NCBI GenBank assembly: GCA_029974315.1
Contig: JARKSE010000030.1
Coordinates: 1 to 38,362, forward strand
Direction: 5' to 3'
DNA: 38,362 nucleotides
Origin: Paludibacteraceae bacterium
Lineage (GTDB): Bacteria; Bacteroidota; Bacteroidia; Bacteroidales; Paludibacteraceae
Shown: positions 1-38,362 of the stretch, in pieces
How positions within the stretch are numbered: position 1 is the stretch's first letter
Layout of the letters: each line of letters opens with the position of its first letter
Notes under the pieces: model-generated
What the model saw: only the letters and a program-made list of their open reading frames with translations
What the model was told of the DNA's origin: nothing
Databases searched by the model: none
Program-made: the position numbers and the translations under genes

Positions 1-2072
1 ACTTGTAATAACACGTTGAAAACATCGGGATGTGCTTTTTCAATTTCATCAAACAACACAACGCTATATGGTTTGCGTCGAATAGCTTCGGTCAATTGTC
101 CGCCTTCGTCGTATCCTACGTATCCAGGAGGCGCTCCTATTAAGCGTGTAGCACTAAATTTTTCCTGATATTCGCTCATATCAATACGTGTCATCATATT
201 TTCGTCGTCGAATAAATAATCGGCCAACGCTTTGGCTAATTCGGTTTTACCAACGCCCGTAGTTCCTAGGAAAATAAACGAACCGATAGGACGTTTTGGG
301 TCTTGCAATCCAGCACGACTTCGTCTGATGGCATCGCTTACCGCTACTATGGCATCTTCTTGACCAACAACACGTTTGTGCAATTCATCTTCGAGGTGTA
401 ATAGTTTTTCGCGTTCGCTTTGAATCATTTTGGTAACTGGAATGCCAGTCCAACGACTCACAACTTCTGCAATATCTTCAGCATCAACTTCTTCTTTGAT
501 AAGCGCACTGCCATGTTGCATGGCTTTCAGTTGTTCTTTGCTTTGAGCAATTGCCTCTTCGGCAGCTTTGATTTTTCCGTAACGAATTTCGGCTACTTTC
601 CCATAATCGCCTTCGCGTTCAGCCTTTTCAGCTTCATATTTCAGTTGTTCAATATCAATTTTGGATTGTTGAATTTTATCAATCAACGCCTTTTCGCTAC
701 TCCATTTCGCGCGCATTTTTTGACTTTCTTCTTTCAAATTGGCAATTTCTTTACCTAATTGTTCTAGTTTTAATGTATCGTTTTCGCGTTTAATAGCCTC
801 ACGTTCAATCTCTAATTGTTTAATGGTACGTTCAATTGTATCCAACTCTTCGGGCACGCTATCTACCTCCAAACGTAATTTAGCAGCAGCTTCGTCCATC
901 AAGTCGATGGCTTTATCTGGCAAAAATCGATCGGTAATATAACGATTTGATAACTCTACGGCTGCAATGATGGCATCGTCTTTAATACGCACTTTGTGAT
1001 GGTTTTCATAACGTTCTTTCAAACCACGTAAAATAGAGACGGTACTTGCTTCATCAGGTTCGTTGACCATTACAATCTGGAAACGACGTTCAAGGGCCTT
1101 ATCTTTTTCAAAATATTTTTGATATTCATCTAATGTTGTTGCACCTATAGAACGTAATTCACCCCGAGCTAATGCCGGTTTTAGAATATTGGCAGCGTCC
1201 ATGGCTCCTTCACCTTTACCTGCTCCAACTAACATATGAATTTCGTCAATAAAAAGAATAATTTCACCTTCGGCTTTGATTACCTCATTAACAACAGCTT
1301 TTAAACGTTCTTCAAACTCACCTTTATACTTAGCACCAGCTACTAAAGCACCCATATCCAAGCTGAAAATTTGTTTTGTTTTCAAATTTTCGGGCACGTC
1401 ACCACGTATAATACGGTGTGCTAAACCTTCGGCAATAGCAGTTTTACCTGTACCGGGTTCACCAATTAAAATAGGATTATTTTTAGTACGGCGACTTAAT
1501 ATCTGTAAAACACGACGAATTTCCTCGTCACGTCCAATCACAGGATCAAGTTTGCCACTTCGGGCACGTTCATTTAAATTGATAGCATATTTTTCGAGTG
1601 ATTGATACGTAGACTCTGCACCTTGATCTTTGACTCTGTTACCTTGGCGCAATTCTGTAATTGCTGCACGCAATGCATTTGCTGTGATGCCTGCATCTTG
1701 AAACATTTTTTGTACAGCATTCTTTTTATCACACAGAGCCAACAAAAGGTATTCGAGCGACACAAATTCGTCACCATCTTTTTGAGCCAGTTCTTCAGCT
1801 CGCAAGAGAACATCGCTACTTTCACGGCTCAAATAGGGCTCGCCTCCACTTACTTTTGGATAACTAGCTACCATATTGTCAGTAATAGCCGTAACCGATG
1901 CCGTATTTACAGACAATTTACCAAATAAAAACTGTAACACATTTTCGCCTTTTTCGAGAATGGCTTTTAAAATGTGTGGCGTTTCTATGGCTTGTTGACC
2001 ATTTTGAGAAACCAATTCAACAGCACGTTGAACAGTTTCCTGCGCTTTGAGTGTAAATTTGTTGAAGTTCAT
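1..2072 (-). CDS. clpB: ClpB disaggregase (AAA+ chaperone), 3' end outside window
   Basis: ClpB is the hexameric ATP-dependent disaggregase that works with DnaK to pull proteins out of aggregates in the cytoplasm. Translation of the minus strand from ATG 2072-2070 gives 690 uninterrupted codons to the window edge. Seen in order: Clp N-domain (about 1-145), first AAA+ module with Walker A GEPGTGKT (about 200-207) and Walker B ILFIDEIH (about 270-277), a long charged coiled-coil middle domain (about 400-520), and the second AAA+ module with Walker A GTTGVGKT (about 602-609) and Walker [15 protein letters not shown] near 670. The middle domain separates ClpB from ClpA and ClpC. Families are about 860 residues, so some 170 C-terminal residues lie beyond position 1; this is an edge effect, not a truncation. 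It lies downstream of gmk on the same strand, separated by a terminator, so it probably has its own promoter, but I see no perfect -7 element. Confidence 0.97.
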
Positions 2073-2128
2073 AATTTATTTAGTTTTAAGGGTTTTCTAA
2101 ATTTCGCTATTATTTTTACAAAAGGAGT

Positions 2129-2155
2129 GCCAACACATATTTATGAAAATATGGC
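2129..2155. repeat. Inverted repeat upstream of clpB
   Basis: CATATTT (2136-2142) and AAATATG (2047+100 = 2147-2153) form a perfect 7-base inverted repeat with a 4-base spacer. A looser outer pair GCCA/TGGC (2129-2132 and 2152-2155) competes with it. It lies 64-83 bases upstream of the clpB start, between the gmk terminator and clpB. An operator for a heat-shock regulator is one possibility; chance in AT-rich DNA is another. Confidence 0.3.
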
Positions 2156-2204
2156 AGTAAAAGAATAACAAAATAGGACAAATTGACATGATTTTAACCA
2201 CAAA

Positions 2205-2231
2205 AAAGACGTACCTAAAAGCTACGTCTTT
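2205..2231 (-). terminator. Rho-independent terminator after gmk
   Basis: Perfect 9-base stem (2205-2213 with 2223-2231), 9-base loop. On the minus strand the stem is followed by six T (complement of 2202-2207). It ends the yicC-gmk transcript before clpB. Confidence 0.85.
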
Positions 2232-2258
2232 ATTATTATACAAAATTTATGTGGTTAA

Positions 2259-2828
2259 CTATTTTTCAAGAAATGCAAACACTGCCTTTTCTGTTTCTTG
2301 TTGGGCTTTTTCTAAATTATCATTTACAATAATAAGATCAAATTCAGGAGCAAACTGCATTTCCCATTTCGCTTTACTCACTCGTTTAGCAATCATCTCT
2401 TCAGAATCGGTTGCGCGCATGACCAATCGGCGATGCAACTCCTCTACCGATGGTGGTTGTATAAATAGAGCCAAAGCTTGGTCACCATAAAGTTTTTTGA
2501 TAGCCAATCCGCCTTTTACATCAACATCAAACAAGATGTGTTTCCCAGAATTGAGCACACGTTCCACTTCCGATTTCAACGTGCCATAGAAGCAATCAGG
2601 ATACACTTCTTCATATTCAATAAAAGCGTTTTCGGCTATTTTTTGCTTAAACTCTTCACAAGTCATGAAAAAATACTCCACTCCCAGCTTTTCTGTACCT
2701 CGCGGTGCACGACTTGTAGCAGAGATAGAAAAGCCAAAATCAATTCCACTATGATCAATAAGATGTTTTACAATAGTGCTTTTACCAGATCCAGAGGGTG
2801 CTGAAAATATAATAAGTTTACCTTTCAT
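2259..2828 (-). CDS. gmk: Guanylate kinase
   Basis: Phosphorylates GMP (and dGMP) to GDP with ATP, an essential cytoplasmic step of guanine nucleotide synthesis. The 189-residue product has the family's usual length. Visible: P-loop APSGSGKST at about residues 10-18, the GMP-binding block with SATSRAPRGTEKLGVEYFF (about 37-55), the E-Y-E/YGT segment (about 71-83) and VDVKGG (about 100-105). It starts 6 bases after the yicC stop, so the two form one minus-strand unit; gmk next to yicC is a very common arrangement across bacteria. No frame damage is seen. Confidence 0.98.
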   Translation of the reverse strand: MKGKLIIFSAPSGSGKSTIVKHLIDHSGIDFGFSISATSRAPRGTEKLGVEYFFMTCEEFKQKIAENAFIEYEEVYPDCFYGTLKSEVERVLNSGKHILFDVDVKGGLAIKKLYGDQALALFIQPPSVEELHRRLVMRATDSEEMIAKRVSKAKWEMQFAPEFDLIIVNDNLEKAQQETEKAVFAFLEK

Positions 2829-2834
2829 AGATCA

Positions 2835-3710
2835 CTATAAAACATTAATTATCTGCTCTTTAATTTGTTCCAATTCATCTTTCATTTGAACTACAAGAAT
2901 CTGCATTTCGCTGTGGTTTGATTTAGAACCTAACGTATTGATTTCGCGTCCCATTTCTTGAGTAATAAAACCAAGTTTTTTACCAGCAGTACTTTCATGA
3001 CGCATTGTCTCCAAAAAATAATTCAAATGGTTATTTAGACGCAGTTTTTCTTCATTTACATCAAGTTTTTCGATGTAAAAAATTAGTTCTTGTTCTAATC
3101 GGTTTCGGTCAATAGTTACCTTATCCTCCATAGCTTGTAGATTTTCTTCTAAGCGTGCCTTTATTTTAGCAATGCGTTCGCCTTCATACTGGTCTACCTC
3201 GTTGAGTAATGAGGAAAGACGCTCTATTTTACTCACAAACATTGCTTCAAGAGCTTTACCCTCTTGCACACGAAACTCAATAAGTTGCTCTATCGCTTCA
3301 TTGATTGTTTTTACAATAAAATCCCACTCATCATCTTCAACCGAAGTACTTTCCGACTTTAAAACATCAGGCAAACGCAACAAAACTTCCATCCAATTTT
3401 CAGGAATGGGAACGTTTAATTTTTCAGCAGTTTCTGTAATTTGATGGTAATAATTCTCAATTACCGTTTGGTTAATGTGGTTTACAACTTGAGAGCCTGC
3501 ATCTTCGATATACAATGCAAAATCAACTTTTCCACGCTCCAATCTTTGTGTGATAAGATTGCGTATTTCGATGTCTTTTTCGCGATACAGCAGAGCTATG
3601 CGTGTTGACACATCTATCTGTTTGCTATTAAGCGATTTAATTTCTACAGTAATTTTTTTATTGTTATATTCGCAAGAGGCCTTTCCATAACCTGTCATCG
3701 ATAAAATCAT
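2835..3710 (-). CDS. yicC: YicC/YloC-family endoribonuclease
   Basis: The YicC family has been described as hexameric endoribonucleases that cleave structured RNA, and E. coli YicC is linked to decay of the RyhB small RNA; the role in Bacteroidota is inferred. The 291-residue length is typical. Diagnostic features: N-terminal MILSMTGYGKA; a basic/acidic alpha-helical middle; and the conserved C-terminal DUF1732 region EMGREINTLGSKSNHSE (about 253-269), which holds conserved acidic residues. A long helical stretch about residues 160-215 is rich in E, K and R. It is the first gene of the yicC-gmk unit, with a -7 element TAAATTTG just upstream (3741-3748). Confidence 0.95.
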   Translation of the reverse strand: MILSMTGYGKASCEYNNKKITVEIKSLNSKQIDVSTRIALLYREKDIEIRNLITQRLERGKVDFALYIEDAGSQVVNHINQTVIENYYHQITETAEKLNVPIPENWMEVLLRLPDVLKSESTSVEDDEWDFIVKTINEAIEQLIEFRVQEGKALEAMFVSKIERLSSLLNEVDQYEGERIAKIKARLEENLQAMEDKVTIDRNRLEQELIFYIEKLDVNEEKLRLNNHLNYFLETMRHESTAGKKLGFITQEMGREINTLGSKSNHSEMQILVVQMKDELEQIKEQIINVL

Positions 3711-3740
3711 AGGCTAACATTTAAGTAAATTTATGAAATG

Positions 3741-3748
3741 CAAATTTA
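3741..3748 (-). promoter_or_regulatory. Bacteroidota -7 element for yicC-gmk
   Basis: Minus strand reads TAAATTTG, a full match to TAnnTTTG, 31 bases upstream of the yicC ATG. I see no clear TTG at the -33 position. Confidence 0.6.
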
Positions 3749-3832
3749 CAATTTCTTTTCCGAATAATAACTCTTTTTAGCAAATGCTTATAAAATGAAC
3801 GTCAAGCATTCTGAAATATAAATTAAAATGCG

Positions 3833-3840
3833 TATCTTTG
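3833..3840 (+). promoter_or_regulatory. Bacteroidota -7 element for tsaB
   Basis: TATCTTTG, a full TAnnTTTG match, 23 bases before the tsaB ATG. Together with the yicC element it makes a divergent promoter region of 153 bases (3711-3863). Confidence 0.7.
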
Positions 3841-3863
3841 CAAGTGTTGAGTTTTTATAACCG

Positions 3864-4559
3864 ATGGCTACTATTTTGCATATAGAAACAGCTACTGACG
3901 TATGCTCCACTGCACTTTCAGAACATGGAGAGTTGTTGTTTTCTAAAATTTCTTTCGAAGGTCCTGCACACGCCACTAATCTTCCTCTATTCATAGAAGA
4001 AACGCTTGATTTTGCACGCAAACACAACAAACTACCCAATGCCATTGCAGTAAGTTCAGGTCCTGGTTCTTACACAGGTTTACGCATTGGTGTATCTACA
4101 GCAAAAGGTTTGTGTTACGGATTAGAAGCGAAACTTATTGCAGTCAATACATTACGGTTAATTACACAAAATGCTTTGTTGCACATAAAAGAGGCTAACG
4201 CTCTTATTTGTCCGCTTATCGATGCTCGACGCATGGAGGTTTATACTGCGATATATGATGAAAATTTGAATGAAATACAACCTGTTGAAGCAAAAATAAT
4301 AGACGAATCGGCATTTATTGATTTACTTGACCAACGGATTGTCTATTTTTGTGGTAATGGTGCCGAAAAATGTAAAACGCTGATAACGCATTCAAATGCT
4401 CGTTTTTTAGCTGATATACATCCATTAGCTAATCATATGATTCACTTAGCCGAAGAGGCTTATCAGGCTTGTCTGTTTGAAGATGTGGCCTATTTTGAAC
4501 CGTTCTATTTAAAAGAATTTCAAGCTACAGTTAGCAAAAAATCAATTATCAATTCCTAA
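3864..4559 (+). CDS. tsaB: tRNA t6A synthesis protein TsaB
   Basis: TsaB is the partner of TsaD (with TsaE and TsaC) that makes N6-threonylcarbamoyladenosine at position 37 of ANN-decoding tRNAs. It has the ASKHA fold but lacks the catalytic metal site. The 231-residue product begins MATILHIETATDVCSTALS, then the family signature SSGPGSYTGLRIGVSTAKG (about 65-83), followed by AVNTLRLI. Length is normal for TsaB and too short for TsaD. It starts right after a -7 element and is followed 4 bases later by the DUF4290 gene, so the two are probably cotranscribed. Confidence 0.96.
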   Translation: MATILHIETATDVCSTALSEHGELLFSKISFEGPAHATNLPLFIEETLDFARKHNKLPNAIAVSSGPGSYTGLRIGVSTAKGLCYGLEAKLIAVNTLRLITQNALLHIKEANALICPLIDARRMEVYTAIYDENLNEIQPVEAKIIDESAFIDLLDQRIVYFCGNGAEKCKTLITHSNARFLADIHPLANHMIHLAEEAYQACLFEDVAYFEPFYLKEFQATVSKKSIINS

Positions 4560-4563
4560 ATAT

Positions 4564-5187
4564 ATGAAATATTCTCAAAAGACCGATTTAATTTTACCAG
4601 AATATGGACGTAATATTCAACAAATGGTAACACACGCTGTTACAATAGAAGATCGTTCTGAACGTACACGTTGTGCTAAAACCATTATCGATATTATGGG
4701 TAATATGTTCCCCTACCTGCGTGACGTTGACGGCTTTAAACATAAATTGTGGGACCATCTTGCTATTATGTCGGAATTTAAACTCGACATTGATTATCCA
4801 TTTGAAGTAGTAAAACCAACTTCGTTACATCAAAAGCCGGAAAAAATTCCTTATAACACACAACATATCCGCTACATGCATTATGGTCGTCTATTGGAAA
4901 CGCTTATCAAAAAAACAGTAGAATATCCCGAAGGCGAACGTCGTGAAGATTTGATTGATTTAATAGCTAACCACATGAAAAAAAGCTATTTAACATGGAA
5001 TAAGGAAGTGGTCGAGGATGGTAAAATATTTGATGATTTACGCGAATTATCGCAAGGTAATATCAATATAAATTCAGAATCGCTGACGTTAACCGCTTCG
5101 CGTGATATTATGAATAGAGGTCGCTCTACTAGCAAAAATCACAATAATAAAACAAGAAATAAAAATAGTAATCGGAATAAGAAATAA
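4564..5187 (+). CDS. DUF4290 family protein, Bacteroidota-specific
   Basis: This 207-residue protein belongs to DUF4290, a family of unknown function known, as far as I recall, only from Bacteroidota, where it often sits beside cell-wall or core genes. The N-terminal 170 residues look like a compact soluble helical domain (RNIQQMVTHAVTIEDRSERTRCAKTII near the start; IRYMHYGRLLETLIKK at about 99-114). No signal peptide or membrane segment is visible. The last 25 or so residues (from about 183) are a low-complexity tail rich in Asn, Lys, Arg and Ser, plausibly disordered and able to bind nucleic acid; that is inference. It follows tsaB by 4 bases, and its stop is separated by 1 base from the convergent HsdR_N gene. 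Confidence 0.85.
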   Translation: MKYSQKTDLILPEYGRNIQQMVTHAVTIEDRSERTRCAKTIIDIMGNMFPYLRDVDGFKHKLWDHLAIMSEFKLDIDYPFEVVKPTSLHQKPEKIPYNTQHIRYMHYGRLLETLIKKTVEYPEGERREDLIDLIANHMKKSYLTWNKEVVEDGKIFDDLRELSQGNININSESLTLTASRDIMNRGRSTSKNHNNKTRNKNSNRNKK

Positions 5188-5188
5188 G

Positions 5189-5650
5189 TTATCTCGTTGC
5201 TAGAAGATTTGAATACGATAAGATATCTGGATTAAAAAGATACCGTTTATTGGCAACATCCACTTTGCAAAAAATATGTGTCAATCCATTGCTAACGAGC
5301 AAAAAAGGAACTTGTAAATTAAGATTATAAACCGCTATTTGGTCAAATACAGCTTGTGTTAACCGCACATGAGGTGCTTTGTATTCAACAATCATTAATG
5401 GTTTATAATTTTCGTCATAAACGACTGTGTCGCAGCGTTTTATAAGTCCATTGTACGTAATAGTGGTTTCGTTGCTTAAACGTGTTGGTGGCACTTCAAG
5501 TGCTTCGATAAGATGAGTTATCATATTTTGACGAACCCACTCTTCTGGCGTCAACGTTACATAGCGACGTCGAATACGATCAAAAATCTGTTGCTTTGTA
5601 CCAACAGTTTTAATCTTGAAGTTATAAGCAGGTAAGTTTAATTTGACCAT
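5189..5650 (-). CDS. Orphan HsdR N-terminal-like nuclease domain protein
   Basis: A 153-residue stand-alone protein matching the N-terminal (HSDR_N) domain of type I restriction R subunits, without the helicase domains and with no HsdM or HsdS nearby. The PD-(D/E)xK nuclease pattern is present: D74 in RCDTVVYD, E89-Y-K91 in IVEYKAP, and the QxxxY motif Q104-Y108 (DQIAVYN). The N-terminal part (IFDRIRRRYVTLTPEEWVRQN, about 22-42) is typical of the Bacteroidota orphan version. The catalytic residues suggest an active metal-dependent nuclease, perhaps in DNA repair or processing rather than defence, since its neighbours are housekeeping genes (amn, holA). That role is inference. Expressed from its own divergent promoter (5670-5677). 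Confidence 0.85.
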   Translation of the reverse strand: MVKLNLPAYNFKIKTVGTKQQIFDRIRRRYVTLTPEEWVRQNMITHLIEALEVPPTRLSNETTITYNGLIKRCDTVVYDENYKPLMIVEYKAPHVRLTQAVFDQIAVYNLNLQVPFLLVSNGLTHIFCKVDVANKRYLFNPDILSYSNLLATR

Positions 5651-5669
5651 ATTCTAAAATTTCCGAATA

Positions 5670-5677
5670 CAAAGATA
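5670..5677 (-). promoter_or_regulatory. Bacteroidota -7 element for HsdR_N gene
   Basis: Minus strand reads TATCTTTG, a full match, 20 bases before the ATG at 5650. It abuts the start of the divergent amn gene. Confidence 0.65.
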
Positions 5678-5700
5678 ATAAAATGAAAGATAATATTGCT

Positions 5701-6474
5701 ATGAAAACAAAAGAGGATATCGTAAAAAATTGGTTAGTGCGCTATACACAACGACCGCTCGAACAATTCGATAAATATATATTGTTGTGCAATTTCAATA
5801 ATTATGTAGAGAAATTTGCTGAAATGTTTAACGTACCCGTGGTTGGTGTTAAAAGTAATATGCCAAATGCTTCAGCCAATGGCATTACTATTATCAATTT
5901 TGGAATAGGTAGTCCTAACGCGGCGTTAATTATGGATTTATTGTCAGCAATTAGTCCTAAGGCTGTTCTCTTTTTAGGAAAATGTGGTGGTTTAAAAGAT
6001 AAAAATCAAATTGGCGATTACATTTTACCTAGTGCTGCTATTCGTGGTGATGGTACTTCAAATGACTACTTTCCACCTGAAATCCCCGCTTTACCTGCGT
6101 TTAACTTACAACGTTCAGTATCATCAAATATCCGTGATTTCGGACATGATTATTGGACTGGAACGGTTTATACAACCAACCGTCGCGTATGGGAACACGA
6201 TGAAAAATTCAAAGAAACATTACGAATAACTCGTGCTCAAGCTATCGATATGGAAACAGCCACTCTATTCAGTGTTGGTTTTTTTAATTCTATTCCTACA
6301 GGTGCGTTATTGTTAGTATCTGATATGCCAATGCATGAAGCCGGTATAAAAACAGAAGAAAGTGACAAACAAGTGACTAAACAATTTGCCGAAGAACACT
6401 TAAGCATTGGTGTTAAATCGTTAGAATCTCTTCAAACTAACAGTAAAACAATCAAACACTTACGTTACGAATAA
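5701..6474 (+). CDS. amn: AMP nucleosidase
   Basis: Hydrolyses AMP to adenine and ribose 5-phosphate, adjusting the adenylate pool. The product matches the short Bacteroidota-type AMP nucleosidase of about 258 residues with the nucleoside phosphorylase fold: NFNNYVEKFAE near the start, ITIINFGIGSPNAALIMDLL (about 63-82), LFLGKCGGL (about 94-102), GDGTSNDYFPPE (about 118-129), and the catalytic-face segment IDMETATLFSVG (about 186-197). I place the start at ATG 5701 because homologues begin MKTKEDIV; an in-frame ATG at 5683 would add five to six residues and overlap the leader of the divergent gene. The stop overlaps the holA ATG by one base (TAATG), suggesting translational coupling. Confidence 0.95.
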   Translation: MKTKEDIVKNWLVRYTQRPLEQFDKYILLCNFNNYVEKFAEMFNVPVVGVKSNMPNASANGITIINFGIGSPNAALIMDLLSAISPKAVLFLGKCGGLKDKNQIGDYILPSAAIRGDGTSNDYFPPEIPALPAFNLQRSVSSNIRDFGHDYWTGTVYTTNRRVWEHDEKFKETLRITRAQAIDMETATLFSVGFFNSIPTGALLLVSDMPMHEAGIKTEESDKQVTKQFAEEHLSIGVKSLESLQTNSKTIKHLRYE

Positions 6475-7490
6475 TGGCAAAACAAGTCTGGACATACGAA
6501 CAGCTGCTGGCTTCGCTAAAACGCAAAGAGTACAAGCCTGTATATATGCTTATGGGCGACGAGTCGTTCTATATCGATCAAATCTCCGATTATATAGAAG
6601 AACACGTTTTAACTGAAGAAGAAAAAGCATTCAACCAAACTATTTTATATGGTAAGGATACTACATTGACAGACATTATTATGGCCGCTAAGCGCTATCC
6701 TATGATGTCTCCGTATCAAGTTATCATTGTAAAAGAAGCACAACACATCAAAAATTTTGATGATTTACAGTTCTATTTAGAAAAACCTTTAAATACCACA
6801 TTATTAGTTTTTTGCTATAAATACAGCAAACTGGACGGGCGCAAAAAATCGACTCAAGAGATCGAAAAGAAAGGTATTCTATTTGAATCGAAAAAGTTGT
6901 ATGATAATCAGGTGGCTGGCTGGATAGAATCATATGTCAAATCGATGAATATCAGCATTAACAGCAAAGCTGCAAATATGTTGGCAGAATACCTTGGAAA
7001 TGATTTGACACGCATAGTTCACGAGGTTGAAAAGCTATTAATTACCAAACCCAAAGAACAAGCTTCTATTACGCCGGAATTGATCGAACGTAACATTGGA
7101 ATCAGCAAGGATTACAATAATTTTGAATTAGTTAGTGCTTTGACTAACAAGGATATACTCAAATGTAATCGCATTGTTGATTATTTTGGTAAGAACAGCA
7201 AAAACAATCCGTTAGTGGTGACAATTACCGTTATATTTAACTTTTTCTCTAATCTCTTACTTTACCACTCATTGAAAGATAAAAGTCAAATGAACGTGGC
7301 TAATGAACTCAAAATAAACCCCTATTTTGTTAAGGATTTTCAACAAGCGGCTAAACTATACAACTCCAGCAAAGTCACACAAGTTATCAGCGATATTCGT
7401 AAAGCAGACGTTCAGAGTAAGGGATTTGTCAATAGTTCCATTTCTGATTATGATCTATTGAAAGAATTGGTTTTCAAAATTTTACATTAA
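6474..7490 (+). CDS. holA: DNA polymerase III delta subunit
   Basis: Delta is the clamp-opening subunit of the replication clamp loader. The 338-residue product has the family length and pattern: N-terminal AAA-like domain with PVYMLMGDESFYIDQISDYIEE (about 19-40), the loop APYQVIIVKEAQ-type segment SPYQVIIVKEAQHIKNF (about 80-96), the helical lid with LAEYLGNDLTRIVHEVEKLL (about 165-184) and the C-terminal collar helices. No Walker A is expected in delta and none is present. Its start overlaps the amn stop by one base, and the next gene begins 18 bases after its stop, so it is the middle gene of an amn-holA-dehydrogenase unit. Confidence 0.95.
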   Translation: MAKQVWTYEQLLASLKRKEYKPVYMLMGDESFYIDQISDYIEEHVLTEEEKAFNQTILYGKDTTLTDIIMAAKRYPMMSPYQVIIVKEAQHIKNFDDLQFYLEKPLNTTLLVFCYKYSKLDGRKKSTQEIEKKGILFESKKLYDNQVAGWIESYVKSMNISINSKAANMLAEYLGNDLTRIVHEVEKLLITKPKEQASITPELIERNIGISKDYNNFELVSALTNKDILKCNRIVDYFGKNSKNNPLVVTITVIFNFFSNLLLYHSLKDKSQMNVANELKINPYFVKDFQQAAKLYNSSKVTQVISDIRKADVQSKGFVNSSISDYDLLKELVFKILH

Positions 7491-7508
7491 ATTCATTATT
7501 TGTCAGCT

Positions 7509-8465
7509 ATGGAAATTCTATTTACAACAAAACTACCTTTAGATGGTTTTTCATCACTAAGTGCTCATAAATTAATTATGCCTTCTGTTCCACGATTTTC
7601 ACGCGCTGAGTTAGAACGCTTGATTACACAGTGTGATGTGTTGGTTTCTACATTTGACTATCCGATAGAGAAAACACTGATAGAGAAAGCTCAACGCTTG
7701 AAATTGATAACGAATTTTGGGGTGGGATTTAATAATGTAGATATAGAGACAGCTGCACAACACCAAATAATAGTAACCAATACACCAGATCCCGTTATTG
7801 AACCAACAGCAGAACAAACAATGACCTTAATGCTTGCTGTGGCTCATCGTACAGCGGAACTCGACCGAAAAATGCGCCAAACTAACGACATAGAAATAGG
7901 CGTGATGAATAATTTAGGCATTAGTATTCATGGTAAAACTTTGGGGATAATCGGTCTTGGTAGAATTGGACAAGCTGTGGCAAAACGCGCATTAGCCTGC
8001 GGTATGCGCATTATTTATCATAATCGTAAACGTGCAGACAAAACCATAGAAGAAGTACTTCAAGCCACTTATGTCAGTTTTGATGAGTTGCTTACACAAT
8101 CTGATTTTATTTCATTACACCTACCCTATTACAAAGAATCACACCATTTAATAAACGAAGCGGCTTTTCAAAAAATGAAAAATGGTGCCACGCTTATCAA
8201 TACCGCACGTGGTGCTATTGTCGATGAACAAGCATTAATTAAAAATTTGAAAAATGGTAAACTTTGGGGTACAGCACTTGATGTGTTTGAAAAAGAGCCT
8301 CAAATTTCGCCCGAGTTATTTTCGCTTGACAATGTAGTACTCTCTCCTCACATTGGCACAGGAACTATTGATGGACGTTTGGCCATGTGTGAGTGGGTGT
8401 CTAAAAATATTCTGCACTTTGAAAAGCACGAATTTGACAAACTTGACTGGGTAAATAAGTTCTAA
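7509..8465 (+). CDS. D-2-hydroxyacid dehydrogenase, NAD-dependent
   Basis: A 318-residue member of the D-isomer specific 2-hydroxyacid dehydrogenase family (glyoxylate/hydroxypyruvate/phosphoglycerate reductase group). Visible: substrate-side NFGVGFNNVD (about 75-84), Rossmann motif GLGRIGQAV (about 146-154), the catalytic Arg in NTARGAIVD (about 230), catalytic Glu in LDVFEKEP (about 259) and catalytic His in LSPHIGTGT (about 280). There is no C-terminal ACT domain, so it is not a long-form SerA. The exact substrate cannot be read from the sequence. I chose ATG 7509 over the in-frame TTG at 7500 because the beta-strand MEILFTTKLP begins there. Last gene of the amn-holA unit; ends before a bidirectional terminator. 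Confidence 0.9.
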   Translation: MEILFTTKLPLDGFSSLSAHKLIMPSVPRFSRAELERLITQCDVLVSTFDYPIEKTLIEKAQRLKLITNFGVGFNNVDIETAAQHQIIVTNTPDPVIEPTAEQTMTLMLAVAHRTAELDRKMRQTNDIEIGVMNNLGISIHGKTLGIIGLGRIGQAVAKRALACGMRIIYHNRKRADKTIEEVLQATYVSFDELLTQSDFISLHLPYYKESHHLINEAAFQKMKNGATLINTARGAIVDEQALIKNLKNGKLWGTALDVFEKEPQISPELFSLDNVVLSPHIGTGTIDGRLAMCEWVSKNILHFEKHEFDKLDWVNKF

Positions 8466-8612
8466 AAGTCTCAAATAATTTTTCAATTTCAACTTTTACT
8501 CTAAATCAGAAGAAATAATAAATACGTCATTTAAAGGTACTTAATAGTGCTTTTTATATTGTCAGTAATGAGTAAGTAGCAAAGTAAAATAAACATCACA
8601 TATTGAACAAAT

Positions 8613-8647
8613 AAAAAATAGAGCAGAAAAAATCTGCTCTATTTTTT
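8613..8647. terminator. Bidirectional terminator between dehydrogenase and nifJ
   Basis: Perfect 15-base stem (8613-8627 with 8633-8647), loop AAAAA, with A-run and T-run flanks that serve both strands. The rest of 8466-8661 is AT-rich and I see no gene in it; a weaker hairpin lies near 8533-8554. Confidence 0.85.
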
Positions 8648-8661
8648 TATTATGATATGAA

Positions 8662-11600
8662 CTACTCCCAACCTTGTGAAAGTAATCGTTTGTAGCTCTT
8701 ATAGCGCCATTTTGCATTCTCTTCAGCAGCTTCAAATAATTCAGCTGCTTCATTAGGATATTGCTTCATTACTGAAGAGAAACGTACTTCACTTTGTAAG
8801 AACTCTTGGAACTTACTCCAATCTGGTTCTTTACTGTCAAGTGTAAATGGATTTTGACCTGCTTCTTCTAACATTGGGTTGTAACGCCACAATTGCCAGT
8901 AGCCGCATGCTACAGCTTCTGCTTGCTGAGCTTGTGATTTACCCATACCTGCTTTCAAACCATGGCTAATACATGGTGAGTAAGCAATAATGAGCGATGG
9001 ACCAGGATAAGCCTCTGCTTCGCGGAATGCTTTCAAACATTGTGCTTGATCTGCACCCATAGCTACTTGAGCAACGTACACATAACCATACGTAGTAGCA
9101 ATCATTCCTAAGTCTTTTTTACGAACGCGCTTACCGGAAGCTGCAAATTTAGCAATTGCACCCATTGGAGTTGACTTAGACGCTTGCCCACCTGTATTTG
9201 AATACACTTCGGTATCAAGAACTAAAATATTCACATCTTTACCTGAAGCAATCACATGGTCAAGACCGCCATAACCAATATCATACGAAGCACCGTCACC
9301 ACCAATAATCCATTGAGAACGTTTTACTAAATAGTGGCTCAATTCGCTAATTTGTTTACAAGAATCACAGTCGCAAGCCTCAACTGCTGGCACAATTTGA
9401 ACTGCTAATTCTTTAGTTTTATCAGCGTCATTGCGATTTTCAATCCATTCAGTAAAGAGTCCTTTCAACTCGTCAGAACAACACGTACTAGATTGAGCTT
9501 CTTGCATAAGTCGTACTAAGCGATCACGCATTTTATCATTTGCCAGAGTCATACCCATACCAAACTCACAAAAATCTTCGAACAGTGAATTTGCCCAAGC
9601 TGGACCTTGACCTTTTTCATTGGTTGTATAAGGAGTTGAAGGCACTGAACCTGAATAAATTGACGAACAACCAGTTGCATTGGCAACCATTTCTCTATCG
9701 CCAAACAGTTGTGTAATTAATTTTACATAAGGTGTTTCACCACAACCAGAACAAGCACCAGAGAACTCAAATAAAGGTGTTGCAAACTGTGAGTTTTTTA
9801 CATTAGCTTTGATATCTACTAAATGCTGTTTAGTTTTAACATTATCAACGCAATAATTCCAGTTTTCAACTTGATTTAATTGAGTTTCGAGTGGTTTCAT
9901 AGTTAAGGCTTTACCACCTTTTTTAGGATTACCAGGACAAACATCAGCACAGTTACCACATCCTAAACAGTCAAGCACGTCCACTTGAATACGGAAAGTC
10001 ATACCGTCAAACGATTTACCAACTGCTTTTAACATGTCAAAATTAGCACCTTTTTGTTCCGATTCATCTAATACAAATGGGCGAATAGAGGCATGAGGAC
10101 ACACATAAGCACACTTATTACATTGGATACAATTGTCTGGTTCCCATTCTGGAACAAATGCAGCTACACCGCGTTTTTCATATTTTGATGTTCCTTGATG
10201 CCAAGTTCCATCTTCAATTCCTTTAAATGCAGATACTGATAACGAATCACCATTTTGGGCATTGATAGGACGAACAACTTCGTTAATAAATGCAGGATCA
10301 TTATTTTCTACTGCTTTATCATTTGGTAATGATGCCCAAGCGGGATCTACAACTAATTGTTCGTATGCACCACCACGGTCAACGGCTGTATAGTTTTTCT
10401 TAACAACTTCTTCTCCCTTTTTCCCGTACGATTTAAGAATGAATTTTTTCATTTCTTCTACTGCTAAATCTACAGGGATAACTTCTGTTATACGGAAGAA
10501 GGCAGATTGTAAAATAGTGTTCGTGCGATTACCTAACCCTATCTCTTGTGCAATTTTTGTTGCATTAATATAATAAACTTTAATGTTTTTCTTAGCGAAA
10601 TAACGTTTTACATGATTTGGTAAATGTTTAGCTAACTCTTCACCAGTCCAAATGGTATTCAGTAAGAATGTACCATTTTCACGCAAACCACGTGTTACAT
10701 CGTACATATTTAGATAAGCTTGTACGTGGCAGGCTACGAAATTTGGCGTATGTACCAAATATGTACTACGAATCGGTGTATCACCAAAACGTAAATGTGA
10801 GCATGTAAAACCACCAGATTTTTTGGAGTCATATTCAAAATAGGCTTGGCAGTATTTATTAGTGTTATCACCAATAATTTTCACTGAGTTCTTATTAGCA
10901 CCAACAGTACCATCAGCACCTAAACCGTAGAATTTAGCTTCAAATAAACCTGCGCCACCTAAGGTAATTTCCTCTTTTCGTGGAAGCGAAGTAAATGTGA
11001 CATCATCTTCAATACCAATAGTAAACTGATTTTTAGGCATTGCCAATGCTAAATTTTCAAACACTGACAAAATTTGAGATGGTGTTGTGTCCTTAGAACC
11101 TAAACCATAACGACCACCAACTACTAATGGTGCATTTTTTTGATTGTATAATACATCTTTTACGTCTAAGTAAAGTGGTTCACCTGTTGCTCCAGGTTCT
11201 TTTGTACGATCTAAAACTGCAATACGTTTAGTTGTTTTAGGAAGTACAGATAAGAAATGTTTAGCAGAGAACGGACGATACAAATGTACTGACACCAAAC
11301 CCACTTTTTCACCTTGAGCTCTTAAGTGGTCAACTGCTTCACGAATAGCTTCGGTAACTGAACCCATAGCAATAATCACATGTTCAGCGTCTTCTGCTCC
11401 GTAATAATCGAATAAGCCATATTTACGCCCTGTGATTTTAGAAATTTCGTTCATGTACTCTTCTACGATAGCGGGAACAGCATCATAGAAAGGATTAGAA
11501 CTTTCGCGATGTTGGAAGAAGTGATCAGGGTTTTCAGCCATACCGCGTGCCACAGGACTTTCTGGAGTCAATGCACGACTACGGAATTCAGCCAAGGCTT

Positions 11601-12198
11601 TTTGATCAATAAGGCCTGCAAGGTCTTCGTTTTCAAGTAATTCAATTTTTTGAATCTCATGTGATGTACGGAAACCGTCGAAGAAGTTCACAAAAGGTAC
11701 ACGGCTTTTGATAGTCGATAAATGCGCAACTGCAGCCAAATCCATAACTTCTTGTACAGAACCTTCTGCTAACATAGCAAAGCCTGTTTGACGACAAGCC
11801 ATAACGTCTTGATGATCACCAAAAATACATAGCGCATGAGATGCTATTGTACGTGCAGATACGTGAAACACACAAGGAAGGAGTTCACCTGCAATTTTGT
11901 ACATATTTGGTATCATCAACAACAAACCTTGGGATGCTGTGTAAGTTGTAGTTAATGCACCTGCTTGCAATGAACCATGTACGGCACCAGCAGCACCACC
12001 TTCAGATTGCATCTCTTGGACTAAAACAGTTTCACCGAAAATATTCTTACGTCCAGCAGCAGACCATTCGTCGACATACTCTGCCATCGTTGACGACGGC
12101 GTAATTGGGTAAATAGCAGCCACTTCTGAGAACATATATGAGATATGTGCTGCAGCTTGGTTACCATCACAAGTAATAAACTTCTTTTGTTTTGCCAT
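8662..12198 (-). CDS. nifJ: Pyruvate:ferredoxin (flavodoxin) oxidoreductase
   Basis: Single-chain homodimeric PFOR that oxidises pyruvate with CoA to acetyl-CoA and CO2, reducing ferredoxin or flavodoxin; the central catabolic enzyme of anaerobes. At 1178 residues it is full length with all domains: N-terminal pyrimidine-binding domain (AAIYPITPSS about 27-36, EMQSEGGAAGAVHGS about 62-76), CoA-binding central domains, a ferredoxin-like insert with two 4Fe-4S motifs CIQCNKCAYVCPHASI (about 689) and CLGCGNCADVCPGNP (about 742), the third cluster beginning CSGCGETPY (about 812), and the TPP diphosphate site GGDGASYDIGYGGLDHV (about 962) followed by NTGGQ. Monocistronic: own promoter with -33 and -7 elements and own terminator. 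Confidence 0.98.
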   Translation of the reverse strand: MAKQKKFITCDGNQAAAHISYMFSEVAAIYPITPSSTMAEYVDEWSAAGRKNIFGETVLVQEMQSEGGAAGAVHGSLQAGALTTTYTASQGLLLMIPNMYKIAGELLPCVFHVSARTIASHALCIFGDHQDVMACRQTGFAMLAEGSVQEVMDLAAVAHLSTIKSRVPFVNFFDGFRTSHEIQKIELLENEDLAGLIDQKALAEFRSRALTPESPVARGMAENPDHFFQHRESSNPFYDAVPAIVEEYMNEISKITGRKYGLFDYYGAEDAEHVIIAMGSVTEAIREAVDHLRAQGEKVGLVSVHLYRPFSAKHFLSVLPKTTKRIAVLDRTKEPGATGEPLYLDVKDVLYNQKNAPLVVGGRYGLGSKDTTPSQILSVFENLALAMPKNQFTIGIEDDVTFTSLPRKEEITLGGAGLFEAKFYGLGADGTVGANKNSVKIIGDNTNKYCQAYFEYDSKKSGGFTCSHLRFGDTPIRSTYLVHTPNFVACHVQAYLNMYDVTRGLRENGTFLLNTIWTGEELAKHLPNHVKRYFAKKNIKVYYINATKIAQEIGLGNRTNTILQSAFFRITEVIPVDLAVEEMKKFILKSYGKKGEEVVKKNYTAVDRGGAYEQLVVDPAWASLPNDKAVENNDPAFINEVVRPINAQNGDSLSVSAFKGIEDGTWHQGTSKYEKRGVAAFVPEWEPDNCIQCNKCAYVCPHASIRPFVLDESEQKGANFDMLKAVGKSFDGMTFRIQVDVLDCLGCGNCADVCPGNPKKGGKALTMKPLETQLNQVENWNYCVDNVKTKQHLVDIKANVKNSQFATPLFEFSGACSGCGETPYVKLITQLFGDREMVANATGCSSIYSGSVPSTPYTTNEKGQGPAWANSLFEDFCEFGMGMTLANDKMRDRLVRLMQEAQSSTCCSDELKGLFTEWIENRNDADKTKELAVQIVPAVEACDCDSCKQISELSHYLVKRSQWIIGGDGASYDIGYGGLDHVIASGKDVNILVLDTEVYSNTGGQASKSTPMGAIAKFAASGKRVRKKDLGMIATTYGYVYVAQVAMGADQAQCLKAFREAEAYPGPSLIIAYSPCISHGLKAGMGKSQAQQAEAVACGYWQLWRYNPMLEEAGQNPFTLDSKEPDWSKFQEFLQSEVRFSSVMKQYPNEAAELFEAAEENAKWRYKSYKRLLSQGWE

Positions 12199-12251
12199 TT
12201 TGTTAAGTATTTTTAGTGGAATAAAATTTATTTTTTAGACTTATAAAGTGA

Positions 12252-12281
12252 CAAAGGTATAAAAAAATAGTGAGTTATCAA
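12252..12281 (-). promoter_or_regulatory. Full Bacteroidota promoter for nifJ
   Basis: Minus strand has TTG at 12281-12279, a 19-base spacer and TACCTTTG at 12259-12252, matching the phylum's TTG/-33 and TAnnTTTG/-7 pattern. The 5' leader to the ATG at 12198 would be about 45 bases. Confidence 0.75.
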
Positions 12282-12368
12282 GAATAATTCCAACAAATTA
12301 GAGATTTAATATTTGTTAGAATTTTGTAGTTTTGTTTGACCTTTTTTTAGTACAAGCACAAATTCTAT

Positions 12369-13094
12369 TTAACCCTCCTTTGCATTTAATATATCAACTA
12401 GATGAATAGTGCGAATTAATAATCCTTGTTTTTGACAATAACTACTGATATTCATTAAACACGAAGCTTCTGTACTTACAATATATTCTGCTTGGGTTTT
12501 TAAGGCGTTTTCTACTTTTTTTGCAACCATAGCCGTTGAAATATCGGTGTTTTTTATGGCAAATGTACCCCCAAAACCACAACACGTAGTGCTCTCTTCC
12601 ATCTCTAGCAACTCTAAACCTTTTACATGACTTAATAAGCGTTCTGGTTCATCTGTTAGTCCATATTCTCGAATCGAAGAACATGAACGATGTAATGTTA
12701 CTTTATGAGGAAACATCGCTCCTAAATCAACTGTTTTTAGATGATTACATAAGAAATCTGAGAGTTCAAATAAATTATTTGACATCTGATTGCATAACGC
12801 AAGTTTTTCCGTATCGTCAGGAAATAGTTTAGCATAATGCCTTTTGATAAATCCAGTACAAGAACCCGAAGGGGAAATTATCGGGATTGTAGGATCGTAA
12901 TCATTGAAAAACTTCTCTGCTAAAGCCTTACTCTCTGCCCAATAACCACTATTAAACGCTGGTTGTCCACAACAAGTTTGGTTGGGATTATAAATTACTT
13001 CACAACCTACTTTTTGAAGAATTTCTAGCGTATTTTGACCCGTTTGGGGATAGAGTTGATCAATATAACAAGGTATAAAAAGTTGAACTTTCAT
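12369..13094 (-). CDS. LutA/GlpC-like cysteine-rich Fe-S oxidoreductase subunit
   Basis: A 241-residue protein with two cysteine-rich CCG domains: C9, C41-C42-G43 and C79 in the first, C138, C171-C172-G173 and a cysteine near 212 (EASCLMN) in the second. This layout matches LutA/YkgE, the subunit of the LutABC lactate oxidase, and related heterodisulfide-reductase-type subunits. Known family role: part of an iron-sulfur L-lactate dehydrogenase; here neither LutB nor LutC is adjacent, so the partner is unknown. It begins 3 bases after the stop of the endonuclease/phosphatase-fold gene, so it is the last gene of a three-gene unit whose other products are exported. That pairing gives no obvious functional link. 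Lactate function is only moderately likely. Confidence 0.8.
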   Translation of the reverse strand: MKVQLFIPCYIDQLYPQTGQNTLEILQKVGCEVIYNPNQTCCGQPAFNSGYWAESKALAEKFFNDYDPTIPIISPSGSCTGFIKRHYAKLFPDDTEKLALCNQMSNNLFELSDFLCNHLKTVDLGAMFPHKVTLHRSCSSIREYGLTDEPERLLSHVKGLELLEMEESTTCCGFGGTFAIKNTDISTAMVAKKVENALKTQAEYIVSTEASCLMNISSYCQKQGLLIRTIHLVDILNAKEG

Positions 13095-13097
13095 ATT

Positions 13098-14123
13098 TTA
13101 TTTGTAAGTGAGTGTAATATCTAAAGCTATGGGTAAATGGTCGCTATAACCGCCATTAAATCGCATTCCAACATAAGTGCGCGCTGGTTGTTTACCCAGC
13201 GGTTTTGCATCTTCTAAAAGCCACTCTGGAGCGAAAACAGTAACGGAGTTTACATCAATAAAAGATTGAGCTGTGGAATTCAACCAACTTCCAGACGCTA
13301 TAAATTGGTCAAGCATACCCCACTGACCAGCATGTTTATAACTACCTATTTTACCACGCTGATGCAAATCGTACGTGAGATTATAAAGTTGTTGTGCATC
13401 CAAAATTGTTTGAAGTGGTTGAGCGTCTAATACCTTTTTAATACTTCTATTTGTTGGATAATCATTAAAGTCGCCCATAATCAATACTAATGCTGTTGAA
13501 TCATGCATTAAAACAGTATCGACTTGCGCTCGCAATGTGGCAGCTGCCGCAATGCGATTGGGTTCACTTTCTAATTCACCACCCAAGCGCGACGGAAAAT
13601 GATTTACAAACAAGTGTATCGTATCCTGATTTGGCAATGTTCCACAAACGTACAAAATATCACGTGTCGTACGTTCCGAATTTAATAGCACTTTTATGGG
13701 TCTTGAGGTAATAGGATTAAATAAATGCGGTTGATAAAGCAATGCTACGTCTACTCCACGCGCATCAGGGGATTCATAATGAACATACTGATAATTAAGT
13801 GATTTTAAATGCGAATACCTTGTTAATGTTTTCAAACAATTATTATTCTCAATTTCGCAAAGACCAATAATTGCCGGAGGCGACCAACCACCAACTGCGG
13901 TAATCACTTGTGCAATGTGTGCGAGCTTTTGTTCGTATCTTTGATAGTTCCAACCGCGTATTCCACCAGGTAAATACTCAGAATCATTGGTTAAAGAATC
14001 ATCTTTTACATCAAATAAGTTTTCCACATTGTAGCACATGACACGTATGCTTGTTGGTTGTTGAGCGGCAATATCTACAACAGTCAAACAAAGCAAAAAT
14101 AGTAGTAATAAGCGCGTCTTCAT
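13098..14123 (-). CDS. Exported endonuclease/exonuclease/phosphatase-fold protein
   Basis: A 341-residue protein with a clear signal peptide (hydrophobic residues 5-19, likely cleavage AA|QQ after residue 20). The EEP fold signature is complete: YNVENLFD (31-38), the metal-binding Glu in IGLCEIENN (about 86-94), MGDFNDYPTN in the second half, and the C-terminal SDHLP with S327, D328 and H329. EEP enzymes are Mg2+-dependent phosphodiesterases or phosphatases on nucleic acids, phospholipids or inositol phosphates; the substrate here is not readable. Exported location suggests scavenging of DNA or phosphate in the periplasm or outside the cell (inference). It starts 12 bases after the beta-helix lipoprotein stop. 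Confidence 0.88.
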   Translation of the reverse strand: MKTRLLLLFLLCLTVVDIAAQQPTSIRVMCYNVENLFDVKDDSLTNDSEYLPGGIRGWNYQRYEQKLAHIAQVITAVGGWSPPAIIGLCEIENNNCLKTLTRYSHLKSLNYQYVHYESPDARGVDVALLYQPHLFNPITSRPIKVLLNSERTTRDILYVCGTLPNQDTIHLFVNHFPSRLGGELESEPNRIAAAATLRAQVDTVLMHDSTALVLIMGDFNDYPTNRSIKKVLDAQPLQTILDAQQLYNLTYDLHQRGKIGSYKHAGQWGMLDQFIASGSWLNSTAQSFIDVNSVTVFAPEWLLEDAKPLGKQPARTYVGMRFNGGYSDHLPIALDITLTYK

Positions 14124-14135
14124 GCAATTATATCG

Positions 14136-15611
14136 TTATTTCTCGTATGCGCCTAAATCGGGCGCACCATCTCTTAAGCGACTTTTACCCAATAAATCAA
14201 TAGGATAGCGCCCTGCAACTGCAGTATTTGCTTTTGAACGCGCTATAGATTTAGCATCTAATTGAAAATTATAATATCCAGTTTCAGCAATTTTGTCGAT
14301 AGAAGTGTTAACAAAAACGGTGTCAGCAACTCCTTGAGCTGTTGTGTTCTGTGAACGTGCCCAGGTTATATTATGAAATTCAGCATCGTCCAAACGTTTG
14401 GATTTTATCAACGTATTGCTAATTAAAACATTATACATAGCGTTTGTGAACGTATCTTTATGCAATAAAATCTCTTTACTTTGATTACCAAACACGATAG
14501 AGTTTTCAATTACAGAAGAGGTAACAGGATAAAGATAGAGTAAATTTCCATCCAATATGTAATTGGAAATAACCAAAGTTTCGCTCTTGCGTTGACCCCA
14601 CATATAATAGTTAGCAAGTGTAGAATGTACCACATAAGACTCACCACCTAATAAATATAAACAAGATGTACCACAATTAGATATCTCCGTATTCTCAACT
14701 ATTACTTTAGCATTTTGAGCATACAATCCGTACTGCGTCATGCTATGTAAAACACTATTTTTTACAGTTAATGTAGGCTTTTCGGCATGCGTCCCTACGA
14801 TTACAACACCCAAATTACATCCACGAATAAACGTGTGATTAAGTAAGTGCGATCCTTTACTATTTTGAAGATACACACCGCCCCACTGCCCAGGCATATA
14901 ATCGTAAGGTGTTTTATCCACGTCAGGAAGTCGGTCAAAACGATCAGTACGCATCACCACAGGTTTTTCTAATGTACCATCAGAAATTAAATTACCATCA
15001 ATAATCAAATTTGCTTTATCGTGAAAAAAGAGACGCGCTCCAGGTTCCAACGTAAGGGTTTTTCCTTCGACAATATGCAGATAATTAAAAATTAAATAAG
15101 GTCTAACAGCTGTTAATGTTGTATTTTCAGTGAGCGATTTTCCATTAAACACAATGGCATCTTGTCCGTAAGTAATGAGTTTAACATCTTGTGTTTGGCC
15201 ATTAGTTACAAATACCATCGAATCTTTGTAGAATACAGGAAAATCGCTATCGTTAGGATCTACGGTGAGTTCTACAAATACAAATAAACTGTCTTTGGCT
15301 TTGATTTCTATATTTTGCAAGAAGTTAGTGGATGGCGGAATGCGTCCATCTAAATTGAATCTGAAATAAGATTCGCTACCCTTTGCTAAACGTGCAGAGG
15401 TGATTTTTAGCGCTTTATCGTTTTTATTGTAAATAAAAAAAGAGACCGTGCGTGATGGTACATTGGTAAAAACAGTGTCGAACGAAAGCGTATCACACGA
15501 AAACGACAACACTGCCGAAGGATCAGTTGTAAATTGTTCGTCAACACACGATGGTGTTAAAAAACTGATAAAACAGACAGTTATATACAAAAAAGCGAAT
15601 TTGGTCTTCAT
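14136..15611 (-). CDS. Surface lipoprotein with right-handed beta-helix
   Basis: A 491-residue lipoprotein: hydrophobic leader residues 5-18 and a lipobox ending in C22 (FLTPSC), followed by VDEQ, so it is probably anchored in the outer membrane. Residues about 30-150 look like a beta-sandwich domain (SFDTVFTNVPSRTVSFFIYN). From about 165 to 460 the sequence shows short repeating turns rich in V, I, N and G (for example VKNSVLHSMTQYGLYAQNAKV), the mark of a parallel beta-helix. It ends in DGAPDLGAYEK, the C-terminal DLGAYE signature common to such proteins. Family members often bind or cut polysaccharides; no catalytic residues can be assigned here. First gene of the unit that continues to the EEP and LutA-like genes. 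Confidence 0.85.
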   Translation of the reverse strand: MKTKFAFLYITVCFISFLTPSCVDEQFTTDPSAVLSFSCDTLSFDTVFTNVPSRTVSFFIYNKNDKALKITSARLAKGSESYFRFNLDGRIPPSTNFLQNIEIKAKDSLFVFVELTVDPNDSDFPVFYKDSMVFVTNGQTQDVKLITYGQDAIVFNGKSLTENTTLTAVRPYLIFNYLHIVEGKTLTLEPGARLFFHDKANLIIDGNLISDGTLEKPVVMRTDRFDRLPDVDKTPYDYMPGQWGGVYLQNSKGSHLLNHTFIRGCNLGVVIVGTHAEKPTLTVKNSVLHSMTQYGLYAQNAKVIVENTEISNCGTSCLYLLGGESYVVHSTLANYYMWGQRKSETLVISNYILDGNLLYLYPVTSSVIENSIVFGNQSKEILLHKDTFTNAMYNVLISNTLIKSKRLDDAEFHNITWARSQNTTAQGVADTVFVNTSIDKIAETGYYNFQLDAKSIARSKANTAVAGRYPIDLLGKSRLRDGAPDLGAYEK

Positions 15612-15660
15612 AAACAGGTTATTTCGTAGTTATAATCACTCGACAAGGCAAATTGTCGGA

Positions 15661-15668
15661 CAAATTTA
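15661..15668 (-). promoter_or_regulatory. Bacteroidota -7 element for the beta-helix gene unit
   Basis: Minus strand reads TAAATTTG, a full match, 50 bases upstream of the ATG at 15611. No convincing -33 TTG. Confidence 0.5.
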
Positions 15669-15682
15669 GTACAAAAATATGA

Positions 15683-15712
15683 TTGTTTCCACATAAAAAA
15701 CGACTATATTTG
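15683..15712 (+). promoter_or_regulatory. Full Bacteroidota promoter for the 91-residue protein
   Basis: TTG at 15683-15685, 19-base spacer, TATATTTG at 15705-15712; the ATG follows 35 bases later. It is divergent from, and only 14 bases away from, the minus-strand -7 element. Confidence 0.75.
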
Positions 15713-15747
15713 CCAAATATTCTATTAACACTAAAAAAACGTCTATC

Positions 15748-16023
15748 ATGGCTAATCGTAGAACACTCAAAAAGAACATTCAATTCATAACCTCTGAATT
15801 GGTTACTGAGAGCTATATCAAGCATCTGATGTTAAAAAAAATGGATACAGAGAGTTTTAATTCCATTTTAAAGAAAATTGCAGATCTCAACAATGATTTT
15901 CTATCACGCGTAAATCATCCTAATGGTACCAAAGAACCTAAATTGGTGAAAGCGTATTACAAAAAATTGATTGCTGATTTCAACAAAGAAGTTGACCAAA
16001 TTGTTGAAGAACTTAATAAATAG
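15748..16023 (+). CDS. Small conserved Bacteroidales protein, function unknown
   Basis: A 91-residue protein I recognise only as a conserved hypothetical of Bacteroidales. It is hydrophilic, lacks a signal peptide or membrane segment, and appears almost wholly alpha-helical. The basic N-terminus (MANRRTLKKNI) is followed by ITSELVTESYIKHL, a central SFNSILKKIADLNNDFLSRVNHP, and a C-terminal amphipathic helix ADFNKEVDQIVEELNK. The pattern suggests a small helical bundle that dimerises or binds a partner, possibly nucleic acid through its basic start; this is inference. It is a single-gene unit with one of the best promoters in the window and a strong terminator, so it is likely well expressed. 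Confidence 0.8.
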   Translation: MANRRTLKKNIQFITSELVTESYIKHLMLKKMDTESFNSILKKIADLNNDFLSRVNHPNGTKEPKLVKAYYKKLIADFNKEVDQIVEELNK

Positions 16024-16048
16024 ACAACTATTTATTTAATTATATAAG

Positions 16049-16080
16049 GGTTTTGTTCTTGAAAGAGCAAAACCTTTTTT
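16049..16080 (+). terminator. Rho-independent terminator after the 91-residue protein
   Basis: 11-base stem with one G-U pair (16049-16059 with 16064-16074), 4-base loop, then six T (16075-16080). Confidence 0.85.
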
Positions 16081-16162
16081 GTTTTTACACAGATTATTAA
16101 AATATGTGCTATTTTATCAATTATTTATGCTAAAAAAGTTCTTTATTCTTAATTAAAAACAG

Positions 16163-16170
16163 TACCTTTG
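16163..16170 (+). promoter_or_regulatory. Bacteroidota -7 element for the decarboxylase operon
   Basis: TACCTTTG, a full match, 64 bases before the mce ATG; the only strong promoter signal ahead of the five-gene unit. The -33 region lacks a clear TTG. Confidence 0.65.
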
Positions 16171-16234
16171 TGTCGCTTTTATATGGCTAAATTCTATTTA
16201 TAATTATATTTTACAAAACTTTAAACTTTTTATT

Positions 16235-16645
16235 ATGAAACCTTCTCACATTGAGCACATTGGTATCGCAGTAAGCAGTTTGGATGAGGTAATCCCCTAC
16301 TACGAAAAACTCCTTGGTCAAAAATGTTATTCTATCGAAGAAGTTGCCGACCAAAAAGTAAAAACTGCTTTTTTCAAAGTTGGTCAAACCAAAATCGAAC
16401 TATTAGAAGCTACAAGCCCAGATAGTCCAATTGCTAAGTGGCTCGAAAAAAATCCTCGTGGTGGCGTACATCACATTGCTTTTAATGTTGATAACGTACA
16501 AGTTGCTTTGGACGAGTGTGCTGATGCAGGCATACAATTAATAGACACAAAACCACGTAAAGGTGCTGAAGGGTTGAATATTGCTTTTCTACACCCAAAA
16601 TCAACACATGGTGTTTTAACCGAATTATGTGAACAACCAAAATAA
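16235..16645 (+). CDS. mce: Methylmalonyl-CoA epimerase
   Basis: Interconverts (R)- and (S)-methylmalonyl-CoA, linking B12-dependent methylmalonyl-CoA mutase to the decarboxylase encoded next door. The 136-residue length is typical. It has the vicinal oxygen chelate fold: [24 protein letters not shown] at the N-terminus with H8 as first metal ligand, [17 protein letters not shown] in the middle, [13 protein letters not shown] (about 76-88) with the second His ligand, and GVLTELCEQ near the end with the Glu ligand. First gene of the operon; mmdA starts 20 bases after its stop. The mutase genes are not in the window. Confidence 0.96.
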
Positions 16646-16665
16646 ATTCTATAAATGAAATTCAT

Positions 16666-18225
16666 ATGGAAAATCAAGAAAATTTAAAAAAATTAATAGC
16701 AAAACGCGCCGAAGCTCAACTTGGTGGCGGTCAGAAAAGTATTGATGCACTTCACGCAAAAGGTAAATTTACCGCTCGTGAGCGCATTAATCTTCTTTTA
16801 GATGAAGGCAGTTTTGAAGAAGTAGATATGTTTGTAACCCACCGCTGTACCGATTTTGGTATGGACAAAAAAGTATTTTTGGGTGATGGTGTTGCAGTTG
16901 GTAGTGGTACTATTGATGGCCGTTTAGTGTTTGTTTTTGCACAAGATTCTACTGTTATTGGTGGTTCTTTATCAGAAACAATGGCGCAAAAAATTTGCCA
17001 CGTTATGGATATGGCTATGAAACTTGGCGCTCCTATTATCGGTTTGAACGACTCGGGTGGTGCACGTATACAAGAAGGTGCAAACGCTTTAGCTGGTTAT
17101 GCCGAAATTTTCGAACGTAACATTTTAGCTTCGGGCGTCGTTCCACAAATCTCTGTCATTATGGGACCTTGTGCCGGTGGTGCTGTTTATTCTCCAGCAT
17201 TAACGGACTTTGTTATGATGACAGAAGAAAATAGTTATATGTTTATCACAGGTCCTACTGTTGTAAAAGCTGTAACTGGTGAGGATGTAACCGTTGAAGA
17301 ATTGGGTGGAGCTCGCATACATGCAACAAAATCAGGTGTAACTCACTTTACTGCTCCAACCGAAGAAGACGCGTTAAAAGAAGTACGTCGCCTAATATCA
17401 TTTATTCCACAAAACAATATGGAAGAAACTCCTGTTGTTGAATGTACTGACCCTATCGATCGTGCAGATGAAGGTTTGAATGATGTAGTGCCAGCTAATC
17501 CAAACAAGCCTTACAATGTAAAAGATATTATCTACAACATTATTGACAATGGTGATTTCATGGAAGTTCATCAAGATTTTGCAAAAAATATTGTATGTGG
17601 ATTTGCACGTTTTAATGGACAATCGACTGGTATTATTGCCAATCAACCCAACTGGTTAGCTGGTGTACTCGACTGTGACGCTTCACGTAAAGCAGCTCGT
17701 TTTATCCGTTTTTGCGACGCTTTTAACATTCCAATCTTAACTTTGGTTGACGTACCGGGTTTCTTACCTGGAACAGGACAAGAATATGCCGGTATTATTG
17801 ACCACGGTGCAAAATTAATGTTTGCTTATGGCGAAGCTACTGTGCCTAAGGTAACAGTAACACTCCGTAAATCGTATGGTGGTGCACACATTGTCATGAG
17901 CTGTAAACAATTACGTGGTGATTTCAACTATGCATGGCCAAATGCAGAAATTGCAGTAATGGGTGCATCTGGAGCTATTGGAATTTTAGAAGCTAAAAAT
18001 TTAAAAGCTATAGAAGATCCTGCAGAAAAAGCAAAATTTATTGCTGAAAAAGAGGCTGAATATCAAGATAAATTTGCTAGCCCTTATCAAGCTGCATCTA
18101 GAGGATATATCGACGATGTTATTGAACCACGCGACACACGTTTCCGTATTATTCGTGCTTTCCAAACGTTACAAACAAAACGTGTAACTAATCCTTTAAA
18201 GAAACACTCTAATATACCTTTATAA
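16666..18225 (+). CDS. mmdA: Methylmalonyl-CoA decarboxylase carboxyltransferase (alpha) subunit
   Basis: Transfers the carboxyl group of (S)-methylmalonyl-CoA to carrier-bound biotin, releasing propionyl-CoA. The 519-residue crotonase-fold carboxyltransferase has both halves: [21 protein letters not shown] (about 25-45), [12 protein letters not shown] (about 126-137), [16 protein letters not shown] (about 167-182), then [13 protein letters not shown] (about 361-373), [12 protein letters not shown] (about 402-413) and the usual end [19 protein letters not shown]. The same family includes propionyl-CoA carboxylase beta subunits. The adjoining oadG and oadB genes and the absence of a biotin carboxylase gene point to the Na+-pumping decarboxylase instead; that is the main reason for the call. 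Confidence 0.93.
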
Positions 18226-18227
18226 TT

Positions 18228-18596
18228 ATGATTTTACTAACAATAAACTGGACAAATGCACTCAGCATTACCTTGTTAGGATTGGGTATTGTATTTGTGG
18301 TTTTGTGTTTACTCATTCTATTATTGGTTGTTTTTGGTAAAGTAATGACACCTAAAGTACGTGTACCTAAGGCTGTTAGAACACCAAAAGATGCTAAAGT
18401 AGAAATTAGTGATAATACAGAATTCCACGAAGTACAACTTCCTGCAAATGCAAGTGCTGCCATTGCTATGGCATTACATTTATATTATTCCGATGTGCAC
18501 GACCAAGATAGTCACGTTATTACCATCAAAAAGGTAGAACGCCGCTATTCACCTTGGAGTGCAAAAATTTATGGTATCAATAATTTAGTAAGATAA
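18228..18596 (+). CDS. OadG-family (delta/gamma) membrane subunit of Na+-pumping decarboxylase
   Basis: A 122-residue protein with one membrane helix (about 9-37, SITLLGLGIVFVVLCLLILLLVVFG) followed by a cytoplasmic tail with a charged linker and a helical region about residues 70-90 (ANASAAIAMALHLYYSD). It ends in RRYSPWSAKIYG, which resembles the conserved C-terminus of these subunits. Known role in the family: it holds the soluble carboxyltransferase and biotin carrier to the membrane beta subunit. It starts 2 bases after mmdA and is followed 7 bases later by the biotin carrier gene, which fits a stoichiometric complex. Confidence 0.88.
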   Translation: MILLTINWTNALSITLLGLGIVFVVLCLLILLLVVFGKVMTPKVRVPKAVRTPKDAKVEISDNTEFHEVQLPANASAAIAMALHLYYSDVHDQDSHVITIKKVERRYSPWSAKIYGINNLVR

Positions 18597-18603
18597 TATC
18601 CGT

Positions 18604-19350
18604 ATGAAAAAATTTAAATTTATAATAGACGGCAGCAAATACGAAGTTTCTGTAAACGAAATTGAAAATAATGTAGCCGAAGTCGAAGTAAATGGCACCC
18701 CATTTACAGTGGAAATAGAAAGAGAACAAAAAAGTACTGTTACTACTCGCCCAAGTGTAAAACCAGCCACCGTAGCTCCTGCAGCTTCACATAGCACAGC
18801 GGCTAGTACAATGGTTGTTAAATCACCACTTCCTGGTAGTATCATGAAAGTTTTGGTAGCTGTTGGCGATAATGTAAAACGTGGTGATGTATTGTTAACC
18901 ATGGAATCTATGAAAATGGAAAACAATATTTTAGCAGAAGTTGATGGTGTTATCAAAGCAGTTGCAGTAGAACCTGGTAAAAATGTTTTGCAAGATGATA
19001 AATTAGTAGAACTAGAAACTAAAGGTTCATCACACTCTGCTCCTACTGAAAAACCAACTCCTGCACCAGCGCCCAAAGTTGAGGCTCCTAAGCCTGCTCC
19101 AGTAGCTGCACCTAGTGCACCAAAACCTGTGGTTGGTGGCTTTAAAGTAAAATCGCCACTTCCTGGCAGTGTACTTAAAGTGGTTGTTGCTGAAGGTCAA
19201 GCCGTAAAACGTGGAGATGTATTATTAACTTTAGAATCCATGAAAATGGAAAACAATATCTTGGCAGAAAAAGATGGCGTTGTAAAATCAATTGCAGTTA
19301 CTGCTGGTCAAAGCGTTATGCAAGATGATTTATTATTAATCATGGACTAA
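18604..19350 (+). CDS. Biotin carrier subunit with two tandem biotinyl domains
   Basis: Carries the carboxyl group from the alpha subunit to the membrane pump. Residues 1-40 form the small beta domain usual at the start of these carriers. A Pro/Ala/Thr linker (about 45-68) leads to biotinyl domain 1 (about 72-138) with biotin lysine K104 in ESMKMEN; a second Ala/Pro linker (about 141-178) leads to domain 2 (about 182-248) with K214 in an identical ESMKMEN. The two domains are 46 of 67 residues identical by my count. Usual carriers of this type have a single domain and about 120-170 residues, so the 248-residue form looks like an internal duplication. Both lysines and the flanking Met residues are intact, so both could be biotinylated. 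Two-domain architecture is common in lipoyl E2 proteins but unusual here. Next gene, oadB, starts within 20 bases. Confidence 0.93.
18817..19347 (+). repeat. Internal direct duplication encoding two biotinyl domains
   Basis: Unit 1 is 18817-19017 and unit 2 is 19147-19347, 201 bases each, offset by 330 bases. Protein identity is 46 of 67 residues, while codons differ at many synonymous positions (for example around 18890-18960 against 19220-19290), so the duplication is not very recent. Confidence 0.9.
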
Positions 19351-19369
19351 TTTGAAAAACGTTATCATG

Positions 19370-20704
19370 ATGAAACATTTAAAATATTTTTTATTAATTA
19401 TTGCTTCGATAGTCACCTTTTCAAATCCTTTGTCTGCACAAGACGAGGTCTTGTCGGTTGACGTATCAGAAGTGGTTGCTGTAAGTTCCGATTCTGTTGC
19501 CATAAGTGCAGAAGATAACGCTATGGAGGCAGATATCAACGTGGGCGAAAGTATGATAGAATTTTGGGAAAGCACAGGGATTTTTGAAATTTTTCAAAAT
19601 TGGAAAATTTTAGTCATGTTACTTGTGTCATTCGTATTATTGTACTTGGCTATTGTTAAACAATTTGAGCCACTCTTATTGATGCCAATTGCTTTTGGTA
19701 TGTTGTTGAGTAATTTACCTAATGCTGGGCTTTTTACTCCCGAATTGTTTGCTGATGGCGTTATACACTGGGATCAATTCTCACACGCAGGTTTATTAGA
19801 CTATTTGTATCTTGGTGTTAAACTCGGTATTTATCCTTGTCTTATCTTCCTGGGTGTAGGCGCTATGACAGACTTTGGTCCGCTCATTGCTAATCCTAAA
19901 AGTCTACTACTTGGTGCGGCAGCACAACTTGGTATTTTTGGCACTTATTTAGGTGCTATTGCATTAGGTTTTCTACCTCGCGAAGCTGCTTCTATTGGTA
20001 TCATTGGTGGTGCCGATGGACCAACAGCTATTTTCTTGACTACAAAATTAGCACCAGAATTACTTGCCCCTATTGCTGTAGCAGCTTATTCATACATGGC
20101 TTTGGTTCCTGTTATTCAACCACCTATTATGAAAGCTTTAACAACGCATAAAGAGCGTGCTATTCGTATGAAACAATTACGTAGCGTTTCTAAAACTGAA
20201 AAGATAGTATTCCCTATTGTTGTTACAGTCATTGTATCTTTACTGTTACCAGATGCTGCTGCTCTTATCGGTAGTTTAATGTTAGGAAACTTAATGCGTG
20301 AGTCAGGTGTGGTTGAACGATTAAGCAAAACAGTACAAAACGAGCTTATGAATATTGTAACCATATTCTTAGGTCTTACAGTGGGTGCCACAGCTACAGC
20401 TGCAACATTCCTAAATGTCAAAACTTTGATGATTTTAGGTATGGGTATTGTAGCATTTAGCTTTGGTTCCGCTGGTGGTGTTTTATTAGCTAAATTTATG
20501 AACTTGTTTTCTAAAGATAAAATCAATCCGCTTATTGGTTCTGCGGGCGTTTCAGCCGTGCCAATGGCCGCTCGTGTGTCACAAGTGGTAGGTCAAGAAG
20601 AAGACCCAGGTAACTTCCTTTTAATGCACGCTATGGGACCTAATGTAGCTGGCGTTATCGGATCTGCTGTAGCTGCAGGTTTCTTGCTCAGTGTACTTGG
20701 CTAA
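19370..20704 (+). CDS. Na+-translocating decarboxylase beta subunit with N-terminal extension
   Basis: The OadB/MmdB family membrane subunit that decarboxylates carboxybiotin and pumps Na+ out. Core signatures are intact: [15 protein letters not shown] (about 207-221) with the Na+-site Asp, [15 protein letters not shown]-type segment [48 protein letters not shown], and the end [21 protein letters not shown]. The N-terminus is unusual: a signal-peptide-like stretch ([23 protein letters not shown]) and an acidic linker of about 45 residues (rich in D, E, S, V) precede the first core helices. I place the start at ATG 19370; ATG 19367 adds one residue, and an in-frame TTG at 19352 adds six. Last gene of the operon. 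Confidence 0.93.
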
Positions 20705-20724
20705 ATAATTTTTGCATAAATGTG

Positions 20725-20756
20725 AAAAGTTCCATATTTCTATGGAACTTTTTTAT
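20725..20756 (+). terminator. Rho-independent terminator after oadB
   Basis: Perfect 12-base stem (20725-20736 with 20741-20752), loop TTTC, then a T-run to 20754. Confidence 0.9.
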
Positions 20757-20778
20757 TATTAATTGTTACCAATAAAAT

Positions 20779-20813
20779 AAAGAGCCTTTCAGAATTGCAC
20801 TGAAAGGCTCTTT
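20779..20813. terminator. Terminator after nrdJ, likely bidirectional
   Basis: Perfect 14-base stem (20779-20792 with 20800-20813), 7-base loop. Minus-strand T-rich flank serves nrdJ; the plus-strand TTTT would act as a second stop for the decarboxylase operon. Confidence 0.85.
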
Positions 20814-20839
20814 TACAATATCTATTTTCTATTAAGTAA

Positions 20840-23398
20840 TTATCCTCCACATTTAGAATAACCACAGTTTGAACAAACAAAACAGCCCTCTTTTACCATA
20901 ATGGAATGTTGGTGACATTCTGGGCACTCCATGCTCTCCACTTCTGTTCCATCAGGAATGTATTTTTTCAAAGCACGTTCAACTCCGGCTTTCCACGTAT
21001 TAATGGATTCACTATCTAACTGCAAACCTGAAACCAATTTAATCACTTGATCGATAGGCATACCATAACGTAATACCCCTGAAATCAATTTAGCGTAGTT
21101 CCAGAACTCTTTGTCAAACTTGTGAGACAACCCTTCTACCGTAGTTTTATAGCCACGTGTATTTTTATATTGGAAATCGTAACGTTTTTGGCCATTTTCA
21201 TCCACCTCTTTGATGATTTTACCCACAGTAACGGTTTTAGGTAACAATAAACCTTCCTCATCGTCAGCTAAACCGGTAAAAATTTCATAAGGTTTTCCAT
21301 CTTTCAAACCAATAAACGCAATCCACTTTTCCTTTTTGTTTTGGAAACGCACAACGTCACACTCTAACTCTTTCGGACGAACCAAATGGTCTTCTGTATA
21401 GCATACACAACGTTTATTTGGATCTTCTTTATCATCTTCTTTGTCATTTTTAGAAGCATTTACTAAAACGCCTGCACGCGAACCGTCACGATAAATAGTA
21501 ACGCCCTTACATCCGGTTTTCCAAGCTTCCATGTACAAGCGAGCGACCAACTCTTCTGTAGCATCAGCTGGTAAATTAATTGTTACACTAATGGAATGGT
21601 CAACCCATTTTTGAATACGACCTTGCATACGTACTTTGTTCAACCAATCTACATCATTGGCAGTAGCTTTGTAGTAAGGCGATTTTGCAACTAATTCATC
21701 CAACTCCTCTTGTGTATAATGTTTTGTTACATCATAACCATTTACTTGCATCCAAGTTACAAATTTGTGATGGAATACGATGTATTCTTCCCAAGAATCG
21801 CCTTCTGTATCAACGAAATCAATGCGTACATTCGTATCATTTGGATTTACTTTACGACGACGTTTGTAAACCGTCATAAAAGCAGGCTCAATACCTGATG
21901 TTGTTTGCGTCATTAAACTGGTAGTACCTGTTGGAGCAATGGTCAAACAAGCGATATTACGACGGCCATATTTTACCATATCAGCATACATGTCAGGATC
22001 TGCCTCTTTTAAACGCAAAATAAAGGGGTTGTTTTTTTCACGTTCTGAATCAAATACAGTGAAAGCTCCACGCTCTTTAGCCATAATCACTGAAGAACGA
22101 TACGCTTCTACGGCTATGATTTTGTGGATCTCTTCTGAAAAGTCTGTTGCTTCTTCAGTTCCATAACGATAGCCCAAAGCTGCCAACATATCACCTTCGG
22201 CAGTAATTCCTACACCTGTACGACGACCTTGTGAGGTTTTAGCTTTAATTTTTTGCCATAATTGTGACTCTGTCAATTTAATGTGCTCATCTTCAGGGTC
22301 TGAAGCAATTTTAGCTAAAATACCATCGATTTTTTCCATTTCCAAGTCGATAATGTCGTCCATTAAACGTTGCGCTAATTGCACATGTTTGCGGAAGAGA
22401 TCGAAATTAAATTTAGCATTTTTAGAAAATGGATTTTCTACATAAGAATATAAGTTGATTGCTAATAAACGACAGCTGTCATACGGACACAAAGGAATTT
22501 CGCCACAAGGATTAGTTGAAACTGTGCGATAACCTAAATCAGCATAACAATCTGGAACAGACTCTCTTAAAATAGTATCCCAAAATAACACACCTGGTTC
22601 AGCTGAACGCCAAGCGTTATGAATAATTTTTTTCCATAAAGCACTGGCATCAATATCTTTTTGATGTGTTGGATTTGGCGAATCTACTGGATAATGTTGG
22701 TTGTATGAAGTTCCATTTTCTACAGCACGCATAAATTCATCATCTACTTTTACAGAGATATTAGCGCCTGTAATTTTGCCTTGTTCTAATTTAGCATCAA
22801 TAAACTTTTCAGAATCTGGATGTTTAATAGAAACTGACAACATAAGCGCACCACGACGACCACCCTGCGCTACTTCACGCGTTGAGTTAGAATAACGCTC
22901 CATAAATGGAACGATACCTGTAGATGTAAGCGCTGAGTTTTTTACTGGCGAACCTTCTGGACGAATTTGAGATAAATCGTGCCCTACACCACCACGGCGT
23001 TTCATTAACTGTACCTGCTCCTCATCTAATTTGATAATAGCGCCATACGAATCGGCAGCACCATCAATACCAATCACAAAACAGTTTGATAAGGAAGAAA
23101 CTTGGTGATTGTTACCAATACCAGTCATCGGGCTACCAGCTGGTACAATGTACTTAAAGTCTTTGAGCAACTCAAATACCTCTTCGCTTGATAGTGGATT
23201 TGGGTACTTTTGCTCGATGCGTGCAATTTCATTAGCTAAACGCCAGTGCATATCATCGGGCGTACGTTCGTATAAATTCTGTTCTGAATCTTTCAGAGCA
23301 TATTTATTCACCCATACTTGTGCCGCTAACTCATCGCCTCCAAAATAATCACAAGAGGCTTTTTTAGCCTCTTCTTCTGAATAAATTTGTTTTTTCAC
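20840..23398 (-). CDS. nrdJ: Adenosylcobalamin-dependent (class II) ribonucleotide reductase
   Basis: Reduces ribonucleotides to deoxyribonucleotides with adenosylcobalamin as radical source; works with or without oxygen. The 852-residue product shows SLSNCFVIG with C106, GGRRGALMLSVSIKHPD, the NxCxE motif NPCGEIPL near 296-303, TGVGITAEGDMLAALG (about 396-411) and CLTIAPTGTTSLM (about 483-495). The C-terminus CPECHQHSIMVKEGCFVCSNCGYSKCGG is a zinc-ribbon-like tail that carries the redox-active cysteines usual for this subfamily. I see no N-terminal ATP-cone. Start codon is GTG at 23398-23396: the frame closes with TAA five codons upstream and no ATG intervenes. Monocistronic, behind an unusual 370-base leader. 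Confidence 0.96.
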   Translation of the reverse strand: MKKQIYSEEEAKKASCDYFGGDELAAQVWVNKYALKDSEQNLYERTPDDMHWRLANEIARIEQKYPNPLSSEEVFELLKDFKYIVPAGSPMTGIGNNHQVSSLSNCFVIGIDGAADSYGAIIKLDEEQVQLMKRRGGVGHDLSQIRPEGSPVKNSALTSTGIVPFMERYSNSTREVAQGGRRGALMLSVSIKHPDSEKFIDAKLEQGKITGANISVKVDDEFMRAVENGTSYNQHYPVDSPNPTHQKDIDASALWKKIIHNAWRSAEPGVLFWDTILRESVPDCYADLGYRTVSTNPCGEIPLCPYDSCRLLAINLYSYVENPFSKNAKFNFDLFRKHVQLAQRLMDDIIDLEMEKIDGILAKIASDPEDEHIKLTESQLWQKIKAKTSQGRRTGVGITAEGDMLAALGYRYGTEEATDFSEEIHKIIAVEAYRSSVIMAKERGAFTVFDSEREKNNPFILRLKEADPDMYADMVKYGRRNIACLTIAPTGTTSLMTQTTSGIEPAFMTVYKRRRKVNPNDTNVRIDFVDTEGDSWEEYIVFHHKFVTWMQVNGYDVTKHYTQEELDELVAKSPYYKATANDVDWLNKVRMQGRIQKWVDHSISVTINLPADATEELVARLYMEAWKTGCKGVTIYRDGSRAGVLVNASKNDKEDDKEDPNKRCVCYTEDHLVRPKELECDVVRFQNKKEKWIAFIGLKDGKPYEIFTGLADDEEGLLLPKTVTVGKIIKEVDENGQKRYDFQYKNTRGYKTTVEGLSHKFDKEFWNYAKLISGVLRYGMPIDQVIKLVSGLQLDSESINTWKAGVERALKKYIPDGTEVESMECPECHQHSIMVKEGCFVCSNCGYSKCGG

Positions 23399-23528
23399 GA
23401 TAATAAACTTTTAATATAAATTATAAATAATATTGTCCGATTATTAAAGGGTTTGCATCAAGCAAAACATCTTTGCAATATTACAACTATTTCCAAAATA
23501 AAACAATAGACCCTAGTTTGTTTTTTAT

Positions 23529-23544
23529 AAAGTTTCCCAAAATA
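23529..23544. repeat. 16-base repeat upstream of nrdJ, copy A
   Basis: AAAGTTTCCCAAAATA, identical to copy B 64 bases away. It lies about 130 bases upstream of the nrdJ GTG. A degenerate copy lacking one C (TTTCCAAAATAAAA) is at 23490-23503. Confidence 0.8.
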
Positions 23545-23592
23545 TTTTATAACAACCTAATTATCAAATAATTAATTTATCAACAATTCAAA

Positions 23593-23608
23593 AAAGTTTC
23601 CCAAAATA
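23593..23608. repeat. 16-base repeat upstream of nrdJ, copy B
   Basis: Same 16 bases as copy A, about 195 bases upstream of the nrdJ start. On the minus strand the extended unit reads TTATTTTGGGAAACTTT, whose first eight bases miss the -7 consensus by one base. Confidence 0.8.
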
Positions 23609-23716
23609 AAAATTTTACAAAAGGACAGGTTCACTAAAATGGCAACTAAAGTATTCACATCATGATAGTTAAAGCAAAAATAACTTGCAGTCGAACAGCT
23701 GCTTTAAAGACATAAA

Positions 23717-23747
23717 AAAAACGGTTTTCTTACAGAAAACCGTTTTT
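23717..23747 (-). terminator. Rho-independent terminator after transketolase
   Basis: 14-base stem (23717-23730 with 23734-23747), 3-base loop, and a run of T on the minus strand (complement of 23714-23720). Confidence 0.88.
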
Positions 23748-23768
23748 AAATTGAAAATATAAATTATA

Positions 23769-25778
23769 CTAAAAATGACGAATTTGATCAGCCACCTGAT
23801 TTGGTGTAAAACCAAGTTTTTCGTCTAACACTTTATATGGTGCTGAAAAACCAAATGATTCCAAACCAAAGATTTTACCATTCGCTCCAACTAAACCTAA
23901 AAGATTAACGGGTAAACCAGCAGTTAAACCAAAGATTTTGCTACCACGTGGTAAAACTTTTTCTTGATACTCTGCTGATTGAGATCGGAATAATCCTTCA
24001 GAAGGAACTGATACAATACGAATTCTCTTACCTTCAGCTCGTAAAATAGCAGCAGCATCAACCAAGGTAGATACTTCGGAGCCTGATGCTACTAAAATTA
24101 CATCAGGATTACCATCACAACTTACCACATAAGCGCCTTTGTCAGCTTTATATGCTTCTACTTTACGATCGCCTGGCAAATCGTTAATATTTTGACGACT
24201 CAAAATAATAGCCGACGGAGTTGATACATTTTCAAGCATCAATTTATAAGCAGCAGTAGTTTCATGCACATCAGCAGGACGCAACACTAGCATAGAATTT
24301 CTACCACTGTGATTTTTAAGTTTTTCCATCAATCGAATTTGTGCTTCTTGTTCTACAGGTTCGTGTGTTGGACCATCTTCACCTACGCGGAAGGCATCAT
24401 GCGACCAAATAAATTTCACAGGCAATTCCATCAAAGCGGCCATACGAACTGCAGGTTTCATATAATCGGAGAATACAAAGAAGGTTGCACATGCTGGAAT
24501 AACACCACCATGCAGCGCCATACCAATACAAACACAAGCCATCGTTAATTCAGCAACACCAACTTGTAAAAAAGCTCCTGAAAAATCGGTGCGATTCATA
24601 GCATGTGTTTGCTTTAAGAAGCCATCTGTTTTATCAGAATTTGATAAGTCGGCACTAGAAACCACCATGTTTTCAACTTGTTTTGCCAATGAAGCTAAAA
24701 CCGTAGCTGAAGCCGTACGTGTAGCTTGATTTGCTTTTTGCTCAATCAATGACCAATCTACCTTAGGCGCTTTACCAGAGAAGAATAACTCCATTTTAGC
24801 TGCTAATTCAGGATTAGCTTTTGCCCAGGCGGCTTTTTCTGCTTGTTTTTTAGCAACTAACGCTTTTAACTCTTCTTCACGTTTAGCATAAATAGCTTTT
24901 GTTTCCTCGAAAAACACAAATGGATTATCAGGATTTCCACCCAAATTTTTCACCGTATTAATATAAGCTTCACCACCAAATGGAGCACCATGAGTATCGC
25001 AACTGCCTTCAAAGCTTGTGTTGTCAGCTCTACGCCCACCTTTACCCATTATAGTTTTACCAATAATAAGCGTTGGTTTCTCTTTCTCTGCTTTTGCTTT
25101 CCTCAAAGCTTCACGAATTTGACTTGCATCATTACCATCAATTTCGATAATACGCCAGCCCCAAGCATCATACTTTTGAGCTACATTTTCACTGGTTACA
25201 GCACTTGTTTCAGTAGATAATTGAATATCATTTGAATCATAGAACATAATTAAATTATCCAACCCAAGATGTCCAGCTAAACGTCCAGCACCTTGTGAAA
25301 TCTCTTCTTGTACACCACCGTCAGAAATAAAAGCGTAGATGGTTTGGTTCATCATTTCGCCAAATTTTGATTTCAAAAATTTAGCAGCAATAGCAGCTCC
25401 AACTGCAAACGCATGCCCTTGTCCAAGAGGACCTGATGTATTTTCTACACCACGCATAACATCAACTTCTGGGTGTCCAGGTGTTACACTGCCCCATTGA
25501 CGGAACTGTTTTAAATCTTCTAATGAATATTTTCCAGTACAAGCTAATACCGAATATAGCATAGCTGACATGTGTCCAGGATCTAAGAAAAAGCGGTCAC
25601 GACCTTCCCAACGTGGATTTTGTGGATCATATTCTAAAAATTCAGAATAAAGTACATTGATAAAATCAGCACCCCCCATAGCACCGCCCGGGTGACCAGA
25701 ATTTGCTTTTTCAACCATTGACGCTGCTAAAAGACGAATATTGTCTGCAGCTTTGTTTAATTGTTCTACTGTGTTCAT
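23769..25778 (-). CDS. tkt: Transketolase
   Basis: Moves two-carbon units between sugar phosphates in the pentose phosphate pathway with thiamine diphosphate; cytoplasmic dimer. The 669-residue protein is full length: MVEKANSGHPGGAMGGAD (about 21-38), GPLGQGHAFAVGAA (about 116-129), the ThDP-binding segment SDGGVQEEISQGAGRL with FYDSNDIQLS about 30 residues later, then the pyrimidine domain with VFSDYMKPAVRMAAL and HDAFRVGEDGPTHEPVEQ. The classical GDGxxxEG is SDGGVQEE here, a variant I know from Bacteroides transketolases, so it is a lineage trait rather than damage. Own promoter and terminator. Confidence 0.97.
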   Translation of the reverse strand: MNTVEQLNKAADNIRLLAASMVEKANSGHPGGAMGGADFINVLYSEFLEYDPQNPRWEGRDRFFLDPGHMSAMLYSVLACTGKYSLEDLKQFRQWGSVTPGHPEVDVMRGVENTSGPLGQGHAFAVGAAIAAKFLKSKFGEMMNQTIYAFISDGGVQEEISQGAGRLAGHLGLDNLIMFYDSNDIQLSTETSAVTSENVAQKYDAWGWRIIEIDGNDASQIREALRKAKAEKEKPTLIIGKTIMGKGGRRADNTSFEGSCDTHGAPFGGEAYINTVKNLGGNPDNPFVFFEETKAIYAKREEELKALVAKKQAEKAAWAKANPELAAKMELFFSGKAPKVDWSLIEQKANQATRTASATVLASLAKQVENMVVSSADLSNSDKTDGFLKQTHAMNRTDFSGAFLQVGVAELTMACVCIGMALHGGVIPACATFFVFSDYMKPAVRMAALMELPVKFIWSHDAFRVGEDGPTHEPVEQEAQIRLMEKLKNHSGRNSMLVLRPADVHETTAAYKLMLENVSTPSAIILSRQNINDLPGDRKVEAYKADKGAYVVSCDGNPDVILVASGSEVSTLVDAAAILRAEGKRIRIVSVPSEGLFRSQSAEYQEKVLPRGSKIFGLTAGLPVNLLGLVGANGKIFGLESFGFSAPYKVLDEKLGFTPNQVADQIRHF

Positions 25779-25824
25779 AGTAAATATATTAGGATTAAAA
25801 TTATTTGAAATTTTGAATGAATTA

Positions 25825-25832
25825 CAAAGATA
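25825..25832 (-). promoter_or_regulatory. Bacteroidota -7 element for transketolase
   Basis: Minus strand TATCTTTG, a full match, 47 bases upstream of the tkt ATG at 25778. There is no terminator hairpin between the DUF4139 gene and tkt, so some readthrough from the upstream operon is possible. Confidence 0.65.
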
Positions 25833-25867
25833 TAAATTTTCTTCATAAATCAGAGCTTAGACCATAG

Positions 25868-27664
25868 TTATTCCAAATTAAGGCGACTTCCTTTAGGATA
25901 TTGTACACCATAACTTAATGTAAACGATTGCGATTCACCCGGCTGCAAATCAACTTCCCAAGTCAACACACCTGTTTCTTTATTATGATCAGAAGAAGGC
26001 GTAGTTTCTTTGAGTAGCTCTACTACAATATCTTTTTTTGTTGAAATTGGATATTGATCTTTCACTACCGCATGAATGGCTTTCGTTTGATTGTTTTTAA
26101 TCGTTATCTTATAAGTTAAAACTACTTTTGTTGTTGAGCCTAAGGTTTTTATACTACTGAAATCTTTTACTTTTTCACGTACAACAGAAACGCGTTTGTC
26201 GGTTCCTAAAGTTAATTTCAATTTATCTTCGGTAGAGTTTGTATTGATATTAGTTTCGCCTACATACGAACCATCGTAGGTAATATTAGCCTTTCCACTC
26301 AATAAGTTCAAACTTGCCCAATCAGAGATTTCAGCCAATAAAAACGTTTCTGTATCCAATTTGGGGGCACAATAGTAATTAAAATTAGCTGTGGTTTTGT
26401 ACGATTTTAAATCGACTGTTTGTTCTTTTCCATTGCCTGGAATGGTAAAAGGCATCTCTATATTATACTCCACATTCAAAGCAGTTTCGGTTTGAGTAAT
26501 GAAATCTTCCATGCTTTTTGTCGTAATAATCACTACCCCATTTTTACCTTCTGAACCATATTGTGCTTCGGCTTGAGCACCTTTTAGCACGTTTTTAGAC
26601 TTAATATAATTAGGATCTAATGATTGAGCATACTCTTCGCTAATAATTTCACCATCAAGAATATACAACAGTGAATTTGAAGACTTTACTTGTCTAGTAG
26701 TACCATAACCTGCAACAACAGCTTCTTCAAGAATCACAGCACCATCTTGATAATTTGCCATAGAAGGCGCAGCTACCATTGCATAGCGATACGTTGGTTG
26801 CATATAATCCAAAAACCACGTAGTAAAATACGAAGCCTCTTTATTAAATGAAGGTTTAGCAGTTTCTAGCGTCAATTTTACTTGATTCCAATCCAATCCT
26901 GTAAATTGACGCACTTTAGCTTTTCCTAATATGGTAATTGGTTTATCAGTAGACGCAATATTAATGTCATAATACGGCGTCCAACTAGCCGATGTGGTAA
27001 AATAACTAATATTAAACGTAGCTGACGTTGCCGCAGGAGCTGCTAACGTTAATTTCAAAATGCCAGTATGTTTACCACTTTTGCCTATTTCTTGCTGTAA
27101 TTGTTTACTAAGACGTGCTATATGATTATCTAATTGCTCTTTTTTCTTATTATCAGCAACCACCGAAGCTTCTAAAGCCATTGCTTTGGTCTTGTATAAA
27201 TCCATATTGGAGTTTATTTCAGCCACTGTTGCACCTTTTTCTACCAATGATAGATTATGTTCAACACTTTTACGTAATAAAGTCAATAAATCTTTATTGA
27301 TTCTAATCGAAGTCATTACTTTGGTTAAATCCGCTTGATAAAGCTCCAAAGAATCGCGCAACAATTTCACAGACGGATTATCTTTGGTTGGTTCCAAATA
27401 ATTAACCGAAAACTCCGAAGCTGTCACTATCACACCATTATTCACCTTAATTTTTAAACTATTACGATCAATTTGTGGGCTTAAACCTTCGATAATGACT
27501 TCATTTTCGCCCTGAACCAATGAAGCTGAAGCTGAATGAATTAACTCTGCACCAGAAAAATAGACATTAGCTTTCTTTAGAATCGCTTTCGCATTTACAG
27601 CAAAGGCAGTAACACTACTACAAAGTAGTAAAACTAAAAATAGCTGTTTTCCAAACGTTTTCAT
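25868..27664 (-). CDS. Exported DUF4139 (MuiA-like) protein with SusC-plug-like insert
   Basis: A 598-residue exported protein (signal peptide about 1-22, cleavage near AFA|VNA). Family layout: N-terminal DUF4140 beta domain (about 26-90, KANVYFSGAELIHSASASL), coiled coil (about 95-195), and the DUF4139 beta-rich region starting at ISYFTTSASWTPYYDINI (about 219-236) and ending LTWEVDLQPGESQSFTLSYGVQYPKG. Function in Bacteroidota is unknown; the name comes from a mucoidy inhibitor. Oddity: residues about 312-383 split DUF4139 and carry VVAGYG, LYILDG, LKGAQAEA and YGSEGKNGVVIITTK, in the order and wording of the plug domain of SusC-type TonB-dependent receptors. No beta-barrel is attached. Last gene of a four-gene unit, 22 bases after lysS. 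Confidence 0.85.
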   Translation of the reverse strand: MKTFGKQLFLVLLLCSSVTAFAVNAKAILKKANVYFSGAELIHSASASLVQGENEVIIEGLSPQIDRNSLKIKVNNGVIVTASEFSVNYLEPTKDNPSVKLLRDSLELYQADLTKVMTSIRINKDLLTLLRKSVEHNLSLVEKGATVAEINSNMDLYKTKAMALEASVVADNKKKEQLDNHIARLSKQLQQEIGKSGKHTGILKLTLAAPAATSATFNISYFTTSASWTPYYDINIASTDKPITILGKAKVRQFTGLDWNQVKLTLETAKPSFNKEASYFTTWFLDYMQPTYRYAMVAAPSMANYQDGAVILEEAVVAGYGTTRQVKSSNSLLYILDGEIISEEYAQSLDPNYIKSKNVLKGAQAEAQYGSEGKNGVVIITTKSMEDFITQTETALNVEYNIEMPFTIPGNGKEQTVDLKSYKTTANFNYYCAPKLDTETFLLAEISDWASLNLLSGKANITYDGSYVGETNINTNSTEDKLKLTLGTDKRVSVVREKVKDFSSIKTLGSTTKVVLTYKITIKNNQTKAIHAVVKDQYPISTKKDIVVELLKETTPSSDHNKETGVLTWEVDLQPGESQSFTLSYGVQYPKGSRLNLE

Positions 27665-27686
27665 AAATTTAACGGATTTAAAATAA

Positions 27687-29396
27687 TTATTTTACCCAAT
27701 TTTCAACATCCTCTTTGGCAGGATTTGTCAAACCAAGTTTATTTTTTTTGTTGTAACCACACAAATCTTGATGTAGTTTATTAGGATTCTGCCCCTTTAA
27801 TTTATCAACCATATCAAATCCTAACTTCTGCAAAGGTTCAAACCATTCAGGAGCGATGCCTAATGCAGTAAATTTAGCGGCGTCATCTTTCTTCTGAACT
27901 TTTTCAGGCTTCATTTGTGGGAAGAATAACACCTCTTGAATGGCTGTTTGTCCAGTCATTAGCATGACCAAACGGTCCATACCAATACCCATACCAGATG
28001 TTGGTGGCATACCATATTCCAAAGCACGTACAAAATCCAAATCAATAAACATGGCTTCGTCGTCACCTTTTTCACTCAATTTTAACTGCTCTTGAAAACG
28101 TTCCAACTGGTCGATTGGATCGTTAAGTTCTGAATAGGCATTACACAACTCTTTACCATTTACCATCAACTCAAAACGCTCGGTCAAATCAGGATTGTCA
28201 CGGTGTTTTTTTGTCAATGGTGACATCTCTTTTGGATAATCGATGATAAATGTTGGTTGTATATAGTTACCTTCGCAAAACTCGCCAAAAATTTCATCAA
28301 TCAGCTTACCTTTACCCATGGTGTCGTCTATATCCATATTCAGGGCTTTACATACCTCACGAATCTCTTGTTCTGTTTTTCCTGTCAAATCGTATCCTGT
28401 AAATTCTTTTATCGAATCGAGCATGGTAACACGTTTAAACGGAGGTTTAAAGCTAATCTGATGATTACCTATGTTCACTTTATCAGTGCCGTTTACATCT
28501 AAACACACTTTATTAAGCATACGTTCCGTGAAATCCATCATCCAATGATAATCTTTATACGACACATAGATTTCCATACACGTAAACTCTGGATTGTGTG
28601 TACGGTCCATTCCTTCGTTACGGAAATTTTTTGCAAACTCATAAACGCCTTCAAAACCACCAACAATTAGTCGTTTCAAATACAATTCATTAGCAATACG
28701 CAAGTACAATGGAATATCTAATGCATTATGATGTGTAATAAATGGACGTGCAGCTGCACCACCCGGAATCGACTGTAAAATAGGCGTCTCTACTTCCATA
28801 TAACCATAACTATTAAAGAACTCACGCATAGATTGATAAACTTTCGTACGCTTTTGGAAGATTTCTTTAACACCCTCATTTACAACCAAATCCACATAAC
28901 GTTGACGATAACGCATTTCGGGATCGTCGAATTTATCATAAGCTACACCGTCTTTATACTTTACAATAGGAAGAGGACGCAAAGCTTTACTCAGTACTGT
29001 TAATTCTTGACAATGAACGCTAATTTCGCCCATTTGCGTACGAAAAACAAATCCTTTGATTCCAATAAAGTCACCTATATCAAGTAGTTTTTTGAAAACC
29101 ACATTATACATTTCAGGCTGTTCTTCGGTAGAGATATCATCGCGTGAAACATAAACTTGGATACGTCCTTTAGAATCTTGTAGTTCTACAAACGAAGCTT
29201 TACCCATAATACGACGACTCATAATACGACCTGCAATACACACAGGTTGACCGGATTCTTCGTCTTTGAAATTTGCTTTTATATCAGTAGAAAAGGCATC
29301 AACTGGGTACTCCGCTGCGGGATAAGGTTCTATGCCCATTTTACGCATAGCATCAAGACTCTGACGCCTAAATAGCTCTTGTTCTGAAAGTTCCAT
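27687..29396 (-). CDS. lysS: Lysyl-tRNA synthetase, class II
   Basis: Charges tRNA-Lys. The 569-residue protein has the OB-fold anticodon domain (about 50-160, [22 protein letters not shown]), class II motif 1 region, motif 2 [14 protein letters not shown] (about 254-267) and motif 3 [13 protein letters not shown] (about 463-475). Bacterial enzymes commonly end soon after the [10 protein letters not shown] block, at about 500 residues. This one continues for about 75 residues with [24 protein letters not shown], a helix-hairpin-helix-like segment, which I recognise as usual in Bacteroidota LysRS. It starts 17 bases after the apgM stop, in the unit nrnA-like, apgM, lysS, DUF4139. Confidence 0.97.
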
Positions 29397-29413
29397 AACG
29401 TTATAATTAGTTT

Positions 29414-30628
29414 TTATGTTTTACTAAACAATTGTTTCATAAATTCATCAGCTTTTAAAGTACCAAGCACGCCATTTTGCACTGAAAATTCATCAAATTG
29501 AGTAACCTCGTCAGGTGCTTTTGTAGGATTGTATATCACAAATGGTACAGCATCAGCTGTGTGTGTTCTCAATCGGCAAGGCGTTGGATGATCCGGTAAT
29601 ATCGCTATTGTCACCGATTCTAAAATAGTAGTAGTGATTGCTTCAAGAATTGGCTTAATCAGACGTTCTGAAAGATATTCGATGGTTTTTATTTTCAAAT
29701 CCACATCGCCTTCATGCCCTGCTTCATCACTTGCTTCTACGTGTACAAATACAAAATCGTCAGTTTTTAATGCTTCTATCGCCGCTTGTGCTTTGCCTTC
29801 ATAATTAGTATTAAATAAACCTGTAGCACCTTCAACATCAAGAGATTTAAGCCCTGCGCTGATACCAATACCTTTTATTAAATCGACCGCCGATATCACC
29901 GAACCTGATTGAATACCAAATAAGTCAGATAACGGTTTCATAGATGATTTATAACCAGGCGACCAAAACCAAATGCTATTGGCTGGGTCTTTACCCTGAG
30001 TACGCCGTTTTATATTAACAGGATGATTTTCAAGCAATTGGTGCGAATGTAAAATTAGATCATTCAACAATTTTGCTGTTACTTCCGCTTCTGAAACTTG
30101 TGCAGTAATTAACACATCTTGAAAAGGCGTCCCCACTACATCGTGTGGTGGCGTACAAGTTATACGTTTGTCACCATTCTTTATTTTGCATAAATGACGA
30201 TACGAAACACCATTAAAAAATTGTACTAGCTCAGAGCCTAATTCTTCTTGTAAAAAAGTTATTAATTCTGCAGCCTCTTCATTAGAGATGTGTCCTGCAG
30301 AATGATTTTTTATCTTGTTATCCTCAATACAAATTAAATTACAGCGCATTACCATTTCATCGGTTTCTATCGGAACGCCTATACTAGCAGCTTCCAACGT
30401 ACCACGCCCTTCAAAAACGGAAGCTACATCGTACCCTAAAACCGATAAATTAGCAATTTCACTACCCGGAGAAAACCCCTCTGGAATTGTTCGTAGCAAG
30501 CCCGATTGTCCCATCTGAGTCACTTTATCTATAGTAGGCTTATGCGCTACCTGCAAAGGGGTTTTATTTCCCAATGTTGCAATTGGCTCATCGGCCATAC
30601 CATCGCCTAAAATGACTATATATTTCAT
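29414..30628 (-). CDS. apgM: Cofactor-independent phosphoglycerate mutase, archaeal (ApgM) type
   Basis: Interconverts 3- and 2-phosphoglycerate in glycolysis, metal-dependent alkaline phosphatase superfamily. The 404-residue length fits the ApgM type, shorter than the 510-residue GpmI. Visible: metal-site start [20 protein letters not shown], the segment [17 protein letters not shown] (about 47-63) with the catalytic Ser after [21 protein letters not shown] (about 296-312) and [20 protein letters not shown] (about 342-361) with the second set of metal ligands. Its ATG overlaps the stop of the DHH gene by four bases (ATGA), which suggests translational coupling. Confidence 0.95.
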
Positions 30629-31650
30629 ACTGTTTCGATATTGTTATTAATAATAACCTTTTCTAACTTCTCAAGCGTTTCAGCTAAAGACAAGGTACAT
30701 TCACCACCAGCAGCATTCAAATGACCTCCGCCATTAAAGTAAGTCGCTGCCATTTTGTTAACAGGTATATCACCTTGAGAACGGAATGATAATTTCACTT
30801 TTTTAGCGTCTTCTCTTACCAAAATGGAGATATCAATACCTTCAATTGACAAAGGAATATTTACGAAACCCTCAACATCGCCTATTTGATATTCAAATCG
30901 CTCTAATTCCTCTAACGATAAGCTAATAACAGCTGTACGCTGTTCTTTGTACAGTTTCATTTTTTCGAGCAAACAGTACCCCATCAAACGTATGCGATGT
31001 TCTGAATAGGTATTATATACCAAACGATAAATATTATCCTTATCTATGCCTTTGGTCAACAATTCTGATATAATATTATAAATTTCAGGACTTTGAGAAG
31101 CATAGGAGAAATTTCCTGTATCTGTCATCATACCAACATAAATAGCTTCGGCACAATCTTTTGTAATTTGTTGACAAAATCCCATACGACAAATCAAACG
31201 AAAAACCAATTCGCTTGTCGATGAGATTTCAGGATGTGAAATGGTCACATCGGCAAATGCTTCCGGAAACAAGTGATGATCTATTAAAATTTTCTTTGCT
31301 TGCGACTGTTCCACAAATGGTTTAACGCCGTCAATACGTTTCAAATCATTAAAATCAACAGCAATCAACAAATCTGCATCTGCGATTAAAGCTTGCACTT
31401 CTTTAGGGTTTTCTTCTAAGATGACAATCTCAGTAGCTCCAGACATCCAATTAAAAAAACTGGGGAAACGATTGGGTACAATAACAACAGAATTCTTCCC
31501 TACCTCTTTTAAAAAATGATATAAAGCCAATGAAGAGCCTATAGCATCACCATCAGGTGATAAATGTGTTAAAATCACAATACGTTCAGCAGTATCTATT
31601 AGCTCGTACGAACGGGATACATTATCTTCGTGAATAATTTTAGTCAACAT
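30625..31650 (-). CDS. DHH/DHHA1 phosphoesterase, NrnA-like nanoRNase/pAp phosphatase
   Basis: A 341-residue member of the NrnA family, which degrades short RNA oligomers and dephosphorylates 3'-phosphoadenosine 5'-phosphate; some relatives cleave cyclic dinucleotide products. Motifs: LTHLSPDGDAIGSS (about 27-40, with D33 and D35), AVDFNDLKRI (about 92-101), the DHH signature in LIDHHLFPEA (about 122-131), MMTDTGNFSYA (about 172-182) and the C-terminal DHHA1 GGGHLNAAGG (about 312-321). All metal ligands appear present, so it should be active. First gene of the unit with apgM, lysS and the DUF4139 protein. Confidence 0.92.
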   Translation of the reverse strand: MLTKIIHEDNVSRSYELIDTAERIVILTHLSPDGDAIGSSLALYHFLKEVGKNSVVIVPNRFPSFFNWMSGATEIVILEENPKEVQALIADADLLIAVDFNDLKRIDGVKPFVEQSQAKKILIDHHLFPEAFADVTISHPEISSTSELVFRLICRMGFCQQITKDCAEAIYVGMMTDTGNFSYASQSPEIYNIISELLTKGIDKDNIYRLVYNTYSEHRIRLMGYCLLEKMKLYKEQRTAVISLSLEELERFEYQIGDVEGFVNIPLSIEGIDISILVREDAKKVKLSFRSQGDIPVNKMAATYFNGGGHLNAAGGECTLSLAETLEKLEKVIINNNIETV

Positions 31651-31675
31651 AAACTGATAATTATATTTTAACTTA

Positions 31676-31683
31676 CAAAGATA
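31676..31683 (-). promoter_or_regulatory. Bacteroidota -7 element for the nrnA-like/apgM/lysS unit
   Basis: Minus strand TATCTTTG, a full match, 26 bases before the ATG at 31650. A 7-base inverted repeat AATACAG/CTGTATT (31692-31698 and 31705-31711) sits at the -33 position and could be an operator. Confidence 0.65.
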
Positions 31684-31720
31684 AGAAAAAAAATACAGAA
31701 TTGTCTGTATTACAAAACAA

Positions 31721-31762
31721 AAAAACCAAATAAGATTATGACCTGCATCTTATTTGGTTTTT
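31721..31762 (-). terminator. Rho-independent terminator after galE
   Basis: Perfect 16-base stem (31721-31736 with 31747-31762), 10-base loop, with a T-rich minus-strand flank. One of the strongest hairpins in the window. Confidence 0.9.
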
Positions 31763-31782
31763 ATAATTATCTCAACAAAAAA

Positions 31783-32817
31783 TTATTTACGCTCCATGCA
31801 GCGCTGCTGCCATTTCCAAGCAGATTCCAAAGTCTCTTCTATAGTAGCCTTAGCTTTCCACTTAAGCACTTTTTGAGCCAAAGATGGATTTGCCCACACT
31901 TGTTCAATATCACCTTCGCGACGACCAACGATTTCATAAGGAACCTTTACGCCATTTACAACTTCAAATGTTTTAATCAATTCCATTACGGACAAACCTT
32001 TCCCTGTACCTAAATTGTACACTTCTGGTTCTTGTATGTCTTTATTCAAGAGACGTTCTACTGCCGTAACATGAGCATAAGCCAAATCCATTACGTTTAT
32101 ATAGTCACGAATACAAGTACCATCGGGCGTATTGTAATCGTTTCCAAAAACTTTAATTTTTTTATGGAGTCCCGCAGCGGTTTGCGCCACAAAAGGCACC
32201 AAATTATTAGGAACACCGTTAGGCAACTCGCCAATAGCAGCCGAAGAGTGCGCACCAATTGGATTAAAATAGCGTAACAAAATACTTTTTATGGCAGGAT
32301 TAGCGTGAACCGTATCCACTATAACTTCTTCGCAAATCTGTTTTGTATTGCCGTATGGCGATAAGGCTTTCTTAATAGGCGCTTTTTCATCTACAGGCAA
32401 CACATCTGGTTGTCCATAAACAGTACACGATGAAGAAAATACCAAATTCTCCACTTTGTGAATAGGCATCAATTCCAGCAGTGTAACCAAAGATACTACG
32501 TTGTTACGATAATATTTCAATGGTAATTCTACAGACTCTCCTACCGCCTTACTTGCAGCAAAATGAATAACAGCCTTAATACCTTCATGTTTAGTCAAAA
32601 ACTTATCCATTGCCACATAGTCGGTACAATCAATATTCTCAAACACAGGACGTTTGCCCGTGATCTGCTCAATACCATTAAGTACTTCAATATTCGAATT
32701 CGATAAATTATCAACCACATATACATCAAAACCTGCTTCCATAAGCGCTACTACAGTATGTGAACCTATATAACCGGTACCACCTGTAACCAACACTTTT
32801 GGTGATGATGTAAACAT
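31783..32817 (-). CDS. galE: UDP-glucose 4-epimerase
   Basis: Interconverts UDP-glucose and UDP-galactose for glycan synthesis and galactose use. Extended short-chain dehydrogenase fold: NAD motif VLVTGGTGYIGSHT at the N-terminus, VIHFAASKAVGES (about 81-93), catalytic Ser/Thr in FSSSCTVYG and catalytic Tyr-x-x-x-Lys in SPYGNTK, then RYFNPIGAH and the C-terminal substrate domain with RDYINVMDLA and VYNLGTGKGLSVMEL. I place the start at ATG 32817, giving 344 residues as in homologues; an in-frame ATG at 32853 would add twelve residues and overlap the upstream gene by 10 bases. It is downstream of the nucleotidyltransferase gene, 26 bases away. Confidence 0.95.
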   Translation of the reverse strand: MFTSSPKVLVTGGTGYIGSHTVVALMEAGFDVYVVDNLSNSNIEVLNGIEQITGKRPVFENIDCTDYVAMDKFLTKHEGIKAVIHFAASKAVGESVELPLKYYRNNVVSLVTLLELMPIHKVENLVFSSSCTVYGQPDVLPVDEKAPIKKALSPYGNTKQICEEVIVDTVHANPAIKSILLRYFNPIGAHSSAAIGELPNGVPNNLVPFVAQTAAGLHKKIKVFGNDYNTPDGTCIRDYINVMDLAYAHVTAVERLLNKDIQEPEVYNLGTGKGLSVMELIKTFEVVNGVKVPYEIVGRREGDIEQVWANPSLAQKVLKWKAKATIEETLESAWKWQQRCMERK

Positions 32818-32843
32818 ACTTATCACTTGTTTTATTTTTTTGG

Positions 32844-33749
32844 TTACTTCCATAGTTGTTGTGGATAAACTCCTTCACGAATTAATTTACTGATTTGTAA
32901 AACCACTTGTGGACGATCTTCGGCGTAAGTCACTCCAAACCATTTTGCAGGTGTATCAATAACTTCACAAGTAGCTTTATTACTGCTAATCAAATCGTCA
33001 ACAACCGTAGGAATATAGTATTCTGACTTGGGATCCATGCCTCGTTCAGATAGGAAAGTGGCAAATGATTGTTCTGAAAACGAAAAATAATCAGGCGTAA
33101 ATCCCCACATATTCATGGAAACTAATGATGTATTAGGAATTGTTTCATACCCACCTTGTTCCAAGGGATATTGAATAATTCCACTTGAACATTCTATAGC
33201 TGTACGCTCCACAATAGAAGTTAACAAACCTTGTTCATTGACTCTACAAACGCCACGGTTGACAGAACCACTTTCTGACAACGTGTTGCTAATGTGGTAT
33301 CCTATCATACAATAACGACCTACTTGACCTTCAACCTTCGTCAAAAAATCTGATAAAAGTTGATAGGACTCTCGTCCATAGAAATCATCTGAATTGATTA
33401 CTGCAAAAGGCGTATCAACGACATCTTTTGCCATCAAAACAGCATGATTTGTACCCCAAGGTTTAATACGTTCCTTATCGTAGGCGATACCAGCTGGAAC
33501 CTTGTCTATCTCTTGGAAAACCACTTCTACAGGAATGTGATTTTCATATTTACTTACAATCTGCTTCCGAAATTCATCTTCAAAACTGTGACGAATAACA
33601 AAAACCACTTTACCAAATCCTGCTCTAACGGCATCATAAACGGAATAATCCATAATGGTCTCGCCATTAGGACCAACCCCATCGAGCTGTTTAAGACTCC
33701 CATAACGACTGCCCATTCCAGCCGCCAAAACTAACAATGTAGGTTTCAT
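32844..33749 (-). CDS. Sugar-phosphate nucleotidyltransferase-like protein
   Basis: A 301-residue protein starting MKPTLLVLAAGMGSRYGSLKQLDGVGPNGETIMDYS, the nucleotide-binding signature (LAAGxGSRxG...K) of NTP-transferases. The metal-binding Asp pair is in FAVINSDDFYG (about 112-122) and the sugar-side segment SVNRGVCRV is near 165. It resembles GlmU/RmlA-type pyrophosphorylases but lacks the left-handed beta-helix of GlmU, and the sugar substrate cannot be read. Being in one unit with galE supports a role in making an activated sugar. I chose ATG 33749; the in-frame TTG at 33779 lies in the promoter. Confidence 0.88.
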   Translation of the reverse strand: MKPTLLVLAAGMGSRYGSLKQLDGVGPNGETIMDYSVYDAVRAGFGKVVFVIRHSFEDEFRKQIVSKYENHIPVEVVFQEIDKVPAGIAYDKERIKPWGTNHAVLMAKDVVDTPFAVINSDDFYGRESYQLLSDFLTKVEGQVGRYCMIGYHISNTLSESGSVNRGVCRVNEQGLLTSIVERTAIECSSGIIQYPLEQGGYETIPNTSLVSMNMWGFTPDYFSFSEQSFATFLSERGMDPKSEYYIPTVVDDLISSNKATCEVIDTPAKWFGVTYAEDRPQVVLQISKLIREGVYPQQLWK

Positions 33750-33776
33750 ACTGAGTATTATGTGTGAAAATTCGTG

Positions 33777-33784
33777 CAAAATTA
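33777..33784 (-). promoter_or_regulatory. Bacteroidota -7 element for the nucleotidyltransferase-galE unit
   Basis: Minus strand TAATTTTG, a full match, 28 bases upstream of the ATG at 33749. Its presence rules out the TTG start at 33779. Confidence 0.6.
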
Positions 33785-33975
33785 CATAAAAAAATTGATT
33801 GGAAAAATCTTGAATACGTATTTCAGAAATAAAAAATCCTATCTATTTCTTTCACAAGAAGATATAAGTTATCAACACAATAATTATTGAAAAGAGATTT
33901 TTTAATTTATAATCATAAAACATCAACTTTACTATTCAATTTGTTATTTTTGCCGTATATTTTAAAAAAATATAT

Positions 33976-33983
33976 TATCTTTG
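33976..33983 (+). promoter_or_regulatory. Bacteroidota -7 element for the Lrp/AsnC gene
   Basis: TATCTTTG, a full match, 39 bases before the ATG. A TTTTTG ends at 33952, a 23-base spacer away, slightly long for the -33 element. Between the two divergent genes (33785-33975) I see only AT-rich sequence. Confidence 0.65.
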
Positions 33984-34022
33984 AACGATTTTTTAAATTA
34001 ACATAGATACACCTCTCAATTT

Positions 34023-34505
34023 ATGGCACATCACATCGATAAACTGGATAAAAAAATCCTACAAATGATTTCTCAAAACGCACGTATTCCCTTTTTGGAA
34101 GTAGCTCGCGAGTGTAATGTTTCTGGTGCTGCTATTGACCAACGTGTACAAAAACTTACAAATATTGGCGTTATAAAGGGCTCTGAGTTTATTATAGACA
34201 CCTATAAAATTGGTTATCAAACTTGTGCTTATGTAGGTATTACCATCAAAGAAATGTCATACTATAAAAGTGTAACTGAAGCCCTTAAAAACATTCCAGA
34301 AGTAGTGGAATGCCACTCTACTACTGGGCGTTATACGATGTTTGTGAAAATATATGCCAAAGACAACCGTCATTTGATGGACATCATCATCGAAAAAATT
34401 ACACCAATAACAGGTATAGGCAATACTGAAACTTTTTTAATTTCACTTGACGAAGTTTTTAATCGTCAAATTTCAGCTTTTGAAACTAAAGAGATTCCAG
34501 AATAA
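34023..34505 (+). CDS. Lrp/AsnC family transcriptional regulator
   Basis: A 160-residue feast/famine regulator that normally binds DNA as a dimer or octamer and senses an amino acid. The N-terminal winged helix-turn-helix is clear: LDKKILQMISQNARIPFLEVARECNVSGAAIDQRVQKL (about 7-44), followed by IGVIKGSEFIIDTYKIGY, then the RAM ligand domain (about 68-145) with VVECHSTTGRYTMFVKIYAKD. Effector and targets cannot be read. Single-gene unit with its own promoter and terminator. It is divergent from the nucleotidyltransferase-galE unit, 273 bases apart, so either self-regulation or control of that unit is possible. Confidence 0.93.
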   Translation: MAHHIDKLDKKILQMISQNARIPFLEVARECNVSGAAIDQRVQKLTNIGVIKGSEFIIDTYKIGYQTCAYVGITIKEMSYYKSVTEALKNIPEVVECHSTTGRYTMFVKIYAKDNRHLMDIIIEKITPITGIGNTETFLISLDEVFNRQISAFETKEIPE

Positions 34506-34525
34506 GGTGCTTCAATCCAACCTAT

Positions 34526-34558
34526 AAAACGCTATATTAAAAAATGTAGCGTTTTTTT
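34526..34558 (+). terminator. Rho-independent terminator after Lrp/AsnC gene
   Basis: 11-base stem with one G-U pair (34526-34536 with 34545-34555), 8-base loop, then seven T. Confidence 0.88.
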
Positions 34559-34632
34559 ATTGTAAACGGTCAAATACCCTATTCTGTTAATAACTTTTTC
34601 CTGAAACTGTTTATAAACCACGTAAGTTGAGC

Positions 34633-34640
34633 TATTTTTG
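34633..34640 (+). promoter_or_regulatory. Bacteroidota -7 element for the TPR-DedA-aroE unit
   Basis: TATTTTTG, a full match, 18 bases before ATG 34659, implying a very short leader. The in-frame TTG at 34638 overlaps the element and cannot be the start. Confidence 0.65.
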
Positions 34641-34658
34641 CAATTTAATATTGTAGTT

Positions 34659-36032
34659 ATGCGCAGTAACGACTTTGATTTAACGAACGAAGAGCTTGCT
34701 ATCATCAAAAACTATGAAGAAGCCAATAAAAAAGGGCATTCAGAATACTTTGATGTAGAAGATTTGGAGTTTATCATTGAACACTATTTACATTTGGGTA
34801 ATGTAGAAAATGCCCAAAACGCGCTTCGTTTTGCCCTAAAACTACACCCTGACAGCTCGCATTTACAATGTAAAAAAGCACGTATTTATACTAGTTTAGG
34901 ACGTTTTGAAGAAGCACTTGATCTTATCAATCAATTTCAAGAGGAAGGCAATCCTGCACACATATTTACAAAAGCAGAAATTTTGCTAAAAACCGATCAT
35001 AAACAGGAAGCTGTAATCCTTTTTAAAGAATTAGTAAATGCTTATGCAGAAGACGACTTAGCCGAAATCTGTTTGGACATTGTAATGATGTTACACGTAT
35101 TTCAAGACTATCACCACAGTTCCTATTTTATTCAAAAAGGACTTAAAAAAGATCCTAAAAACTTAGACCTTTTAGTAGAATACGCCGTTTATTTAGAACA
35201 ATTAAACGAATCTGAAAAAGCGATTGAAATCTACAATCGTATCCTTGATATTGAACCTTATAAATCATCGGCTTGGTTTTGTTTAGGACTCCTCCATTTT
35301 AATTTAGAACAATATCGTGAAGCCTTGAATGCTTTCGACTTCAACATTGCGATCAATCCGAATGATACAATTGCATGGTTGCAAAAGGGACACTGTCACT
35401 TCAATTTAGAAGAATATGTGCCCTCTATTAAAGCTTACAAAAAATACTTAACTGACTATCCCGAAGACAGTGTCGTTACGGCATTTTTAGGCGAATGTTA
35501 TGAAAATTGTGAAGTATACGATTTAGCATTAACCTATTTTTTACAAGCTGCTAAATTAAATCCCGGCAATGGCGATGCTTGGCTCGGCGCTGCAATTTGT
35601 ATGGTTGAAACTGAAGAGTACCACAAAGGTTTTGAGTACATTAAAAAAGCCATTGATGCAAATCCTGATTCTGCAGAAAACTATGCTGTTTTAGGCGAAA
35701 TTTTGGATAAAAATAATTTAATTGAAGAGTCAAAAATTGCTTACCTACACTCATTGGAACTGGAACAAAAACAACCTGAAACGTGGAAAGAATTGGGCGA
35801 TTTATACATGCAATCGGGTGAGTTTGAACAGGCTGTTCCTTGTTACGAAAAAGCCTTTGAGCAGGACCCAACACTCGATAAACTCACGCTCCTCATGTCG
35901 ATGGCTTATTACGCTATAAAAGATTATGATAAAACACTAGATTTTTTTAGTTTAGCAAAACAAACTTACAGCAATGCGCTCGAAATATTTTTGTCCGTAT
36001 TTCCCGAAGCCAAATCATTACTAATTAAATAA
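34659..36032 (+). CDS. Cytoplasmic tetratricopeptide-repeat protein
   Basis: A 457-residue protein made almost entirely of TPR helix pairs, about ten or more units by eye, for example GNVENAQNALRFALKLHPDS, LNESEKAIEIYNRILDIEPY, EQYREALNAFDFNIAINPND and GEFEQAVPCYEKAFEQDPT. The spacing of 34 residues and the A8/G-x-F/A20/P32 pattern are visible. There is no signal peptide or membrane segment, so it is probably a soluble scaffold; the first 35 residues are acidic. No catalytic domain is seen and the partner is unknown. It is cotranscribed with DedA (5 bases downstream) and aroE. Confidence 0.9.
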   Translation: MRSNDFDLTNEELAIIKNYEEANKKGHSEYFDVEDLEFIIEHYLHLGNVENAQNALRFALKLHPDSSHLQCKKARIYTSLGRFEEALDLINQFQEEGNPAHIFTKAEILLKTDHKQEAVILFKELVNAYAEDDLAEICLDIVMMLHVFQDYHHSSYFIQKGLKKDPKNLDLLVEYAVYLEQLNESEKAIEIYNRILDIEPYKSSAWFCLGLLHFNLEQYREALNAFDFNIAINPNDTIAWLQKGHCHFNLEEYVPSIKAYKKYLTDYPEDSVVTAFLGECYENCEVYDLALTYFLQAAKLNPGNGDAWLGAAICMVETEEYHKGFEYIKKAIDANPDSAENYAVLGEILDKNNLIEESKIAYLHSLELEQKQPETWKELGDLYMQSGEFEQAVPCYEKAFEQDPTLDKLTLLMSMAYYAIKDYDKTLDFFSLAKQTYSNALEIFLSVFPEAKSLLIK

Positions 36033-36037
36033 TTTCT

Positions 36038-36739
36038 ATGAGAAAACTGGTATTAAGCATTTTATTAGTCTTACCATTATCGTTATTTGCTCAAGAACAA
36101 ACTTCTAAAGATTCCCTATCTCTAGTTCAGCAGGTAGAACACTGGTATGATGCCAATATGAATTACACCAATATCACACTTTTAATGACTGTTGAAAGTT
36201 CGTTCATTCCATTTCCATCTGAAATAGTAATTCCACCAGCAGCTTATGTCGCTAGCAAGCCCGAAAGTGATTTAAATATTTTTTTAGTGGTGCTGTTTGG
36301 TACGTTAGGCGCTATTATTGGGGCACTTATTAATTATTACTTGGCTTTATGGCTCGGTCGACCTATTATTTACAAATTTGCAGATAGTAAACTTGGACAT
36401 TTATTGTTTTTGAGTAGCGAAAAAATTAAAAAAGCGGAAGATTATTTCAACAATCATGGAAAGGTATCCACTTTTATTGGGCGTTTAGTGCCTGGTATTC
36501 GACAACTCATATCAATCCCAGCCGGTTTAGCCAAAATGAATTTAGGTAGTTTTATTCTATTCACAACCCTCGGTGCAGGTATATGGAATACAATATTAGC
36601 TTTCATTGGTTATTTAGCTCATGGTCAAGCTGATTTAATCAACAAATATAACCACGAGTTATCAATAATAATGCTCGTTTTAGTAGGTTTAGCCGCCATT
36701 TGGTTAATTGCTAAGACACTCATCAAACGCAAAAAATAA
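36038..36739 (+). CDS. DedA family membrane protein
   Basis: A 233-residue polytopic inner-membrane protein of the DedA/SNARE-associated (VTT) family; characterised members flip undecaprenyl phosphate or phospholipids and support membrane potential and envelope integrity. Signatures: ESSFIPFPSEIVIPPAAYVA (about 53-72) with the conserved acidic/Pro re-entrant loop, GTLGAIIGALINYYLALWLGRPI (about 88-110) and FIGRLVPGIRQLISIPAGLAKM (about 147-168), which holds the conserved Arg pair. Four to five hydrophobic segments. The first 19 residues (MRKLVLSILLVLPLSLFAQ) look like a cleavable signal peptide followed by a polar segment of about 30 residues, which not all DedA proteins have. Confidence 0.92.
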   Translation: MRKLVLSILLVLPLSLFAQEQTSKDSLSLVQQVEHWYDANMNYTNITLLMTVESSFIPFPSEIVIPPAAYVASKPESDLNIFLVVLFGTLGAIIGALINYYLALWLGRPIIYKFADSKLGHLLFLSSEKIKKAEDYFNNHGKVSTFIGRLVPGIRQLISIPAGLAKMNLGSFILFTTLGAGIWNTILAFIGYLAHGQADLINKYNHELSIIMLVLVGLAAIWLIAKTLIKRKK

Positions 36740-36780
36740 GTTAGCCAACTATTTTAGTAACTGTATTCCTTCTGCTAATT

Positions 36781-37515
36781 ATGTTACATTACGGATTAAT
36801 TGGAAAATCACTAAAGCACTCTTTTTCAAAAGATTACTTCACAGGTAAATTTGAAAAAGGACACATTAACGCCGATTACTCTTTGTGCGAATTAGCAGAT
36901 ATAGAAGAAATTAAAGAAGTATTCTCAAAACAATGGCAAGGTTTAAATGTTACCATTCCATATAAAGCACAAATAATACCTTTTTTAAATGAAATTGATA
37001 ACCTTGCCGCAAAAATTGGAGCTGTAAACACGATTCAATTTAGTAAAAAAGAGGGACAAACATGGCTAAAAGGCTTTAACACGGATGTTATTGGATTTGA
37101 AACAACACTAAAACCACTCTTACAAACACACCATACACACGCTTTAGTGTTAGGTACTGGTGGTGCCTCAAAAGCTGTAACCTACGTCCTTAACAAATTA
37201 AACATTCCATACACGTACGTATCGCGTGAAGCTGGTCTTAATAAGTTAGGTTACGAGGAACTTACGTCTGACATAATTTCCACACATACGTTAATAATTA
37301 ACACGACACCACTCGGTATGTTTCCCGATTTGGAGAGTTATCCAGATATTCCATATGAAGCTATCGGTGAAAAACACTTACTTTACGATTTGGTATATAA
37401 TCCCGTCAAAACGCAATTCTTGTTACAAGGAGAAACACACGGTGCCACCATAAAAAATGGTTTAGAAATGCTTATTAATCAAGCAGAAGCAGCTTATGAA
37501 ATATGGAATCAATAA
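36781..37515 (+). CDS. aroE: Shikimate dehydrogenase
   Basis: Reduces 3-dehydroshikimate to shikimate with NADPH in aromatic amino acid synthesis. The 244-residue length is slightly short of the usual 270 but the domains are complete. Visible: shikimate-binding Ser pair in KSLKHSFS (S14, S16), catalytic K62 in NVTIPYK, N83 in GAVNT, catalytic D102 in KGFNTDVIG, NADP motif GTGGAS (125-130), NTTPLGMFP, LVYNPVKTQFL and the end NGLEMLINQAEAAYEIW. It starts 41 bases after dedA with no promoter signal of its own, so it is probably in the same transcript. Confidence 0.97.
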   Translation: MLHYGLIGKSLKHSFSKDYFTGKFEKGHINADYSLCELADIEEIKEVFSKQWQGLNVTIPYKAQIIPFLNEIDNLAAKIGAVNTIQFSKKEGQTWLKGFNTDVIGFETTLKPLLQTHHTHALVLGTGGASKAVTYVLNKLNIPYTYVSREAGLNKLGYEELTSDIISTHTLIINTTPLGMFPDLESYPDIPYEAIGEKHLLYDLVYNPVKTQFLLQGETHGATIKNGLEMLINQAEAAYEIWNQ

Positions 37516-37547
37516 AAAAGCCTTACTATAAAAAGTAAGGCTTTTTT
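37514..37547. terminator. Bidirectional terminator between aroE and porin gene
   Basis: Perfect 14-base stem (37514-37527 with 37534-37547), 6-base loop, A-run and T-run flanks for both strands. The left arm includes the aroE stop codon region. Confidence 0.9.
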
Positions 37548-37564
37548 ATTATATAACACTGTGA

Positions 37565-38362
37565 TTAAAATCTATACGATAAGGATAAAACCACATTATG
37601 TGTATTGGTAACAACTTTGGCTGCATTCAGTTCTGTAGTTTCATACGGTTTGAACAATTCGTTTTTTTGACGATACGCATACGTTAAATCAAGCCCAAAA
37701 CCTCCGTAACGATAACCAAAACCACCTGCTGCATAAAGTGAACCTTGATCTTTAAAATATTCCATATCGGTACGAATAGTATTTTTCGGAGGAACCTTCG
37801 TCGCTTTATCATCTACAGATGCCGTTTGATAAGCAAAACCGCCGCGTACCGAAAAGGCCTCTGACAAACGATATTCTGCTCCTACTTTGAATGTATGACT
37901 AGACAATGCATGCATGTTAATAGAATCATTTTCTGACGCATAAGCATTGCCATTCTCAAAAACATCAGTTTCGTTATAGTCGGTAAACAGATAATCAAAA
38001 CTGATAATAGCTGATTTACCTATAACAAAAGCAACTCCTGCTTGAGCTTTCAGTGGGCTTCTATATAAATAAGAGGCATAGCCATCAGGTGCTTTAGTGG
38101 TACCAATAAACTGTGTGTCATAATCTACTTCAGCATAAAAACGATCTATCAAGCTATAATACGTAGGTGTGTGAAAAGATGCACCTAAACGTACAAACGA
38201 AACAGGACGTGTAATAAATCCAAATGAAAAGTTATAACCAACACCCGTGGTGTAAAGTTTATTACGCAACGCAAAATTACCACCCGCTTCAAAAGTTTCA
38301 CCATAAGCAGATGTTATGGTATAATCAATAGTTTGTAAATTAAATCCAGCACCTAAATAGAG
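37565..38362 (-). CDS. OmpP1/FadL-like outer membrane protein, 5' end outside window
   Basis: The last 265 residues of an outer membrane beta-barrel of the OmpP1/FadL/TodX transport family, which in characterised members takes up long-chain fatty acids and other hydrophobic compounds. The minus-strand frame is open to the window edge, so the start and signal peptide are missing. Alternating hydrophobic/polar strands are clear, for example AGVAFVIGKSAIISFDYLFTDY and FKVGAEYRLSEAFSVRGGFAYQT. It ends in VVLSLSYRF; the terminal Phe is the BAM recognition signal. Reading as FadL family rests on strand pattern and the SFHTPTYYSLIDRF segment; another barrel family is possible. Confidence 0.75.
   Translation of the reverse strand, partial: LYLGAGFNLQTIDYTITSAYGETFEAGGNFALRNKLYTTGVGYNFSFGFITRPVSFVRLGASFHTPTYYSLIDRFYAEVDYDTQFIGTTKAPDGYASYLYRSPLKAQAGVAFVIGKSAIISFDYLFTDYNETDVFENGNAYASENDSINMHALSSHTFKVGAEYRLSEAFSVRGGFAYQTASVDDKATKVPPKNTIRTDMEYFKDQGSLYAAGGFGYRYGGFGLDLTYAYRQKNELFKPYETTELNAAKVVTNTHNVVLSLSYRF

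Follow-up and report, generated by a model that had tools for sequence, protein, structure and literature searches.

MmdC, the biotin carrier of the Na+-translocating methylmalonyl-CoA decarboxylase of Veillonella and Propionigenium, consists of a head, an Ala/Pro linker and a biotinyl domain with the motif MKM, and to our knowledge the Mmd carriers described so far have one biotinyl domain each. The window analysed here (the whole stretch of 38,362 nucleotides from contig JARKSE010000030.1 of a Paludibacteraceae bacterium, assembly GCA_029974315.1) encodes a 248-residue carrier with two intact biotinyl domains, which raises the questions of how old and how widespread the second biotin arm is, and what it might do. 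The carrier resembles MmdC in its head, Ala/Pro linker and MKM motif and in its operon with MmdA, OadG/MmdD and MmdB, but differs in that its one head bears a second linker and a second biotinyl domain. Gene order is methylmalonyl-CoA epimerase, MmdA, OadG, carrier, MmdB, with the following features:

16235–16645, + strand: methylmalonyl-CoA epimerase (NCBIfam TIGR03081, 163.9 bits, cutoff 114.95)
16666–18225, + strand: MmdA, decarboxylase carboxyltransferase (PF01039, 655 bits; TIGR01117, 786.3 bits, under its cutoff of 998.8)
18228–18596, + strand: OadG/MmdD-type membrane anchor (PF04277, 52 bits, and sequence), with C-terminal tail AAIAMALHLYY...RRYSPWSAKIYG
18604–19350, + strand: two-armed biotin carrier, 248 aa (open reading frame; PF00364 twice)
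18604–18720, + strand: N-terminal head, about residues 1–39, single copy, the presumed anchor (model; common to single-domain carriers)
18721–18813, + strand: linker 1, largely disordered in the model (sequence, AlphaFold)
18814–19014, + strand: biotinyl domain 1, residues 71–137 (PF00364, 64.1 bits; pLDDT about 95)
18913–18915, + strand: codon of K104, predicted biotin acceptor of domain 1 (MKM motif, alignment A1)
19015–19143, + strand: linker 2, 43 aa, rich in Ala and Pro, largely disordered in the model (sequence, AlphaFold)
19144–19344, + strand: biotinyl domain 2, residues 181–247 (PF00364, 67.1 bits; pLDDT about 95)
19243–19245, + strand: codon of K214, predicted biotin acceptor of domain 2 (MKM motif, alignment A1)
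19367–20704, + strand: MmdB, carboxybiotin decarboxylase and Na+ pump subunit (PF03977, 550.7 bits; TIGR01109, 542.4 bits, cutoff 190.6)

The original prediction of a Na+-pumping methylmalonyl-CoA decarboxylase operon was borne out by the epimerase, MmdA, OadG and MmdB profiles around the carrier, the locus combining an MKM biotinyl domain with a carboxyltransferase, an OadG-type anchor, an OAD-beta pump and an epimerase. The NCBIfam equivalog for MmdC (NF047903, MmDecMmdC) scored the carrier at 145.1 bits, below its cutoff of 200. The MmdB start codon was picked by eye, the profile scan having covered 19361–20701; at 19367–19600 the gene encodes a signal-peptide-like N-terminal extension of about 80 residues ahead of the OAD_beta domain, and the MmdB relatives of one Paludibacteraceae genus, g22, are shorter (about 395 aa).

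Operons at other loci varied. Loci L060 (~3476–11885) and L065 (~3416–12506) hold two adjoining mmd operons: the carrier has two domains in one of them and a single domain in the other, whose MmdB is divergent. In L073, L084, L099 and L169 mmdA is split into two pieces, whether by frameshift, by assembly error or in reality, and L155–L158 and L160 (genomes G002, G282, G280, G305 and G297) show the order mce–mmdA–oadG–single carrier, with mmdB unmatched in the flanks fetched (short for L157 and L158). A link between an RRYSPW motif in OadG and domain number was considered and set aside: the motif accompanies 45 of 94 two-domain and 13 of 44 single-domain carriers, and the link was unsupported over independent pairs.

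Within the one open reading frame, the PF00364 profile (cutoff 22.1 bits) found both predicted biotinyl domains, each with the identical 12-residue acceptor motif, confirming K104 and K214 as the candidate acceptors. The domains agree at 46 of 67 ungapped positions centred on the lysine and at 146 of 201 nucleotides of the matching windows (a repeat finder reported a 192 nt repeat at 76%), and are separated by the 43-residue linker, rich in Ala, Pro and Lys; identity and Ala/Pro linker were thus reproduced as first described. AlphaFold, run on a 28-row alignment, returned two separate barrels (pLDDT about 95), a fairly modelled head of four beta strands (pLDDT 74–81) and disordered linkers (pLDDT <50 at residues 42–65 and 142–175); Foldseek superposed one barrel (70 columns) on the Pyrococcus horikoshii carrier 5gua at 0.6 Å. 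K104 and K214 are invariant across the 28-row alignment A1, and both are presumably biotinylated.

The two units have diverged widely at synonymous sites (dS 0.82, NG86 script), so the duplication is not recent and has been kept for some time, as had been supposed. The same value, with the occurrence of such carriers in many independent assemblies, speaks against an assembly artefact or a recent tandem duplication. When the window is compared with its genus mate (G001), about 1 of 26 synonymous sites differs in the head region (18604–18738) and about 18 of 45 in each biotinyl domain, a low value at the head that either local conservation of the gene's 5′ end or recombination could produce.

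Neither arm appears to be wearing out. Both lysine motifs are present in all 96 two-domain carriers extracted (the window's, L056–L135 and L175–L189), a figure that is not a species count, since some genomes appear among the loci twice, under different names (e.g. L086/L185), and MKM is invariant in both domains of the 95 uncut carriers, one cut row having been dropped. Measured against the genus mate, the window's dN/dS is 0.030/0.583 for domain 1 and 0.013/0.562 for domain 2, values that at sequence level show purifying selection on both. Decay of one unit, part of what would have undone the original claim, is contradicted by the retention of the lysine in all two-domain carriers extracted. 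Over the 95 carriers the two domains also differ consistently according to their position in the chain, at +29, −33, −4, +9 and +32 relative to the lysine.

Two-domain carriers proved common in the family. Among 358 Paludibacteraceae genomes searched, 256 had a listed carrier match at 1e-20, and at least 83 of these, by hand count, encode a two-domain carrier: 82 with matches covering both domains (including G045 and G326, counted although their matches do so only partly) and G247, whose match is short but which is two-domain on reading. They are spread over many genera, three of which (g22, g2 and g8) contain both forms; the window's genus, represented by two genomes, has them in both, and most named relatives are metagenome-assembled genomes. 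The supposition that one domain is the norm is therefore partly contradicted within Paludibacteraceae and holds for the phylum, where a draw of 395 genomes gave 88 matches at 1e-22 and the sole two-domain one was the window's, although more divergent carriers escape this threshold.

Outside the family, two-domain carriers appear to be rare. A draw of 393 genomes from the order gave, among the 203 matches listed at 1e-25, two multi-domain carriers from other families, in G563 and G550. The G563 carrier (L196) shares 63% identity with the window's, and the MmdA of this genome (L076) clusters with genus g22, so that this g22-like operon in a genome placed in another family points to transfer or to a misbinned contig. 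G550, a one-contig Bacteroidales genome, encodes a carrier of 364 aa with three biotinyl domains (L195:5162–6253, G550:C1) that are 87–93% identical among themselves, while its two genus mates have one domain each; the expansion seems both recent and independent, and additional arms have therefore probably originated two or more times.

Mapping on a tree, the check proposed with the original prediction, placed the two-domain carriers in clusters: on an MmdA tree of 127 rows (85 two-domain) domain number changes 7 times, at least 6 of them forced by starred branches, against a mean of 35 changes with shuffled labels, although relatedness alone could give such clustering. Nested within a two-domain clade are 19 single-domain carriers from genus g22. 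Each of the 21 single carriers with this type of sequence resembles domain 2 (best identity 0.82–0.93) more closely than domain 1 (0.70–0.76). In six of them linker Ala/Pro content is 0.63–0.77, compared with medians in two-domain carriers of 0.62 for linker 2 and 0.37 for linker 1. With a domain like domain 2 and a linker like linker 2, these carriers have most likely lost linker 1 and domain 1.

Trees of the domains themselves are weak, having only 67 columns. On a tree of 242 domains, the row closest to domain 1 was another carrier's domain 1 in 93 of 97 multi-domain carriers, a set that includes near-copies of one genome; the exceptions were the three-domain L195, L010 and L182, where the carrier's own domain 2 was closest, and L181, where a single carrier's domain was. 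Over all rows the label of domain 1 changed 12 times and that of domain 2 17 times (about 74 in shuffles). In a chosen subset of 46 carriers, drawn from two large groups and leaving out L010, L182, the g8 carriers and others, position labels changed 4 times (31 in shuffles) and a single clade of all first domains was not rejected (p-AU 0.53). The duplication, which took in the biotinyl domain and left the anchoring head single, thus looks old.

A candidate second user of the carrier came from weak PF00364 matches in frames of about 590–600 aa, which pointed to a carboxyltransferase whose relatives include OadA, PycB and transcarboxylase 5S. The genus mate's copy has Propionibacterium transcarboxylase 5S (structure 1rqb) as its top PDB match, at 1.1e-43; the NCBIfam 5S equivalog (NF008984) gave 185.9 bits, below its cutoff of 827, and the NCBIfam OadA model fell far under its cutoff. 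The enzyme retains RDMWQ, LKDM and HxH, which we take to be catalytic motifs (LKDM and HxH in the copies of both the window's genome, G000, and G001). Its C-terminal biotinyl-like domain has QTNGRGLE or similar in place of MKM, and no lysine stands in the acceptor column of any of the 30 copies read (23 from two-domain and 7 from single-domain genomes). Having lost its own biotin lysine, the enzyme would need an outside biotin carrier, and in G001 (99% complete) PF00364 found no strong candidate other than the Mmd carrier. In the window's genome the gene (G000:C177:37217–38983, 92% identical to the G001 copy) lies outside the mmd operon, on C177 as against C82 for the carrier; among the frames of more than 150 aa in the 8–9 kb around it in both genomes, no MmdA or carrier was seen by eye. 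Genus g8 and a few others have a related OadA with an intact MK lysine, adjoined in G008 and G241, by eye, by a pump-subunit-like frame.

We surveyed 80 chosen genomes for this enzyme with the G001 protein as query, and 73 had a match at 1e-40. An apparent lack of the enzyme from many genomes at 1e-60 (38 of 59 matched) was at least partly a threshold effect, G010, G015, G094, G135 and G022 being unmatched there and matched at 1e-40. Among 45 two-domain genomes, 39 have a full-length 5S-like enzyme, three an OadA type (G229, G231 and G241; lysine read in G229 and G241), one a copy cut by a contig end (G326) and two none (G208 and G271). All 25 of the 39 that were read lack the lysine (the 23 above, G010 and G094), the other 14, like nine of the 18 shortened enzymes described below, having been judged by match ends and frame length. 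The 13 single-domain genomes outside g22 comprise seven with the full lysine-less form (all read), three with an OadA type (G003, G008 and G253; lysine read in G008 and G253) and three with none; G270 has an OadA type plus the lysine-less form. The three-domain G550 had no 5S-like match at 1e-40 and has an OadA-related frame of 712 aa.

Genus g22 departs from this pattern. In 18 of its 21 single-domain genomes the match ends before the C-terminal domain, a shortened form seen in none of the 45 two-domain genomes, while G134, called single-domain from the E-value of its carrier match, and G143 keep the domain and G173 has no match. All nine shortened enzymes read (L275–L283) end in a tail resembling the C-terminus of OadG, which replaces the biotinyl-like domain. 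Scores of local alignments to OadG were equalled by 0–2 of 1000 shuffles in every case, against 234–999 of 1000 for five control enzymes with the lysine-less domain; the OadG query came from the genome itself for four of the nine and from G062 for the other five and the controls. In oxaloacetate decarboxylase the carboxyltransferase subunit is reported to be bound by the OadG-type subunit through its C-terminus (PMC7145394), and both the OadG-like tail and the lysine-less domain may have a docking role. G143, the deepest single carrier on the MmdA tree (with weak support, 80–87), is without arm 1 and keeps the lysine-less domain, which suggests that arm 1 was lost first.

All 12 two-domain genomes in a check of 26 genomes for PF00364, PF01039, AccC and FabD have one PF01039 protein and no AccC-level match; above 50 bits, PF00364 found the carrier alone in them, except in G241 (an OadA with its own domain). 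FabD was present in 10 of the 12 and not found in G000 or G021. AccC-level matches (1e-100) occur in 94 of the 358 Paludibacteraceae genomes, 11 of them two-domain and all of these in genus g2. A role as BCCP of acetyl-CoA carboxylase, shared with AccC, was rejected for the carrier, AccC being absent at this level from the window's genome (82% complete) and from G001 (99% complete), and present in 11 of the 83 two-domain genomes. It is also missing from eight single-domain genomes of the 26 (G003, G006, G008, G014, G022, G023, G062 and G144), which makes its absence a trait of the lineage and not of two arms. The near-complete G001, G012, G010, G015, G019, G133 and G135 have FabD, MmdA as their single PF01039 protein and no AccC-level match; a standard acetyl-CoA carboxylase was therefore not found in them.

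What, then, might the second arm do? The reading that we prefer, tentatively and at somewhat less than an even chance, is that one anchored two-armed carrier is common to MmdA and the 5S-like enzyme. The carrier of the Na+-pumping decarboxylase would have one anchor and two biotin arms of different reach; MmdA and the solitary 5S/OadA-like enzyme without a biotin lysine would both use it, each being reached from the single anchor. Carboxyl groups could then pass among methylmalonyl-CoA, oxaloacetate/pyruvate and the MmdB pump, uniting transcarboxylase and decarboxylase in one complex, with biotinylation, complex formation and flux as we infer them from the genes. MmdA would presumably correspond to the 12S subunit of the Wood–Werkman transcarboxylase. 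Like that 12S/5S/1.3S enzyme of Propionibacterium (PMC2909200), the proposed system has a separate biotin carrier and a solitary carboxyltransferase resembling 5S; unlike it, its genes are dispersed and it would have membrane pump subunits and two arms.

The original prediction had offered a faster carboxyl transfer or two partners as the use of the arms, and for the latter the lysine-less carboxyltransferase is now a candidate. Arm 1 and the lysine-less domain were both lost in one lineage, so that their linkage amounts in effect to a single case. The seven single-domain genomes outside g22 with the same enzyme mean that two arms are not required for it. Against sharing stand also G134 and G143, which kept the domain after losing arm 1, the OadA-type enzymes of G229, G231 and G241, and the unmatched G173, G208, G271 and G550. 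So do the distance of the 5S-like gene from the mmd operon and the failure of both AccC absence and the RRYSPW motif to follow domain number. A fuller scheme, which we think improbable as a whole, would make the two-armed carrier the main or only biotin protein of cells without biotin carboxylase: MmdA and the 5S-like enzyme would exchange carboxyl groups through the arms, MmdB would turn the surplus into a Na+ gradient, the hub might supply malonyl-CoA from methylmalonyl-CoA and acetyl-CoA, and the lysine-less domain would be a dock, replaced by the OadG-like tail after the loss of arm 1.

Plain higher throughput is nearly as likely as a shared carrier, and likewise possible rather than probable: the two arms may be redundant and serve one enzyme, giving more carboxybiotin locally or a longer reach between MmdA and MmdB, with no second carboxyltransferase. 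The operon type is the same as in single-domain relatives, and G550 pairs three near-identical domains with the absence of a 5S-like match. E. coli E2p has three lipoyl domains, 73% identical, that can act redundantly (PMC8421416), and the Gcd of Clostridium symbiosum contains one GcdC1 and one GcdC2, whose AP regions measure 48 and 39 residues (PMC7145394) and which may act in a similar way. However, the consistent position-specific differences between the domains exceed what redundancy needs, and loss of domain 1 in one lineage was accompanied by change in another carboxyltransferase.

It is unlikely that domain number is near-neutral, recombination expanding and contracting the repeats and copies staying intact since either works and a dead arm would compete. 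The seven state changes on the MmdA tree would fit this, as would the retention of domain 2 in the 21 single carriers of one lineage, six of which, those examined, have a linker like linker 2, and the near-identical pairs in L010 (0.88) and L182 (0.84), which suggest gene conversion or renewed duplication; yet the states are clustered, as relatedness alone can make them, and distinct signatures of domains 1 and 2 were kept through deep divergence. That one domain has become structural or docking and lost its biotin is very improbable, for although lysine-less biotinyl-like domains do occur here, in the 5S-like enzyme, lysine and MKM stand in both domains of every two-domain carrier examined.

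We found no relevant literature on tandem, two, multiple or duplicated biotinyl domains in open-licence PubMed Central. The number of carrier domains is a classic question for lipoyl domains, and no natural biotin counterpart to their varying number was found in that literature. The nearest known arrangements are the GcdC1/GcdC2 pair of C. symbiosum glutaconyl-CoA decarboxylase and the multi-lipoyl E2 of pyruvate dehydrogenase. The former likewise brings two biotin arms with different linker lengths to one Na+-pump complex, but there the arms belong to two proteins with an N-terminal anchor apiece (PMC7145394), whereas the window's carrier has its domains in series on one head; the latter likewise places carrier domains in tandem on flexible linkers, from one to three according to species, but carries lipoyl instead of biotin and is fused to a catalytic core (PMC8421416).

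With one-, two- and three-domain carriers occurring naturally in the same operon type, comparing them offers a way to test what additional arms are used for. Should the 5S-like enzyme indeed use this carrier, a transcarboxylase and a Na+ pump would be coupled in bacteria that, judging by the operon, are presumed propionate formers, and cells without the usual biotin carboxylase would gain a route for carboxylation. Among the Paludibacteraceae, bacteria of the gut, the rumen and other anaerobic settings, a second biotin arm is often present, old and well kept, and the way in which one lineage lost it hints that, with two arms, a single carrier may be able to serve two different enzymes.
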